Assembly: GCA_902624455.1 (NCBI GenBank)
Contig: CACNXQ010000006.1
Span: 1 to 64,000, forward strand
Source: an uncultured Pelagibacteraceae bacterium
Lineage (GTDB): Bacteria; Pseudomonadota; Alphaproteobacteria; Pelagibacterales; AG-422-B15
DNA: 64,000 nucleotides
Direction: 5' to 3'
A model generated the notes under the pieces. It was not told where the DNA came from. It ran no database searches and was given only the letters and a program-made list of their open reading frames with translations. A program made the translations under genes and the position numbers. Shown piece by piece: positions 1-64,000 of this stretch (positions within the stretch are counted from its first letter, which is position 1; each line of letters opens with the position of its first letter).

Positions 1-317
1 TCTAAAAAGTCATCGTTGTTATTAAATTTGTTTATTGATGCACGCTGAAGACCTTCAACTAAAACCTTAACTGTACCGTCAGGTAGCTTTAAAAGTTGAA
101 GTACATTTGCAATTGTACCAAAATCGAATAAGTCATCTTTTTTTGGATCATCTATTGATGCACTTTTTTGAGTAATAAGCATGATCCTCTTATTTCCACT
201 CATCACCTTTTCCAATGCCTTGACTGACTTATCTCTTCCGACAAACAATGGAACAACCATGTGAGGGAAGACTACTATGTCTCTTAGGGGTAAAACTGGT
301 ACGTTATTTTCTAGCAT
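1..317 (-). CDS. lon: Lon protease, N-terminal part (truncated by window edge)
   Basis: Reverse strand reads [39 protein letters not shown]..., the typical Lon N-terminal domain; lies downstream of clpX as in tig-clpP-clpX-lon. Confidence 0.93.
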
Positions 318-443
318 TATCTAATTTATATGTATTTTTTAAATAGAGAGACATTAACAAAGCTTGTAAAGCCTATTAAAATCTTTCACCTATAAAGGTG
401 TGCATAAAAAACAATATTTCAAGGAATTATCCTTTTAGGATAG

Positions 444-1712
444 CTAAGCGCTTGTTTCAGAAGACTTTTTATTGTCTGAATATATATAAAGAGGTCTAGC
501 TCTACCTTCTGCTACCTCAGCATTAATTACTACCTCTTCAACGCCATCAAGAGAAGGTAATTCAAACATTGTATCAAGAAGAATGCTCTCAAGAATAGAT
601 CTAAGGCCTCTAGCTCCTGTTTTCCTCTCTATTGCTTTTTTGGCAATTACTGACAAGGCATCTTTTGAGAGGATTAATTTCACATCCTCCATACTGAAAA
701 GAGTTTGATACTGTTTAACCAATGCATTTTTAGGCTCTTGCAGGATCTTCATAAGAGACTCTTCATCTAGATCAGTAAGTGTTGTAACAATAGGAAGTCT
801 TCCAACAAATTCAGGGATCAAGCCATAGTTCAATAAATCCTCAGGCTCTAAATCACTTAAATTATTAGTAAGCTTACTTTCATCAAATGATTTTACATTT
901 GCCTGGAAACCAATTCCTGAACCTTTAGACCTTTTATTAATGATTTTATCTAATCCTGAAAAGGCGCCACCACAAATAAATAAGATATTGGTTGTGTCAA
1001 CTTGTAAAAATTCTTGCTGTGGATGCTTCCTTCCACCTTGAGGTGGCACACTAGCAACTGTCCCTTCCATAATTTTCAGAAGCGCCTGCTGTACGCCCTC
1101 TCCAGACACGTCTCTTGTAATAGATGGGTTTTCAGATTTTCTACTAACCTTGTCTATTTCATCAATATAAACAATCCCTCTTTGCGCTCGTTCAACGTTA
1201 TAATCTGATGCTTGTAATAATTTTAATATGATATTTTCTACATCCTCACCAACATAACCTGCCTCAGTCAACGTTGTGGCATCAGCCATTGTAAAAGGGA
1301 CGTCTAGAATTCGAGCAAGTGTTTGAGCTAATAAAGTCTTACCACAACCTGTTGGGCCTATAAGTAGAATATTTGATTTCGACAATTCAACGTCAGATTT
1401 AAAATTTGAATGCTCAATTCTTTTATAGTGATTATGTACAGCAACAGATAAGTTATATTTTGCGTTCTTCTGACCAATGACAAATTCATCTAAGGTTGCA
1501 CATATTTCTTTTGGAGTAGGAATTCTGCTTGATGACTTAGATTTATTTTCTCTATTTTCTTCTTGGATAATATCATTACACAGTTCGACACACTCATCAC
1601 AAATAAATACAGTTGGCCCGGCAATAAGTTTCTTTACCTCGTGCTGACTTTTACCGCAAAATGAACAGTAAAGCGTATTTTTACTTTTGTTATCAGAACT
1701 GTTTTCAGACAT
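444..1712 (-). CDS. clpX: ATP-dependent Clp protease ATP-binding subunit ClpX
   Basis: N-terminal CxxC zinc domain (CSFCGKSQ...CDECVELC), Walker [17 protein letters not shown], clp operon context. Confidence 0.98.
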
Positions 1713-1839
1713 ATGGTTAATTTAGTTTCGAATCAATTAACTACAAGAAAACACTATTAGGTGTAAAAAAACAATAAAATAACGATAAAATTATAAAAAA
1801 AGATGTTTATAAACAGTATATTAAACTAGTTTTTTGATA

Positions 1840-2463
1840 CTATTTCTCAGTTTTTTCAACAACTCGTTTCGTCTGAATATCATCGATAATACCAAATTTT
1901 TTTGCAGCATCTGGTGACATGAAGTTATCTCTCTCCAGTGCTTCTTCAATCTTTTCGACCGGTTGCCCAGTGTGATTTGCATAGAGTTGATTTAAATTTG
2001 CTTTTTGGTCTAAGATTTCTTTAGCATGAATTTCTATATCTGTAGCCTGACCTCTAAATCCTGCAGATGGTTGATGGACCATTATTCGACTGTTTGGAAG
2101 TGCAAATCTTTTTCCTTTTTCGCCTGCAGCTAATAAAAAAGATCCCATAGATGCAGCTAATCCAAAACACAGAGTAGAAACTGGAGATTGTATAAATTGC
2201 ATTGTGTCATAAATGGCTAAGCCATCACTAACAACGCCACCTGGAGAGTTAATATAGAGAAAAATTTCTTTTTCAGGATTTTCAGATTCTAGGAACAAAA
2301 GTTGTGCAGAAATAAGTGAAGCCATGTGATCATTTACTGGCCCAACTAAAAATATTATCCTCTCTTTTAATAATCTTGAATAAATATCAAAAGCACGCTC
2401 ACCTCTTCCGGTTTGTTCAACAACCATGGGAATTAACTGGTTCATTATTTTATCGTTTGACAT
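1840..2463 (-). CDS. clpP: ATP-dependent Clp protease proteolytic subunit
   Basis: ClpP signature [14 protein letters not shown] and [20 protein letters not shown]; next to clpX. Confidence 0.98.
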
Positions 2464-2465
2464 AT

Positions 2466-3878
2466 TTACTTAGCCTTTTTCTTTGCGACTTTCTTTTTAG
2501 CTGTTTTTTTCTTTTTTGTCGGAGACTTAGTCTCTTTTACATTGTTATATGATTTGATGAAAGAATCCAAGTCCTGCTCTTCTTCCTTTAATTTCACCTT
2601 ACTCAATATGAAATCTACAATTTTATTCTCGTATAATGGTGCCTGAAGCTGCATTGCGGCCTCTTTATTGTTTCGATAATAATCAATCACTTTTTGTTCT
2701 TGGCCTTTAAAATTACTGGCGTAGTCAAATAATGCCTTATTCATCTCCTCAGGAGTGACAGTTATTTCGTTAACTTTACCAACTTCTTGAAGTATTAGGC
2801 CCAAATGAATTCTTTCTGTAGCATCTTTTTTAAGTTTTTTTTCATTTTCAGTTGAAAGTTTACGGTCTTTAATTTCTTTTTTATGTTCTTCAGATACAGG
2901 ATTTTGAGAGTTGAAGTAATTTTCCTGTAAATTCTTAAATTCAGTTTCTACTAGGTCTTCAGGCAAATCAAAACTATGAGAGGCTGTGAGCTTTTCAAAT
3001 AATTCTCTCTTATTCATATTCTTAGATAAATCTGAATACTCGTTAGACATTTGTTCTTCAATCTTAGCCCTTAGATCTTTTAAATCACTTGCTCCAACTG
3101 ATTTTGCAAAAGCATCGTCAACTTTTGTTTCTTGAGGTGAACTAATTTTCTTAACATTGCACTCGAATACTGCATCAGCATTCTGAAGTTCTTTAGCTGA
3201 ATAATCAGCAGGAAACTTAACCTTAACTTTCTTAACATCACCTTTTTTTACGCCAACTAGTCCCTCTTCAAGGTCTTTTAAGTATCGATTATCCCCTATT
3301 ACTATTGTTTGATTTTCAGCTTTACCACCATCAAAATTCTTACCGTCAATTGTTCCTTCGTAATCAAGCATCACGGAGTCTTCATTCTTTGACTTATAGT
3401 TGTCTGGCTGTTCTTTGTATGTTTTGTTTGAACTTGCAATTAAGTCCATGCGTTTATCAATTTCTGCTTTACCTAATTTTACTTTTTTTGATTTTATTTC
3501 GATTTTTGAAAAATCAGCTATTTTAATTTCAGGAAAAATTTCAAATGAAAGTGTGAATAGTTTATCTACATCTGGCTTGTCATCTTTTTCATTTTTTAAA
3601 TCAACCTTTGGCTGAGAGACAGGTCTTAATTTTTTTTCATCTATAATTTTAGCAACATTTTGGTTTATTAATTGACTTAATACTTCCGCATTAATAGCCT
3701 CACCATGTTTCTGCATGATTATATTGTTTGGAACCTTACCGGGTCTAAACCCATCCATTTTGATTGTTTTTCTTACTTCACTAACTTTATCCTCAACGCC
3801 TTTATTAAGTATTGAAGACTCAATAGTAAATTCAAACTCTCTTTTAAGTCCTTTGTTTAATGTTTCTTTATAGCTCAT
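2466..3878 (-). CDS. tig: Trigger factor
   Basis: [11 protein letters not shown] ribosome-binding motif, PPIase domain, position before clpP; Lys-rich C-terminus. Confidence 0.95.
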
Positions 3879-3885
3879 ATTTATT

Positions 3886-3970
3886 TGGTGCGGATAGAGG
3901 GACTCGAACCCCCATGAGTTGCCTCACTGGTACCTAAAACCAGCGTGTCTACCAATTCCACCATATCCGC
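3886..3970 (-). tRNA. tRNA-Leu (anticodon TAG), CCA encoded
   Basis: Reverse complement GCGGATATGGTGGAATTGGTAGACACGCTGGTTTTAGGTACCAG...GGTTCGAGTCCCTCTATCCGCACCA; 7-bp acceptor stem, TAG in anticodon loop TTTAGGT, long variable arm. Confidence 0.95.
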
Positions 3971-4004
3971 GATTAATAGAAAATGCAAAATAGACTATTT
4001 CTTA

Positions 4005-4898
4005 TTAGTTTACAGCTTTTTTTTGAATATTGGCGTCTTCTCTATTATTTTCCTTATGAATTAGATATGCTGAACCCATGACCAGTATGCCACCAATAAT
4101 TTCATACATACTTAGCAATTCATTGAACATTAAAATCGTGAGTACTATGCCAAATATCGGAAACAAGGAATAAAAAGGTAAAACCTTAGAAACTGGATAG
4201 AATTTATAGAGATAAAACATACTCACATGTCCAAGTGAAGATACAATCAAAGCACAATGTAAAATTGAAAAAATTGTTACATTATTAATGCCCTCTAACA
4301 ATTGAATTGGATTACCCTCAAAATAAAAAGACAATAAGATTATTGGAATAAAACTTATCAGACCGTGCCAACCATTCATTACCGAGGTATCCACTTCATT
4401 CATCACTCTTGCGAGCATGTTTGATAATGCATAGAAAAAAGCCATAGTTACTATTAAAATAACAGCTATCTTGTCATCTATTATTCTAGGATCGTAGGCA
4501 ATGATAATGATACCTAAAAAGGATATAATAATTAAGATAATTCTGTTAATTGAAATATTATCTTTGAGAAAAAAATAACTTAATAAGATTCCAAATGGTA
4601 TTGATAGTTGAGCTCCAATAATAATTGGCGCTACTATTGTAAGTCTCTCTAGTGCAAAATACATTGAGACATAAGTTCCGACACCCATTGTTAGCGAGAA
4701 CATAACTAAGGGCCTGATCATCTCTTTTCTTGGTAATTTAAATTTAAAAAAAGGTAAGAATACTAAAAAAATAAGTCCAACTCTTAATGCTGAAAATAAA
4801 AGTGGAGGAATATTATCAACTCCAAGTTTACCAACCGGATAGGAGCTTCCATAAACAAGCATTATGAACAAAACTAAGAAAAGATGATTAGATTTCAT
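4005..4898 (-). CDS. EamA/DMT-family transporter
   Basis: About 10 hydrophobic segments, duplicated EamA-like halves (GSSYPVGKLGVDNIPPLLFSALRVGLIF). Confidence 0.85.
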   Translation of the reverse strand: MKSNHLFLVLFIMLVYGSSYPVGKLGVDNIPPLLFSALRVGLIFLVFLPFFKFKLPRKEMIRPLVMFSLTMGVGTYVSMYFALERLTIVAPIIIGAQLSIPFGILLSYFFLKDNISINRIILIIISFLGIIIIAYDPRIIDDKIAVILIVTMAFFYALSNMLARVMNEVDTSVMNGWHGLISFIPIILLSFYFEGNPIQLLEGINNVTIFSILHCALIVSSLGHVSMFYLYKFYPVSKVLPFYSLFPIFGIVLTILMFNELLSMYEIIGGILVMGSAYLIHKENNREDANIQKKAVN

Positions 4899-5002
4899 TT
4901 AAATTTGATAAGTAAGCTTAATAATTTAAGAAACTCACTAAATTAAATACTATTTTATAAATAAAGATATGCAAAATAATCTAATAAATGCTATTTTAGG
5001 TT

Positions 5003-5290
5003 ATGGATGGTTTAAAAAATATTTGGTCTCTGATTATGAATTCGAGTCTAAATCCTCTTAAAAATATTCCCGACTTAGCTGTTAGACATTGGATTATGCA
5101 AATACTTGCGTTTATGTGGAGTGGAGTTTTTTCAATCTATATCATTGAGAGCATATATGTCTTTGGAATGACGGCTATTGCTCACGCTCTTCTTATCATG
5201 GCAATTTTTTTCACTGCAATAGTTTTTGAAACTGCACGAAGAAAACCAGAAGTTTTTGAGTCAGAGGTTTTTAAAAATAAGAAGAAATAA
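5003..5290 (+). CDS. Small membrane protein of unknown function (95 aa)
   Basis: Open frame with two hydrophobic segments; stop directly abuts the stop of a converging small ORF. Confidence 0.65.
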   Translation: MDGLKNIWSLIMNSSLNPLKNIPDLAVRHWIMQILAFMWSGVFSIYIIESIYVFGMTAIAHALLIMAIFFTAIVFETARRKPEVFESEVFKNKKK

Positions 5291-5374
5291 CTAAATTATA
5301 AAATTATTATCAAAGAGAAGTCCAATTGCAATACCTAACGCTAATGCTAAAGCTATTTTAGTTGGTTTATTCAT
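5291..5374 (-). CDS. Candidate 27-aa single-TM microprotein (MNKPTKIALALALGIAIGLLFDNNFII)
   Basis: ATG overlaps livM stop (TAATG) and its TAG stop abuts the stop of the convergent gene; too short for the supplied ORF track. Confidence 0.45.
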   Translation of the reverse strand: MNKPTKIALALALGIAIGLLFDNNFII

Positions 5375-6423
5375 TAATCTTTTGAGAAACGAGATTTAAT
5401 TCTAGTTTTAAGATTTTCCCATAATTTCGCCATACCAAGTGGCTCATAAATCATAAACACTATCATAAGAACACCAAAGACAACTTGTTCGAGTGCGGAT
5501 ATGATAGTTGCATCTATTGCTCCATGAAAAACATTATTTCCAATCGTATTTAGTAGTACTGGAAATAAAAGAATAAACGCAGCTCCAATAAATGCTCCAT
5601 TTATAGTTCCAAGGCCTCCAAGAATAACCATAAATAATATTTTAAAGGACAATTTAATATCAAATGCTACAGGCTCTAAAGATTTAAGATACGTGAATGC
5701 AAATAATGCACCTGCAACGCCACAATAAAATGAACTAATTGCAAAGGCTTGAAGCTTAGTCTTCAATAGAGATACTCCCATCGACTCTGCTGCAACATCC
5801 ATATCTCTGACGGCCATCCAATTTCGTCCCGTACTTCCTCTAGCCATGTTCATGGCGAGAATTGTCAATATAACTACAACAAAAAGAACAACTAAATACA
5901 TGTCCATGGGAGATGTATATGCACGATCAAAAATAACTATGTCTTGTGCAGTAATAATTCCGGATGAGTCATAGTTTTTAAACCATCCAAATTTATCAAT
6001 AACCCAAATGATAAAGAACTGTGAGGCTAGTGTTGCTACCATAAGATATAGACCTCTTACCCTTAAGCTTGGAAGTCCAAAAACGATCCCGATAGCAGCT
6101 GCAATAAGCCCAGAAATAATTAAAGCTCCAAAAAATGGAAGTCCCTCTACTCTTAAAATTAAATTATAACATGCAAACGCACCAGCAGCCATAAACCCTG
6201 CAGCACCTAAAGAAAGCTGGCCAGTATATCCCATGACAATTTGTTGGCCAATCGTTGCTAATGACAAGCACAGCCAAGGAATTAAAATAGAAGTATACCA
6301 ATAATCACTTGTCACAATCATTGGAGTGACAATGAAGCCAAAAACCATCAAGAAAAATAAATTAATATAATCATTTTTCTTTAATGATTTTGCAGACGCT
6401 GTTATTTGCGCTTGACTATCCAT
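5374..6423 (-). CDS. livM: Branched-chain amino-acid-type ABC transporter permease (LivM family)
   Basis: LivM-like membrane topology and motifs (GYTGQLSLGAAGFMAAGAF; GGLGTINGAFIGAAF); liv operon order. Confidence 0.92.
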   Translation of the reverse strand: MDSQAQITASAKSLKKNDYINLFFLMVFGFIVTPMIVTSDYWYTSILIPWLCLSLATIGQQIVMGYTGQLSLGAAGFMAAGAFACYNLILRVEGLPFFGALIISGLIAAAIGIVFGLPSLRVRGLYLMVATLASQFFIIWVIDKFGWFKNYDSSGIITAQDIVIFDRAYTSPMDMYLVVLFVVVILTILAMNMARGSTGRNWMAVRDMDVAAESMGVSLLKTKLQAFAISSFYCGVAGALFAFTYLKSLEPVAFDIKLSFKILFMVILGGLGTINGAFIGAAFILLFPVLLNTIGNNVFHGAIDATIISALEQVVFGVLMIVFMIYEPLGMAKLWENLKTRIKSRFSKD

Positions 6424-6426
6424 ACA

Positions 6427-7332
6427 TCACACCCTTCTAATAATTTTTTCACCAAATAAGCCTTCAGGTCTCGCTAAAAGAAAGAAGACGGCTAGGACGT
6501 AAGGAGCCCAACCTTCAATGGCACCACCAAAAAATGGACCTATATAAACTTCAAGTAACTTTTCTACAGCGCCTACTATTAAACCAGCAATAATTGCTCC
6601 TGGTATTGATGAGAAACCACCAATAATAAGAACTGGTAATGCTTTTAAAGCTAGATCAACAAGTGCAAATTGAACTCCTGCTCTTGCCCCCCACAGACAA
6701 CCTGCTACCAAAGCTACGACTCCTGCTGAAGACCAAACCAGTAACATAATTTGACTAAGTGGTATTCCAATAGAACTCGCAGCGCCAGGATCGTCCGCAA
6801 CGGCTCTCAAACCTAATCCAATTTTCGTGTAAGTAAACAATAAGGCTAGAGCGATAACCATCACCGCAGCAACAATACCTGCAGTTACATCCAATGCACT
6901 AATGAAGATCCCAACATTATCAACGATCCACATTATTGGAAAATCAGGTATTCCTAAGTCAAGTCTTCTAACCTCAACACCCCATGCGGCTTGAGCGAGA
7001 CCCTCAAGAACATATCCTAAACCAATTGTTGCCATTAATAATGTATCTTCACTCTGATTAACTAACGGTCTTAAAACAAGTCTTTCGGTAGCAAGTCCAA
7101 CCAATATCATAAGTCCAATTGTTACTATAAATGCAACAAAAAAAGGTAGCCCAAGCTCCATAAAGCCTACAAATGAAAGCACTGCAAAGAATACCATGGC
7201 ACCTTGAGCAAAGTTAAAGGTTGCTGAAGCCTTATAGATTAAAACAAAGCCAAGGGCGACTAACGAATACATTGTACCCGCAAGCAATCCACCAACTAAT
7301 ACTTCAAAGAAAAATAAAATTTCGTTACCCAT
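6427..7332 (-). CDS. livH: Branched-chain amino-acid-type ABC transporter permease (LivH family)
   Basis: LivH-like (GLLAGTMYSLVALGFVLIYKASATFNFAQG). Confidence 0.93.
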   Translation of the reverse strand: MGNEILFFFEVLVGGLLAGTMYSLVALGFVLIYKASATFNFAQGAMVFFAVLSFVGFMELGLPFFVAFIVTIGLMILVGLATERLVLRPLVNQSEDTLLMATIGLGYVLEGLAQAAWGVEVRRLDLGIPDFPIMWIVDNVGIFISALDVTAGIVAAVMVIALALLFTYTKIGLGLRAVADDPGAASSIGIPLSQIMLLVWSSAGVVALVAGCLWGARAGVQFALVDLALKALPVLIIGGFSSIPGAIIAGLIVGAVEKLLEVYIGPFFGGAIEGWAPYVLAVFFLLARPEGLFGEKIIRRV

Positions 7333-8131
7333 GAGCGACTCCTAAGTAAGCATCAATGACTGTTTGATTAGATCTCACTTCATCTGGTGTTCCATCACCA
7401 ATAACTTTACCATAGTCCAACACAACAACCCTGTCAGATATATCCATCACAACACCCATATCGTGTTCGATTAAAACTATCGTAGTCCCATAATTGTCAT
7501 TAACCTCGAGAATGAATCTGCACATTTCTCTTTTTTCTTCAACGTTCATTCCGGCCATTGGTTCATCTAATAACAGCACCTCTGGCTCAGCAGCTAATGC
7601 TCTTCCTAATTCAACTCTTTTTTGCAAACCATATGGTAACTTTCCAACAGGTGTATTTTTAATTTCATCAATCTCAAGAAAACTAATTATTTCTTCACAT
7701 TTCTGTCTATTTTCAGTTTCTTCTCTTTTTGCTTTAGGTAATTGGAAGGCAATGTCAATAAAGTTGGCCTTTGAATGTAGTTTTCTTCCAACTAAAATAT
7801 TATCAAGGGCAGACATTCTTTTAAAGAGAGCTAAATTTTGAAATGTTCGAGAAATTCCCTTTTGCGCTGCAATATTAGGTGTAATTTTTGATAAAGTCTC
7901 ACCGTGATAAACTACACTTCCTTCTTGCGGTTTATAGATACCATTTATGCAATTTAGCATTGAACTTTTACCAGCACCGTTCGGTCCAATAATTGCTCTT
8001 ATTTCATGAGTAAGGACGTCAAATGACGTATCAGTAATTGCTTTTACTCCACCAAAGCTTAGTGAAATATTATTAACTTCTAGGATTGGCCCACCAATAG
8101 GGAAATTTCTATCTATTTGATTTTCACTCAT
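7325..8131 (-). CDS. livG: ABC transporter ATP-binding protein (LivG family)
   Basis: Walker A GPNGAGKS, LivG-like MAGMNVEEK, operon position. Confidence 0.93.
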   Translation of the reverse strand: MSENQIDRNFPIGGPILEVNNISLSFGGVKAITDTSFDVLTHEIRAIIGPNGAGKSSMLNCINGIYKPQEGSVVYHGETLSKITPNIAAQKGISRTFQNLALFKRMSALDNILVGRKLHSKANFIDIAFQLPKAKREETENRQKCEEIISFLEIDEIKNTPVGKLPYGLQKRVELGRALAAEPEVLLLDEPMAGMNVEEKREMCRFILEVNDNYGTTIVLIEHDMGVVMDISDRVVVLDYGKVIGDGTPDEVRSNQTVIDAYLGVAHG

Positions 8132-8139
8132 AACTCTTT

Positions 8140-8937
8140 TTAATTCTTCTTTTCTTGTCTTAACACATCTCTAAAATTCTTTCTTCCTTCTGATGAAATG
8201 CCTAAGTAATACTCTTTAACTTTATCGTCATTTAATAATGAATCTGCCGCACCTTCCATTACCACTTTGCCCGTTTCGATGATGTATCCATAATCTGCAT
8301 TGCGAAGAGCAACATTTGTATTTTGTTCAGCAAGTAAAATACTCACATCTTCGTTGCTATTTAATTCTTTTACAATTCTAAATATTTCTGCAACTAATTG
8401 CGGGGCTAGTCCCATTGATGGCTCATCTAATAAAAGCATCTTAGGTTTTGCCATCATAGCTCTCGCTACTGCAATCATCTGTTGCTCACCTCCTGAAGTA
8501 AATCCTGCCTGACTTTTTCGTCGCTCCTTCAATCTTGGAAAATAATTGTACATTTTATCAAGTTCATTGTTTATTTCAGATCGACCTAATTTTCTTGAGT
8601 AAGAACCACTAATAATATTTTCCTCAACAGTTAAATGACCAAAACATCTTCTGCCCTCTAGTACCTGCACCATGCCCTTTTTGACCATATCTGATGCAGT
8701 ATTTTTTGTAGTATTTTCTCCGTCATAATTTATTGATCCTTTTGTGACTTTACCTCTTTCTGATAGAAGCATTGATGAAATTGATTTAAGAGTTGTGCTT
8801 TTACCAGCTCCATTACCACCTAATAAAGCAACGATCTTTCCCTTAGGAACATTTAAAGTAACATCATACAAAGCTAATATTACATCATCGTAAACAACTT
8901 CTATATTTTCTAATTCAAGTATATTTTCACTAGACAT
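8140..8937 (-). CDS. livF: ABC transporter ATP-binding protein (LivF family)
   Basis: Walker A GGNGAGKS, LLLDEPSMGLAPQLVAEIF, operon position. Confidence 0.93.
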   Translation of the reverse strand: MSSENILELENIEVVYDDVILALYDVTLNVPKGKIVALLGGNGAGKSTTLKSISSMLLSERGKVTKGSINYDGENTTKNTASDMVKKGMVQVLEGRRCFGHLTVEENIISGSYSRKLGRSEINNELDKMYNYFPRLKERRKSQAGFTSGGEQQMIAVARAMMAKPKMLLLDEPSMGLAPQLVAEIFRIVKELNSNEDVSILLAEQNTNVALRNADYGYIIETGKVVMEGAADSLLNDDKVKEYYLGISSEGRKNFRDVLRQEKKN

Positions 8938-9000
8938 AATTATTACAACAGCTCTTGATAAGTTTTTTATAAAGTAATTCTAAAATATTTTAAAAACATA

Positions 9001-9043
9001 GAAAGAGGAAATTTTGAAACTTAAATTCATCATTTCCTCTTTC
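9001..9043 (-). terminator. Inverted repeat / candidate attenuating terminator between the Liv-type substrate-binding gene and livF
   Basis: Perfect 12-bp IR GAAAGAGGAAAT...ATTTCCTCTTTC, 19-nt loop, followed on - strand by TATGTTTTT. Confidence 0.55.
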
Positions 9044-9063
9044 AAATGCATAGACAATCGTAA

Positions 9064-10410
9064 CTACGCGTTACAATCTTTAGGCGTTATGTTGTTTTCT
9101 TCTGCAAATTTTGCAGCTGAATTTTCAACTAACGATCTGATAAACGCAGGATCTAGCGGCTCTTCCCAATCAGTTACCTGATTGAACTTTTCACCATCCC
9201 ATTGCATTACTGCAAATTTACCTGCACCTTCGTGGTTTTCACAAGAAATAGAAAAAGGAGCAACCATGCCCTCAATTCCTATTTCACCCAAGCGCTCGTT
9301 GGACATATTTAAACTTTCATATCCATCTCTAAATTCAGCACCTGTAACAGCTTTACCAACCTTGCCGTGCATTTCTTGAGCTATTCTTAGAGCTTCAATC
9401 CACATAACGGCAGCTCCAAGACCTCGGTTCCAATAGACTGAACCAACTCTTGAGTCGTCTGCTAGGTTTCCTTTACCAGATCCATACACTTGTTCTTTAA
9501 TTGCCGCGACGAGTGGAAATTCGTCACCTGGCAATGCATTTGCAACTGCGTATGTACCCACAGCAGAGTCACCAGCTGGATACATATCTTCCTCAGCTGC
9601 GCCAAATGTCACGTACATCATTCTTTCTCTTGGGAAACCTACACGTGCAGCATTTGTCATTGCCGTAGAGTTCATTCCAGAACCAGCGCCCCAGAATGTT
9701 ACCCAGTCAGGATCTTCTCTTCTTATTTGAAGCCATTGTGACTGTTGTTCAAGTCCAGGTGGTGGAATAGAAATTTCAATTAATTCAACTCCCCAATCTT
9801 CACAAATTTTTCTCATTGCAGGTAGTGGCTCTCTTCCGTAAGCAGAGTCAATGTGCAAATGGACTATTTTTTTACCAGCCATTTTATCTATGCCACCCTC
9901 GATTTCAGCCATGAATTTTAATTTCACTGCAATTTGAGACCAATAATGTGACGCAGCATTAAATACCCATGGCCATACACGACCATCGGCTCCATCAGTT
10001 CTTCCGTAACCGTACTGAGCGAGCACTACATTGTCTTCTGCCATACGATTAATTACAGCATAAGCGCCAGGAGTTCCAAGTGTATCAAATACAACAATTC
10101 GTTGCCCATCTTTCTCCAATAGTCTTTGGTAACACTCAACTGTTTTAACAGCATTATATTCAGTTTCGCATTCTTGCCATGTAAGCATAACACCGTTAAC
10201 GCCACCATTCATATTGACATAATTCATATAATCAATTTGAGCTCCATAATATCCAGTACCCATTGCTGAATACGGGCCTACGCGACTACTCGCAATAGGA
10301 AAATATTGAGACTCTTCACTGTAAGCGTGTTGAGGTATTGCAAATAAAGCAAGAAAACTACCCAAAATTACAAAGCTTGAAACAAGCCTTTTATAAACAT
10401 TTTTAAGCAT
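9064..10410 (-). CDS. ABC transporter substrate-binding protein (Liv/periplasmic-binding type I-like)
   Basis: Signal peptide, type I periplasmic binding motifs, head of liv-like operon. Start moved from 10434 to 10410 because AAGGGG sits just before ATG of MLKNVYKR. Confidence 0.88.
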   Translation of the reverse strand: MLKNVYKRLVSSFVILGSFLALFAIPQHAYSEESQYFPIASSRVGPYSAMGTGYYGAQIDYMNYVNMNGGVNGVMLTWQECETEYNAVKTVECYQRLLEKDGQRIVVFDTLGTPGAYAVINRMAEDNVVLAQYGYGRTDGADGRVWPWVFNAASHYWSQIAVKLKFMAEIEGGIDKMAGKKIVHLHIDSAYGREPLPAMRKICEDWGVELIEISIPPPGLEQQSQWLQIRREDPDWVTFWGAGSGMNSTAMTNAARVGFPRERMMYVTFGAAEEDMYPAGDSAVGTYAVANALPGDEFPLVAAIKEQVYGSGKGNLADDSRVGSVYWNRGLGAAVMWIEALRIAQEMHGKVGKAVTGAEFRDGYESLNMSNERLGEIGIEGMVAPFSISCENHEGAGKFAVMQWDGEKFNQVTDWEEPLDPAFIRSLVENSAAKFAEENNITPKDCNA

Positions 10411-10442
10411 TTTTTTTCCCCTTATTTTAATCATTTTACGTA

Positions 10443-10461
10443 AATGATATTGGTTATCATT
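10443..10461. promoter_or_regulatory. 19-bp palindrome (Fur-box-like) upstream of the Liv-type operon
   Basis: AATGATA-TTGGT-TATCATT, 33 to 51 bp upstream of the revised start codon. Confidence 0.45.
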
Positions 10462-10646
10462 ATCTATATATTAAATTTAACTACAAAAATGGCGTTTAAG
10501 AAATTGAAATTTATATTTTTTTTTTAAAACTCTTTTAATTTGTTAATAAATTCTTTTTCTATTAATTAAATAATATAAATTATTGAAAATTAATCGTTTT
10601 TACTGTTTCTTGTTTTATACTTTTTTTTATTCATTATAGTTTTCTT

Positions 10647-11651
10647 ATGGCAATTGATACTAACCCTTGTATATGCTGTAACTCAATCAAAAGAGAAGTT
10701 GTTTCAAATATTGGAAGAGATCTTTTGAAATTAGAAACTGTTATATGCATAGGTTGTGGATTGATACACTCTAATCCAATTCCATCAAAAGAAGAGCTTA
10801 GTAAATTCTATAAAGAAAAGTACAGGAGCGATTACAAGCAAACATATGCTCCAAAAATCAAGCATACCATTAGGTATTCATCGGGGACCATTTATCACCT
10901 AAATACGATCCTATCTTTTATCGAAAATCCAAATAACAAAAAATTATTGGATGTTGGATCTGGTAGCGGAGAACTTTTATATTTTGCAAAGAGAGCGGGT
11001 TTCAATGTTTTTGGTATAGAACCAAATCAGGGTTACGCTGAATTTTGTAAGGATAAATTGTCTCTTCCAATATTTAATGGGACTTATGAAGAGGCTGACA
11101 TTCAGAATTCGACATACGATGTAATTTTTATGAATGAAGTATTAGAACATATGCCAGATCCCATAAATGTACTTAGAGATATACATAGTTATTTAAAGGA
11201 TGGTGGAATTTTAATTGTAAATGTGCCTGATATAGAGATAGGCAAGCATTCACCGCTCAAACGATTTCACTACGCACATGTGTATAATTACAATCATTTA
11301 TGTTTAAAAAAAATTATTGAAATAAGTAAGTTCAAAATTCTAAATAAAGAAACATCAACAACTTCCGTAATTTGTAAAAAGTCTGATGTCGAATGTAATG
11401 ATGTTCAATATAATTTTGAAGATAATTACATGAGAATAAAAAGTAACTTATTTACTCACAGTAACCTCAAGCATTATTTATCAATTCACCCTTATTATAA
11501 AATTTTAAAAAAAATAATACAGTACCCAAGGGAATTTATTATGTCTTTTTTTATAAATGATCATAAACAAGTTTTAGATAAAATATTTCAGTCAGGACAA
11601 GGAGATATTTTTCATAGGTTTTTTACATTTATTGAAAAAAGAATAAGATAA
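10647..11651 (+). CDS. Class I SAM-dependent methyltransferase with N-terminal Cys cluster
   Basis: SAM motif LLDVGSGSGELLYFAKRAGFNVFGIEPN; N-terminal CxCC...CIGC zinc-ribbon-like cysteines. Confidence 0.85.
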   Translation: MAIDTNPCICCNSIKREVVSNIGRDLLKLETVICIGCGLIHSNPIPSKEELSKFYKEKYRSDYKQTYAPKIKHTIRYSSGTIYHLNTILSFIENPNNKKLLDVGSGSGELLYFAKRAGFNVFGIEPNQGYAEFCKDKLSLPIFNGTYEEADIQNSTYDVIFMNEVLEHMPDPINVLRDIHSYLKDGGILIVNVPDIEIGKHSPLKRFHYAHVYNYNHLCLKKIIEISKFKILNKETSTTSVICKKSDVECNDVQYNFEDNYMRIKSNLFTHSNLKHYLSIHPYYKILKKIIQYPREFIMSFFINDHKQVLDKIFQSGQGDIFHRFFTFIEKRIR

Positions 11652-11670
11652 GAAAAATCAAACACAGATT

Positions 11671-12612
11671 ATGAAAAATATTGTCTTTCTTGATAAAAGT
11701 ACATTTCCGAAAAAAGTAAATTTTCCAAAGTTTAAATTCAAAAATAAATTTAAAGGCTATGATTTTACAGAACGCTCTCAGTTAATATCAAGAATTAGAA
11801 AAGCGCATGTAATAATAACCAATAAGATAAAATTGTCAGGAAAAGATCTTTCAAAAGCACCAAACCTTGAATTAATTGCTATAACTGCAACTGGAACAAA
11901 TATCATTGACTTAGAATACTGCAAAAAAAATAACATTTTTGTTTGCAATCTTAGAGAGTACGCCTCAACAGCTGTTGCAGAACACGTGTTTGCTTTGATT
12001 TTAAATTTAACAAAAAAAATTAAGGGACTTGAGAAAGATATTAAAAAATATATTTGGCAAGAAAGAAAAGTTTTTGCACTACTAAGTCATGAAATTTTTG
12101 AACTAAAAGGTAAAACACTTGGCATTATTGGAAAAGGATCTATAGGAAAAAAAGTTGCAAAAATTGCAAAAGCTTTTGAGATGAATGTTTTATGTCATTC
12201 TGTGAGAAAAAATAATCATAATAAGCTTAGTGGTTTTTTAAAAAAATTAGATATTTTAAGTATCCATTGCCCATTAACTAAATCAACAAATAATTTGATA
12301 AACTCAAAAGAGTTAAACCTTTTAAAAAAAACTGCCATCATAATCAATACAGCAAGAGGGGGCATAGTAAATGAGGATGATTTAGTAAAAGCCATTAAAA
12401 ACGGAACTATTAGTGGAGCGGGTATTGACGTAACCACAAAAGAACCTCCAAATAAAAATCATCCCTATTATAGCATTCTTAAACATCCAAATTTTATTTG
12501 GACGCCCCATACGGCCTGGGCTTCAAATGAGACATTGCAGGAGGCAATCAACCAATTAATTGATAATGTAAATAGTTTTTACAGTGGTAAATTAAAAAAT
12601 ATCGTTAAATAA
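11671..12612 (+). CDS. D-isomer-specific 2-hydroxyacid dehydrogenase
   Basis: LGIIGKGSIGKKVAKIAKAF nucleotide-binding motif, INTARGGIVNEDDLVKAI, GIDVTTKEPP...TPHTAW. Confidence 0.92.
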   Translation: MKNIVFLDKSTFPKKVNFPKFKFKNKFKGYDFTERSQLISRIRKAHVIITNKIKLSGKDLSKAPNLELIAITATGTNIIDLEYCKKNNIFVCNLREYASTAVAEHVFALILNLTKKIKGLEKDIKKYIWQERKVFALLSHEIFELKGKTLGIIGKGSIGKKVAKIAKAFEMNVLCHSVRKNNHNKLSGFLKKLDILSIHCPLTKSTNNLINSKELNLLKKTAIIINTARGGIVNEDDLVKAIKNGTISGAGIDVTTKEPPNKNHPYYSILKHPNFIWTPHTAWASNETLQEAINQLIDNVNSFYSGKLKNIVK

Positions 12613-12656
12613 AGATAAGTTTCTTTAAATAAAATTTATTTTTACTATTATTTAGA

Positions 12657-12878
12657 ATGAAACTTTTTCAAGCTCATACAGGATATAATGACCCTAACGA
12701 TCCTTCTGGTGGATTTTATGAAATCCATTCAGTTATGTTCGTTTGTGCAAAAAATATTAAAGAAGCCAGAATTAAATTAAAAAATCTTAAAGATTTTAAA
12801 AAGTATAAAATGCATATTGATGCGATTAAAGAACTATCAACTGTTGATGGACATAAAATTAAGTTAGAAAAAATTTAA
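12657..12878 (+). CDS. DUF1543-like small protein
   Basis: GFYEIHSVMFVCAKNIKEARIKLK resembles DUF1543; 73 aa. Confidence 0.6.
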   Translation: MKLFQAHTGYNDPNDPSGGFYEIHSVMFVCAKNIKEARIKLKNLKDFKKYKMHIDAIKELSTVDGHKIKLEKI

Positions 12879-14701
12879 CGTGGACACTTACCATTCATGA
12901 ATGACTCATAAATATCATCAACCTCATTAGAAGTAAGAGTCGTACGAGCAAACATTTTATCAATTACGTAACATTTTTCTGATAATTTTATATTTTCACT
13001 AGCGAGGCCTTGCAGTATCGAGTCTGCTGAATCGGTATTATTAAACATAGCTATTCCTTTATCATTGGAAGTATCTAAGACGATAAATCTTTCTATATTA
13101 TTTTTAGAGTCCCAATTTAGCCATTTAGTAGTTTTATCATAAGGAAAGTTATTCGGATTGCCGTCATAAGCAAAATTTACCCAGTATTCACCAATCTCGT
13201 CCGATAAGGCAAGATCTACTTGCCTGTTGTCTTCATCGTAGATTATGGATGAGATATAATCACCAGACTCCCCTAATAAGCTCGCATTTTTGAAAACGAA
13301 TGGAATTTCCATTGCATGTGCTGCACCTAATAGAACTGGTAAATCAATTCCAAAGTAGGACGGTTGCTCATCCCAATCAAATCTGTAAGCATATACCTTT
13401 GATGACTTATTATTTGACATAAATCTTGAAGGCAAAACAACTGCTCCGTGTCTCCATGATTGTGCCATATATTTAGCATATATATCATAATAATTTCTGT
13501 CTTTAGGGGTAACAATGAAGCTTAAGTCATTTGAAATCCAAGACAAAAAATTCAAAGGTCTATTTACAAATGTATCGTTCATAAACATAAATAGTTTATC
13601 CTCATCTCTGGTAGTGCCAAAAATCATTGGCTTATCGTGCATCTCGCCATCTCTAAAAACTCCATAAATTCCTTTATTCGGAATTACAATATCGTCAGGG
13701 AGGACGTCGGGAACATCAATAAGACCTTCTGTGTCTTCATCTACTCGATAATACTTTATGATTTCCTCAGATGTGAGATCTAGCAAAAATTTACTAACAA
13801 AATTTTTATCTAATATTTTTTTATTAATTTCCTCATCGGTTAAACTAGTTTTTTCTTTTAATTTTGCTATTAGGAAACCTTTAGAGCCTGCTCTTTCATC
13901 ATTAATTGCAAAGTCTAGAGAGTCAGAACCAAGATAACCACTTTGTGCAATGCCTCTTTCGAATAAATCTTTACTTTGTGGTGCTGACATTAAGGATATT
14001 ACATTTCTACCACCAGCTGACTCACCAAAAATTGTTATATTTTTTTCATCCCCATTAAATAAACCAATGTGTTCCCTTACCCATTCTAGAGACTTTACTA
14101 AATCTAAAGTTCCAAAGTTAGCTGATTTATCAAGAACATAATCAGAGTTATAGTTTAAGGCATCATTCTTAAACCATCCAAAAGGACCGAGTCTATAATT
14201 TGTAGTTACTAGAACAATTTCATGATCAAGCACAAAATCACCTGATACAAATAAGTTAGATGCAGAATATCCCCATGTATTCCCCCCACCATGAATCCAA
14301 AACATTACGGGTAACTTCTTTTTACTTTTTAGAGCTTTCTCAGAAACATACACGTTTAAGTAAAGACAGTCCTCCTCACCTATTATTTCGCCACCGCTGA
14401 TACCATCAATAGAGTCATAAAAATTACTTATTTGAACACAACGATTAGGATTATTGTTTGCTGAAATTTGTCCTTGAAATTCAACACCTCTTGGAGCTTT
14501 CCATCTGAGCTCGCCTACTGGTGGCTTTGCAAATGGTATGCCAAGATAAGCAAAGATTTTATTTTCGTATTTGTTTCTAGTTACTGCGCCAGTAATTGTT
14601 ACTTGCTCATTTGATAAAGTGGTTATCTCATCTAATTCGTATGCATGAATTTTATTAGTAAAAACCAATAAAATTAATAAAAAATTAATTATTCTTCTCA
14701 T
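12875..14701 (-). CDS. Exported type-B carboxylesterase family protein
   Basis: Signal peptide, GIPFAKPPVGELRWKAP, nucleophile elbow FGESAGG, EDCLYLNVYV. Confidence 0.92.
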   Translation of the reverse strand: MRRIINFLLILLVFTNKIHAYELDEITTLSNEQVTITGAVTRNKYENKIFAYLGIPFAKPPVGELRWKAPRGVEFQGQISANNNPNRCVQISNFYDSIDGISGGEIIGEEDCLYLNVYVSEKALKSKKKLPVMFWIHGGGNTWGYSASNLFVSGDFVLDHEIVLVTTNYRLGPFGWFKNDALNYNSDYVLDKSANFGTLDLVKSLEWVREHIGLFNGDEKNITIFGESAGGRNVISLMSAPQSKDLFERGIAQSGYLGSDSLDFAINDERAGSKGFLIAKLKEKTSLTDEEINKKILDKNFVSKFLLDLTSEEIIKYYRVDEDTEGLIDVPDVLPDDIVIPNKGIYGVFRDGEMHDKPMIFGTTRDEDKLFMFMNDTFVNRPLNFLSWISNDLSFIVTPKDRNYYDIYAKYMAQSWRHGAVVLPSRFMSNNKSSKVYAYRFDWDEQPSYFGIDLPVLLGAAHAMEIPFVFKNASLLGESGDYISSIIYDEDNRQVDLALSDEIGEYWVNFAYDGNPNNFPYDKTTKWLNWDSKNNIERFIVLDTSNDKGIAMFNNTDSADSILQGLASENIKLSEKCYVIDKMFARTTLTSNEVDDIYESFMNGKCPR

Positions 14702-16169
14702 ATTGCTGGAGTTTTTTAACTGCTAATGGAATATTGTCAATTAAGTCTTCAGCAATTAATCCTGCGCCAAGATATTCACCAAGATATGAATGTATCCAAG
14801 CTCCGGCACAAGCCGCATCAAAAGCAGTCATTTTGTTAACGCCAACTAAAGAGGCTATGATTCCCGCCAAAACATCACCTGACCCTGCAGTTGCTAAATA
14901 TGGTGCTTCACTTGAATTAATTACTACATTACCACTTGGATCGGATATGATCGTATCTGCTCCTTTCAATAAGATGATACTTCCTGATTTTTTTGCAGCC
15001 TCGACACATCTAATAACTTTGTCATCATTTTCATAAAAGTTGCTACCGAAAAGCCTCTTAAACTCACCTTCATGAGGTGTTAAAATTGTGTGCGGATAAG
15101 TATCTATAAAAAGATCATCAGGGTTGTCGGCAAAACATGAAATCGCATCAGCATCAATTACAACGTGATCCACCATTGCAAGAGCAAGTAAGGTTCTTGC
15201 TTTAGTCTCATCGTTTACTCCATTTCCTGGACCAACAAGAACCGATGTTATTTTTTTATCTTTTAGAATTTTAAGAAGGTCATTTTTCTCATTTATTACT
15301 GATAACATTTCTACTGATATTTGAGGCTCTAAAACTTCAGCTGAGTCCTTGTCACATATCAATCTTACTGCGCCAGCACCAACTCTTAATGCAGAACGGC
15401 CTGCAAGTCTTGCTGCTCCTGTTTGAAATTTTGGTCCAGTGTTAACAATTAATAGACCTCTAGAATATTTGTGGTCGATCGGAGATGGAAATGGAAAATT
15501 TTTTATCCATAAATTTGGATCATTTTTTTTTATTTTTGGATTTATAGTTTTTATCACTTCTTTTTTTATTCCAATATCTTCAACTATAACTTCACCACAG
15601 TATTTTTTACTTGGAAAAAGTAAATGACATTTTTTTTTGCAGAAGAAAGTAATGGTTTTCTGACATTTAAATGCTTCAGGTTGAGGTAAGGAATTTTCAC
15701 CATTTATACCGGATGGTATGTCTATTGCATAAACTGGTACAGATGATGTATTAACTTCTTTAATCAGAGAAGTTAAATTGTTTGAAATATATCTCGACAG
15801 ACCTGTCCCAAATAAAGCATCAATTATGAGATCATATTGCTCTAAATTTTCTACTTTACTAATGAAATTGTTTTTATCAATTTTATCAGAGTAATATTTG
15901 CAATCTATTGACTGACTACTTTTTTTAAAAGGAAAAAATAAGTCTATACTCTTTTTGGCTTTGATAAGTTCTTTTGCGACTACAAAACCGTCCCCACCAT
16001 TGTTTCCTGGACCACATATGATTAATATTTTATGTAATTTTTTTAATGGCAAATTCTTAAACACTGCCTTTCCGGCGTTTTCCATTAGCTGTAAACTTGG
16101 TAAGCCGTTTTTTATCGTTATCTTGTCAGCTTCTGCCATTTCAGAGTTAGTGAGGATATATCGTGACAT
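14685..16169 (-). CDS. nnrDE: Bifunctional NAD(P)H-hydrate epimerase / ADP-dependent dehydratase
   Basis: N-terminal YjeF epimerase (GPGNNGGDGFVVAKEL) fused to a ribokinase-like dehydratase (LTPHEGEFKRLFG, GSGDVLAGI). Confidence 0.94.
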   Translation of the reverse strand: MSRYILTNSEMAEADKITIKNGLPSLQLMENAGKAVFKNLPLKKLHKILIICGPGNNGGDGFVVAKELIKAKKSIDLFFPFKKSSQSIDCKYYSDKIDKNNFISKVENLEQYDLIIDALFGTGLSRYISNNLTSLIKEVNTSSVPVYAIDIPSGINGENSLPQPEAFKCQKTITFFCKKKCHLLFPSKKYCGEVIVEDIGIKKEVIKTINPKIKKNDPNLWIKNFPFPSPIDHKYSRGLLIVNTGPKFQTGAARLAGRSALRVGAGAVRLICDKDSAEVLEPQISVEMLSVINEKNDLLKILKDKKITSVLVGPGNGVNDETKARTLLALAMVDHVVIDADAISCFADNPDDLFIDTYPHTILTPHEGEFKRLFGSNFYENDDKVIRCVEAAKKSGSIILLKGADTIISDPSGNVVINSSEAPYLATAGSGDVLAGIIASLVGVNKMTAFDAACAGAWIHSYLGEYLGAGLIAEDLIDNIPLAVKKLQQYEKNN

Positions 16170-16332
16170 ATATTAATAATGTTTAAAAAGTATATGATTT
16201 TATTAAATAAAGTTTAATACGGCATTAAACATGTTAGATGTCATTTTGGCAACCAATCATAATAGTTAGATATATTTAATAGTCATATTTTTAATTTGCA
16301 ATTAAACGTATGCGACTAAAGTGTTACTGTAA

Positions 16333-16683
<351 letters not shown>

Positions 16684-16706
16684 AAAAATAAAGAAAGGTA
16701 AAATTA

Positions 16707-17687
16707 ATGACAGATATGAAGACTTATGAATACATTTGGCTTGATGGGTATACTCCTGAGCCTTTTATGAGAAGCAAAGTTAAAGCTACAGACTCATCAA
16801 CTCCTCCAGATTGGTCATTCGATGGTTCTTCTACGCAACAAGCAGAAGGTGGAAGTTCAGACTGTTTGCTTCTTCCAGTGCAAACATACTCAAATCCTAA
16901 TGGCCATGATTTAGTAATGACACAGGTTCAATCTGCTGATCATGCAACACACCCATCAAACTTTAGAGCTGCTGCTGCAGAGGTAGTAACTGATGAATGG
17001 TGGTTCGGTTTTGAGCAAGAGTTTTTTTTCACCGATCCGAAAACTGGTGAACCCCTTGGTTGGGAAGATGGTACGCCTCGTGAGCAAGGTGAATATTATT
17101 GTGGAGTTGGCGCAGGTAATGTTGTCGGAAGAGAAATTTCAGATGCTCATCTTAAGGCATGTCTAGAACTCGGCATTAATCTTACTGGAACGAACGCGGA
17201 GGTAGCACTTGGTCAATGGGAATATCAATGTTTTGGAAAAGGAATTAAAGCAGCTGATGATTTATGGATGAGTAGATACCTCCTTTTTAAGACTGCAGAA
17301 AAATATGGTGCTGGTGTTAATATTCATCCTAAACCTAAAACTGGAGATTGGAATGGTTCAGGAATGCACACAAACTTCTCAAATGAAGCCATGAGATCAT
17401 CTGGCACTGAAGAACTCTTTACGTCAATGTGCGAAAAACTTGGAAAAGTTCATGAGGAAGGAATTGCGGCTTATGGATCTGACAACGATATGAGACTTAC
17501 AGGGCTTCACGAAACTCAAAGTATTGATAAGTTTTCATTTGGTGTATCAGATAGAGGCGCAAGCATAAGAATTCCTGTTTATACTGTAGAACACAATTGG
17601 AACGGGTACTTAGAAGATAGAAGACCAGCTTCAAATGCGGATCCATATAAAATTCTTGCTCATATAGTTGGAACTTTGACCAAATAG
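16707..17687 (+). CDS. glnII: Glutamine synthetase type II (eukaryotic-type)
   Basis: YEYIWLDGYTPEPFMRSK, WSFDGSSTQQAEGGSSDCLL, NWNGSGMHTNFS; 326-aa GSII size. Confidence 0.95.
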   Translation: MTDMKTYEYIWLDGYTPEPFMRSKVKATDSSTPPDWSFDGSSTQQAEGGSSDCLLLPVQTYSNPNGHDLVMTQVQSADHATHPSNFRAAAAEVVTDEWWFGFEQEFFFTDPKTGEPLGWEDGTPREQGEYYCGVGAGNVVGREISDAHLKACLELGINLTGTNAEVALGQWEYQCFGKGIKAADDLWMSRYLLFKTAEKYGAGVNIHPKPKTGDWNGSGMHTNFSNEAMRSSGTEELFTSMCEKLGKVHEEGIAAYGSDNDMRLTGLHETQSIDKFSFGVSDRGASIRIPVYTVEHNWNGYLEDRRPASNADPYKILAHIVGTLTK

Positions 17688-17737
17688 CAGTGTTCCTGGG
17701 GGTATTGTATATAATATCCAATTATTTTTATTATTTA

Positions 17738-17775
17738 CAAAGTTGTAAGGCACGATTTACGTGTCTTGCACTTTG
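17738..17775. promoter_or_regulatory. Long hairpin in the glnII-glnA intergenic region
   Basis: CAAAGT(T)GTAAGGCACG-ATTTA-CGTGTCTTGCACTTTG; 16 pairs with one bulge and two possible G-U pairs. Confidence 0.75.
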
Positions 17776-17789
17776 TATTTACTAATGGT

Positions 17790-17808
17790 AATTAGTTCAT
17801 AGCTAATT
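17790..17808 (+). promoter_or_regulatory. Second, weaker hairpin with T-rich 3' flank just before the glnA ribosome-binding site
   Basis: AATTAG-TTCATAG-CTAATT then TTTATAAAGGA. Confidence 0.35.
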
Positions 17809-17825
17809 TTTATAAAGGAAACAAA

Positions 17826-19235
17826 ATGACTGATGCAAATAAAATCCTCAAGAAGATGAAAGATAATGGAGCTAAGTATCTTGACTTAAGATTTACCGAT
17901 CCTAGAGGCAAACTACAGCATCTTACAATGGATGGAACTGCAGTCGATGAAGATCTTTTGAATAACGGAACCTATTTTGATGGTTCTTCTATTTCTGGGT
18001 GGAAAGCCATAAACGAGTCTGACATGGTTTTGAAACCAGATCTAAATACTACAGTCATGGATCCTTTTATGGCTCAACCAACAATGATTGTTTTCTGTGA
18101 TATATTGGACGCAGTTACAAAAGAACCTTATGAAAGGGATCCAAGAGGAACTGCTCGCAAAGCCGAAGAGCTTGTAAGTTCAAGTGGTGTTGGAGATACA
18201 ATATTTATGGGGCCAGAAGCAGAGTTTTTTGTCTTTGATGATGTGAAATTCCAAGTAGATATGAATAAGTCGATGTTTGAAATCGATAGTACTGAAGGGC
18301 CATACAATTCTGGTAGAAGTTACGAAAGTGGAAACCTCGCGCACCGCCCTGGAATAAAAGGTGGTTATTTTCCTGTTCCGCCTGTAGATAGTGGACAAGA
18401 TCTAAGGACTGAATTTCTTGAAGAGCTCAAAAATCTTGGGCTATGTGTAGAAAAGCATCATCATGAAGTTGCGCCTAGTCAACACGAGCTAGGTTTAAAA
18501 TTTGATACTTTACTCAAGCAGGGAGATGCAATGCAACTCTACAAGTATGGTGTTCACATGGTTGCGAATGCATTTGGCAAGACTGCAACATTCATGCCAA
18601 AGCCTGTTAAGGGAGACAATGGAACAGGAATGCATGTGCATCAATCCATTTGGAAAAATGGAGAGCCTCTTTTTGCAGGTGATGGGTACGCAGGTTTATC
18701 TGAAATGGCTCTTCATTACATAGGCGGCATTATTAAGCACGGTAAAGCGCTTAATGCTTTCACCAATGCAAGCACGAACAGCTACAAAAGACTTATCCCA
18801 GGATTTGAAGCTCCAGTTATCCTAGTTTACTCATCAAGAAATAGATCTGCATCGTGCAGAATACCAGTTTCTGATAGCCCTAAAGGTAAAAGAGTTGAAG
18901 TAAGATTTCCTGATCCTTCTGCTAATCCATATTTGGCATTTTCATCAATGCTTATGGCTGGATTAGATGGAATTAAAAATAAGATTGATCCTGGTAAGGC
19001 TGCTGACGAAGATTTATATGAGTTGCCTGATGACGAGGTAAGAAAACTCCCAACTGTCTGTGGCTCACTTAGAGAGGCACTTGCGTCTTTAGATGCGGAC
19101 AGAAACTTTTTAACTCAGGGAAATGTATTTACCGATGATCAAATTGACGGTTACATCGATTTAAAAATGGAGGAAGTATACGACCTTGAGCACTCTCCCC
19201 ACCCTATTGAGTATAAAAACTACTTCAGCGTTTAA
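17826..19235 (+). CDS. glnA: Glutamine synthetase type I
   Basis: MDGTAVDEDLLNNGTYFDGSSISGW, NGTGMHVHQS, candidate adenylylation Tyr in EDLYELPDDE. Confidence 0.97.
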   Translation: MTDANKILKKMKDNGAKYLDLRFTDPRGKLQHLTMDGTAVDEDLLNNGTYFDGSSISGWKAINESDMVLKPDLNTTVMDPFMAQPTMIVFCDILDAVTKEPYERDPRGTARKAEELVSSSGVGDTIFMGPEAEFFVFDDVKFQVDMNKSMFEIDSTEGPYNSGRSYESGNLAHRPGIKGGYFPVPPVDSGQDLRTEFLEELKNLGLCVEKHHHEVAPSQHELGLKFDTLLKQGDAMQLYKYGVHMVANAFGKTATFMPKPVKGDNGTGMHVHQSIWKNGEPLFAGDGYAGLSEMALHYIGGIIKHGKALNAFTNASTNSYKRLIPGFEAPVILVYSSRNRSASCRIPVSDSPKGKRVEVRFPDPSANPYLAFSSMLMAGLDGIKNKIDPGKAADEDLYELPDDEVRKLPTVCGSLREALASLDADRNFLTQGNVFTDDQIDGYIDLKMEEVYDLEHSPHPIEYKNYFSV

Positions 19236-19237
19236 AT

Positions 19238-20413
19238 ATGGAACTAACGAGCGAGCACGAAGAATTAAAGAGATCAGCCTTAAGATTTGTGGAGGATGAG
19301 ATAAATCCATATGTGGATGAATGGGAAGAAAATGAAATTTTCCCAGCTCATGAATTATTCAAAAAGCTAGGCAACCAAGGCTTTCTAGGTGTTACGAAAC
19401 CAGAAAAGTATGGTGGTGCTGGACTAGATTATTCTTATGGAGCTGTTCTCAATGAAGCTATGGCACAAATAAAATGCGGTGGCGTGCCAATGGCAATTGG
19501 AGTGCAAACTGATATGTCAACTCCTGCTCTTGCAAGATTTGGGACAGAAGAATTATGTAACAATTTTTTAAAGCCATCGATTAGTGGTGATTATGTTTCT
19601 TGTCTAGGAGTATCTGAGCCAAGTGCTGGATCAGATGTTGCTGCTATAAAAACTTACGCAAAAAAAGATGGTGATGACTATGTTATCAATGGATCTAAAA
19701 TGTGGATTACAAACGGAACGCAGGCTGATTGGATGTGCATGCTTGCGAATACTGAGAGTAATACTAAAAATAAACATCTCAATAAGTCTTTAATCTGTGT
19801 GCCTTTGAAAGAAAATGGAAAAAGAGCAAAAGGCGTAACAATAAATAGAAAATTAAAAAAAATGGGAATGCATTCTTCTGACACAGCAGAAATTTTCTTT
19901 GAAGATGTAAGAGTCCCACAGAGCAATCTTGTGGGTGAAGAAGGTAAAGGCTTTTTGTATCAAATGCTTCAATTCCAAGAAGAACGACTTTATGCAGCTA
20001 TTGCAAATTATGCTTCTTGTGAAACTGCAATAAATGAAACCATTGAGTATACAAGACAAAGAAAAACATTTGGGAAACCAATTTTAGACAATCAAGTGGT
20101 CCACTTTAAATTATCTGAATTAATGACAGAGGTAGAAGCACTTAAAGCACTCACTTGGAAAGCAATCGAGATACATGTTAACGGTGGTGATTGCACAAAG
20201 CTAGCTTCGATGTCTAAGCTAAAGTCAACGCGTCTATCAAGAAAGGTAAATGACGAATGTTTACAATTCTGGGGGGGCATGGGTTATATGGATGAAACTC
20301 CAATTTCAAGAGCCTATAGAGATGGTAGATTGGGGTCAATTGGCGGTGGATCGGATGAAGTAATGCTTGGAATAATCTCAAAATATTTAGATATCTTACC
20401 AGGAAAAAATTAA
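19238..20413 (+). CDS. Acyl-CoA dehydrogenase
   Basis: GVSEPSAGSDVAAIKTYA, ITNG, RLYAAIANYASCETAINETIEYTRQRKTFGKPI; starts 2 nt after glnA stop. Confidence 0.94.
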   Translation: MELTSEHEELKRSALRFVEDEINPYVDEWEENEIFPAHELFKKLGNQGFLGVTKPEKYGGAGLDYSYGAVLNEAMAQIKCGGVPMAIGVQTDMSTPALARFGTEELCNNFLKPSISGDYVSCLGVSEPSAGSDVAAIKTYAKKDGDDYVINGSKMWITNGTQADWMCMLANTESNTKNKHLNKSLICVPLKENGKRAKGVTINRKLKKMGMHSSDTAEIFFEDVRVPQSNLVGEEGKGFLYQMLQFQEERLYAAIANYASCETAINETIEYTRQRKTFGKPILDNQVVHFKLSELMTEVEALKALTWKAIEIHVNGGDCTKLASMSKLKSTRLSRKVNDECLQFWGGMGYMDETPISRAYRDGRLGSIGGGSDEVMLGIISKYLDILPGKN

Positions 20414-22051
20414 TTACATTCTTGCTACACCAAACGTATTTGGCTTCAATTCCCTTTTATCCCCATCACTAATAATGTTGAGACATTCTCCAAGAACTTT
20501 TCTAGTATCACGAGGATCAATTATGCCGTCATCCCAAAGTCGGGCAGAACAAAAAATTGCCTCCCCTTCTTCTGCATACTGATCAACAATTTTCTTTTTC
20601 ATTCCTTCCAGCATCTCTAGGTTTTCTCCAAAAATCTTTTTTGGATCTTGTCCTTTTCTTTCCGCCCCCTCAAGTGCGACCTGTTCCATGGTCCTTGCGG
20701 CTTGCTCACCACCCATTACACTCATCTTTGCATTTGGCCATGAAAATAAAAATCTAGGATCATATGATCTTCCAGCCATACCATATTCTCCAGCACCAAA
20801 TGATGCTCCAATCCTAATAGTGATTTTTGGAACAGTGCAATTGGTCACTGCCTGGATCATTTTTGATCCATGCCTTATCATACCTTTAGCTTCTTCTTTT
20901 GTGCCCACCATAAATCCAGTTATATTTTGGAGAAAAATAAGCGGAGTATTTGACTGAGAACATATCTGAATAAATTGAGTAGCTTTATTTGCTGACTCGG
21001 AGAATATTGGACCATTATTTGCTAATATACCTACTTTATATCCATGAATTTTGGCGTGACCAGTAACGATAGTTTTACCCCAGCCTTCTTTGAATTCTAA
21101 AAACTCTGATCCGTCTACAACTCTTGCAATAACTTCTCTACAGTCATACGGAACTTTGTAATCAACAGGAACAACACCAATAAGTTCTTCAGTCTTGTAT
21201 AATGGCTCTTTATAGTCATCTTTCTGAGTTGAGACAAAATCATCATTCCATCCAATTTTTTTCATAACATCTCTTGCTATCTCAATTGCATGCGCATCAT
21301 CATTTGCCATATACTCTGCGAGGCCTGATACTGCAAAATGTATATCTGCGCCACCAATTTCCTCATCTGTTGCAATCTCACCAAGCGAAGCTTTTAATAA
21401 TGGTGGTCCAGCTAAAAATATTTTAGATCTTTTTTTGACAACAATTATGTAGTCAGACAATCCGGTTTGATAAGCCCCACCCGCAGTAGAACTTCCATGC
21501 ACAACACCTATAGTTGGAATACCTTTGGCTGACATTTTTGCTAGATTTGCAAATGATCTCCCACCCTTTATGAACATGTCTGTTTGTCTTAATAAGTTTG
21601 CTCCAGCACTCTCAATCAACTGTATGAGTGGCAATTTATTTTCAAAAATAATTTGAGAGCTTCTGAGACCTTTTTCTACACCCATTGCTGAACCGCTTCC
21701 ACCTTTGATGCCAGAGTCTGAAACACCAATCATACATCTGACACCTGATACATACCCGATGCCACCAATACCATTACCCCATCCAATGTTTTTTTCTCCA
21801 TCATCATCACCGATTTTGTATCCAGCTAAAGTAGAAAGAGGTAACCAAAAACTTCCTGGATCAAGAAGTCTTTTGAGTCTTTCTCTAGGTAACAGTTGGC
21901 CTCTTTTATCAAATTTCTCTTTAGATCTAGCGGAGTTATCAGCTATTTTTTTTTCTAAATTTCTAAATTCATCAATCAATTCAAGGTGGTCTTTCTCATT
22001 TTTCTTAAAATCCTGAGAATTGATCATTATTTTTGTTTCTATAACTGACAT
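20414..22051 (-). CDS. Acyl-CoA carboxylase carboxyltransferase (beta) subunit, methylcrotonyl/geranyl-CoA-like
   Basis: RLLDPGSFWLPLSTLAGYK, IQLIESAGANL, STAGGAYQ, GASFGAGEYGMAGRSYDPRFLFSWPNAK. Confidence 0.92.
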   Translation of the reverse strand: MSVIETKIMINSQDFKKNEKDHLELIDEFRNLEKKIADNSARSKEKFDKRGQLLPRERLKRLLDPGSFWLPLSTLAGYKIGDDDGEKNIGWGNGIGGIGYVSGVRCMIGVSDSGIKGGSGSAMGVEKGLRSSQIIFENKLPLIQLIESAGANLLRQTDMFIKGGRSFANLAKMSAKGIPTIGVVHGSSTAGGAYQTGLSDYIIVVKKRSKIFLAGPPLLKASLGEIATDEEIGGADIHFAVSGLAEYMANDDAHAIEIARDVMKKIGWNDDFVSTQKDDYKEPLYKTEELIGVVPVDYKVPYDCREVIARVVDGSEFLEFKEGWGKTIVTGHAKIHGYKVGILANNGPIFSESANKATQFIQICSQSNTPLIFLQNITGFMVGTKEEAKGMIRHGSKMIQAVTNCTVPKITIRIGASFGAGEYGMAGRSYDPRFLFSWPNAKMSVMGGEQAARTMEQVALEGAERKGQDPKKIFGENLEMLEGMKKKIVDQYAEEGEAIFCSARLWDDGIIDPRDTRKVLGECLNIISDGDKRELKPNTFGVARM

Positions 22052-22128
22052 ATTAAATCTAATGTTTTCAGTCTTTTACAGTAATTAAATACTACACAAA
22101 GTAAAGAATCTTTTGCTATAGTCCCAAA

Positions 22129-24126
22129 ATGCCTAAAGTTAAAAAGAAAAAGAAAAAAAAGATAATTAAAAGTAGTAAAGCAAAGACCGCTAATAATTCT
22201 AAAAATAATTATACCGCAAAAGATATAGAAGTTCTTGAGGGCTTAGAGCCTGTTAGAAAACGCCCGGGTATGTATATTGGTGGAACAGATGTTTTAGCGA
22301 TGCATCATTTAGTAAGTGAGGTGCTTGATAATTCAATGGATGAAGTTGTTGCAGGACACGCAAACAAAGTCGATGTGAAACTATTAAATGACTCTACAAT
22401 ACAAATTTCAGATAATGGAAGAGGTATCCCAACTGATAAACATCCAAAATTTAAGATACCTGCAGCAGAAGTTATATTAACAACATTGCATTCAGGAGGT
22501 AAATTTTCAAACAACAGCTATAAAACCTCTGGTGGTCTACACGGTGTTGGTGTTTCGGTTGTTAATGCATTATCAAAAAAACTTGATTTAGAAATTGCAA
22601 GAGATAAAAAATTTTTTAGTCAAACCTACAATCAGGGGAGTCCTAAAAATAAATTAAAGATTTTAAAAAAAGGAACTATTAAAAAAGGAACTAAAATAAC
22701 ATTTTCTCCTGATCCTGAAATCTTTGGTAATGAGTCTAAATTTCAAGCAGATATTGTCTATAACATGGCCAAAGCGAAAGCCTACCTTATTCCTAACGTA
22801 GAGATCAATTGGTCGTGCAATAAATCCATTTTAAAAAAAGGGATACCACAGAACGATAAGCTACACTATTCTGATGGTATAAAGGACTATCTGACCTCAC
22901 TTGCTGATCCTGAGGACCCAATCTTTGAAGAACCCTTTTATTTTAAAACAGATATCAAAGCAGATAATGGAAATATAGAAGGAATTATAAATTGGTATGA
23001 CAACATCGACCCCTTTTATGAGTCATATTGTAATACAATTAAGACACCGAATGGTGGTACACACGAAATTGGCTTCAAAAGTGGCATGTATAAAGCATTT
23101 AAAGATTTTACAAAATTAAAGTATGGAAAAAAATCAAATCAGGTTAATCAGGACGATCTATTTGGTGCATCTGGATCTATAATTTCTATATTTATTGAAA
23201 ACCCTGAGTTCCAGGGACAAACAAAAGAAAAATTATCAAGTGTTGAAGTTGGAAAGCAAATAGAAATTACTATAAGGCAACTTTTCGAACAATGGCTCTC
23301 CAAAAGGGCCAAAAGTGCAGAAAGTTTGTTTTACCATGCTTTCAATAGATCTCAATTAAGATTGCAAAATCGCTCAGATCAAATTCTAGATAAAAATATA
23401 AAAAGAAAAAAAGTTACCTTGCCAGGTAAACTTGCTGATTGCTCAATCAGTGGGAATAAGGGAACAGAAATTTTTCTTGTAGAAGGTGACTCTGCTGGAG
23501 GTTCAGCAAAACAAGCAAGAAATAGACAAAATCAAGCTATATTACCTCTCAGAGGCAAAATATTAAATGTAGTCAGTGCTGGTAGAGATAAGATAGCAGC
23601 TAACCAAGAAATTACTGACCTTGTACAAGCGATAGGCTGTAAACGAGGTGATAAATTTAATGTGAAAGATATAAGATATGAAAAAATTATTATTATGACT
23701 GACGCAGATGTTGATGGTGCTCATATATCCACACTTCTTATGTCGTTTTTTTATAAGGAATTTCCAAAACTTATTGATGATGGCTTTCTTTATTTATCAG
23801 TTCCTCCATTATTTAAAATCTCTAAAGGATCGAAAATATTTTATGCAGTAAATGAAAAACATCGTGACCAGATAATTAAGTCTGAATTTCGAGGCGGGGA
23901 TGTAATTATTAATAGATTTAAGGGTCTAGGTGAAATGATGCCAGCACAATTAAAAGAAACAACAATGTCACCTGATAATAGAACACTTTTAAAAGTACAG
24001 ATCGCATCAAAAGATAAAAATAAAACAAAAAAATCTGTAGATGCTTTGATGGGAAAAAAGCCTGAATTAAGGTTTAAGTTTATAACTCAAAATTCAAATA
24101 AAATCGATGCTGCGAATATTCTTTAG
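22129..24126 (+). CDS. parE: DNA topoisomerase IV subunit B
   Basis: GHKL and Toprim motifs (EVLEGLEPVRKRPGMYIGGTD, VEGDSAGGSAKQARNRQNQAILPLRGKILNV). Confidence 0.95.
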   Translation: MPKVKKKKKKKIIKSSKAKTANNSKNNYTAKDIEVLEGLEPVRKRPGMYIGGTDVLAMHHLVSEVLDNSMDEVVAGHANKVDVKLLNDSTIQISDNGRGIPTDKHPKFKIPAAEVILTTLHSGGKFSNNSYKTSGGLHGVGVSVVNALSKKLDLEIARDKKFFSQTYNQGSPKNKLKILKKGTIKKGTKITFSPDPEIFGNESKFQADIVYNMAKAKAYLIPNVEINWSCNKSILKKGIPQNDKLHYSDGIKDYLTSLADPEDPIFEEPFYFKTDIKADNGNIEGIINWYDNIDPFYESYCNTIKTPNGGTHEIGFKSGMYKAFKDFTKLKYGKKSNQVNQDDLFGASGSIISIFIENPEFQGQTKEKLSSVEVGKQIEITIRQLFEQWLSKRAKSAESLFYHAFNRSQLRLQNRSDQILDKNIKRKKVTLPGKLADCSISGNKGTEIFLVEGDSAGGSAKQARNRQNQAILPLRGKILNVVSAGRDKIAANQEITDLVQAIGCKRGDKFNVKDIRYEKIIIMTDADVDGAHISTLLMSFFYKEFPKLIDDGFLYLSVPPLFKISKGSKIFYAVNEKHRDQIIKSEFRGGDVIINRFKGLGEMMPAQLKETTMSPDNRTLLKVQIASKDKNKTKKSVDALMGKKPELRFKFITQNSNKIDAANIL

Positions 24127-25580
24127 GAAAGTCTTTTAATATTTTTTTCAGTAGATTCATTAAATGGAGCCGAGACTAGTGCGCCAGCATCAATTAGGTT
24201 TTGACCTTTTAGCACAGCTCTCTTGTGACTAAAATTCTTAAATCCATCGTGCCCATGGTATGATCCCATTCCACTTGGACCCACACCTCCAAATGGAAGA
24301 TCGTGCATTGAAAATTGAAATAAGACTTCATTGATGGCCACTTGACCGGATGAAGTATTGTTAAGAATTTCTTCCATTTCACGTTTATCATCTCCAAAAT
24401 AGTATAGTGCAAGAGCCTTTGGATTTTTATTTACATACTGAATTGTATCTTTGAAATTTTTGTAAGTCTTGACAGGTAAGATTGGGCCAAAAATTTCTTC
24501 TTTCATCACTTTCATGTCATCAGTTGGATTCAATATAATTGTTGGAACCATCTTATGATACTCTTGTTGACTTAAATCTTCATTTGCTGGATTTATTTCT
24601 ATTATTTTTGCACCTTTGTCTCTGGCATCATCTACTAAGCTTTTAAGTCGTTCGTAATGATTTAAATGGATAATTGAAGTGTAATCTGGGTTATTTTTAA
24701 TCGTTGGATAATTTTTTTGAACAAATTCCCTAGCATGCTCAACAAAATTATTTTCTGATTTTTCATGTACAAAAGTATAATCTGGTGAAATGCAAATTTG
24801 ACCAGCATTTAACAACTTTCCCATCATAATTTTATCTACACTTTTCTTTAATTTTGCATTTGGTCCAACAATGACTGGGGACTTACCGCCTAATTCTAGT
24901 GTCATAGGTACTAAATTTACAGCCGCCTCAGCTGCAACTTTTCTTGCAACATTCGTTGATCCTGTGAATAGTAAATGATCAAAAGGTAGACCTGCAAAAT
25001 CTTGTGAAGTTTTTGGACCTCCATTTATAACTACAACTTCTTTTTCATTAAAAAACTTATTTACTAATTCTTCCGTTAATTCTGATGTTGCTGGAACAAA
25101 CTCAGAAAGCTTCATCATTGCATTATTTCCAGCAGCAAATACTTCGATTAGGGGCGCCAAACTCAAAGTTAAAGGAAAGTTCCAAGGAGAAATTATACCT
25201 ACGACACCATAAGGCTGATACTGGACATAAGCTTTGCCACCTAGTAATCCAAGAGGAAAATTTGGTTTTCTTTTTTCGGGCTTTACCCAGTTATGAATAT
25301 GTTTGAGTGCATCTTTAGCATTATTGATCACAGGCATTGTATCGCTCAATAGACTTAATTGCTCGTGTCGTGTTCCAAAGTCAGATTGTAATGCCTTATG
25401 GAAACTATCGATATTCTCTTCCACTAAAGATTGAATTCTTTTAATTCTATCAATTCGTTCTTTTATATCTGGATTAAAATTTGCAGTGAATGAATCTTTT
25501 AAAACATCAAGCTTAGATAACATGGTATCTTTGCTTACTTCCGGATAATTTTCAGCTATTCCTACTCCACCTAATCCCAT
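24123..25580 (-). CDS. Aldehyde dehydrogenase (coniferyl-aldehyde-dehydrogenase-like)
   Basis: GIISPWNFPLTL, FTGSTNVARKVA, LELGGKSPVIV, NAGQICISPDY, PFGGVGPSGMGSYHG. Confidence 0.93.
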   Translation of the reverse strand: MGLGGVGIAENYPEVSKDTMLSKLDVLKDSFTANFNPDIKERIDRIKRIQSLVEENIDSFHKALQSDFGTRHEQLSLLSDTMPVINNAKDALKHIHNWVKPEKRKPNFPLGLLGGKAYVQYQPYGVVGIISPWNFPLTLSLAPLIEVFAAGNNAMMKLSEFVPATSELTEELVNKFFNEKEVVVINGGPKTSQDFAGLPFDHLLFTGSTNVARKVAAEAAVNLVPMTLELGGKSPVIVGPNAKLKKSVDKIMMGKLLNAGQICISPDYTFVHEKSENNFVEHAREFVQKNYPTIKNNPDYTSIIHLNHYERLKSLVDDARDKGAKIIEINPANEDLSQQEYHKMVPTIILNPTDDMKVMKEEIFGPILPVKTYKNFKDTIQYVNKNPKALALYYFGDDKREMEEILNNTSSGQVAINEVLFQFSMHDLPFGGVGPSGMGSYHGHDGFKNFSHKRAVLKGQNLIDAGALVSAPFNESTEKNIKRLS

Positions 25581-25667
25581 AGTTGATACTCCAATTTTAT
25601 AATGTTATATCAATATCTATTAAAAAATATACTATTTTGTTAGTTATAATATAGATATAAATAAATA

Positions 25668-26459
25668 ATGAGCGAATTTGTAAAGTACTCTCTAGAAAAC
25701 GATGTTGCTGTTTTAACTCTTAATGATCCAGATAGACTCAATGCACTATCGTTAAAAATGGTGGAACAATTGCATGATAAAATTAAGCTAATTAATTCAG
25801 GTGAAACTGGCGCAAGATGTCTAGTTATTACTGGAGAAGGTCGAGGTTTTTGTGCTGGTGCAAATTTATTAGAAAGATCCGACGATATGAGCTTTGCTGA
25901 TATTGATCCTGGTAAGGCACTTAATGAACATTATCACCCTTTCTTAATTGATCTCAAAAACTTAAACATTCCACTTATTACTGCAGTTAATGGTGTTGCA
26001 GCAGGTGCGGGTTGTTCTCTAGGAGTATTCGGTGACTTAGTATTTGCATCTAAATCTTCATACTTTTATCAAGCTTTTAAATTTATTGGATTGGTACCTG
26101 ATGCAAGTTCAACCTATGTAATACCTAGAAAAATTGGCATGGCCAGAGCTATGGAATTTTCAATGATTGGAGAAAAAGTATCTGCTGAAAAAGCACTTGA
26201 ATGGGGTCTTATCAATCATGTTATTGAGGATAATAAATTAATGGAGACAGTAATGGATGCGGCCACAACTTTAGCTTCTGGGCCAACTGTAGCATTAAAA
26301 TTGATCAAGCAACTTTATTGGGATAGTTTTTCAAATAATTTTGAAGAACAACTGGCTGCAGAAAGCGCAGCTCAGACAATTGCTGGTAAAAGCGACGATA
26401 GTAAGATTGGTGTTATGTCGTTTATTCAAAAAACAAAACCAGAATTTAAAGGCAAATAA
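25668..26459 (+). CDS. Enoyl-CoA hydratase/isomerase family protein
   Basis: CLVITGEGRGFCAGANL, AVNGVAAGAGCSLGVFGDLVFAS, GLVPDASSTYVIPRKIG. Confidence 0.93.
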   Translation: MSEFVKYSLENDVAVLTLNDPDRLNALSLKMVEQLHDKIKLINSGETGARCLVITGEGRGFCAGANLLERSDDMSFADIDPGKALNEHYHPFLIDLKNLNIPLITAVNGVAAGAGCSLGVFGDLVFASKSSYFYQAFKFIGLVPDASSTYVIPRKIGMARAMEFSMIGEKVSAEKALEWGLINHVIEDNKLMETVMDAATTLASGPTVALKLIKQLYWDSFSNNFEEQLAAESAAQTIAGKSDDSKIGVMSFIQKTKPEFKGK

Positions 26460-28581
<2,122 letters not shown>

Positions 28582-29142
28582 TTACTCTATATCAGCTAAA
28601 ACTTTTACTGAAATCATCAAATCTGGTTCGTCAACTGTTCCTGAGCCTGGCTCACCTCTTTTAATATTATCAACAAATTCCATCCCTTGAACTACCTGCC
28701 CAAATGCAGTGTACTGGCCATTAAGATGAGATGCGTCTTCAAAGCAAATAAAGAATTGGCTATTAGCTGAGTCAGGATCTGCAGTACGTGCCATTGAAAC
28801 AGTGCCCCTTAAATGTGGTGTATCACTAAATTCATTCTTAAGATCAGGTTTAGTTGACCCCCCAGTACCATTCCTATTTTCCCCATCGCCTGTCTGAGCC
28901 ATAAACCCTTCAATTACCCTGTGAAAGGGAACTCCATCGTAAAAACCTTCTCTTGCAAGTTCCTTTATTCTATTTGAGTGGTTGGGAGCAATTTCAGTCA
29001 TCAATTCAATGATAACGTTTCCATCTTTAAGTTCTATTTGTATGGTGTTTTCAGGATCGTTTGCCATATATGTTTCCTCTGCATAACATGCTGTAAAAAT
29101 TAAAAAAAAGACTAAAAATGGTTTTATTAAATTATAAATCAC
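28582..29142 (-). CDS. Cyclophilin-type peptidyl-prolyl cis-trans isomerase
   Basis: FHRVIEGFMAQTGDGENRNGTGG, MARTADPDSANSQFFICFED; GTG start overlapping coaD stop, internal ATG at 29067 preceded by AGAGGA. Confidence 0.95.
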   Translation of the reverse strand: MIYNLIKPFLVFFLIFTACYAEETYMANDPENTIQIELKDGNVIIELMTEIAPNHSNRIKELAREGFYDGVPFHRVIEGFMAQTGDGENRNGTGGSTKPDLKNEFSDTPHLRGTVSMARTADPDSANSQFFICFEDASHLNGQYTAFGQVVQGMEFVDNIKRGEPGSGTVDEPDLMISVKVLADIE

Positions 29143-29621
29143 TTTGCAAATTTTTCTTTAAGCTTAGAACTTACAAATTCATTAGTAAAATTACTTATAT
29201 CTCCTCCTAAACGAGCGATCTCTTTAACAAAATTCGATGAAATAGACTGCCTCTGTGCGTCTGCCATCAGGAATACAGTCTCAATTTCAGAGTCCATTTG
29301 TCTATTCATTCCAAGCATTTGATATTCATATTCAAAATCAGAAACTACTCTCAGACCTCTTATTAAAATTTTCGCGTCTAAGTCATTTGCTAAATCGATA
29401 AGCAGATTATCAAAACCAATAACTTCAATATTTTTGTGTGAAGATAATTCTTTCTCAATCATCTCTTTTCTCTCATGAAGTTGAAATAAAGGTTTTTTAT
29501 GAGGACTGTCAGCAACAGCGATATATAATTTATCTACAAGTTTGGTAGCTCTATTAATTATGTCTATATGACCTTTGTGTATTGGGTCAAAACTACCGGG
29601 ATAAATTCCTTTTTTTGTCAT
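29139..29621 (-). CDS. coaD: Phosphopantetheine adenylyltransferase
   Basis: GIYPGSFDPIHKGHIDIINRA, ISSNFVKEIARLGGD. Confidence 0.97.
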   Translation of the reverse strand: MTKKGIYPGSFDPIHKGHIDIINRATKLVDKLYIAVADSPHKKPLFQLHERKEMIEKELSSHKNIEVIGFDNLLIDLANDLDAKILIRGLRVVSDFEYEYQMLGMNRQMDSEIETVFLMADAQRQSISSNFVKEIARLGGDISNFTNEFVSSKLKEKFAK

Positions 29622-29664
29622 CTGCGGAATATATAACTTTTATGCTGTTTGCTCTAGTAATTTA

Positions 29665-32376
29665 TCAATTATCTAATTCAACTCTTGAAGCTGAAACAAC
29701 TAGCTCATTTTCTGATGTCTTGAAGATGCTTACTCCTTGAGTATTTCTACCAGCTATTCTTACATCTTTAACTGGACAACGAATTAATTGACCTGATTTT
29801 GTAATTAACATTATGTCATCATCATTATCTACTGGAAAAGATGCTAATACTTTTCCGTTTCTTTTTGATGCATTGATACACATTATTCCAGAACCACCTC
29901 TGTTGGAAATTCTAAATTGATAAGAAGACGTTCGTTTTCCATATCCATTTTCAGTAACAGTAAGGATAAATTGTTCTCTGGCTTTCATTTCATCAAATCT
30001 GTCAGAATTTAATTCTAAATTTTTAGAAACTTCATCTTCATCATCAACAGCGTCATCATGTCCGTTAGATTCCATTTCACTTTTTCTGCTCTCAGAAATT
30101 TGTTTTAAATAAGCTTTGGCCTCGTCAGATGTAACATCCATATGAGATATAACAGACAGGGATATAATTTTATCATCACTTCCAAGTTTAATTCCTCTTA
30201 CACCAACTGAAGATCTACTTTTTGTAGTCCTAAGTTTACTTACAGGTGTTCTTATGCATTTACCATTTTTTGTTGATAGAAGTATATCGTCTTCATCCGT
30301 GCAAAGTTTAACTCCTATAATATAATTTTTGGCATTCAACTTCATTGCTATTTTTCCGTTTGCTTGGATTTTTTTAAAGTCCTCAAGATTGTTTTTTCTT
30401 ATACTTCCATCAGCTGTTGCGAATACTAAATATTTTTCTCCTTCCAAATTATTTTCAGGTAAGACCAATATGCTTGACAATGACTCATCATTTTTCAAAT
30501 TTAAAAGATTAACAATTGCCTTTCCTTTAGCGGTAGGAGAAGACTCTGGAATTTTCCAAGTTTTTAATTTGTATGCTATTCCCCCTGATGAAAAAAATAA
30601 CATATTATCGTGTGTGCTGGCAGTAAAGACCTGCGTTACAAAATCCTCTGCGTTAGTTTTCATTCCAGAACGACCCTTACCTCCCCTTCTTTGAGCACGA
30701 TACATCTCAAGAGGCACTCTTTTTATATAGCCAGAATTTGTAACACTAACGACCATTTCTCCTCGTTGAACAAGATCTTCCATATCTATGTCACTAGTCT
30801 CACCCTCTCTTATTTCGGTTTTTCTGTCAGTGGAAAATTCCTTTCTTACTTCAAGCAATTCTTTTTCAATAATTTTTAACAAGGACTCTCTATTACTTAA
30901 GATTTCTAAGTAATCATTTATTTTTTTTGATAGTTCCTCTAGTTCATCTCTTATCTCATCTTGTCCAAGACCTGTTAATCTTTGCAACCTTAATTCAAGC
31001 ACTGCTTTAGCCTGATCTTCAGTTAAGTAAATTTCTTTATCATTTTTAATTTGACGAGGGTCATCAACTAGCTGAAGTAAGCCTTTTAATTCCTTACTAC
31101 TCCATTTATTTTTTAATAATTCAATTTTAGCAGTATTTGGGTCTTTAGATTTTTTGATTATTTCAATGATCTTATCAACATTAGAAACAGCAATTGCTAA
31201 ACCGATCAATACATGCGCTCTGTCTCTTGCTTTATCCAGATCAAACCTTGTTCGTCCAGTAATTACTTCTTCTCTAAACTCAACAAAAGAAGAAATGAAT
31301 TCTTTAATATTCATTAATTTTGGTTTACCTCTTGTTAAAGCAAGAGAGTTAACTCCATATGAGCTTTGTAAAGACGTAAATTTATATAACTTGTTTAGCA
31401 CTACCTGCGAAATCACACCTTTTTTTAATTCAACTACAACTCTTACACCTTGTCTGTCTGACTCATCTCTTAAGTCGCTTATGCCTTCAATTTTTTTATC
31501 CCTAACTAATTCAGCTATTTTCTCAAGCAACAATGACTTGTTTACTTGGTATGGTATTTCAGAAAAAACTATAGACTCACGATCGTTCTTAAATTCCTCA
31601 ATTTTGTATTTTGCTTGTACAACAATTGAACCTCGTCCAGATTTTTGTGATTCGCTTATCCCTTTTGTTCCTAAAATAATTCCACCCGTAGGAAAATCGG
31701 GTCCCTTAATGAAGGAATTAATTTCTTCAAAACTAATATCTGGATTTTTTATGAATGCTACACAAGCATCTATAACTTCACCCAAATTATGAGGTAGAAT
31801 ATTTGTAGCCATTCCAACAGCTATACCACCTGCTCCATTGACCAATAAGTTTGGGTATTTCGCAGGCAAAACAGTAGGTTCGTGCTCTGTTTCATCATAG
31901 TTGGGTCTGAAATCTACGGTATTTTTTTCAATGTCCTCAGTTAGAAAATTCGCAATTTTTGCCATTCTTACTTCTGTATATCTCATGGCAGCAGCCCTAT
32001 CGCCATCCATTGATCCAAAGTTACCCTGTCCGTCTAAAAGTGGTAATCTCATTGAAAAGTCTTGAGCTAGTCTTACAAGCGCATCATATACAGCCTGATC
32101 TCCATGCGGGTGATATTTACCTATTACATCACCAACAACTCTTGCACTTTTGCGATGTTGCTTATTCCATTCATAGCCTGACTCATACATTGCATACAAA
32201 ATTCTTCTATGAACAGGTTTCAATCCATCTCTTACGTCAGGCAAGGCTCGGCTGACAATCACGCTCATTGCGTAATCCAGATATGAATTCTGCATTTCTG
32301 TATCAATTAAAATAGGAATAATTGGTCGTTTCGTTCCTGTATTTTCGATATCTTTTTTATCCTTGGAATCAGTCAA
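29665..32376 (-). CDS. gyrA: DNA gyrase subunit A
   Basis: SYLDYAMSVIVSRALPDVRDGLKPVHRRILYAM, AAAMRYTEVRM, GyrA-box-like QRRGGKG. Confidence 0.98.
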   Translation of the reverse strand: MTDSKDKKDIENTGTKRPIIPILIDTEMQNSYLDYAMSVIVSRALPDVRDGLKPVHRRILYAMYESGYEWNKQHRKSARVVGDVIGKYHPHGDQAVYDALVRLAQDFSMRLPLLDGQGNFGSMDGDRAAAMRYTEVRMAKIANFLTEDIEKNTVDFRPNYDETEHEPTVLPAKYPNLLVNGAGGIAVGMATNILPHNLGEVIDACVAFIKNPDISFEEINSFIKGPDFPTGGIILGTKGISESQKSGRGSIVVQAKYKIEEFKNDRESIVFSEIPYQVNKSLLLEKIAELVRDKKIEGISDLRDESDRQGVRVVVELKKGVISQVVLNKLYKFTSLQSSYGVNSLALTRGKPKLMNIKEFISSFVEFREEVITGRTRFDLDKARDRAHVLIGLAIAVSNVDKIIEIIKKSKDPNTAKIELLKNKWSSKELKGLLQLVDDPRQIKNDKEIYLTEDQAKAVLELRLQRLTGLGQDEIRDELEELSKKINDYLEILSNRESLLKIIEKELLEVRKEFSTDRKTEIREGETSDIDMEDLVQRGEMVVSVTNSGYIKRVPLEMYRAQRRGGKGRSGMKTNAEDFVTQVFTASTHDNMLFFSSGGIAYKLKTWKIPESSPTAKGKAIVNLLNLKNDESLSSILVLPENNLEGEKYLVFATADGSIRKNNLEDFKKIQANGKIAMKLNAKNYIIGVKLCTDEDDILLSTKNGKCIRTPVSKLRTTKSRSSVGVRGIKLGSDDKIISLSVISHMDVTSDEAKAYLKQISESRKSEMESNGHDDAVDDEDEVSKNLELNSDRFDEMKAREQFILTVTENGYGKRTSSYQFRISNRGGSGIMCINASKRNGKVLASFPVDNDDDIMLITKSGQLIRCPVKDVRIAGRNTQGVSIFKTSENELVVSASRVELDN

Positions 32377-32397
32377 AAGTATTACCTAAAAGGGTTT

Positions 32398-32425
32398 AAT
32401 TTTTCCCAGAAAATTGGGAAAAATT
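32398..32425 (-). terminator. Perfect 11-bp inverted repeat between ssb and gyrA (candidate terminator/attenuator)
   Basis: AATTTTTCCCA-GAAAAT-TGGGAAAAATT. Confidence 0.5.
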
Positions 32426-32498
32426 TGATTTAATTTAAGTTTAAAATATAACTAAATATACCAGAAAAATGAGGATTTTTCGATGCAAAAATGACTAT

Positions 32499-32957
32499 TT
32501 AGAAAGGAATTTCGTCGTCTATATCAAGATCAGCAGGGGGTTGCGAACTGGCCATATCTTGATTTACGTCACTATCAATCGCACCCATACTTTCGGTATT
32601 TCCACCACGGCTGTCGAGCATTGTGAGAGTGCCATTGTAATTACCTAATACAACTTCCGTGGTATATTTCTCATTCCCATCTTGATCTGTAAATTTTCTA
32701 GTTTGAAGTTGACCCTCAACAAATATCTTTGAGCCTTTTTTAACGTAATTCTCAACAACGCCCGCTAAACCATCGTTAAATATAACTATTCTGTGCCAGC
32801 TAGTTTTCTCTTTTTTTTCTCCCGTTGCCTTGTCTTTCCAGCTTTCTGAAGTGGCTAGACTTAGTTGAGCTAACCTTTTGCCGTCTTGTGTTTGACGAAT
32901 TACTGGGTCAGCTCCAAGATTTCCAATAAGCATTACTTTATTTAAACTACCAGCCAT
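32499..32957 (-). CDS. ssb: Single-stranded DNA-binding protein
   Basis: MAGSLNKVMLIGNLGADPVIRQTQDGK, acidic C-terminal DIDDEIPF. Confidence 0.98.
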   Translation of the reverse strand: MAGSLNKVMLIGNLGADPVIRQTQDGKRLAQLSLATSESWKDKATGEKKEKTSWHRIVIFNDGLAGVVENYVKKGSKIFVEGQLQTRKFTDQDGNEKYTTEVVLGNYNGTLTMLDSRGGNTESMGAIDSDVNQDMASSQPPADLDIDDEIPF

Positions 32958-33065
32958 ACGTTTAACTTAACTACATAATAGTTTGGTGTATATAAAAAAA
33001 GCAAGTATTTACTTTATTCACAAGTTATCTTTACCATCTTAATTACAAGATTATGTTATATCTCT

Positions 33066-35897
33066 ATGAGTAAGACTATTTCTGTTCAAGGTGCAAGGGA
33101 ACACAATTTACAAAATATCAATGTAAAAATCCCAAGAGAAAAACTGACTATAATAACCGGGTTATCGGGTTCTGGAAAATCATCATTAGCATTTGATACA
33201 ATCTATGCTGAAGGACAGAGACGATATGTTGAGAGTCTGTCGGCATATGCTAGGCAATTTTTACAAATGATGCAGAAGCCTGATGTTGATTTAATCGAGG
33301 GACTCAGTCCTGCAATATCAATCGAGCAGAAAACTACTTCTAAAAATCCTAGATCAACTGTTGGAACAGTTACCGAAGTCTATGATTACTTAAGACTTCT
33401 CTTTGCGCGTATAGGCATACCTTATTCTCCAGCTACAGGGTTACCAATTAAAAGTCAAACAATCAGTCAAATTGTTGACCGCATCAATGAGAGAAAACAT
33501 GGATCTAAATTTTTGATTTTAGCTCCAATAATACGAGGTCGAAAGGGTGAATATAAAAAAGAACTTTTAGAATTACAAAAAAAAGGGTTTCAAAGAGTAA
33601 AAATAGATGGTGTGCAATATGAATTTGATGATTTACCATCAATAGATAAAAAGAAAAAGCATGATATTGAGGTTGTTGTTGATAGAATTTCTCTTGATGA
33701 AAGTATTGGCAATAGATTAGCTGATAGTGTTGAAACTGCTTTAAACTTGGCAGACGGTCTGGTTATAGTTGAAGATCATCAGCAAAATGGATCTAAACCT
33801 AAGCAAGAACTTTTCTCCTCAAAGTTTGCGTGTCCTGTATCTGGCTTTACAATTGAAGAAATAGAACCAAGATTATTTTCATTCAATAACCCTTACGGTG
33901 CGTGTCCTGAATGTGATGGTATTGGTACTGATTTATCTATTGATCCAGATCTAGTCGTTCCAAATAAAAAGTTAAGTATTAATGAAGATGCTCTCGCACC
34001 ATGGCCAGTTTCACGTTATGGATATTTTAAAAATATTTTAACTACTGTAGCTAAAAAATATCGTTTTTCTCTCGACAAACCATGGAACACACTAAGTAAA
34101 AAAATACAAGATATTGTTTTATATGGTACAGGTGATGAAGAACTTACATTTGAATATGACGATGGTTACGAATATGAAAGACCCTTTGAAGGTGTCATCA
34201 ATAATTTAGAAAGACGTTATCTTGAGACTGACAGTGACTGGATGAGAGGACGTATTGAGCGTTATCAGCGTGAAATCAATTGCTCAAAATGTTCAGGTTT
34301 TAGATTAAAAGAAGAGGCAATGGCTGTAAAAATAGATGGACTTCATATCGGGGAAGTATGTGACAAATCTATTAAAGTTTTAGTTAAATGGTTTAATAAT
34401 CTTGAAAAGAAATTAACAAAAAAAGAAAAGGAAATTGCCTATAGAATTCTGAAAGAGTTAAATGAGCGAATTCTCTTTCTTAATAATGTAGGTCTTGAGT
34501 ATTTAACTTTGTCTAGATCCTCAGGTAGTCTGTCAGGAGGAGAATCTCAAAGAATCAGGCTGGCATCTCAAATTGGCTCTGGATTGACTGGAGTATTGTA
34601 CGTATTAGATGAGCCGTCCATTGGACTACACCAAAGAGATAATGAAAGACTTCTATCAACTCTAAAAAGACTCAGAGATCTTGGTAATACTGTAATTGTA
34701 GTTGAGCATGACGAAGAAGCAATTATCGCCTCAGATCATGTTATTGATCTTGGTCCTGCTGCAGGTGTGAATGGTGGAAAGGTAATTTCTGAAGGTGATG
34801 TGAAAAAAATCATGAAAGATAAAAAAAGCATTACCGGCAATTATCTCTCTGGAAGAATGAAAATTGAAGTGCCTGAATTAAGAAGGAAAGCTTTGAATGG
34901 CAAGTTCATAAAAATTGTAGGTGCAACAGGCAATAATTTAAAGAATGTAAGCTGTGATATTCCTATTGGAACATTAACTTGCATCACAGGTGTATCTGGA
35001 AGTGGAAAATCAACTTTAACTATAAACACTCTGTATAAAGCAGTTGCAAACACACTTAATGGATCTCGAAATAATCCCTCAAAGCATAAAGAAATAAAAG
35101 GCTTGGAAGAGTTAGACAAAGTAATAGATATTGATCAATCACCAATTGGAAGAACGCCCAGGTCTAATCCAGCAACTTATACAGGTGCATTCACATTCAT
35201 ACGTGACTGGTTCACAGGACTACCAGAGTCAAAGGCTAGAGGGTATAAGCCAGGCAGGTTTTCATTCAATGTTAAGGGTGGAAGATGTGAAGCTTGTGAA
35301 GGTGATGGCGTGATAAAAATTGAGATGCATTTTTTGCCTGACGTTTATGTAACGTGTGATGAGTGTTCTGGCAAAAGGTACAATAGAGAAACTATGGAAA
35401 TAAAATATAAAGATAAAAGTATAGCGGATGTTCTTGAGATGACTGTAGATGAAGGCTGTCTTTTTTTTGATGCTATACCAATGATTAAAAATAAATTAAA
35501 AACTCTTCAAAGTGTTGGACTTGGCTATATCAAAATTGGACAACAAGCTACCACTCTCTCAGGTGGCGAGGCGCAGAGAATAAAATTATCAAAAGAACTC
35601 TCAAAACGAGCGACTGGTAAAACATTATACATTTTGGATGAACCAACGACTGGTCTTCATGTGCACGATATTAAAAAACTTTTAGAAGTCTTACAAATTC
35701 TTGTTTCTCAAGGAAATACTGTTGTAGTTATAGAACATAATTTGGATGTTATCAAAACTGCAGATTGGTTAGTTGATCTAGGACCGGAAGGTGGAGATGG
35801 GGGTGGTGAAATTATTGGTTGTGGCTCACCAGAAGATATTTCTAAAATAAAAACAAGCTATACTGGAAAATATCTAAAAAAAATCTTAAAAAATTGA
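33066..35897 (+). CDS. uvrA: Excinuclease ABC subunit A
   Basis: Two ABC ATPase cores ([28 protein letters not shown]), zinc CxxC sites; divergent from ssb. Confidence 0.98.
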
Positions 35898-35944
35898 ACA
35901 TCAGCATATAGTATTAATAAAATATAATATAAAAAGGAAAAAAT

Positions 35945-36541
35945 ATGACTTTAGAACTACCTGATCTACCCTACTCACATGATGCTCTAGAAAGCAATGG
36001 AATGTGTAAAGAGACAATGGAATTTCATCATGATCTTCATCACAAAGCATATGTTGATAACGGCAATAAGCTTTTGGCAGGATCGGAGTTTGAAGGAAAA
36101 GAAATTGAGGCAATTATAACTGGGTCTTTTAACAAAGAAAGTAAGGCTCAAAACGGAATTTTTAATAACGTTGCTCAACATTGGAATCATTGTGAATTCT
36201 GGAAAATGATGTCCCCAGGTGGTAGCAAAATACCAAGTGAACTAGAAAGTAAAATTAACGATAGTTTTGACTCATATGAAAAATTTAAAGAAGAATTTGT
36301 GGCAGCTGGAGTATCACAATTTGGGTCTGGTTGGTGTTGGTTGGTAATGGACAATGATAAACTTATGGTCACCAAAACAGAAAATGGAGTCAACCCGTTG
36401 TGTTTTTCTCAGAAAGCGCTTCTAGGATGTGACGTGTGGGAACATTCTTATTATTTAGATTATAGGAATAAACGACCTGCCTACATAGAAAATTTCCTCG
36501 ATAATTTAGTTAATTGGGAATACGTAGCTTCTAAGCTTTAG
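35945..36541 (+). CDS. sodB: Superoxide dismutase (Fe/Mn family)
   Basis: LPYSHDALE...EFHHDLHHKAYVDN, GSGWCWLV, DVWEHSYYLDYRNKRPAYIENFL. Confidence 0.95.
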   Translation: MTLELPDLPYSHDALESNGMCKETMEFHHDLHHKAYVDNGNKLLAGSEFEGKEIEAIITGSFNKESKAQNGIFNNVAQHWNHCEFWKMMSPGGSKIPSELESKINDSFDSYEKFKEEFVAAGVSQFGSGWCWLVMDNDKLMVTKTENGVNPLCFSQKALLGCDVWEHSYYLDYRNKRPAYIENFLDNLVNWEYVASKL

Positions 36542-36546
36542 TATTC

Positions 36547-37476
36547 TTATTTAGTGGAGTCTACTGCAGTAGTTGTGTTCCATTCTCTCTTCACATCTAA
36601 ATATGTCAGTAATGGAGCTGCAACAAAAATAGATGAGTAAGTTCCTACCAGCACTCCCCATATCATGGCAAAAGTGAAACCCTTTATTACTTCCCCACCA
36701 AATATATACAATGAAACAAGAGCTAGTAATGTTGTTACGGAAGTTACAATTGTGCGGGATAGGGTTTCATTGATTGAGAGATTTAAAAGACTAGTAATCT
36801 CTTTTGATCTAAATTTTCTTAAATTTTCCCTGACTCTATCATAAACTACAACGGTATCATTCATTGAGTATCCAACAATCGTAAGTATTGCAGCTATTAT
36901 AGGTAAGTTAAATTCTAATTGAGTAAGGCAAAAAACACCAATTGTTAAAATGACGTCGTGAAGTAATGCGATGACAGCGCCTAAAGAGAATTGCCATTCA
37001 AATCTTAACCAAATATAAATTAACATTGCAAAAACAGCTACGAGAATTGCTATAGTTCCTGATTGAATCAGTTCGCCACTTACTTTAGGACCAACTACCT
37101 CAGTTCTTCTAAAATTAATTGTCTCACTAATATCATTCATTAATTGTTGTTTTACAATCTCAAGTACGTTTTGCTGAATCTGATCGCCACCTTGCTGCTG
37201 TTCTATTCTTATTAAGAGATTTTTGTCAGAGCCAAATTCCTGAACTTGTATATCTCCAAGTGAAAGTGAATTTAAGCTTGATCGAACTTCAGAAATCTCA
37301 ATTTTGTTCTGTGTTTCAATTTCTATTAATGTTCCGCCTTTAAAATCAATTCCAAAATTAAGACCATTCAAAAAAAATAATCCAATAGATAATAAGATAA
37401 GTATAATTGATGCAATAAATGCAACATATTTACCCTTGAGGAAGTCTATTGAACTTTTAGATAAATCAATCATCAA
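36547..37476 (-). CDS. secF: Protein translocase subunit SecF
   Basis: GIDFKGGTLIEI, GYSMNDTVVVYDRVREN. Confidence 0.97.
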   Translation of the reverse strand: MMIDLSKSSIDFLKGKYVAFIASIILILLSIGLFFLNGLNFGIDFKGGTLIEIETQNKIEISEVRSSLNSLSLGDIQVQEFGSDKNLLIRIEQQQGGDQIQQNVLEIVKQQLMNDISETINFRRTEVVGPKVSGELIQSGTIAILVAVFAMLIYIWLRFEWQFSLGAVIALLHDVILTIGVFCLTQLEFNLPIIAAILTIVGYSMNDTVVVYDRVRENLRKFRSKEITSLLNLSINETLSRTIVTSVTTLLALVSLYIFGGEVIKGFTFAMIWGVLVGTYSSIFVAAPLLTYLDVKREWNTTTAVDSTK

Positions 37477-39073
37477 TTTTTAATCCTACAAAATTTGGTT
37501 TTAGTTTTTTAGCGCTCATAGAGATAAAAAAACGAGTTAATGTGAATGCTGTAAATACAGAGGTGAATATGCCTATCGCTAATGTGATTGAAAACCCTCG
37601 TACAGGCCCAGACGCCATAAAAAATAAAATTAATGCAGCAATCAGAGTAGTAATATTGGCATCAAGGATTGTCGATAAAGCTCTTTTATATCCATTTTGA
37701 ACTGAATTAATCATATTTGATCCATTTCTAATTTCTTCTTTAATCCTCTCAAAAATTAAAACATTTGCATCTACCGCCATCCCTATTGTAAGGATGATGC
37801 CGGCTATTCCCGGTAACGTTAACGTGGCTTGGAATAACGAGAGCACACCTAAAACCAGTATTAAGTTTATAATAAGTGCGATATCAGCCAACAAACCAAA
37901 TCTTCTATAAATAAGGACCATGAAAACAATTACCGCAATGAAACCAATTATAGCTGCATTTTGACCTGCACTAATAGAGTCTGCGCCAAGATCAGGGCCA
38001 ACCGATCTTTCTTCAAGAATGATTAAAGGCGCTGGTAATGCACCGGCCCTTAAAAGAATAGCTAAATCGTTAGCTTCCTCTGATGTGAATCCACCTGAAA
38101 TTTGTCCTGATCCACCTAAAATTGCCTCCCTTATAACTGGTGCACTAACTACTTTACCATCAAGAACGATTGCAAATGGTTTTCCAATATTCGATTGAGT
38201 AGCCCTGCCAAACTTCTTGGCTCCTATTCTATCAAAACGAAAAGAAACAATGGGTTCATTTGTTTGAGGATCAAAACCAGGTTGAGCATCAACTAAATTT
38301 TCACCCCCAACCATAATTCTTTTTTTAATAATATATTTAAATTCTTCATCTAAATCAGATGGCAAAATTTCAGATCCGATAGGTGCCTTGGCATTATTTG
38401 GATCATAACTTACAGACGTATCGACAAGTTGAAATGTTAATTTAGCTGTCTGTCCTAGCAAACTCTTAATTCTATCTGGGCTATCCAATCCTGGTAATTG
38501 GATTATTATTCTTGATTCACCTTGTCTTTGAATAGAAGGTTCTTTTGTTCCAAGTTCATCTATTCTTCTTCTTACAATCTCTAACGATTGAGATACAGCA
38601 TTTATAATTACTTGTTTTTTGAACTTATCACTATAGTAAATTTGAAAGTTGTTATTGTTCTCATCAATTACAATATTTGTTTCATCTCCCATTTGTAACA
38701 AATTCTGAGAATTTGACATAGAAAGCTCAAGTATTTTAGACTCAATCTCTCTCGATATTTCAGATGAAGAAAATCTAAGAGTATCATCAACAATTTTGTA
38801 ATTTATATAATTTATAGAATTAGTTTTAAATAACTTACGAAGATCAGAGTTTAAATTTTCAACCCTTTCAGCAATGATCGCCTCTGTATCAACTTCTAAA
38901 AGTAAATGTGAACCACCTTGCAAATCAAGGCCTAGATTAACTTTTTGTTTAGGTAAAATATTAGGAAAGCTATCAACTTGACTTTGAGAAATAAAATTAG
39001 GAAGAGCAAATAATAAACCAAGCAAAACAGAAAGGACTATTAGAGCAGTTTTAGATCTAGAGAAGTGTAGCAT
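37466..39073 (-). CDS. secD: Protein translocase subunit SecD
   Basis: LGLDLQGGSHLLLEVDT, GMAVDANVLIFERIKEE. Confidence 0.97.
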   Translation of the reverse strand: MLHFSRSKTALIVLSVLLGLLFALPNFISQSQVDSFPNILPKQKVNLGLDLQGGSHLLLEVDTEAIIAERVENLNSDLRKLFKTNSINYINYKIVDDTLRFSSSEISREIESKILELSMSNSQNLLQMGDETNIVIDENNNNFQIYYSDKFKKQVIINAVSQSLEIVRRRIDELGTKEPSIQRQGESRIIIQLPGLDSPDRIKSLLGQTAKLTFQLVDTSVSYDPNNAKAPIGSEILPSDLDEEFKYIIKKRIMVGGENLVDAQPGFDPQTNEPIVSFRFDRIGAKKFGRATQSNIGKPFAIVLDGKVVSAPVIREAILGGSGQISGGFTSEEANDLAILLRAGALPAPLIILEERSVGPDLGADSISAGQNAAIIGFIAVIVFMVLIYRRFGLLADIALIINLILVLGVLSLFQATLTLPGIAGIILTIGMAVDANVLIFERIKEEIRNGSNMINSVQNGYKRALSTILDANITTLIAALILFFMASGPVRGFSITLAIGIFTSVFTAFTLTRFFISMSAKKLKPNFVGLKIDD

Positions 39074-39076
39074 ATT

Positions 39077-39355
39077 TTATTGAGAAGAATTTGCTTTTTC
39101 CACCTCTGCAAGAGTAGATTTTATTAATGTTACATTAACACCTGGAGAAATTTCCACCTCAACGTCTGTATCATTAACAACTTTAATAACTTTGCCTTTA
39201 ATTCCACCTGATGTAATTATTTTATCACCACGCTGAACGGCAGCAACCATTTCTCTATGCTGTTTAGCTCTCTTCTGTTGTGGTCGAATAAGTAGAAAAT
39301 AAAAAATTGCAAAGATTAAAAATAATGGCAATAACTGAACAAACATTTGCTCCAT
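39077..39355 (-). CDS. yajC: Preprotein translocase subunit YajC
   Basis: FYFLLIRPQQKRAKQHREMVAAVQRGDKIITSGGI; next to secD. Confidence 0.97.
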   Translation of the reverse strand: MEQMFVQLLPLFLIFAIFYFLLIRPQQKRAKQHREMVAAVQRGDKIITSGGIKGKVIKVVNDTDVEVEISPGVNVTLIKSTLAEVEKANSSQ

Positions 39356-39424
39356 TTTATTAGTACTCCTTATTTAAATTTAATCGCAATATACAGACTT
39401 AGTTTTAATTTTGAACTAAAATAA

Positions 39425-40249
39425 TCACTTAATATCAGTATTTAATGACGTTTTTAGGTAATCTAATGACTGAGAATGTGTGAGATCGATGTGCAAAGGG
39501 GTAATTGAGATATATTGATTTGCAATTGCCTGAACATCAGTCATTGAGCTCGATGATGACGTATTTGAATTATTGCTTAAATTTGAAACATTATCTTCTA
39601 TCCTTCTTTTAAGGCCGAATCTAAATTCATTTTTTTCAACTTCATATAAAACCAGATCATCATTTTCTCTATTCCCCTGTGAAGTAATTTCTAGACCTTT
39701 AACATCTTTACTCAAGCAGTGTGGGAAATTAATGTTCATAAACGTATTATCTGACCAGCCAATGCTTGTTAAATTTGACAGTATTTCTTTTAAAAATTTT
39801 TTTGATGAGTCCCATACAATTTCATTTTTTTTACCACTCTCATAATTCTGACTGACTGCTATTGATGGAATTTTTCTTATGATTCCCTCCATGGCTGCAG
39901 CAATTGTTCCAGAATAAGTAACATCTTCACCTACGTTGCAACCACTATTAATTCCAGAAAAAATTATGTCAGGTGATTTTTCTTTTAATACCTTCTGAAT
40001 TCCTATGACCACACAGTCACTTGGTGTTCCATTTACTGAAAATACTCTTTCATCATGTTTTTTTAAAGTAAGACTATTCTGAAATGAAAGCGCATGAGAG
40101 GCCCCACTCTTCTCAAACTCTGGAGCAACTATCCACACATCATTTGAAAACTCTTCAGAGATCTCTTTTAATAACATAATGCCTGCAGAGTTATATCCGT
40201 CATCATTAGTAATCATTATACGTGCGTTGCTAAGATCTATTTTTGACAT
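39425..40249 (-). CDS. surE: 5'-nucleotidase SurE
   Basis: MITNDDGYNSAGI, SGASHALSF, VNGTPSDCVVIG, SGINSGCNVGEDVTYSGTIAAAMEG. Confidence 0.95.
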   Translation of the reverse strand: MSKIDLSNARIMITNDDGYNSAGIMLLKEISEEFSNDVWIVAPEFEKSGASHALSFQNSLTLKKHDERVFSVNGTPSDCVVIGIQKVLKEKSPDIIFSGINSGCNVGEDVTYSGTIAAAMEGIIRKIPSIAVSQNYESGKKNEIVWDSSKKFLKEILSNLTSIGWSDNTFMNINFPHCLSKDVKGLEITSQGNRENDDLVLYEVEKNEFRFGLKRRIEDNVSNLSNNSNTSSSSSMTDVQAIANQYISITPLHIDLTHSQSLDYLKTSLNTDIK

Positions 40250-40264
40250 AATATAATATTTAGG

Positions 40265-41533
40265 TTAGGTGGAGATTAAATCTACTCCATGCATGTAAGG
40301 TTTGAGTGCATCAGGAATATCAATAGATCCATCCTCATTCTGATAATTTTCCATCACTGCAATTAATGTTCTTCCTACAGCTAATCCTGACCCATTTAAA
40401 GTATGAATAAATTTTGATAATTTATTTTCTTTATATTTAGAGTTCATCCGTCTTGCTTGAAAGTCACCACAATTTGAGCAACTTGAAATTTCACGATATG
40501 CTTTTTGACCTGGCAACCATACTTCAATATCGTAGGTTTTTCTGGCAGCAAATCCCATATCTTGTGATGATAAAACAACTACTCTATAATGAAGGTCTAA
40601 TCTCTTAAGCACTTCTTCAGCGCAGCTCAACATTCTTTCGTGTTCTTGATTAGATTTTTCTTCAGAAGTCAGACTTACTAATTCGACTTTGTAAAATTGG
40701 TGCTGTCTCATAATTCCTCGGGTATCCTTACCTGCGGCACCAGCTTCAGATCTGAAGCATGGAGTTAACGATACAAATCTTTTTGGTAGTTCGCTATAGT
40801 CAACTGCTGTCTCGCGGGTCATATTAGACAACGGGACTTCAGCTGTTGGAATTAACCAATAGTCATTGGTAGTTTTGAAAAGTTCATCTGCAAATTTAGG
40901 TAAAGTACCAGTACCAAACAAGGCTTGGTCTTTAACTAAAATTGGAACAGAAATTTCCTCATAACCAAATTCTGATGTATGCAAATCAAGCATGTAGTTT
41001 GCTATAGCTCTTTCTAGTTTCGCTAATAAACCGGATTGAATTACAAATCTTGAACCAGAAATTTTAGAAGCTCTGTCAAAACTCATCAAGTTCAGATTTT
41101 CACCTAGTTCAAAGTGCTCCTTAGGCTCAAAATCAATTTTTTTCTTGTTACCCTCTACTTTAATTTCTTTATTGAAACTTTCATCACCAACGGGAACAGA
41201 CTCATCAGGTATATTTGGAATACGTGATAAACAATCATCGATTTTTTTTTGAGAATCTCTCTGTTTAACCTCTAATTCTTGTAATTTATCTTTAAGATTA
41301 GAAACCTCATTTTTATATTTATTAGCTTCATCATTCTTGCCAGATGCTGATAATTCTCCAATTTTTTTTGATTTCTCATTTCTTGCCTCTTGAATAGTTT
41401 GCAGTTCTTTTATTATTTCTCGATTTTCCTTATCAAGCATAAGAACAGTTGCAGATATTTCATCTTGACCCCTCTTTTTAAGGGCTTCATCTAAAAAACT
41501 TGGGTTATCTCTAATTAATTTTAAATCAATCAT
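40265..41533 (-). CDS. serS: Seryl-tRNA synthetase
   Basis: MIDLKLIRDNPSFLDEALKKRG, class II motifs FRSEAGAAGKDTRGIMRQHQFYKVELV, NGSGLAVGRTLIAVMEN. Confidence 0.98.
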   Translation of the reverse strand: MIDLKLIRDNPSFLDEALKKRGQDEISATVLMLDKENREIIKELQTIQEARNEKSKKIGELSASGKNDEANKYKNEVSNLKDKLQELEVKQRDSQKKIDDCLSRIPNIPDESVPVGDESFNKEIKVEGNKKKIDFEPKEHFELGENLNLMSFDRASKISGSRFVIQSGLLAKLERAIANYMLDLHTSEFGYEEISVPILVKDQALFGTGTLPKFADELFKTTNDYWLIPTAEVPLSNMTRETAVDYSELPKRFVSLTPCFRSEAGAAGKDTRGIMRQHQFYKVELVSLTSEEKSNQEHERMLSCAEEVLKRLDLHYRVVVLSSQDMGFAARKTYDIEVWLPGQKAYREISSCSNCGDFQARRMNSKYKENKLSKFIHTLNGSGLAVGRTLIAVMENYQNEDGSIDIPDALKPYMHGVDLIST

Positions 41534-41542
41534 ATGTAATAC

Positions 41543-42316
41543 TTAAGTCTCGTTTCTTTTTTTTTCGATCAACTTTACCGCAAATATTGAAAGTTCATAC
41601 AATATAAGAATTGGTATTCCAAGTCCAATTTGAGAAATTGGATCTGGAGGTGTTAAAATTGCCGCTACTGCAAAAACACCAACAATTACATATTTTCTAT
41701 TCTTTCTAAGTCCTTCAGAGCTGGCAAATCCCATTCTAGCTAAAAGAGTTAGAATTACTGGCAATTGGAAGCTTAATCCAAAAGCAAATATCAATCGCAT
41801 AACTAAACTTAAATATTCATTTACCTTAGCTTCTAATTGAATTGGCAATGATCCATCTCCACCAATTGACTCAAAAGAAAGAAAAAACTTTATGGCCAGT
41901 GGCATAATAAAATAATAAACAAGCGCTGCTCCAATAAAAAATAAAATTGGAGTTGCAATTAAATAAGGCACAACAACAGATTTTTCATTTTTATAAAGTC
42001 CTGGTGCTACAAAAATCCATATTTGAATTAAGATAAATGGCAAAGCAATAAAAATTGAAGCAAATAGCGCTACTTTTAAATAAGTAAAAAAAGTTTCATG
42101 AAGAGCCGTAAATATTAAACGTCGACTTTCATCTCCTGATACTGCATCAGCATATGGCTGTACAAGAAAGTTATATATACTGTCAGCAAATATGTAGGCC
42201 ACTACAAATAACACAGAAATTAGAATTAAGGATTTTATAAGTCGAGATCTTAACTCAACTAGATGCTGAATAAGAGGTTGTTTACTTTCATCAATATTCT
42301 CAGTTTTTTGACTCAT
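41543..42316 (-). CDS. tatC: Sec-independent translocase TatC
   Basis: PLIQHLVELRSRLIKSL, FGLSFQLPVILTLL; TatC topology. Confidence 0.97.
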   Translation of the reverse strand: MSQKTENIDESKQPLIQHLVELRSRLIKSLILISVLFVVAYIFADSIYNFLVQPYADAVSGDESRRLIFTALHETFFTYLKVALFASIFIALPFILIQIWIFVAPGLYKNEKSVVVPYLIATPILFFIGAALVYYFIMPLAIKFFLSFESIGGDGSLPIQLEAKVNEYLSLVMRLIFAFGLSFQLPVILTLLARMGFASSEGLRKNRKYVIVGVFAVAAILTPPDPISQIGLGIPILILYELSIFAVKLIEKKRNET

Positions 42317-42605
42317 CTTCTTTTTCTTTACTTTCAGTATCTAGAATTGATTTATTGATGGACTCTCTCATTTCTTCAGTAAATCTCTTTGGTTTTTTTC
42401 TTTCAACAGATGATTTTATTTCATCAATGCCAGTATCAGCCGCTATTTCGTTAATACTTGATCTAAATTCACGAGAAAAGTTTTTGATTTTTGTCCACCA
42501 TCGTCCAAATGTTCTAAGTACTGTTGGTAATTCTTTGGGGCCAACAAAAATTATTATTAATGCTGCAATAACTAAATACTCTACTCCACCGATTCCAGGT
42601 AACAT
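42300..42605 (-). CDS. tatB: Sec-independent translocase TatB
   Basis: MLPGIGGVEYLVIAALIIIFVGPKELPTVLRTFGRW. Confidence 0.95.
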   Translation of the reverse strand: MLPGIGGVEYLVIAALIIIFVGPKELPTVLRTFGRWWTKIKNFSREFRSSINEIAADTGIDEIKSSVERKKPKRFTEEMRESINKSILDTESKEKEDESKN

Positions 42606-42622
42606 GCTTTTATAATTTAGGG

Positions 42623-42808
42623 TTACTCTTTAGAAGAGTTATCGTCAGATTTATTTATTGATTTTGTCTCGTCTTCGTCGTTTATGCCTTTTTTGAAACT
42701 TTTTACACCTTTTGCAACATCACCCATTAACTCAGAGATTTTTCCTCTACCAAATAAGATTACTAGAAGCGCAACAACAATTAAAATCTGCCAGAAACTG
42801 ATACCCAT
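42623..42808 (-). CDS. tatA: Sec-independent translocase TatA
   Basis: [42 protein letters not shown]. Confidence 0.96.
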
Positions 42809-42889
42809 ATTAGCCTCACTAAATATTTATATATTCATTATATATATACTATTCAACTTTAAACAATACAATTAACTAATTCCTAAATA

Positions 42890-43597
42890 CTATTGAATTT
42901 TAACTGCTTTTTCTTTGCTGAGGTGGGTTATGTCTTTTGCTACACCACTTTGTTTTATCATGCCGTTTTCGAGCACAATAACTCTATCTGACATAGCCAA
43001 AGCATCGTCTATATCATGCGATACAATTATGGAGGTTGTATTGTTGTCTTTTAATATTTTTTTAGTTTCTATTCTAAGCTGCACAGTTAGTGATTGATCT
43101 AAAGTCCCGAATGGTTCATCCATCAATAATATTTTTGGCTTAGGCGCCATTGCTCTTGCTATAGCAACGCGTTGCTGTTCACCACTTGATATTTCATGAG
43201 GAAAATTGTGAGCATATCTATCGACCCTAAACAATTTTAAAATATTCATTGCAGTATCAATATTTTCTTTTTTTGAATTGTTTAAACCAAACATAACATT
43301 TTTAATAATTGTAAGATGTGGAAACAGAGCTCTTTCTTGTACAACTAAGCCTACGTTTCTCTTTTCAGTTGGTATTGTGTGTAAATAATCTGAAACAATC
43401 TTATTATTTATTTGGATGCTACCATTAGTTTCTTTTTCTAAGCCAGCAATAATTCTTAGAAGTGTAGTTTTACCACAACCAGATGGTCCGAGTATTGACA
43501 GGATTTCACCTTCTTTAATTTCTAAATCGATATTGGTTAAAACAGTTTTATTCTTTATGTAAGAATGACTTAAATTTTTTATCTCAAGCGTCGACAT
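42890..43597 (-). CDS. fbpC: Iron(III)-type ABC transporter ATP-binding protein
   Basis: Walker A GPSGCGKTT, SSGEQQRVAIARAMAPKPKILLMDEPFGTLD; next to an FbpB-like permease. Confidence 0.88.
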   Translation of the reverse strand: MSTLEIKNLSHSYIKNKTVLTNIDLEIKEGEILSILGPSGCGKTTLLRIIAGLEKETNGSIQINNKIVSDYLHTIPTEKRNVGLVVQERALFPHLTIIKNVMFGLNNSKKENIDTAMNILKLFRVDRYAHNFPHEISSGEQQRVAIARAMAPKPKILLMDEPFGTLDQSLTVQLRIETKKILKDNNTTSIIVSHDIDDALAMSDRVIVLENGMIKQSGVAKDITHLSKEKAVKIQ

Positions 43598-43599
43598 GG

Positions 43600-45225
43600 C
43601 TAGATTTCCCTACTTGCTGGTCTAGAATTTCTTATTATTCTAGTCAAAATTATAATTGGAATCAATCCTACAGCTACAATAGCAATTGAAGGTGCGGCAG
43701 CATCAAACATTCTTTCTTCTGCCGCAAAAATATATGTATATACGGCAAGAGTATCAAAATTAAATGGTCTTAAAACAAGTGTGGCAGGCAGTTCCTTTAT
43801 TACTTCAGAAAAAACAAGTAATAAACTTGTAAGTAAGCTAGTTTTCAGTAAAGGCGAATGGATATAAGTTAACATGGACCATCCAGAGCTCTTCAGAGTT
43901 CTAGATACATCGTCAATTTTATGATTAATCCTGTGATAGCCTGACTCAAGTGCAGAATTTGATAATGCATAAGATTTAATGACATAAGCAAAGACTAGCC
44001 CAACAAGACTGCCTGTTAGTGCCAAATTAAAAAATTCAATTGTTAAAGCTCTATCAATAAACGTTAAAAATTGCATGATACCTATAGCAAGTATTAAGCC
44101 TGGAACAGCGTAACCAACCGTAAGAAATGAGCTCATGTTGGCAAGGAGTTTATTTTTTTTATATCTAGTTGAGAAGTTAATCAGTAGTGCCAAAATAGTT
44201 GTCAAAACTGCCGCTAGAAATGCTAGTGAAAGAGTGTTCCAAGCAGTAGTAATAAATTTATAATTAAAGAAATCGAGTTTATAGTTCAGTGCCCAATAGG
44301 TAAGCTCCATAACTGGAAGAACAAAGCCTATGAAAATTGGAATAAAACAAGCTAAAAATGCAGAGGCATTATTAATTCCATTTAATTTATTGATTTTAAT
44401 AGGACGAAAAACTGACATCGAATTAGAGTAAGTTGCTTTTCGTCTTGAATATCTCTCAATTACTAAAAAAATTATTACAAATAAAAGTAAGCATGAAGCT
44501 AATTGCATTGCTGTATCTATATCATAAAGGCCATACCAAGTTCTAAATATTCCAGTAGTAAATGTTGATATTGCAAAATGATCTACGGCTCCAAAATCTG
44601 ATAAAGTTTCCATTAAGACCAGCATCACACCAGCTATAAGTGCCGGTCGTATCATTGGAATTCCTAATCTGAAGAAAACTTGAGTCTTATTTAATCCGAG
44701 AGTTCTTCCTGCTTCAATAATTGACCTTGATTGATTTATAAAGGCCATTCTAGATACAAGATAGACATAAGGATATAAAGTGAATGAAAAAACAATTATC
44801 GCTCCTGGAACATTTCTAACTTTTGGAAACAAGGTAAAATCCCTTCCAAGATTAAATATGTCCCTAACTAAGTTATTTGCTGTTCCAAAAGTGTCAAATA
44901 AACCTGTGAATGTATAAGCCAGGATATAAGGAGGTACAGCCAAGGGTAATATTAATGCCCATTCAAAAAAATTTTTTCCAGTAAAATCATGATTAGTGAC
45001 AAGCCAGGCTGTACTTGTTCCAATTATTGAAACAATGATACCAACACCAATAACAAGGTAGATGGAGTTGCTTATGTATAAGAAAAGAACATGATTATAC
45101 AAATGAGACCAGTTATCATTATAAGTTCCAATCAAACTGAATAAAACTATTGCAACAGGAGTTACAAAAAGAATGAATAATAAAAATGGCGTTGTATGCC
45201 AAAATGTTAAATTAAATGACCTCAT
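43600..45225 (-). CDS. fbpB: Iron(III)-type ABC transporter permease
   Basis: Duplicated permease with EAGRTLGLNKTQVFFRLGIPMIRPALIAG; 541 aa. Confidence 0.88.
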   Translation of the reverse strand: MRSFNLTFWHTTPFLLFILFVTPVAIVLFSLIGTYNDNWSHLYNHVLFLYISNSIYLVIGVGIIVSIIGTSTAWLVTNHDFTGKNFFEWALILPLAVPPYILAYTFTGLFDTFGTANNLVRDIFNLGRDFTLFPKVRNVPGAIIVFSFTLYPYVYLVSRMAFINQSRSIIEAGRTLGLNKTQVFFRLGIPMIRPALIAGVMLVLMETLSDFGAVDHFAISTFTTGIFRTWYGLYDIDTAMQLASCLLLFVIIFLVIERYSRRKATYSNSMSVFRPIKINKLNGINNASAFLACFIPIFIGFVLPVMELTYWALNYKLDFFNYKFITTAWNTLSLAFLAAVLTTILALLINFSTRYKKNKLLANMSSFLTVGYAVPGLILAIGIMQFLTFIDRALTIEFFNLALTGSLVGLVFAYVIKSYALSNSALESGYHRINHKIDDVSRTLKSSGWSMLTYIHSPLLKTSLLTSLLLVFSEVIKELPATLVLRPFNFDTLAVYTYIFAAEERMFDAAAPSIAIVAVGLIPIIILTRIIRNSRPASREI

Positions 45226-45229
45226 TTAC

Positions 45230-45256
45230 TACCTTAATATAAGCTTATCTAAGGTA
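45230..45256. promoter_or_regulatory. 27-bp near-perfect palindrome immediately upstream of fbpB (candidate operator)
   Basis: TACCTTAATATAAGCTTATCTAAGGTA, one mismatched pair, ends 5 bp before ATG. Confidence 0.6.
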
Positions 45257-45327
45257 ATTCTAGTGAAAATTAATCAATCAGCTTGGCATTAATAGTTGAT
45301 ATATAAGGAAAAAAATAATAAATTCAG

Positions 45328-45344
45328 TTTAGAATTATTTTAAA
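45328..45344. promoter_or_regulatory. Irr/ICE-like palindrome upstream of irr
   Basis: TTTAGAATTATTTTAAA, palindromic except one pair, ends 5 bp before ATG. Confidence 0.5.
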
Positions 45345-45349
45345 AAAAA

Positions 45350-45766
45350 ATGCAAACTAATAAACACATTTTTGATAAATTAAAGTTTTCGGGATTAAGA
45401 GCTACTAAACAGAGACTTAAAATTGCGAATATACTTTTTGAAAAAAATAAAACGTTTCACTTTTCTATAAGTCAATTAGCTAATTTAATAAATAAAAGGT
45501 ATGGAGATACAGTAGCTTTGGCAACTGTTTATAACACTGTGCATGCTTTTAAAAATCACGGATTCTTAAAAGAAATAGCTATTAATTCGGAACATAGTTA
45601 TTTTGATACTAATACAACTAATCATCACCACTTTTACGATGTTGACAAAGATGAGTTATCAGACATTGAAAACAATGATGTAAGCCCCATCAAAATAAAG
45701 AAAACAATACCTGGCAAAAAAATTAAATCAATTGAAGTTCTCGTTAAAATTTCATCAGAAAATTAA
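45350..45766 (+). CDS. irr: Fur-family transcriptional regulator, Irr-like
   Basis: FurR fold (LRATKQRLKIANILF, ALATVYNTVHAFKNHGFLKEI), Irr-type HHHFY motif, no CxxC zinc sites. Confidence 0.85.
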   Translation: MQTNKHIFDKLKFSGLRATKQRLKIANILFEKNKTFHFSISQLANLINKRYGDTVALATVYNTVHAFKNHGFLKEIAINSEHSYFDTNTTNHHHFYDVDKDELSDIENNDVSPIKIKKTIPGKKIKSIEVLVKISSEN

Positions 45767-45791
45767 TTATATTTTTTATAATCTCACATTA

Positions 45792-48061
<2,270 letters not shown>

Positions 48062-48071
48062 ATAAACTAAG

Positions 48072-48668
48072 ATGACACAACTAAGTTTTGAAGACTTTTA
48101 TAAAGTGCCTGAGATGCAGTTTGATATTGATAGGCTTAGAGAAGATCTAGATAGAGTGCTAGAGAAAAAAGGCTTTGACTCTCTTGGTTTATCTCATTTT
48201 GGCGCAATACCAGTTAATCAGATCCCGAATGATGAGGAGTCTATCAAAGGCCATAATATGAGAGGCATTTATTGGACAACTCCTGATGAGAGTGGAAAGG
48301 AAGTGGCAAGAGATATAAATATTGATGAAGCAAAATATACTCAAGTTGTCCCGGATTTTCAGAAAACTTATTTTGAAGATGTTGTTAGAAAGTTGCGAAG
48401 CAGATTTAAAATCGGTCGCATAAGAATATTGCTTAAAGAACCAAGATCAACTTTAAGTTGGCATCGTGATCCTGAATGTAGACTACACATTCCAATAATT
48501 ACAAATCCAGGCTGTTCAATGGTAATAGAAAATGTTGCAAAACACCTACCAGCAGATGGATCTGTCTGGATTACAAATAACACAAAATATCACAATTTTT
48601 TCAATGGTGGTGAGCAAGCAAGAATACATCTTGTAGCCTGTATGCTGGAAAGTCCTTTTAAAAATTAG
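48072..48668 (+). CDS. Aspartyl/asparaginyl beta-hydroxylase-like 2OG-Fe(II) oxygenase
   Basis: HRDPECRLHIPIITNPGC...HNFFNGGEQARIHLVA gives a candidate H-x-D...H facial triad and downstream Arg. Confidence 0.7.
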   Translation: MTQLSFEDFYKVPEMQFDIDRLREDLDRVLEKKGFDSLGLSHFGAIPVNQIPNDEESIKGHNMRGIYWTTPDESGKEVARDINIDEAKYTQVVPDFQKTYFEDVVRKLRSRFKIGRIRILLKEPRSTLSWHRDPECRLHIPIITNPGCSMVIENVAKHLPADGSVWITNNTKYHNFFNGGEQARIHLVACMLESPFKN

Positions 48669-48717
48669 TATCCTTTCCTCACTTTTTTAAAGAGGTAATT
48701 TGACCTAGGATACTAAT
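48664..48717 (-). terminator. Candidate fbpA terminator between convergent genes
   Basis: 11-bp perfect IR ATTAGTATCCT...AGGATACTAAT, followed on - strand by TTTTT. Confidence 0.55.
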
Positions 48718-48762
48718 GAGAAGAAGAGACGGTGGCCAAATTACCCCTTATGAATGACTAAC

Positions 48763-49794
48763 TTATTGCCATCCAACTCGATCCATCAACTTAACAGCTG
48801 TTGGATTGAATTCACCATAACTTGCTACTGGTGTAGCGTCTTCTTTAAAACCAGTACCAAATTGATTAATTAAATCACTCGGAGCAACACCTTCACGCAT
48901 TGGGTATTCGTAAGTATTGTTTACAATGTGTGCTTGTGCTTCTTCGCCAAGTAAAAATTCAATGAATTTCACTGCATTAGATTTGTTTGGTGCATTTTTC
49001 ATTAGACCAGCTCCACTAACATTTATGTGTGCGCCACGTCCGTCTTGACCTGGGAAATGCAACTGTACTTTTCTAGCAGCAGCTTGTTGTTCTTCACCTT
49101 TTTTACCTGATAGCATCAGACCAATATAATAGCTGTTCGCTATAGCAATATCCGCTTCGCCATTTGCAACAGCCATAATTTGTGCTCTGTCGTTACCTTC
49201 AGGTTTTCTCGCGAAGTTACCAACGAAGTCTTTAGCCCAAGCTTCGATTGTAGCTTCACCATGATTAGCAATCAAAGATGAGACAAGAGATTGGTTGTAC
49301 ATGTTACCTGAACTTCTGATCGCTATTCTACCTTTCCACTTTGAGTCAGATAGATCTTCATAAGTAAGACCAGCCATTTCAGCTTCTGAAACATTTAATG
49401 GATTGTAATAAATAACCCTTGATCTTTTTGCGATACCAACCCATTCATTATTTGGGCCTCTCAGATTGGCAGGCACTATATTGTCAACCATGCTTGAATT
49501 AATGCTTTGGAACATTCCATCTTTTTGAACTTTCCATAAGTTACCAGCGTCAACCGTAATAAATACATCAGCTGGTGAATTAGCTCCTTCAGAAGCCAAT
49601 CTCTCCATAAGCGCTTTACCTTTACCAGATACAACATTAACTTTTATGCCAGTCGCATCAGTAAATTTTTGATAAAGAGCATCATCAGAGTCGTAATGCC
49701 TAGCAGTGTATAAGTTCACTTCACTGGCATAAGCTGCACCGACTGTTACAAAAGTAATAACAGCAGCAGCAAAGATTCTAAAAATACCGTTCAT
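48763..49794 (-). CDS. fbpA: Iron(III) ABC transporter substrate-binding protein
   Basis: Signal peptide, EVNLYTARHYDSDDALYQKFTDATGIKVNVV, ANSYYIGLM; FbpA/FutA-like. Confidence 0.92.
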   Translation of the reverse strand: MNGIFRIFAAAVITFVTVGAAYASEVNLYTARHYDSDDALYQKFTDATGIKVNVVSGKGKALMERLASEGANSPADVFITVDAGNLWKVQKDGMFQSINSSMVDNIVPANLRGPNNEWVGIAKRSRVIYYNPLNVSEAEMAGLTYEDLSDSKWKGRIAIRSSGNMYNQSLVSSLIANHGEATIEAWAKDFVGNFARKPEGNDRAQIMAVANGEADIAIANSYYIGLMLSGKKGEEQQAAARKVQLHFPGQDGRGAHINVSGAGLMKNAPNKSNAVKFIEFLLGEEAQAHIVNNTYEYPMREGVAPSDLINQFGTGFKEDATPVASYGEFNPTAVKLMDRVGWQ

Positions 49795-49809
49795 AATATT
49801 TTCCTTTTA

Positions 49810-49863
49810 AATGATAATAATAATCATTCTCATATATACTATTGCAAATGATTATCAATAGCA
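49810..49863. promoter_or_regulatory. Two candidate metalloregulator boxes upstream of fbpA
   Basis: AATGAT-AATAATA-ATCATT (49810-49828) and TGAT-T-ATCA centred at 49853 inside TTGCAAATGATTATCAATAGCAA. Confidence 0.5.
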
Positions 49864-49888
49864 AAAATGTCACGCCTAGTGATTTAAA

Positions 49889-51292
49889 TTAAAGTGAGGA
49901 AATAAATTTAAGTAATTGATTTCTTTGATTAATATCCAAATTCTTAAATTTATTTTTCGACTCAATAGATTCACCGCCGTGCCATAATATAGCCTCTTCA
50001 AGTGATTCAGCTCTCCCATCATGAAGATATGACTCTCTTCCACTAACGATTTTAGTTAGGCCAATGCCCCAAAGTGGTGGAGTTCTCCATTCATTACCTT
50101 CAGCTTCAAACTCTGGAACTTGATCGGATAATCCGTCGCCCATATCGTGTAACAAAAAATCAGAATACGGCGATATAATTTGATTATTTAAATTTTCAAA
50201 AGGACCATCACTCCTAGTAATATATCTTTCTACATGACATGAATTACAACCAACCTCATAAAATATCTTTTTTCCAGCAATCACATCAGCTTTTTTTTGA
50301 TTTCTAGCAGCTGGCACGCCCAACTGAGATGAGTAGAAAGTGACAAGGTCAAGTTGGTCATTCGATACTTCAAAGTTGTCATAAATTTCACTATTACCAC
50401 TTACTGAATTGTTGCAATCAAATTGCGTCTCTGTGCAATTACTTGCATTGGGATAAAATTTATTTGAAAGACCCATATCGTGATAAAAGGCATCAGCAGT
50501 TTGTTGCAATACAGTTGGTTGCGATGCCTTCCAGCCAAATCTACCTATTTTAAATTTGCTTTCTTGCATGTCCCATGTGACATTTGCTTTTCCCGAAATT
50601 CCATCACTATTAGAGTCATCAATATCTTGTAGTTTTAAAATATCTTCCTCAGCGATATTTTCAATTAAACCTAGACCTATCATAACCTGTGCAATTCTAA
50701 TAGAGCTGCTTGTATTCGGCTCAAGATCTCCGTAATTGAGTTTGTCTATTATTACTTTTGGTTTTTTTAGCTGAACAATGGTTCCATCGTCATAAGCCAC
50801 ATTCATAAACTCATATTGTATAGAGATTTGTGCTTCTTCAAGAACGTCTTCTGTTGAGAATTCACTTAATTGTCCGCCATACGTACTATCATTATGATTT
50901 TTTTCATTAGTATTTTCAATTTTAGTTGGTTGACCTATTTGAATTACAGCTGAGATCAAATCTTCATCTATCTCAAGTATTGGCAAGTGTCCTCTTCCAT
51001 CAGATATGTGACAGCCATCACAAGATGTAGAACTAAAAAATGGTCCAAGACCATCTTTGGCAATATTTTCTGATATAGCTGCATCTTCCCAAATTCTTCT
51101 AAAAAGAGAGTTTCCTACCAGAAAATTTATTCTTAAATTTTTATCAAGATTCCTCGCAGGTAAAGAGTAACTATTCTTGTTCTTAACAAAATTTGTTGTC
51201 TTACCTCCTGACATGTGGGTATCTGCATAAGCAGAAAAGCTACAAATTTGGTAAACTATTATTATAAATAGATATTTAACTAATTTAATCAC
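49889..51292 (-). CDS. Di-heme c-type oxidoreductase (DUF1111-like), exported
   Basis: Signal peptide; two CxxCH motifs (CDGCH, CNSCH); SYLHDGRAESLEEAILWHGGE. Confidence 0.88.
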   Translation of the reverse strand: MIKLVKYLFIIIVYQICSFSAYADTHMSGGKTTNFVKNKNSYSLPARNLDKNLRINFLVGNSLFRRIWEDAAISENIAKDGLGPFFSSTSCDGCHISDGRGHLPILEIDEDLISAVIQIGQPTKIENTNEKNHNDSTYGGQLSEFSTEDVLEEAQISIQYEFMNVAYDDGTIVQLKKPKVIIDKLNYGDLEPNTSSSIRIAQVMIGLGLIENIAEEDILKLQDIDDSNSDGISGKANVTWDMQESKFKIGRFGWKASQPTVLQQTADAFYHDMGLSNKFYPNASNCTETQFDCNNSVSGNSEIYDNFEVSNDQLDLVTFYSSQLGVPAARNQKKADVIAGKKIFYEVGCNSCHVERYITRSDGPFENLNNQIISPYSDFLLHDMGDGLSDQVPEFEAEGNEWRTPPLWGIGLTKIVSGRESYLHDGRAESLEEAILWHGGESIESKNKFKNLDINQRNQLLKFISSL

Positions 51293-51308
51293 TCATAGAG
51301 ATTAAAAG

Positions 51309-51995
51309 TTAGTCGGCTTCATGTCCACTTTGAATTAAGTCATCTATATTTTCATCTTCACCAAATGGCTCAATTTGAGATTGATCAATCTCTTTAGGTT
51401 CTTTTATATCCAAATTAGGAGGTAAACGACTCTCTAAAAGTCCTGCAGCCTTGAGTTCTTCCAGGCCAGGCAAATCTGAAATTTGCTCAATATTAAAGTA
51501 TTCTAAAAATCTCTCAGTTGTCCCATATATAATTGGACGTCCTGGCACTTTTTTTCTACCTATGGGTCTTACCCAATTAAGTTCCATCAAAACATCTAAG
51601 GTTCCAGGGCTGAAGTGAACTCCTCTTATATCTTCAACTTCTGCTCTTGTAACTGGTTGATGATAGGCAATAATTGACAATGTTTCAGTTGCAGCTTTAG
51701 ATAATTTTCTCTGAACAATCTTTTCCTTTTTCATCATTGGTGATAAATCAGTTGCAGTTTTAAAGCTCCATTTATTACCTGTTTTGACAAGGTTTACACC
51801 ACGACTTTCATATTGAGCTTTTATTAGATTTAACAATTTAGTTAAGTTAGCGCCTTTAGGCAATCTTGCCTTGAGACTTTCCGCATCTAAAGGTTCATTG
51901 GCCGCAAAGAGTAAGGCTTCGAGAATTCTTAAATTTTCCCGATGCTCTGATGGAAAATCCATTACATTACTTGTTTTACTTTCTTCAGACATCAC
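51309..51995 (-). CDS. scpB: Segregation and condensation protein B
   Basis: ILEALLFAANEPLDAESL, LSIIAYHQPVTRAEVEDIRGV, GRKKVPGRPIIYGTT. Confidence 0.96.
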   Translation of the reverse strand: MMSEESKTSNVMDFPSEHRENLRILEALLFAANEPLDAESLKARLPKGANLTKLLNLIKAQYESRGVNLVKTGNKWSFKTATDLSPMMKKEKIVQRKLSKAATETLSIIAYHQPVTRAEVEDIRGVHFSPGTLDVLMELNWVRPIGRKKVPGRPIIYGTTERFLEYFNIEQISDLPGLEELKAAGLLESRLPPNLDIKEPKEIDQSQIEPFGEDENIDDLIQSGHEAD

Positions 51996-52785
51996 TTATT
52001 TTAGGTAAATCCTCATCTTGTTTATTTTTTATAAATACAGGACCGAAAGGCATTAATTGCTGAACTTCGAGAATACCCTCTCTAACTAATTCCATCGCGG
52101 CCGCAAGTGTCCCAGCAACTCCAGAGCGGGCATTTTTTCCTGAAGAAAATTCTGTAGGTAAAAATTTTTCTAATCTTGTCCATTCAGGAACATCACCTAT
52201 CATTCTTTGGAGGCGGGTTAATGCATCTTCCATCGAGAATACTGCTGGTCTTTGTATTGTCATAGATGAGTATGCTGATTTATATCTTTGATCAGCATAA
52301 GATTTTAATAAATCGTAATAATTTAGATAATATTCTGGAGTGCGAATAAGTCTTATTCCCTCTGGCATTCCTCTATTAAAAAAATCAGTATTTAGTTTTG
52401 GTAAATTCATAAGTTTTTCAGATGCTTGTCTTATTGCTTCAAGTTTTTTTAATTGAAATTTTAATCTTTCAGCCATTTCTTCTGCTGTTAATTCCTCACC
52501 TGATTCCTCTCTTGGTATAAGAAGGTTAGATTTTAAGTAAGCAAGCCACGCAGCCATAACTAAATAGTCAGCAGCTAGTTCAAGATTTTTATCTCTGACC
52601 CTTGCAATAAATTCTAAATATTGTTCAGTTAATTGCAGAATTGAAATCTGCATCAAATCCACTTTTTGAGATTTAGCTAGTGCTAACAATATATCCAAAG
52701 GCCCCTCATAAGCCCCTAGGTTGACGATTAAATCGTCAGAGGATAATTGAGGAGAGTTTTCGTAAGTATCTGATTTAACTTCCAT
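51985..52785 (-). CDS. scpA: Segregation and condensation protein A
   Basis: YEGPLDILLALAKSQKVDLMQISILQLTEQYLEF, AADYLVMAAWLAYLKSNLLIP. Confidence 0.96.
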   Translation of the reverse strand: MEVKSDTYENSPQLSSDDLIVNLGAYEGPLDILLALAKSQKVDLMQISILQLTEQYLEFIARVRDKNLELAADYLVMAAWLAYLKSNLLIPREESGEELTAEEMAERLKFQLKKLEAIRQASEKLMNLPKLNTDFFNRGMPEGIRLIRTPEYYLNYYDLLKSYADQRYKSAYSSMTIQRPAVFSMEDALTRLQRMIGDVPEWTRLEKFLPTEFSSGKNARSGVAGTLAAAMELVREGILEVQQLMPFGPVFIKNKQDEDLPKISDV

Positions 52786-52833
52786 TTTAATATTTATTAT
52801 GATTCCTGAAGAGAAATCAATTTGATTTATTTA

Positions 52834-53850
52834 CTATTCTTGCACCTTAATCAACAATTCATTCAATTCTTCATCAATCAATTTTGTATCACATTTATTT
52901 TCTTTAAATATTATGCTAGTTAAGTCTTCTTGATGAGTTATTGGATAATGTTTTTTTTCAATACAGTTTGCTATCTCATTCATTTCATTGATGTTTCCAT
53001 TACAGTGAAGGACTATATCGCATCCTGCTTCAAGTGCTTTAGATGATGCTTCTTGCAAAGGTAAATTTATTGCCTTCATAGAAATATCATCTGTTATCAG
53101 TGTTCCTTTGAACCCTATTTCATCTCTAAGTACTTGATTGATAATTTTTTTTGAGAAAGTGCATACATTTTGTTCGTCAATATCAGAATAAATAATGTGA
53201 GCAGTCATTCCCAATACACAACGTGAGTTAAATTTAAATGGATAAAAATCGCTAGCTGACATGTCAGATCTTTTTGAATGAACATATGGTAAACCTAAAT
53301 GACTATCTACATTGGCTCTACCATGACCAGGCATATGCTTAATAATTGGAGCCACACCGTTACTATTTAAAATATCAATCACCTCAGATCCATAACTTGC
53401 AACTATATCTCTATCATTTGAAAAAGACCTATCACCAATGATGCCACTTTCATTTGCGTCAGGAATATCTAAGACAGGTATACTATTAACGTTTATTCCA
53501 AGTTTTTTTATATAAGTTGATATAAGTTTATAATTAAGTTGAAATATTCTATTACCTATTTCAACAAAATTTTTTCTCAGGTTAAATAATTTTTTTGCTG
53601 AGGGGAACTTAAATGCTCCTTTGAAATTTAATCTAGATACTCTTCCACCTTCTTGATCAATTAAAATAGGAATTTCAGTACCATATATTTTCTTAATAGA
53701 GTCAGTTAGAATTTTTATTTGATCCTCTGATGAACAGTTTCTTTCAAAGAGGATGACTCCCCAAGGACGATATGCTCGCAAAAATATTTCTTCTTCTTTT
53801 GTGATGTTAGTCCCTTTGAGACCACAAATTAAAGGTATAAATTCTTCCAT
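52834..53850 (-). CDS. nagZ: Beta-N-acetylhexosaminidase (GH3)
   Basis: PILIDQEGGRVSRL, KHMPGHGRANVDSH, LITDDISMKAI. Confidence 0.95.
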   Translation of the reverse strand: MEEFIPLICGLKGTNITKEEEIFLRAYRPWGVILFERNCSSEDQIKILTDSIKKIYGTEIPILIDQEGGRVSRLNFKGAFKFPSAKKLFNLRKNFVEIGNRIFQLNYKLISTYIKKLGINVNSIPVLDIPDANESGIIGDRSFSNDRDIVASYGSEVIDILNSNGVAPIIKHMPGHGRANVDSHLGLPYVHSKRSDMSASDFYPFKFNSRCVLGMTAHIIYSDIDEQNVCTFSKKIINQVLRDEIGFKGTLITDDISMKAINLPLQEASSKALEAGCDIVLHCNGNINEMNEIANCIEKKHYPITHQEDLTSIIFKENKCDTKLIDEELNELLIKVQE

Positions 53851-53855
53851 ATCTT

Positions 53856-54050
53856 TTATTGACCTAAATTATATATGCCAAGATCAGGTGTTTTAATGCC
53901 TTCTTTATCTTCAGGCAATACTCGGTAATCTTTTAAATTTGAATCAATATTTAAAATTCCCTCATCGTTACTATTTTTTTTAAAATAAATAGATAGAAAA
54001 AAAATTAATAAAACTACAAATGATATTGTGATCAGCAATTTAAATTTCAT
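53856..54050 (-). CDS. Short single-TM protein, apparent truncated homologue of the SPOR-domain protein encoded here in relatives
   Basis: Between argS and nagZ; N-terminal TM followed by DYRVLPEDKEGIKTPDLGIYNLGQ, no SPOR domain. Confidence 0.7.
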   Translation of the reverse strand: MKFKLLITISFVVLLIFFLSIYFKKNSNDEGILNIDSNLKDYRVLPEDKEGIKTPDLGIYNLGQ

Positions 54051-55786
54051 TGCATTTCATCTGGAGCAGAAACACCAATTAGACTCAATCCTGACTTAAG
54101 TGTTTCTTGGGTCGCAATCAACAATGCAATCCTCACATTGCTAATTTCAGGCCGTTCTTCATCAATAAATTTGTTATTCTTATCAATTTTCCCCTGGTTC
54201 CATAAAGAATGAAAAGATGAAGAAAGATCATATAAGTAATAAGATATTCTATGAGGTTCATATAATTTTACTGCTGTTTCAATAACACCTTTCCAATCTA
54301 AAAGTATTTTAATTAGCTCTATCTCACCTTCTTTATCAAGGAGACTAAAATTACAATTATCAAAATTGGTTAAATCAATATTCATATTTGTTTTTTTAAG
54401 TTTATTTATTACTGATGAAATTCTTGCATGAGCATATTGAACATAAAATACAGGGTTATCTTTTGATTGCTCTGTAACTTTTTGCACATCAAACTCAAGA
54501 GGAGCTTCATTTTTTCGATACATCATCATAAATCTTATGCTGTCGCTTCCAACTTTATCAACCATTTCTTTTAGAGTAATAAATTCTCCAGATCTCTTTG
54601 ACATTTTTACAAGCTTTCCATTTTCAACCAATTTAACCATTTGACACAATTTAGCTGTAAACTCTGCTTTATTATTAGTTAAAGCTTTAACTGAGGCATT
54701 CATTCTTTTTACATAACCTCCATGATCGGCACCTAATATATCAATTAAGTGATTTGAACCTCTTTGGATTTTGTCAAAATGATATGCAATATCATTTGCA
54801 AAATAAGTCCATTCTCCAGTTGATTTTTGAAGAGGTCGGTCGATTTCATCTCCAAATTTAGTAGACCTAAATAGAAGTTGCTCTCTTGGCTCCCAATCCT
54901 CTATTTCCTTACCTTTTGGTTTTTCAAGAGTGCCTCTATATATCATATCCATATCTTTAAGACGATTGATAGCATCATCTATTTTGCCCTCAACAATCAA
55001 TGATTGTTCTGAAACGAACAAATCTTGATTTATTGAAAGCGAAGACAAATCAGATTTAATTCTGTTGAGCAAAAAATCTATAGTCTCCTGTCTAATTATA
55101 TCTAAGTGCTCTTTATTATCTAAGATATCGTTACCATGTTTATTTAAAATATGTCTTGCTACATCAACTAAGTATTCTCCTGGATAAAAATTCTCAGGAT
55201 AATTTTCTGATATATTTTTAACAAGTAATTCATTAATTCGTATTATAACTGAACTTACTAATTGAGAGATTTGTATACCGGCGTCATTCACATAATACTC
55301 TCGTGTTACTTTATGGCCTGTTTTTTCTAATAAGTTTGCTAATACATCACCATAAACAGCGCCTCTGCAATGTCCGATATGTAATGGTCCAGTTGGATTC
55401 GCAGAAACATATTCAACATTAACATTTTTGCCACTGCCAATATTTGTAGGTACTAATTCATTCGTTTTTAATCTTAGGGATAGAAACTTGTGCCACAAAG
55501 TTTTCCTTGTCCAAAAATTTATAAAACCAGGACTTGCAACTTCAATTTTTTCAAAATCGTCTGAAGCTCTTAGTTTTTCAGCAAGTTCTTCCGCAGCATT
55601 TAATGGCTTTATTTTGAGCGTCTTGCTATTAACCATACAAATATTTGTACTTATATCCCCATTATCTTCTCGTTTTGGTCGCTCAATAACAAATGAGGAG
55701 TTATAAATCGTTCTATAGTCAAGATTATATTGCTCCGCAAATTCACGTGCTACTAGCTCTCTTAAATATGAATAAATATCATTCAT
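54047..55786 (-). CDS. argS: Arginyl-tRNA synthetase
   Basis: VEYVSANPTGPLHIGHCRGAVYGDVLANLL, KMSKRSGEFITL. Confidence 0.98.
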   Translation of the reverse strand: MNDIYSYLRELVAREFAEQYNLDYRTIYNSSFVIERPKREDNGDISTNICMVNSKTLKIKPLNAAEELAEKLRASDDFEKIEVASPGFINFWTRKTLWHKFLSLRLKTNELVPTNIGSGKNVNVEYVSANPTGPLHIGHCRGAVYGDVLANLLEKTGHKVTREYYVNDAGIQISQLVSSVIIRINELLVKNISENYPENFYPGEYLVDVARHILNKHGNDILDNKEHLDIIRQETIDFLLNRIKSDLSSLSINQDLFVSEQSLIVEGKIDDAINRLKDMDMIYRGTLEKPKGKEIEDWEPREQLLFRSTKFGDEIDRPLQKSTGEWTYFANDIAYHFDKIQRGSNHLIDILGADHGGYVKRMNASVKALTNNKAEFTAKLCQMVKLVENGKLVKMSKRSGEFITLKEMVDKVGSDSIRFMMMYRKNEAPLEFDVQKVTEQSKDNPVFYVQYAHARISSVINKLKKTNMNIDLTNFDNCNFSLLDKEGEIELIKILLDWKGVIETAVKLYEPHRISYYLYDLSSSFHSLWNQGKIDKNNKFIDEERPEISNVRIALLIATQETLKSGLSLIGVSAPDEMQ

Positions 55787-55787
55787 T

Positions 55788-56930
55788 TTATTTTATACTT
55801 TTATAAATTTCACTCGCATAATTATCAGTCATACCTGCAATATAATCACAAACTACCCTTGCTTTATTTTCATTCCCTAATCTTATTTTGAAGTCTTTAT
55901 GCATCAAATTCTCGTCATCCATAAATTTTCTGAAAAGAAATGTAATTATTTGAGATGCGTCATTAGTCATCTTTATTACTTTATCATGATTATACATTTT
56001 TGAATTCAAAAAGCTCTTTATACTATCCACATCTCTAGAAAATTTATCAGAAAACGATGCTATTTTACCATCAAGCATCCTTACCTCTTTATCGCTGCTT
56101 AAATCAAATTTTTTAATATTTAATTTTATTGTATTAATGACGTCTTCAATCATTAAAGCCGTAGACTTTCTGGTAATTTCATTATTAATTCTCTGTGTAT
56201 CCCTCGTTCTATAATTGTTTGGAAATTCATCCAAGATTTTACTTAATATTGGCAATTCTTTTAAATCTTCATAAGTAAAAAACCCTGCTCTTAAACCATC
56301 ATCTAAATCATGGTTATTATAAGCAATATCATCTGCTATGGATGCTATTTGAGCTTCAATTGAAGAAAATTCGTTCAACTTTAAATTAAATTTATCATTT
56401 AAGTTCACTATGGTTTGAGGAACATTTTTTATTATAGGTCCATTGTGTTTTGCTAAACCCTCAAGTGTTTCCCAAGTTAAATTTAATCCATCAAAATCAA
56501 AATATTTTTTTTCTAATAAATGAACAACTCTGATTGCTTGCTCGTTATGATCAAATCCTCCATAGTTAATCATAGCTTCTGATAATGCTTGTTCACCAGC
56601 ATGACCAAAAGGGGGATGACCAATATCATGAGAAATAGATAATGTTTCTGCTAAATCTTCATTAAGGGAAAAAACCCGACATATAGATCGTGCAATTTGT
56701 GATACTTCAAGCGAGTGAGTTAATCTTGTTCTATAATGATCTCCTTCGTGTGAAACAAATACTTGTGTCTTATGCTTTAGTCTTCTAAATGCAGCTGAGT
56801 GAAGTATCCTGTCTCTATCTCTTTGAAATTCTGACCTGGTAAGACTATAAACTTCTTTGACTAGTCTGCCCTTTGACTTACTAGGATCAGAAGCAATTGA
56901 ATTGTGATCAGTGGTTGTGTTCATTAACAA
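55788..56930 (-). CDS. dgt: Deoxyguanosinetriphosphate triphosphohydrolase-like protein
   Basis: HD domain: FRRLKHKTQVFVSHEGDHYRTRLTHSLEVSQIARSI, SHDIGHPPFGHAGE. Confidence 0.96.
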   Translation of the reverse strand: MLMNTTTDHNSIASDPSKSKGRLVKEVYSLTRSEFQRDRDRILHSAAFRRLKHKTQVFVSHEGDHYRTRLTHSLEVSQIARSICRVFSLNEDLAETLSISHDIGHPPFGHAGEQALSEAMINYGGFDHNEQAIRVVHLLEKKYFDFDGLNLTWETLEGLAKHNGPIIKNVPQTIVNLNDKFNLKLNEFSSIEAQIASIADDIAYNNHDLDDGLRAGFFTYEDLKELPILSKILDEFPNNYRTRDTQRINNEITRKSTALMIEDVINTIKLNIKKFDLSSDKEVRMLDGKIASFSDKFSRDVDSIKSFLNSKMYNHDKVIKMTNDASQIITFLFRKFMDDENLMHKDFKIRLGNENKARVVCDYIAGMTDNYASEIYKSIK

Positions 56931-56994
56931 TAAAATGTATTTTTAATTATATAGCAAATGAATGTCTATATAACTACTAATAAAATTATATAAG

Positions 56995-57774
56995 ATGACT
57001 AAAATAGTAAGTTGGAATGTGAATTCTATCCGAGTGAGAATGCCTCATATTTCAGAGTTAGTTCATTCAGTAAAACCAGATGTAATACTTCTACAAGAGA
57101 CTAAATCTACTGATGAGAACTTTCCAACAGAAGAAATTAAAAATCTTGGATATGAGATTCTTATTCATGGACAAAAGTCATACAATGGAGTTGCTATTCT
57201 CTCGAAGATACCTTTTGAATTAATAGCCAATGAATTGCCAGGAGATAAGAAAGATACACAGGCGCGATTTATTGAAGCCAGAATTTTAACAACAAATCCT
57301 TTTAATGTTGCCTCTATTTATTTGCCTAATGGGAACCCAATTGATACTGAAAAATTTCCTTATAAACTTAGTTGGATGAAGAGATTAAAAAAATATGCAG
57401 AACTTAAAATGAAACATCATGAAACAATTATTTTTGGTGGAGACTATAATATCATTCCTAAAAAGGGAGATGCAGTTGATATTGAAAAATGGAAAAATGA
57501 TGCTTTACATCACGAAAAATCTATAAAATTGTTCAGGGAAATTGTGAATTTAGGACTTACAGATGTATTTAGGGTTTTTAATTCTAGGGATTATGAATTT
57601 ACATATTGGGATTATTCAAGAGGTTCATGGGAAAAAGATAATGGATTAAGAATTGACCATTTTCTAGCTACGCCACTTGCAATAGACAGAATTAATGATT
57701 GCCAAATAGAGAAAAAATTTAGGGCACTTGAAAGACCTTCAGATCATGTGCCTATTTGGTTTGAAATTGATTAG
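56995..57774 (+). CDS. xthA: Exodeoxyribonuclease III family
   Basis: SWNVNSIRVRMPHI, LLQETKSTDENFP, GGDYNIIP, LRIDHFLAT, PSDHVPIW. Confidence 0.96.
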   Translation: MTKIVSWNVNSIRVRMPHISELVHSVKPDVILLQETKSTDENFPTEEIKNLGYEILIHGQKSYNGVAILSKIPFELIANELPGDKKDTQARFIEARILTTNPFNVASIYLPNGNPIDTEKFPYKLSWMKRLKKYAELKMKHHETIIFGGDYNIIPKKGDAVDIEKWKNDALHHEKSIKLFREIVNLGLTDVFRVFNSRDYEFTYWDYSRGSWEKDNGLRIDHFLATPLAIDRINDCQIEKKFRALERPSDHVPIWFEID

Positions 57775-58742
57775 CTTACAGAATTGTTTCTGGCAAGTAT
57801 ATTAACTAACTCATACACTATGGTTGCAGCTGCAGTTGAAGTTAATTCAGCGTGATCATATGCAGGTGCAACCTCAACTACATCTGCTGAAACTAAATTT
57901 GTATCCTTGAGCCCCCTTAAAACATTCAGCATTTCTCTTGAAGTCATTCCAGCTATTTCTGGTGTCCCCGTACCTGGTGCGTGTGCAGGATCAAGAACAT
58001 CGATATCTATTGATAGGTAAAGTGGGCTATCTCCTATTCGATCTTTAATTCTTTGTGCTATTTCTTCTGTTGATTGTGTTTGAAAATCATCACAATGAAT
58101 TGTTTTAAAGCCAAGGTCTCTATCATTTTTTAAGTCTTCTGTACTGTATAATGGGCCTCTTATTCCAACATGCATGGAAGAGTCATCTAAAAATAACTTT
58201 TCTTCTCTTGCACGCCTAAATGGAGTGCCGTGTGTATAAGGGGCTCCAAAATATGTATCCCACGTATCTAAATGAGCATCAAAATGAACCAAAGCTACTG
58301 GTCCACCAACTTTTTTATTTACAGACCTTAAAAGTGGCAGAGCAATAGTATGATCCCCGCCGATAGTAATAATACTGCCAACCTCTGATAGAAGTTTATC
58401 AGCTCCTTTTTCAATTTGTAAAATAGCTTCGTCTATATTAAATGGATTACAAGCTATATCACCTGCGTCGGCAACTTGTTGAATTTTAAAAGGCTCAACA
58501 TCGTAGTTGGGGTGATAATTTGTTCTAAGTTGTCTTGAGGCCTGTCTTACACTTTGAGGTCCAAAGCGCGCGCCTGGTCTATAGCTTGTACCTGCATCAA
58601 ATGGAACTCCTACAATTGCAACATCACATTTATCAACATCCCGTAACTCAGGAAGTCTTGCAAAAGTAGAAGGTCCTGCATATCTTGGCACAATTGTTCC
58701 ACTTACTGGTTGTATTGGTTCTTTCTTATTTTTATCACTCAT
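57771..58742 (-). CDS. speB: Agmatinase/ureohydrolase family protein
   Basis: Arginase fold motifs GGDHTIALPLL, HFDAHLDTWD, SIDIDVLDPAHAPGTGTPEIAG. Confidence 0.92.
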   Translation of the reverse strand: MSDKNKKEPIQPVSGTIVPRYAGPSTFARLPELRDVDKCDVAIVGVPFDAGTSYRPGARFGPQSVRQASRQLRTNYHPNYDVEPFKIQQVADAGDIACNPFNIDEAILQIEKGADKLLSEVGSIITIGGDHTIALPLLRSVNKKVGGPVALVHFDAHLDTWDTYFGAPYTHGTPFRRAREEKLFLDDSSMHVGIRGPLYSTEDLKNDRDLGFKTIHCDDFQTQSTEEIAQRIKDRIGDSPLYLSIDIDVLDPAHAPGTGTPEIAGMTSREMLNVLRGLKDTNLVSADVVEVAPAYDHAELTSTAAATIVYELVNILARNNSVS

Positions 58743-58750
58743 ATTTTTAT

Positions 58751-59953
58751 CTAAAATGCAAAATCTTGAAATAAGTTTGGATCTCCAAAAATATCTCCAT
58801 AATCTAGATTGCCCCCCAAGTTTCCACCACCAAGCTCTTCATCTGAAAGTTCATTTTGTTCTAATACCTGTAGTTGATCAAGGAATTTTGATTTTTTTTC
58901 TTTATCAGCTGCATCTATACAAGACTGTCCGTAAAGGTCATTTTTTAAAATTTGAGTTCCACCGTAAGAACAAAGAATAACTAAAAGTATAATAGCTACA
59001 ATTCCTTTTGGTATTTTAAAGCCTACTTTGTAGTCTTTATCAATTCTAGATATTGCAGCTTTTTCAGTTACGTACTTTTCCTGGGACAAAGCATATTTTT
59101 TTTCTTCCCTTCGTCTTAATATTTCATAAGTGACAGCCGCAATAATTGTAAGGGCAATAATTGATAGTGCTAAGGCACTTAAAGCAGGACTTATTCCCAG
59201 TCTTACTTTCGAAGCAATAACGGTTGTTAGAGTTTGATCTGATAAAATACTAAATACCGTTGTATTATAATTTTCAAAAGATGCGAGAAAAGCAATCACA
59301 GCAGCTGATGCTATTGCAGGTGCTAAATATGGAATTAATATTTTAAAAAATACTTGAGTTTGAGATGCTCCTAAATCCAATGCTGCTTCTTCTTGTGTTT
59401 GATCAAATCTCTGTAAGCGTGCAACAAAAATAAGAAAGCAATAAGTTGAAATAAAACAAGTTTGAGCAAGAATTGTTAAAAATATTCCATTTCTTCCAAT
59501 TTCAGATATAAATCCCTCACCACCTAGTCCAGCAAGTCTATCCCATAAAACAACTGTAGATATTCCGATGATTACGCCTGGAAATAAAACCGGCATAATG
59601 GAAATTGAATAATAAATATCTCGTAATTGAGATTTAACTTGGGTGAGCACTATAGCTGCAGCCATTCCTATTGGAACAGCCAATAAAACAACACCTCCTC
59701 CAATAATGAGACTGCTAATTAATCCATCATGTAGACGCCAATCAGTAAACAAACCAGCTAAATGTTGTCCATCATAAGCAATTTTTCCCTCATTAAACCA
59801 CCTGAAAGTAAAACATTCCCAGGGAGTTATAGCTGGAAACTCTGCTGAATTAAAAGCAGTAAAGCTCATAATAATCAGAGGACCAAAGAGATAAGTAAAA
59901 AAGATAAAAAGGTACAACCCCATCATAAACTTCATAACATGCGATGATGTCAT
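58751..59953 (-). CDS. potC: Polyamine-type ABC transporter permease (PotC-like) with an unusual C-terminal extension
   Basis: Permease EAALDLGASQTQVFFKILIPYLAPAIASA; about 114 extra C-terminal residues with another TM. Confidence 0.88.
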   Translation of the reverse strand: MTSSHVMKFMMGLYLFIFFTYLFGPLIIMSFTAFNSAEFPAITPWECFTFRWFNEGKIAYDGQHLAGLFTDWRLHDGLISSLIIGGGVVLLAVPIGMAAAIVLTQVKSQLRDIYYSISIMPVLFPGVIIGISTVVLWDRLAGLGGEGFISEIGRNGIFLTILAQTCFISTYCFLIFVARLQRFDQTQEEAALDLGASQTQVFFKILIPYLAPAIASAAVIAFLASFENYNTTVFSILSDQTLTTVIASKVRLGISPALSALALSIIALTIIAAVTYEILRRREEKKYALSQEKYVTEKAAISRIDKDYKVGFKIPKGIVAIILLVILCSYGGTQILKNDLYGQSCIDAADKEKKSKFLDQLQVLEQNELSDEELGGGNLGGNLDYGDIFGDPNLFQDFAF

Positions 59954-60879
59954 CTTATAATCTCCCCAATACGGACTTTAAATATTCTCATCATTGTGAG
60001 AACAAATATAACTGAAATTATTAATAATATTATTGAGTAAGCAGATCCTCTTGACCAGTTATCATTCATATTAAACCATTGATAAATTAATTGAGGAAAC
60101 CATAGAGTATTGGGACTACTCAATACAACTGGTGTAGCTAAAGCTCCAACTGTAAGCATGAATACCATAGTGCAGCCAGATACGATACCTGGTTTAGCGT
60201 GTGGAATTACAACCCTCCAATGTGTTCTAAATGTTGATGATCCTAAATCTTTTGCAGCTTCTATCTGGTTTACATCAAGACTCTCAATCGCATTGTAAAG
60301 CGGAAACATCATTAGTAAAATATAGGCATAAATCAGACCGGTATATAAACCGATATCATAGGTTATAAATAATATGCCTTGATCAATAATGCCAATACCA
60401 GTAAGAACATTATTTATCACACCTTCATTTGCAAAAAGTATTCTTAAAGCAAAAGATCTTAAAAGCTCATTAATCCAAAATGGAATGATAAGTGACACAA
60501 TTAAAAGTCTTGCTGTGCTTGGATTTGCAATTTTTGCGATATAAAATGCTATTGGATAACAAAAAGCAAGATTCGCTAGAGTTACAAATATAGATACCAA
60601 TATAGTTCTGCCAAAGACTCCTAGATCGACAAAATTAAAAGCATCTTGAGCAGTTTTTGATCCAAAAACAAAGTGTTGATAGTGTTCAAAAGTATAGAAA
60701 TCTTTTGGTCCTCCTCTCTCTAGTGGTGGCACATTGGTTCTAAAGGACAAATCTAGCATGTATAACTGAGGTATAATTACAAGAAATACAAACCAAAAAA
60801 TTATTGCAACTAGAAAGTATATTGCAATTGCTCTTCCATTCTTTTTGAAAAAAGGTTGTGTGAAAAAATAACTATTCAT
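59950..60879 (-). CDS. potB: Polyamine-type ABC transporter permease (PotB-like)
   Basis: EAAKDLGSSTFRTHWRVVIPHAKPGIVSG; start moved from 60933 to the ATG of MNSYFFTQPFF, just after potA stop. Confidence 0.9.
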   Translation of the reverse strand: MNSYFFTQPFFKKNGRAIAIYFLVAIIFWFVFLVIIPQLYMLDLSFRTNVPPLERGGPKDFYTFEHYQHFVFGSKTAQDAFNFVDLGVFGRTILVSIFVTLANLAFCYPIAFYIAKIANPSTARLLIVSLIIPFWINELLRSFALRILFANEGVINNVLTGIGIIDQGILFITYDIGLYTGLIYAYILLMMFPLYNAIESLDVNQIEAAKDLGSSTFRTHWRVVIPHAKPGIVSGCTMVFMLTVGALATPVVLSSPNTLWFPQLIYQWFNMNDNWSRGSAYSIILLIISVIFVLTMMRIFKVRIGEIIR

Positions 60880-60880
60880 A

Positions 60881-61978
60881 TTAATCAATTGCCAAGGGTG
60901 CTTTTGGTAAAATAATAGATTTTTGTGAGTCAAACCCTAAATTTATACTAGATCCATTTTTAATATGGGAAGTATCTATTGCATTAGGGACTGAAAATTT
61001 TATTTTTGTTCCAGATTTTAAATGCGCATAAAAATTTTTAATATTTCCTTCAAATTCAAAACTATCAATTATCACTGGTAAAGAATTATCAAAGTTATCA
61101 TCACTTCTTGGAAGAAAAAGTGACTCCGGTCGAACAAATGCAATTGCATCATCATTAATATTTAGATTAGTATTATCATTAATTGTAGATCGGAAAATGC
61201 CATCAGGGGTATCTATCTCAACTGTTTTTCCATCAATACTTTTAATTCGACCATAAATGGGATTGTTTTCTCCAACAAATGTTGCAACAAATGGTGTTCT
61301 AGGATTGTTATAAACTTCATCGCATGGACCTACTTGTTCTAACTCGCCCTCATTCATAACTGCAATTCTATCAGACATTGTAAGGGCCTCTCCTTGATCA
61401 TGTGTAATATAAATAAAGGTAATATTCACTCTTTTTTGTATTTCACGTAACTCAGTTCTCATTCTTTGACGCAGTTTTAAATCAAGAGCTGATAATGGTT
61501 CATCTAATAATAGAACTTTAGGCTCAACGGCTAATGCCCTAGCAATTGCAACTCTCTGTTTTTGACCCCCTGATAATTGATGAACTTTTTTTTCACCTTG
61601 TCCTTCGAGGGCTATAAGCTCCAAAAGCTCGTCGGCTCTTTTCTGTCTATCAGTTTTAGAAACTCCTCTTACTTCTAGTGAAAATGCAATATTTTCTGAA
61701 ACAGTCATAAGGGGAAACAAAGCTAGGTTTTGAAATATTAGTGCGGTAGGTCTTTTATTTGGCCCTATGCCTGACATATCCTTGTTATCGATTAATACAT
61801 TACCTTCAGAAGGATCTTGAAAACCTGAAATTGCTCTCAGTAAAGTTGTTTTTCCACATCCTGAAGGCCCTAAAAAACTAAAAAACTCTCCACCTTCGAT
61901 TTTCACACTGACATTCTTTGCAGCAAAAAAACTTCCAAAGGTTACAGAAACATTACTTAATTCAACATCAGCGCTCAT
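60881..61978 (-). CDS. potA: Polyamine-type ABC transporter ATP-binding protein (PotA-like)
   Basis: GPSGCGKTTLLRAISGFQDPSEG, LSGGQKQRVAIARALAVEPKVLLLDEPLSALD, C-terminal TOBE-like region. Confidence 0.93.
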   Translation of the reverse strand: MSADVELSNVSVTFGSFFAAKNVSVKIEGGEFFSFLGPSGCGKTTLLRAISGFQDPSEGNVLIDNKDMSGIGPNKRPTALIFQNLALFPLMTVSENIAFSLEVRGVSKTDRQKRADELLELIALEGQGEKKVHQLSGGQKQRVAIARALAVEPKVLLLDEPLSALDLKLRQRMRTELREIQKRVNITFIYITHDQGEALTMSDRIAVMNEGELEQVGPCDEVYNNPRTPFVATFVGENNPIYGRIKSIDGKTVEIDTPDGIFRSTINDNTNLNINDDAIAFVRPESLFLPRSDDNFDNSLPVIIDSFEFEGNIKNFYAHLKSGTKIKFSVPNAIDTSHIKNGSSINLGFDSQKSIILPKAPLAID

Positions 61979-62012
61979 ATGAATAAATTATTATTATATA
62001 AAAAAACTCATT

Positions 62013-62046
62013 AAAAAAAACGCCCAAGTATTTCACTTGGGCGTTT
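62013..62046 (-). terminator. Strong intrinsic terminator between the PotD-like gene and potA
   Basis: AAACGCCCAAGT-ATTTC-ACTTGGGCGTTT, 12-bp perfect stem, followed on - strand by a T-run. Confidence 0.9.
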
Positions 62047-62066
62047 AAGTTTAATTTTAGAGTGAA

Positions 62067-63212
62067 TTACGCAGTTTCAAATTTATTTGCGTACTCCGCT
62101 CTTGCATCTGCATACCATGGTGGTTCTGGCGGCCAAGGATTTAACTTGGTCGAAGTATCCCCCGGATATATTGCTTTTGCTAAAGCTTTAGTTTCATCTG
62201 AGTAATGATCTGAAGCTCCATTAACAGCAGAGTTATAACCGATTTCATTCACAGTTTGACCACCTACTTCCGGTGTAAAACTATAATTGATTAACTCATA
62301 AGCTTCATCGATATTTTCTGCTTTTGCAGAAAGTGTTATTCCATCGATCCAAGCTAATGCACCTTCATCGGTTGTTTGATAAGCAACTGGTTCTCCTGCT
62401 TTCATCATTGCAGCTATTGGACCATCCCAAGTCTGACCTACGACAACTCCATCGGATGTAAATCCTTGTTTCTGTGGATCTGCTCCTGACCAGAACTTGA
62501 CAAGATTTCCTTTTTTAGAAATACAATAATCAGTAATTGTTTCCCAATTTTTTCTCATTGTATCTTCATCTTTATATGAAGACCAGAAATCCATTTTTCC
62601 TTGATGGTGCATCCAAATACCACAACCAGTCATCATTGAATAAGTTCTACCCATCATGAAAGCTCCATCAATACCTGGATTAGGTTCCCAAATATCACCA
62701 AAACTTGGAAGTCCATCAGGTTGCCACTTATCAGTTCTCCATGATATTGACTCTGTTCCCCATAATTGAGGCACCCAGTGTGAACCATTGCCACCAAAGT
62801 TCCAGTCGCGCTCACCTACCGCAAGCATTCCAGGATTAACAGCGCTAGTGTTTATTCTGTTCATATCAAATGGCGCAAGAACACCAAGGTTCTCCCACTG
62901 CAAAGCTCTCATATTAGTTGGACTTGCTAGATCGAAACCAGCACCACCACCAGCTTTCATTTTGGATATGATTTCTCCGTTATCACCTATTTTAGTATGG
63001 TTAACTGTAATGCCTGTTTTAGCTTTAAAATCTGCAACTACAGAGTCAGGTAAATACTCTCCCCACATTAAAACATTAACAACGGGAGCAGCAAAAGCAT
63101 TTGGAATGTACCAAGGACCAATTGCTGCTGCTGCACCAGTGGCAGCTGCACCTTTTAGTACTGATCTTCTTGAAACTTTTGCAGCCTTAAGAGTTTTATT
63201 TATTTTCTTCAC
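62067..63212 (-). CDS. potD: Polyamine-type ABC transporter substrate-binding protein (PotD-like), probable Tat substrate
   Basis: GTG start with AGGAG upstream; SRRSVLKG twin-arginine signal; VNVLMWGEYLPDSVVADFKAKTGITV. Confidence 0.9.
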   Translation of the reverse strand: MKKINKTLKAAKVSRRSVLKGAAATGAAAAIGPWYIPNAFAAPVVNVLMWGEYLPDSVVADFKAKTGITVNHTKIGDNGEIISKMKAGGGAGFDLASPTNMRALQWENLGVLAPFDMNRINTSAVNPGMLAVGERDWNFGGNGSHWVPQLWGTESISWRTDKWQPDGLPSFGDIWEPNPGIDGAFMMGRTYSMMTGCGIWMHHQGKMDFWSSYKDEDTMRKNWETITDYCISKKGNLVKFWSGADPQKQGFTSDGVVVGQTWDGPIAAMMKAGEPVAYQTTDEGALAWIDGITLSAKAENIDEAYELINYSFTPEVGGQTVNEIGYNSAVNGASDHYSDETKALAKAIYPGDTSTKLNPWPPEPPWYADARAEYANKFETA

Positions 63213-63476
63213 GGCTACTCCTCTATTATTATTTAATTAATGAAAAATTCTCATACATATGGGAGTTACTGTAAAGAGTAAAATTGATGATTTTCGTAAG
63301 CTTTTTTAGGGTAAAATTAAATTTTTTACTAATCCTATGAAAAATATAGATAAAAAGTAGTTATATATTTAAACTTTAAATATAATTAATAAAGTACTGA
63401 TTAATATGATTTTTTTTAATTGATTATAAATAATTGTTAAAATGAAGCAAAAAATTGTCTTTAATGAAACCTTCAA

Positions 63477-64000
63477 ATGCTAAAGACCACAACAATAGGA
63501 TCATATCCAAAACCAGATTATCTAAATCTTCCAGACTGGTTTAAAGGCGAGAAAGGAACAGACTCAGAATATCCTACATCTGGATGGGTTGAAGCGGTAA
63601 GTGCCATGGGGGAAGACTTTGAAAAGATAATTATTAGAGCTTCCCAAGAAATCATTCAAGATCAAATAGATTGTGGCGTAGACGTTGTAACAGACGGTGA
63701 AGTAAGAAGAGAAAATTATATACATTACCATTGTAGGTTTCTTAAAGGTATTGACTTTAATAAGTTAACAAAAAAAACAGCAAGAACTGGAAACTATGAT
63801 TGTTATCTGCCAACAATAACTAATAAAATAAAATTTGATAAACCTTTCTTATCAAATGAATTTAAACTTTGTCAAAAATTATCATCTAGACCGGTAAAAA
63901 TTACAATTCCTGGACCACTAACTATTGCTGATACCATTGCTGATAATTTCTACAAAGATCATAAGAAAATGGGAATAGATTTATCGGAGTCTATTAATCA
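63477..64000 (+). CDS. MetE-like methionine synthase (cobalamin-independent, C-terminal-domain type), truncated by window edge
   Basis: MLKTTTIGSYPKPDYL...DCGVDVVTDGEVRRENYIHYHCRFLKGIDF...KITIPGPLTIADTI. Confidence 0.85.
   Translation, partial: MLKTTTIGSYPKPDYLNLPDWFKGEKGTDSEYPTSGWVEAVSAMGEDFEKIIIRASQEIIQDQIDCGVDVVTDGEVRRENYIHYHCRFLKGIDFNKLTKKTARTGNYDCYLPTITNKIKFDKPFLSNEFKLCQKLSSRPVKITIPGPLTIADTIADNFYKDHKKMGIDLSESIN

Follow-up and report, generated by a model that had tools for sequence, protein, structure and literature searches.

The argS-nagZ interval of the window

The stretch of DNA analysed here (the window) is 64,000 nucleotides long and comes from a genome of 1.32 Mb in 15 contigs that is 99% complete; those of its relatives that bear names are single-cell genomes of the SAR11 type. 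Between argS and nagZ it contains a 64-aa ORF, and two further genes lie beyond nagZ (Table 1). The ORF is tightly packed between its neighbours. The tetranucleotide ATGA holds both its start codon and the stop codon of argS, an overlap of 4 nt, and its own stop codon is only 5 nt from the nagZ ATG, so that there is no room for SPOR sequence after the ORF. Both the sequence and AlphaFold2 predict a single N-terminal membrane anchor; in the AlphaFold2 model pLDDT is about 85-94 across residues 1-20 and the helix extends beyond the anchor read from the sequence. The tail was modelled with low confidence and has no secondary structure, as might be expected of a short peptide that takes up its fold upon binding a partner. 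A PDB sequence search gave no match.

Table 1. Genes and segments at the argS-nagZ locus of the window
Feature	Position	Strand	Remarks
Stripped ftsN descendant, 64-aa bitopic ORF MKFKLLITISFVVLLIFFLSIYFKKNSNDEGILNIDSNLKDYRVLPEDKEGIKTPDLGIYNLGQ	53856..54050	-	Anchor and juxtamembrane motif, without SPOR
Membrane anchor, about residues 3-23	53982..54044	-	From sequence; AlphaFold2 helix 2-29
Conserved segment IDSNLKDYRVLPEDKEGIKTPDLGIYNL, residues 35-62	53865..53948	-	Homologous to the FtsN juxtamembrane motif
argS	54047..55786	-	Upstream of the ORF; found at the same place across the class
nagZ	52834..53850	-	Downstream of the ORF; 5-nt gap
scpA	51985-52785		Beyond nagZ; named by resemblance
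scpB	51309-51995		After scpA; named by resemblance

The interval gene in other Alphaproteobacteria

The DNA 3' of argS was sampled in 80 genomes of Alphaproteobacteria, with a single genome for each family in most cases. In 71 of these the first product encoded after argS is a membrane protein, with a length of 149-505 aa and a median of 298. The preliminary description of the locus had named a juxtamembrane motif in SPOR proteins encoded between argS and nagZ, and such a motif is real in most of the 71 interval proteins, where it lies directly past the membrane and has the form P.(I/V).A...P.K.(R/K)P(E/D).PGG...P.QDK.(V/I)Y. Beyond it there is often a VERLLPPPEEP block, followed by a Pro-rich linker and a SPOR domain. 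Because 63 of the 72 interval proteins scanned match SPOR, and 43 of the 72 match NF050813, the NCBIfam model for Caulobacter FtsN, the interval gene across Alphaproteobacteria is, judged from these sequence matches, ftsN of the Caulobacter type. The juxtamembrane segment therefore gains a candidate function; the preliminary description had not identified the gene as ftsN.

The interval protein of genome G145 (L152:74-709) has a partial SPOR match with a LysM domain behind it, which looks like the replacement of one wall-binding domain by another in progress. In genome G149 (L153) nagZ comes directly after argS, with no gene between them and no ftsN in the interval; Amidase_3 is present in this genome.

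Conservation and selection within the family

The window genome belongs to a family that we refer to as f1; the same order includes a second family, f2, with a named member labelled Pelagibacteraceae. The argS-nagZ junction was read in 36 f1 genomes in which the 3' end of argS and the DNA following it are intact (the window genome plus 25 and 10 others), and all 36 have an ORF of 59-69 aa with one anchor and the same type of tail. The preliminary description stated that the window ORF keeps a transmembrane segment and a segment matching the motif and then stops, with nagZ 5 nt further on. This reading was confirmed, the family genomes being alike in this respect, and none of the sister genomes encodes a complete SPOR domain there. 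A sequencing artefact or frameshift hiding a SPOR domain is ruled out by the occurrence of the same ORF in the 36 genomes. The sole exception in f1 is the single-cell contig QBZX01000014.1, which has an inverted chimeric junction inside the ORF (L061:1040-1400) that is probably an amplification artefact. Since single-cell assemblies may be chimeric in this way, counts of absence in such genomes are to be discounted.

An alignment of 17 f1 sequences shows no variation at I35, N38, Y42, R43, P46, D48, L57, I59 and Y60 (window numbering), and tail residues are invariant across the genus of the window genome plus a second genus. Tails of further genera were aligned as well. The dN/dS ratio in close relatives, a check that had been proposed for the locus, turned out to be low and to be lowest in the motif half. 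By the Nei-Gojobori method it is 0.082 for the whole ORF in one clade (15 distinct sequences) and 0.200 in a second (11 distinct sequences); for the last 34 residues, that is the motif half, the two clades give 0.064 and 0.107. By these measures the 64-aa peptide is under purifying selection, which acts more strongly on the tail than on the anchor. The tight packing of the ORF in a streamlined genome would also fit a decaying remnant, or a spacer that couples argS to nagZ and has no function as a protein, but with a dN/dS of 0.06-0.11 in the motif half and residues that are invariant across two genera we regard this explanation as improbable in the extreme.

Relationship of the tail to the FtsN motif

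The alignment suggested in the preliminary description places the tail in register with the juxtamembrane segment of the argS-nagZ SPOR proteins. When an HMM of the class motif was run against 36-aa tails together with 14,000 shuffled tails, the 21 best matches were all real tails. The tail of the window ORF is weaker, at 9.7 bits with this HMM, and of 2000 shuffles of this tail one scored higher. In an HHalign comparison of the f1 tail profile with the periplasmic profile of the class the probability was 88.8% and the score 27.5, while the best of 100 column shuffles scored 13.6 (0/100 at the real score). The register pairs IDSNLKDYRVLPEDKEGIKTPD--LGIYN of the f1 tail with VRADETPFKIKAEDQGVPGISHQDKLVYG of the class, and with part of the anchor added the probability was 95.9% (E 6e-9). 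A class profile built without Pelagibacterales sequences was also run over 44 whole genomes. Its seven best matches were exactly this ORF in seven related genomes (E 4.4e-5 to 0.04); it had no match in the window genome, where the copy has diverged further and is the most diverged of its genus. According to the HMM and HHalign results the motif P.K..P(E/D).PGG...P.QDK.VY is present in the ORF, and the gene position and the anchor also fit FtsN.

That ftsN gave way here to a small membrane protein of other origin, with an accidental likeness to the motif, is very unlikely. The ORF is short and of low complexity, and the window copy by itself is only weakly similar, which would fit chance likeness. 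Against this, the profile comparison reaches about twice the score of all 100 column shuffles, the register is exact, the distance from the membrane is equal and the locus is the same.

The 64-aa ORF has no Pfam match to SPOR (PF05036) and matches neither NF050813 nor TIGR02223; the cut-off of NF050813, 300 bits, was also missed by the interval protein of Parvibaculum (64.7 bits). As neither SPOR nor the FtsN models were matched, we call the ORF a stripped ftsN descendant and not a full FtsN. From the sequence comparisons, it descends from alphaproteobacterial ftsN, with the anchor and the motif kept and the linker and the SPOR domain lost.

Two other short ORFs at the locus

All argS-nagZ intervals read in Pelagibacteraceae (f2; L113-L142) contain a bitopic ORF of 85-87 aa without SPOR. 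Its tail is conserved and in most cases ends in ..LP.LENDT.NIIEYV..KKKFNFWKLL. The FtsN motif was not detectable in this ORF, since 2 of 100 shuffles scored as high, and homology of this miniature to the motif was rejected on that ground. A third miniature, an ORF of 47-48 aa (..FDNYLKYIFFDNFITITADEFDFIK) that also has no SPOR, is conserved between argS and nagZ in 12 genomes (L150:78-218, L235-L246), and its family includes a single-contig member of 1,410,127 bp. Position, topology and size suggest that the 85-87-aa and 47-48-aa ORFs also descend from ftsN. That two marine lineages have motif-less miniatures at this locus indicates that the motif is not indispensable everywhere. We tentatively raise the possibility, about which we remain rather doubtful, that streamlined marine alphaproteobacteria have cut FtsN down on three or more occasions at this one locus. 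What is left in each case would be an anchor and a lineage-specific peptide, a trigger that needs neither SPOR nor a septal amidase and works without the classical positive feedback.

SPOR, amidases and the division genes

The preliminary description had left it to be checked whether the window genome has another SPOR protein. No SPOR match above the cut-off was found in this genome, and a second SPOR-type FtsN elsewhere in it was rejected accordingly; the weak match is the degenerate C-terminal SPOR of an RlpA-like lipoprotein (L001:1453-2310), at 15-17 bits against a cut-off of 21 bits. The lipoprotein gene adjoins those for an MltB-type lytic transglycosylase and a DacA-like D,D-carboxypeptidase. 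Among Pelagibacterales SPOR is above the cut-off in 21 of 58 genomes, mostly in frames of 253-289 aa, and it is absent from every argS-nagZ interval read in the order.

Septal amidases of the Amidase_3 family make denuded glycan, the ligand of SPOR. Amidase_3 was found in none of the 58 Pelagibacterales genomes and is present in 65 of 80 other alphaproteobacteria. The absence of both Amidase_3 and SPOR is consistent with co-loss, although not as a rule: genomes G110 and G176 are without Amidase_3 and have kept SPOR, which weakens the view that SPOR must go once the amidase is lost. An Amidase_2 protein occurs in all 30 Pelagibacterales tested; that of the window genome is AmpD-like and has no obvious signal peptide.

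On the synthase side ftsL, ftsI, ftsW, ftsQ, ftsA and ftsZ are all present. A missing FtsZ had been suspected, there being no ftsZ between ftsA and lpxC, and was rejected when the gene was found beside mraZ on another contig. In related genomes ftsZ lies between mraZ and rsmH, whereas in most alphaproteobacteria it lies between ftsA and lpxC.

Proposed function of the ORF

The suggestion of the preliminary description that the short segment has a selected function in its own right is supported by the homology and the low dN/dS; its biochemical role is one that we infer. In Caulobacter the sole known essential domain of FtsN sits in the periplasmic linker (PMC4211646), and SPOR-less FtsN variants can replace native FtsN, yet no longer condense at mid-cell (PMC10336132). 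In E. coli the FtsN segment L75-Q93 is enough to start constriction and has been modelled between FtsI and FtsL (PMC10390529). We think it probable that the ORF is a still-functional FtsN core, an FtsN reduced by nature to a minimum and able to activate FtsWI with no targeting by SPOR. The anchor would keep the tail peptide on the periplasmic side of the inner membrane, and the motif would bind the FtsI/FtsL(B)/FtsW complex in the manner of the essential segment of E. coli FtsN, switching on septal wall synthesis. With SPOR gone, self-reinforcing recruitment to amidase-made denuded glycan would be gone as well, and therefore the protein would be expected to reach the septum only through binding the synthase complex. 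Loss of Amidase_3 in the order may have removed the ligand of SPOR and so relaxed selection on that domain. The motif would then be the alphaproteobacterial activating segment, and f1 would have kept only this segment; it may coincide with the Caulobacter essential domain H1. In the periplasm the motif is predicted to be necessary and sufficient.

Alternatively, the ORF may descend from ftsN but use its motif for a task different from FtsWI activation, such as contact with a partner in wall remodelling or a scaffold (DipM-like, Tol-Pal), or stabilisation of the divisome. The periplasmic part of Caulobacter FtsN does bind DipM (PMC10336132), the FtsN-like RgsS of Sinorhizobium meliloti works with Tol-Pal and Rgs proteins (PMC7327166), and sequence data do not tell the partner of the motif. 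We nevertheless find this unlikely: a strongly reduced lineage is expected to retain the essential activity first, and in E. coli and Caulobacter the essential activity lies in this part of FtsN.

FtsN is the trigger of cell division. For Alphaproteobacteria the active segment of FtsN is poorly delimited, and the SPOR-amidase feedback is treated as the main route of accumulation. If the ORF is the minimal FtsN that we propose, the periplasmic part has shrunk in one lineage to about 30 residues that are fixed and selected, and those residues become the candidate activator. This suggests that what counts for turning division on is the stretch of about 30 residues. The 64-aa protein also offers a small peptide of natural origin that could serve in structure prediction and in reconstitution with FtsQLBWI. 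Our results further suggest that the SPOR-amidase loop has no part in the division of some abundant ocean bacteria.

Comparison with known systems

With FtsN of the Caulobacter type (CC2007; NF050813) the ORF shares the argS-nagZ locus, the single anchor and the juxtamembrane motif. It differs in having no Pro-rich linker, no VERLLPPPEEP block and no SPOR domain, its cytoplasmic part is short or absent, and the motif is two residues shorter inside. We propose that the tail works like the L75-Q93 segment of E. coli FtsN, each being a short periplasmic peptide next to an anchor, Pro-rich at first and then aromatic/aliphatic. This is a likeness by proposed action, without demonstrated sequence homology, and the W83/Y85/L89 helix of E. 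coli has no clear counterpart in the motif. In E. coli FtsN the SPOR domain is not essential, as is proposed for the SPOR-less ORF. The cytoplasmic FtsA-binding part of E. coli FtsN is absent from the ORF, and the ORF is naturally complete at 64 aa, whereas the truncation of E. coli FtsN is experimental.

RgsS of S. meliloti (PMC7327166) is likewise an alphaproteobacterial bitopic FtsN-like protein and is needed for division, but it represents the opposite extreme, with 945 aa, a cytoplasmic part of 600 aa and a SPOR domain. According to one review FtsN is absent from those obligate intracellular bacteria that it covers (PMC10591338), and our literature search found no paper describing FtsN in SAR11. 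The shrunken ftsN of Serratia symbiotica (PMC5013485) is a further natural loss of the non-essential part, including SPOR, in a reduced genome. S. symbiotica is, however, a host-restricted gammaproteobacterial endosymbiont, while the carriers of the ORF are apparently free-living marine bacteria in which it is fixed family-wide and purifying selection was measured. Natural shrinkage of ftsN is therefore known from S. symbiotica, and what appears to be new is a family-wide, selected form in marine bacteria that is reduced to the anchor and the motif.
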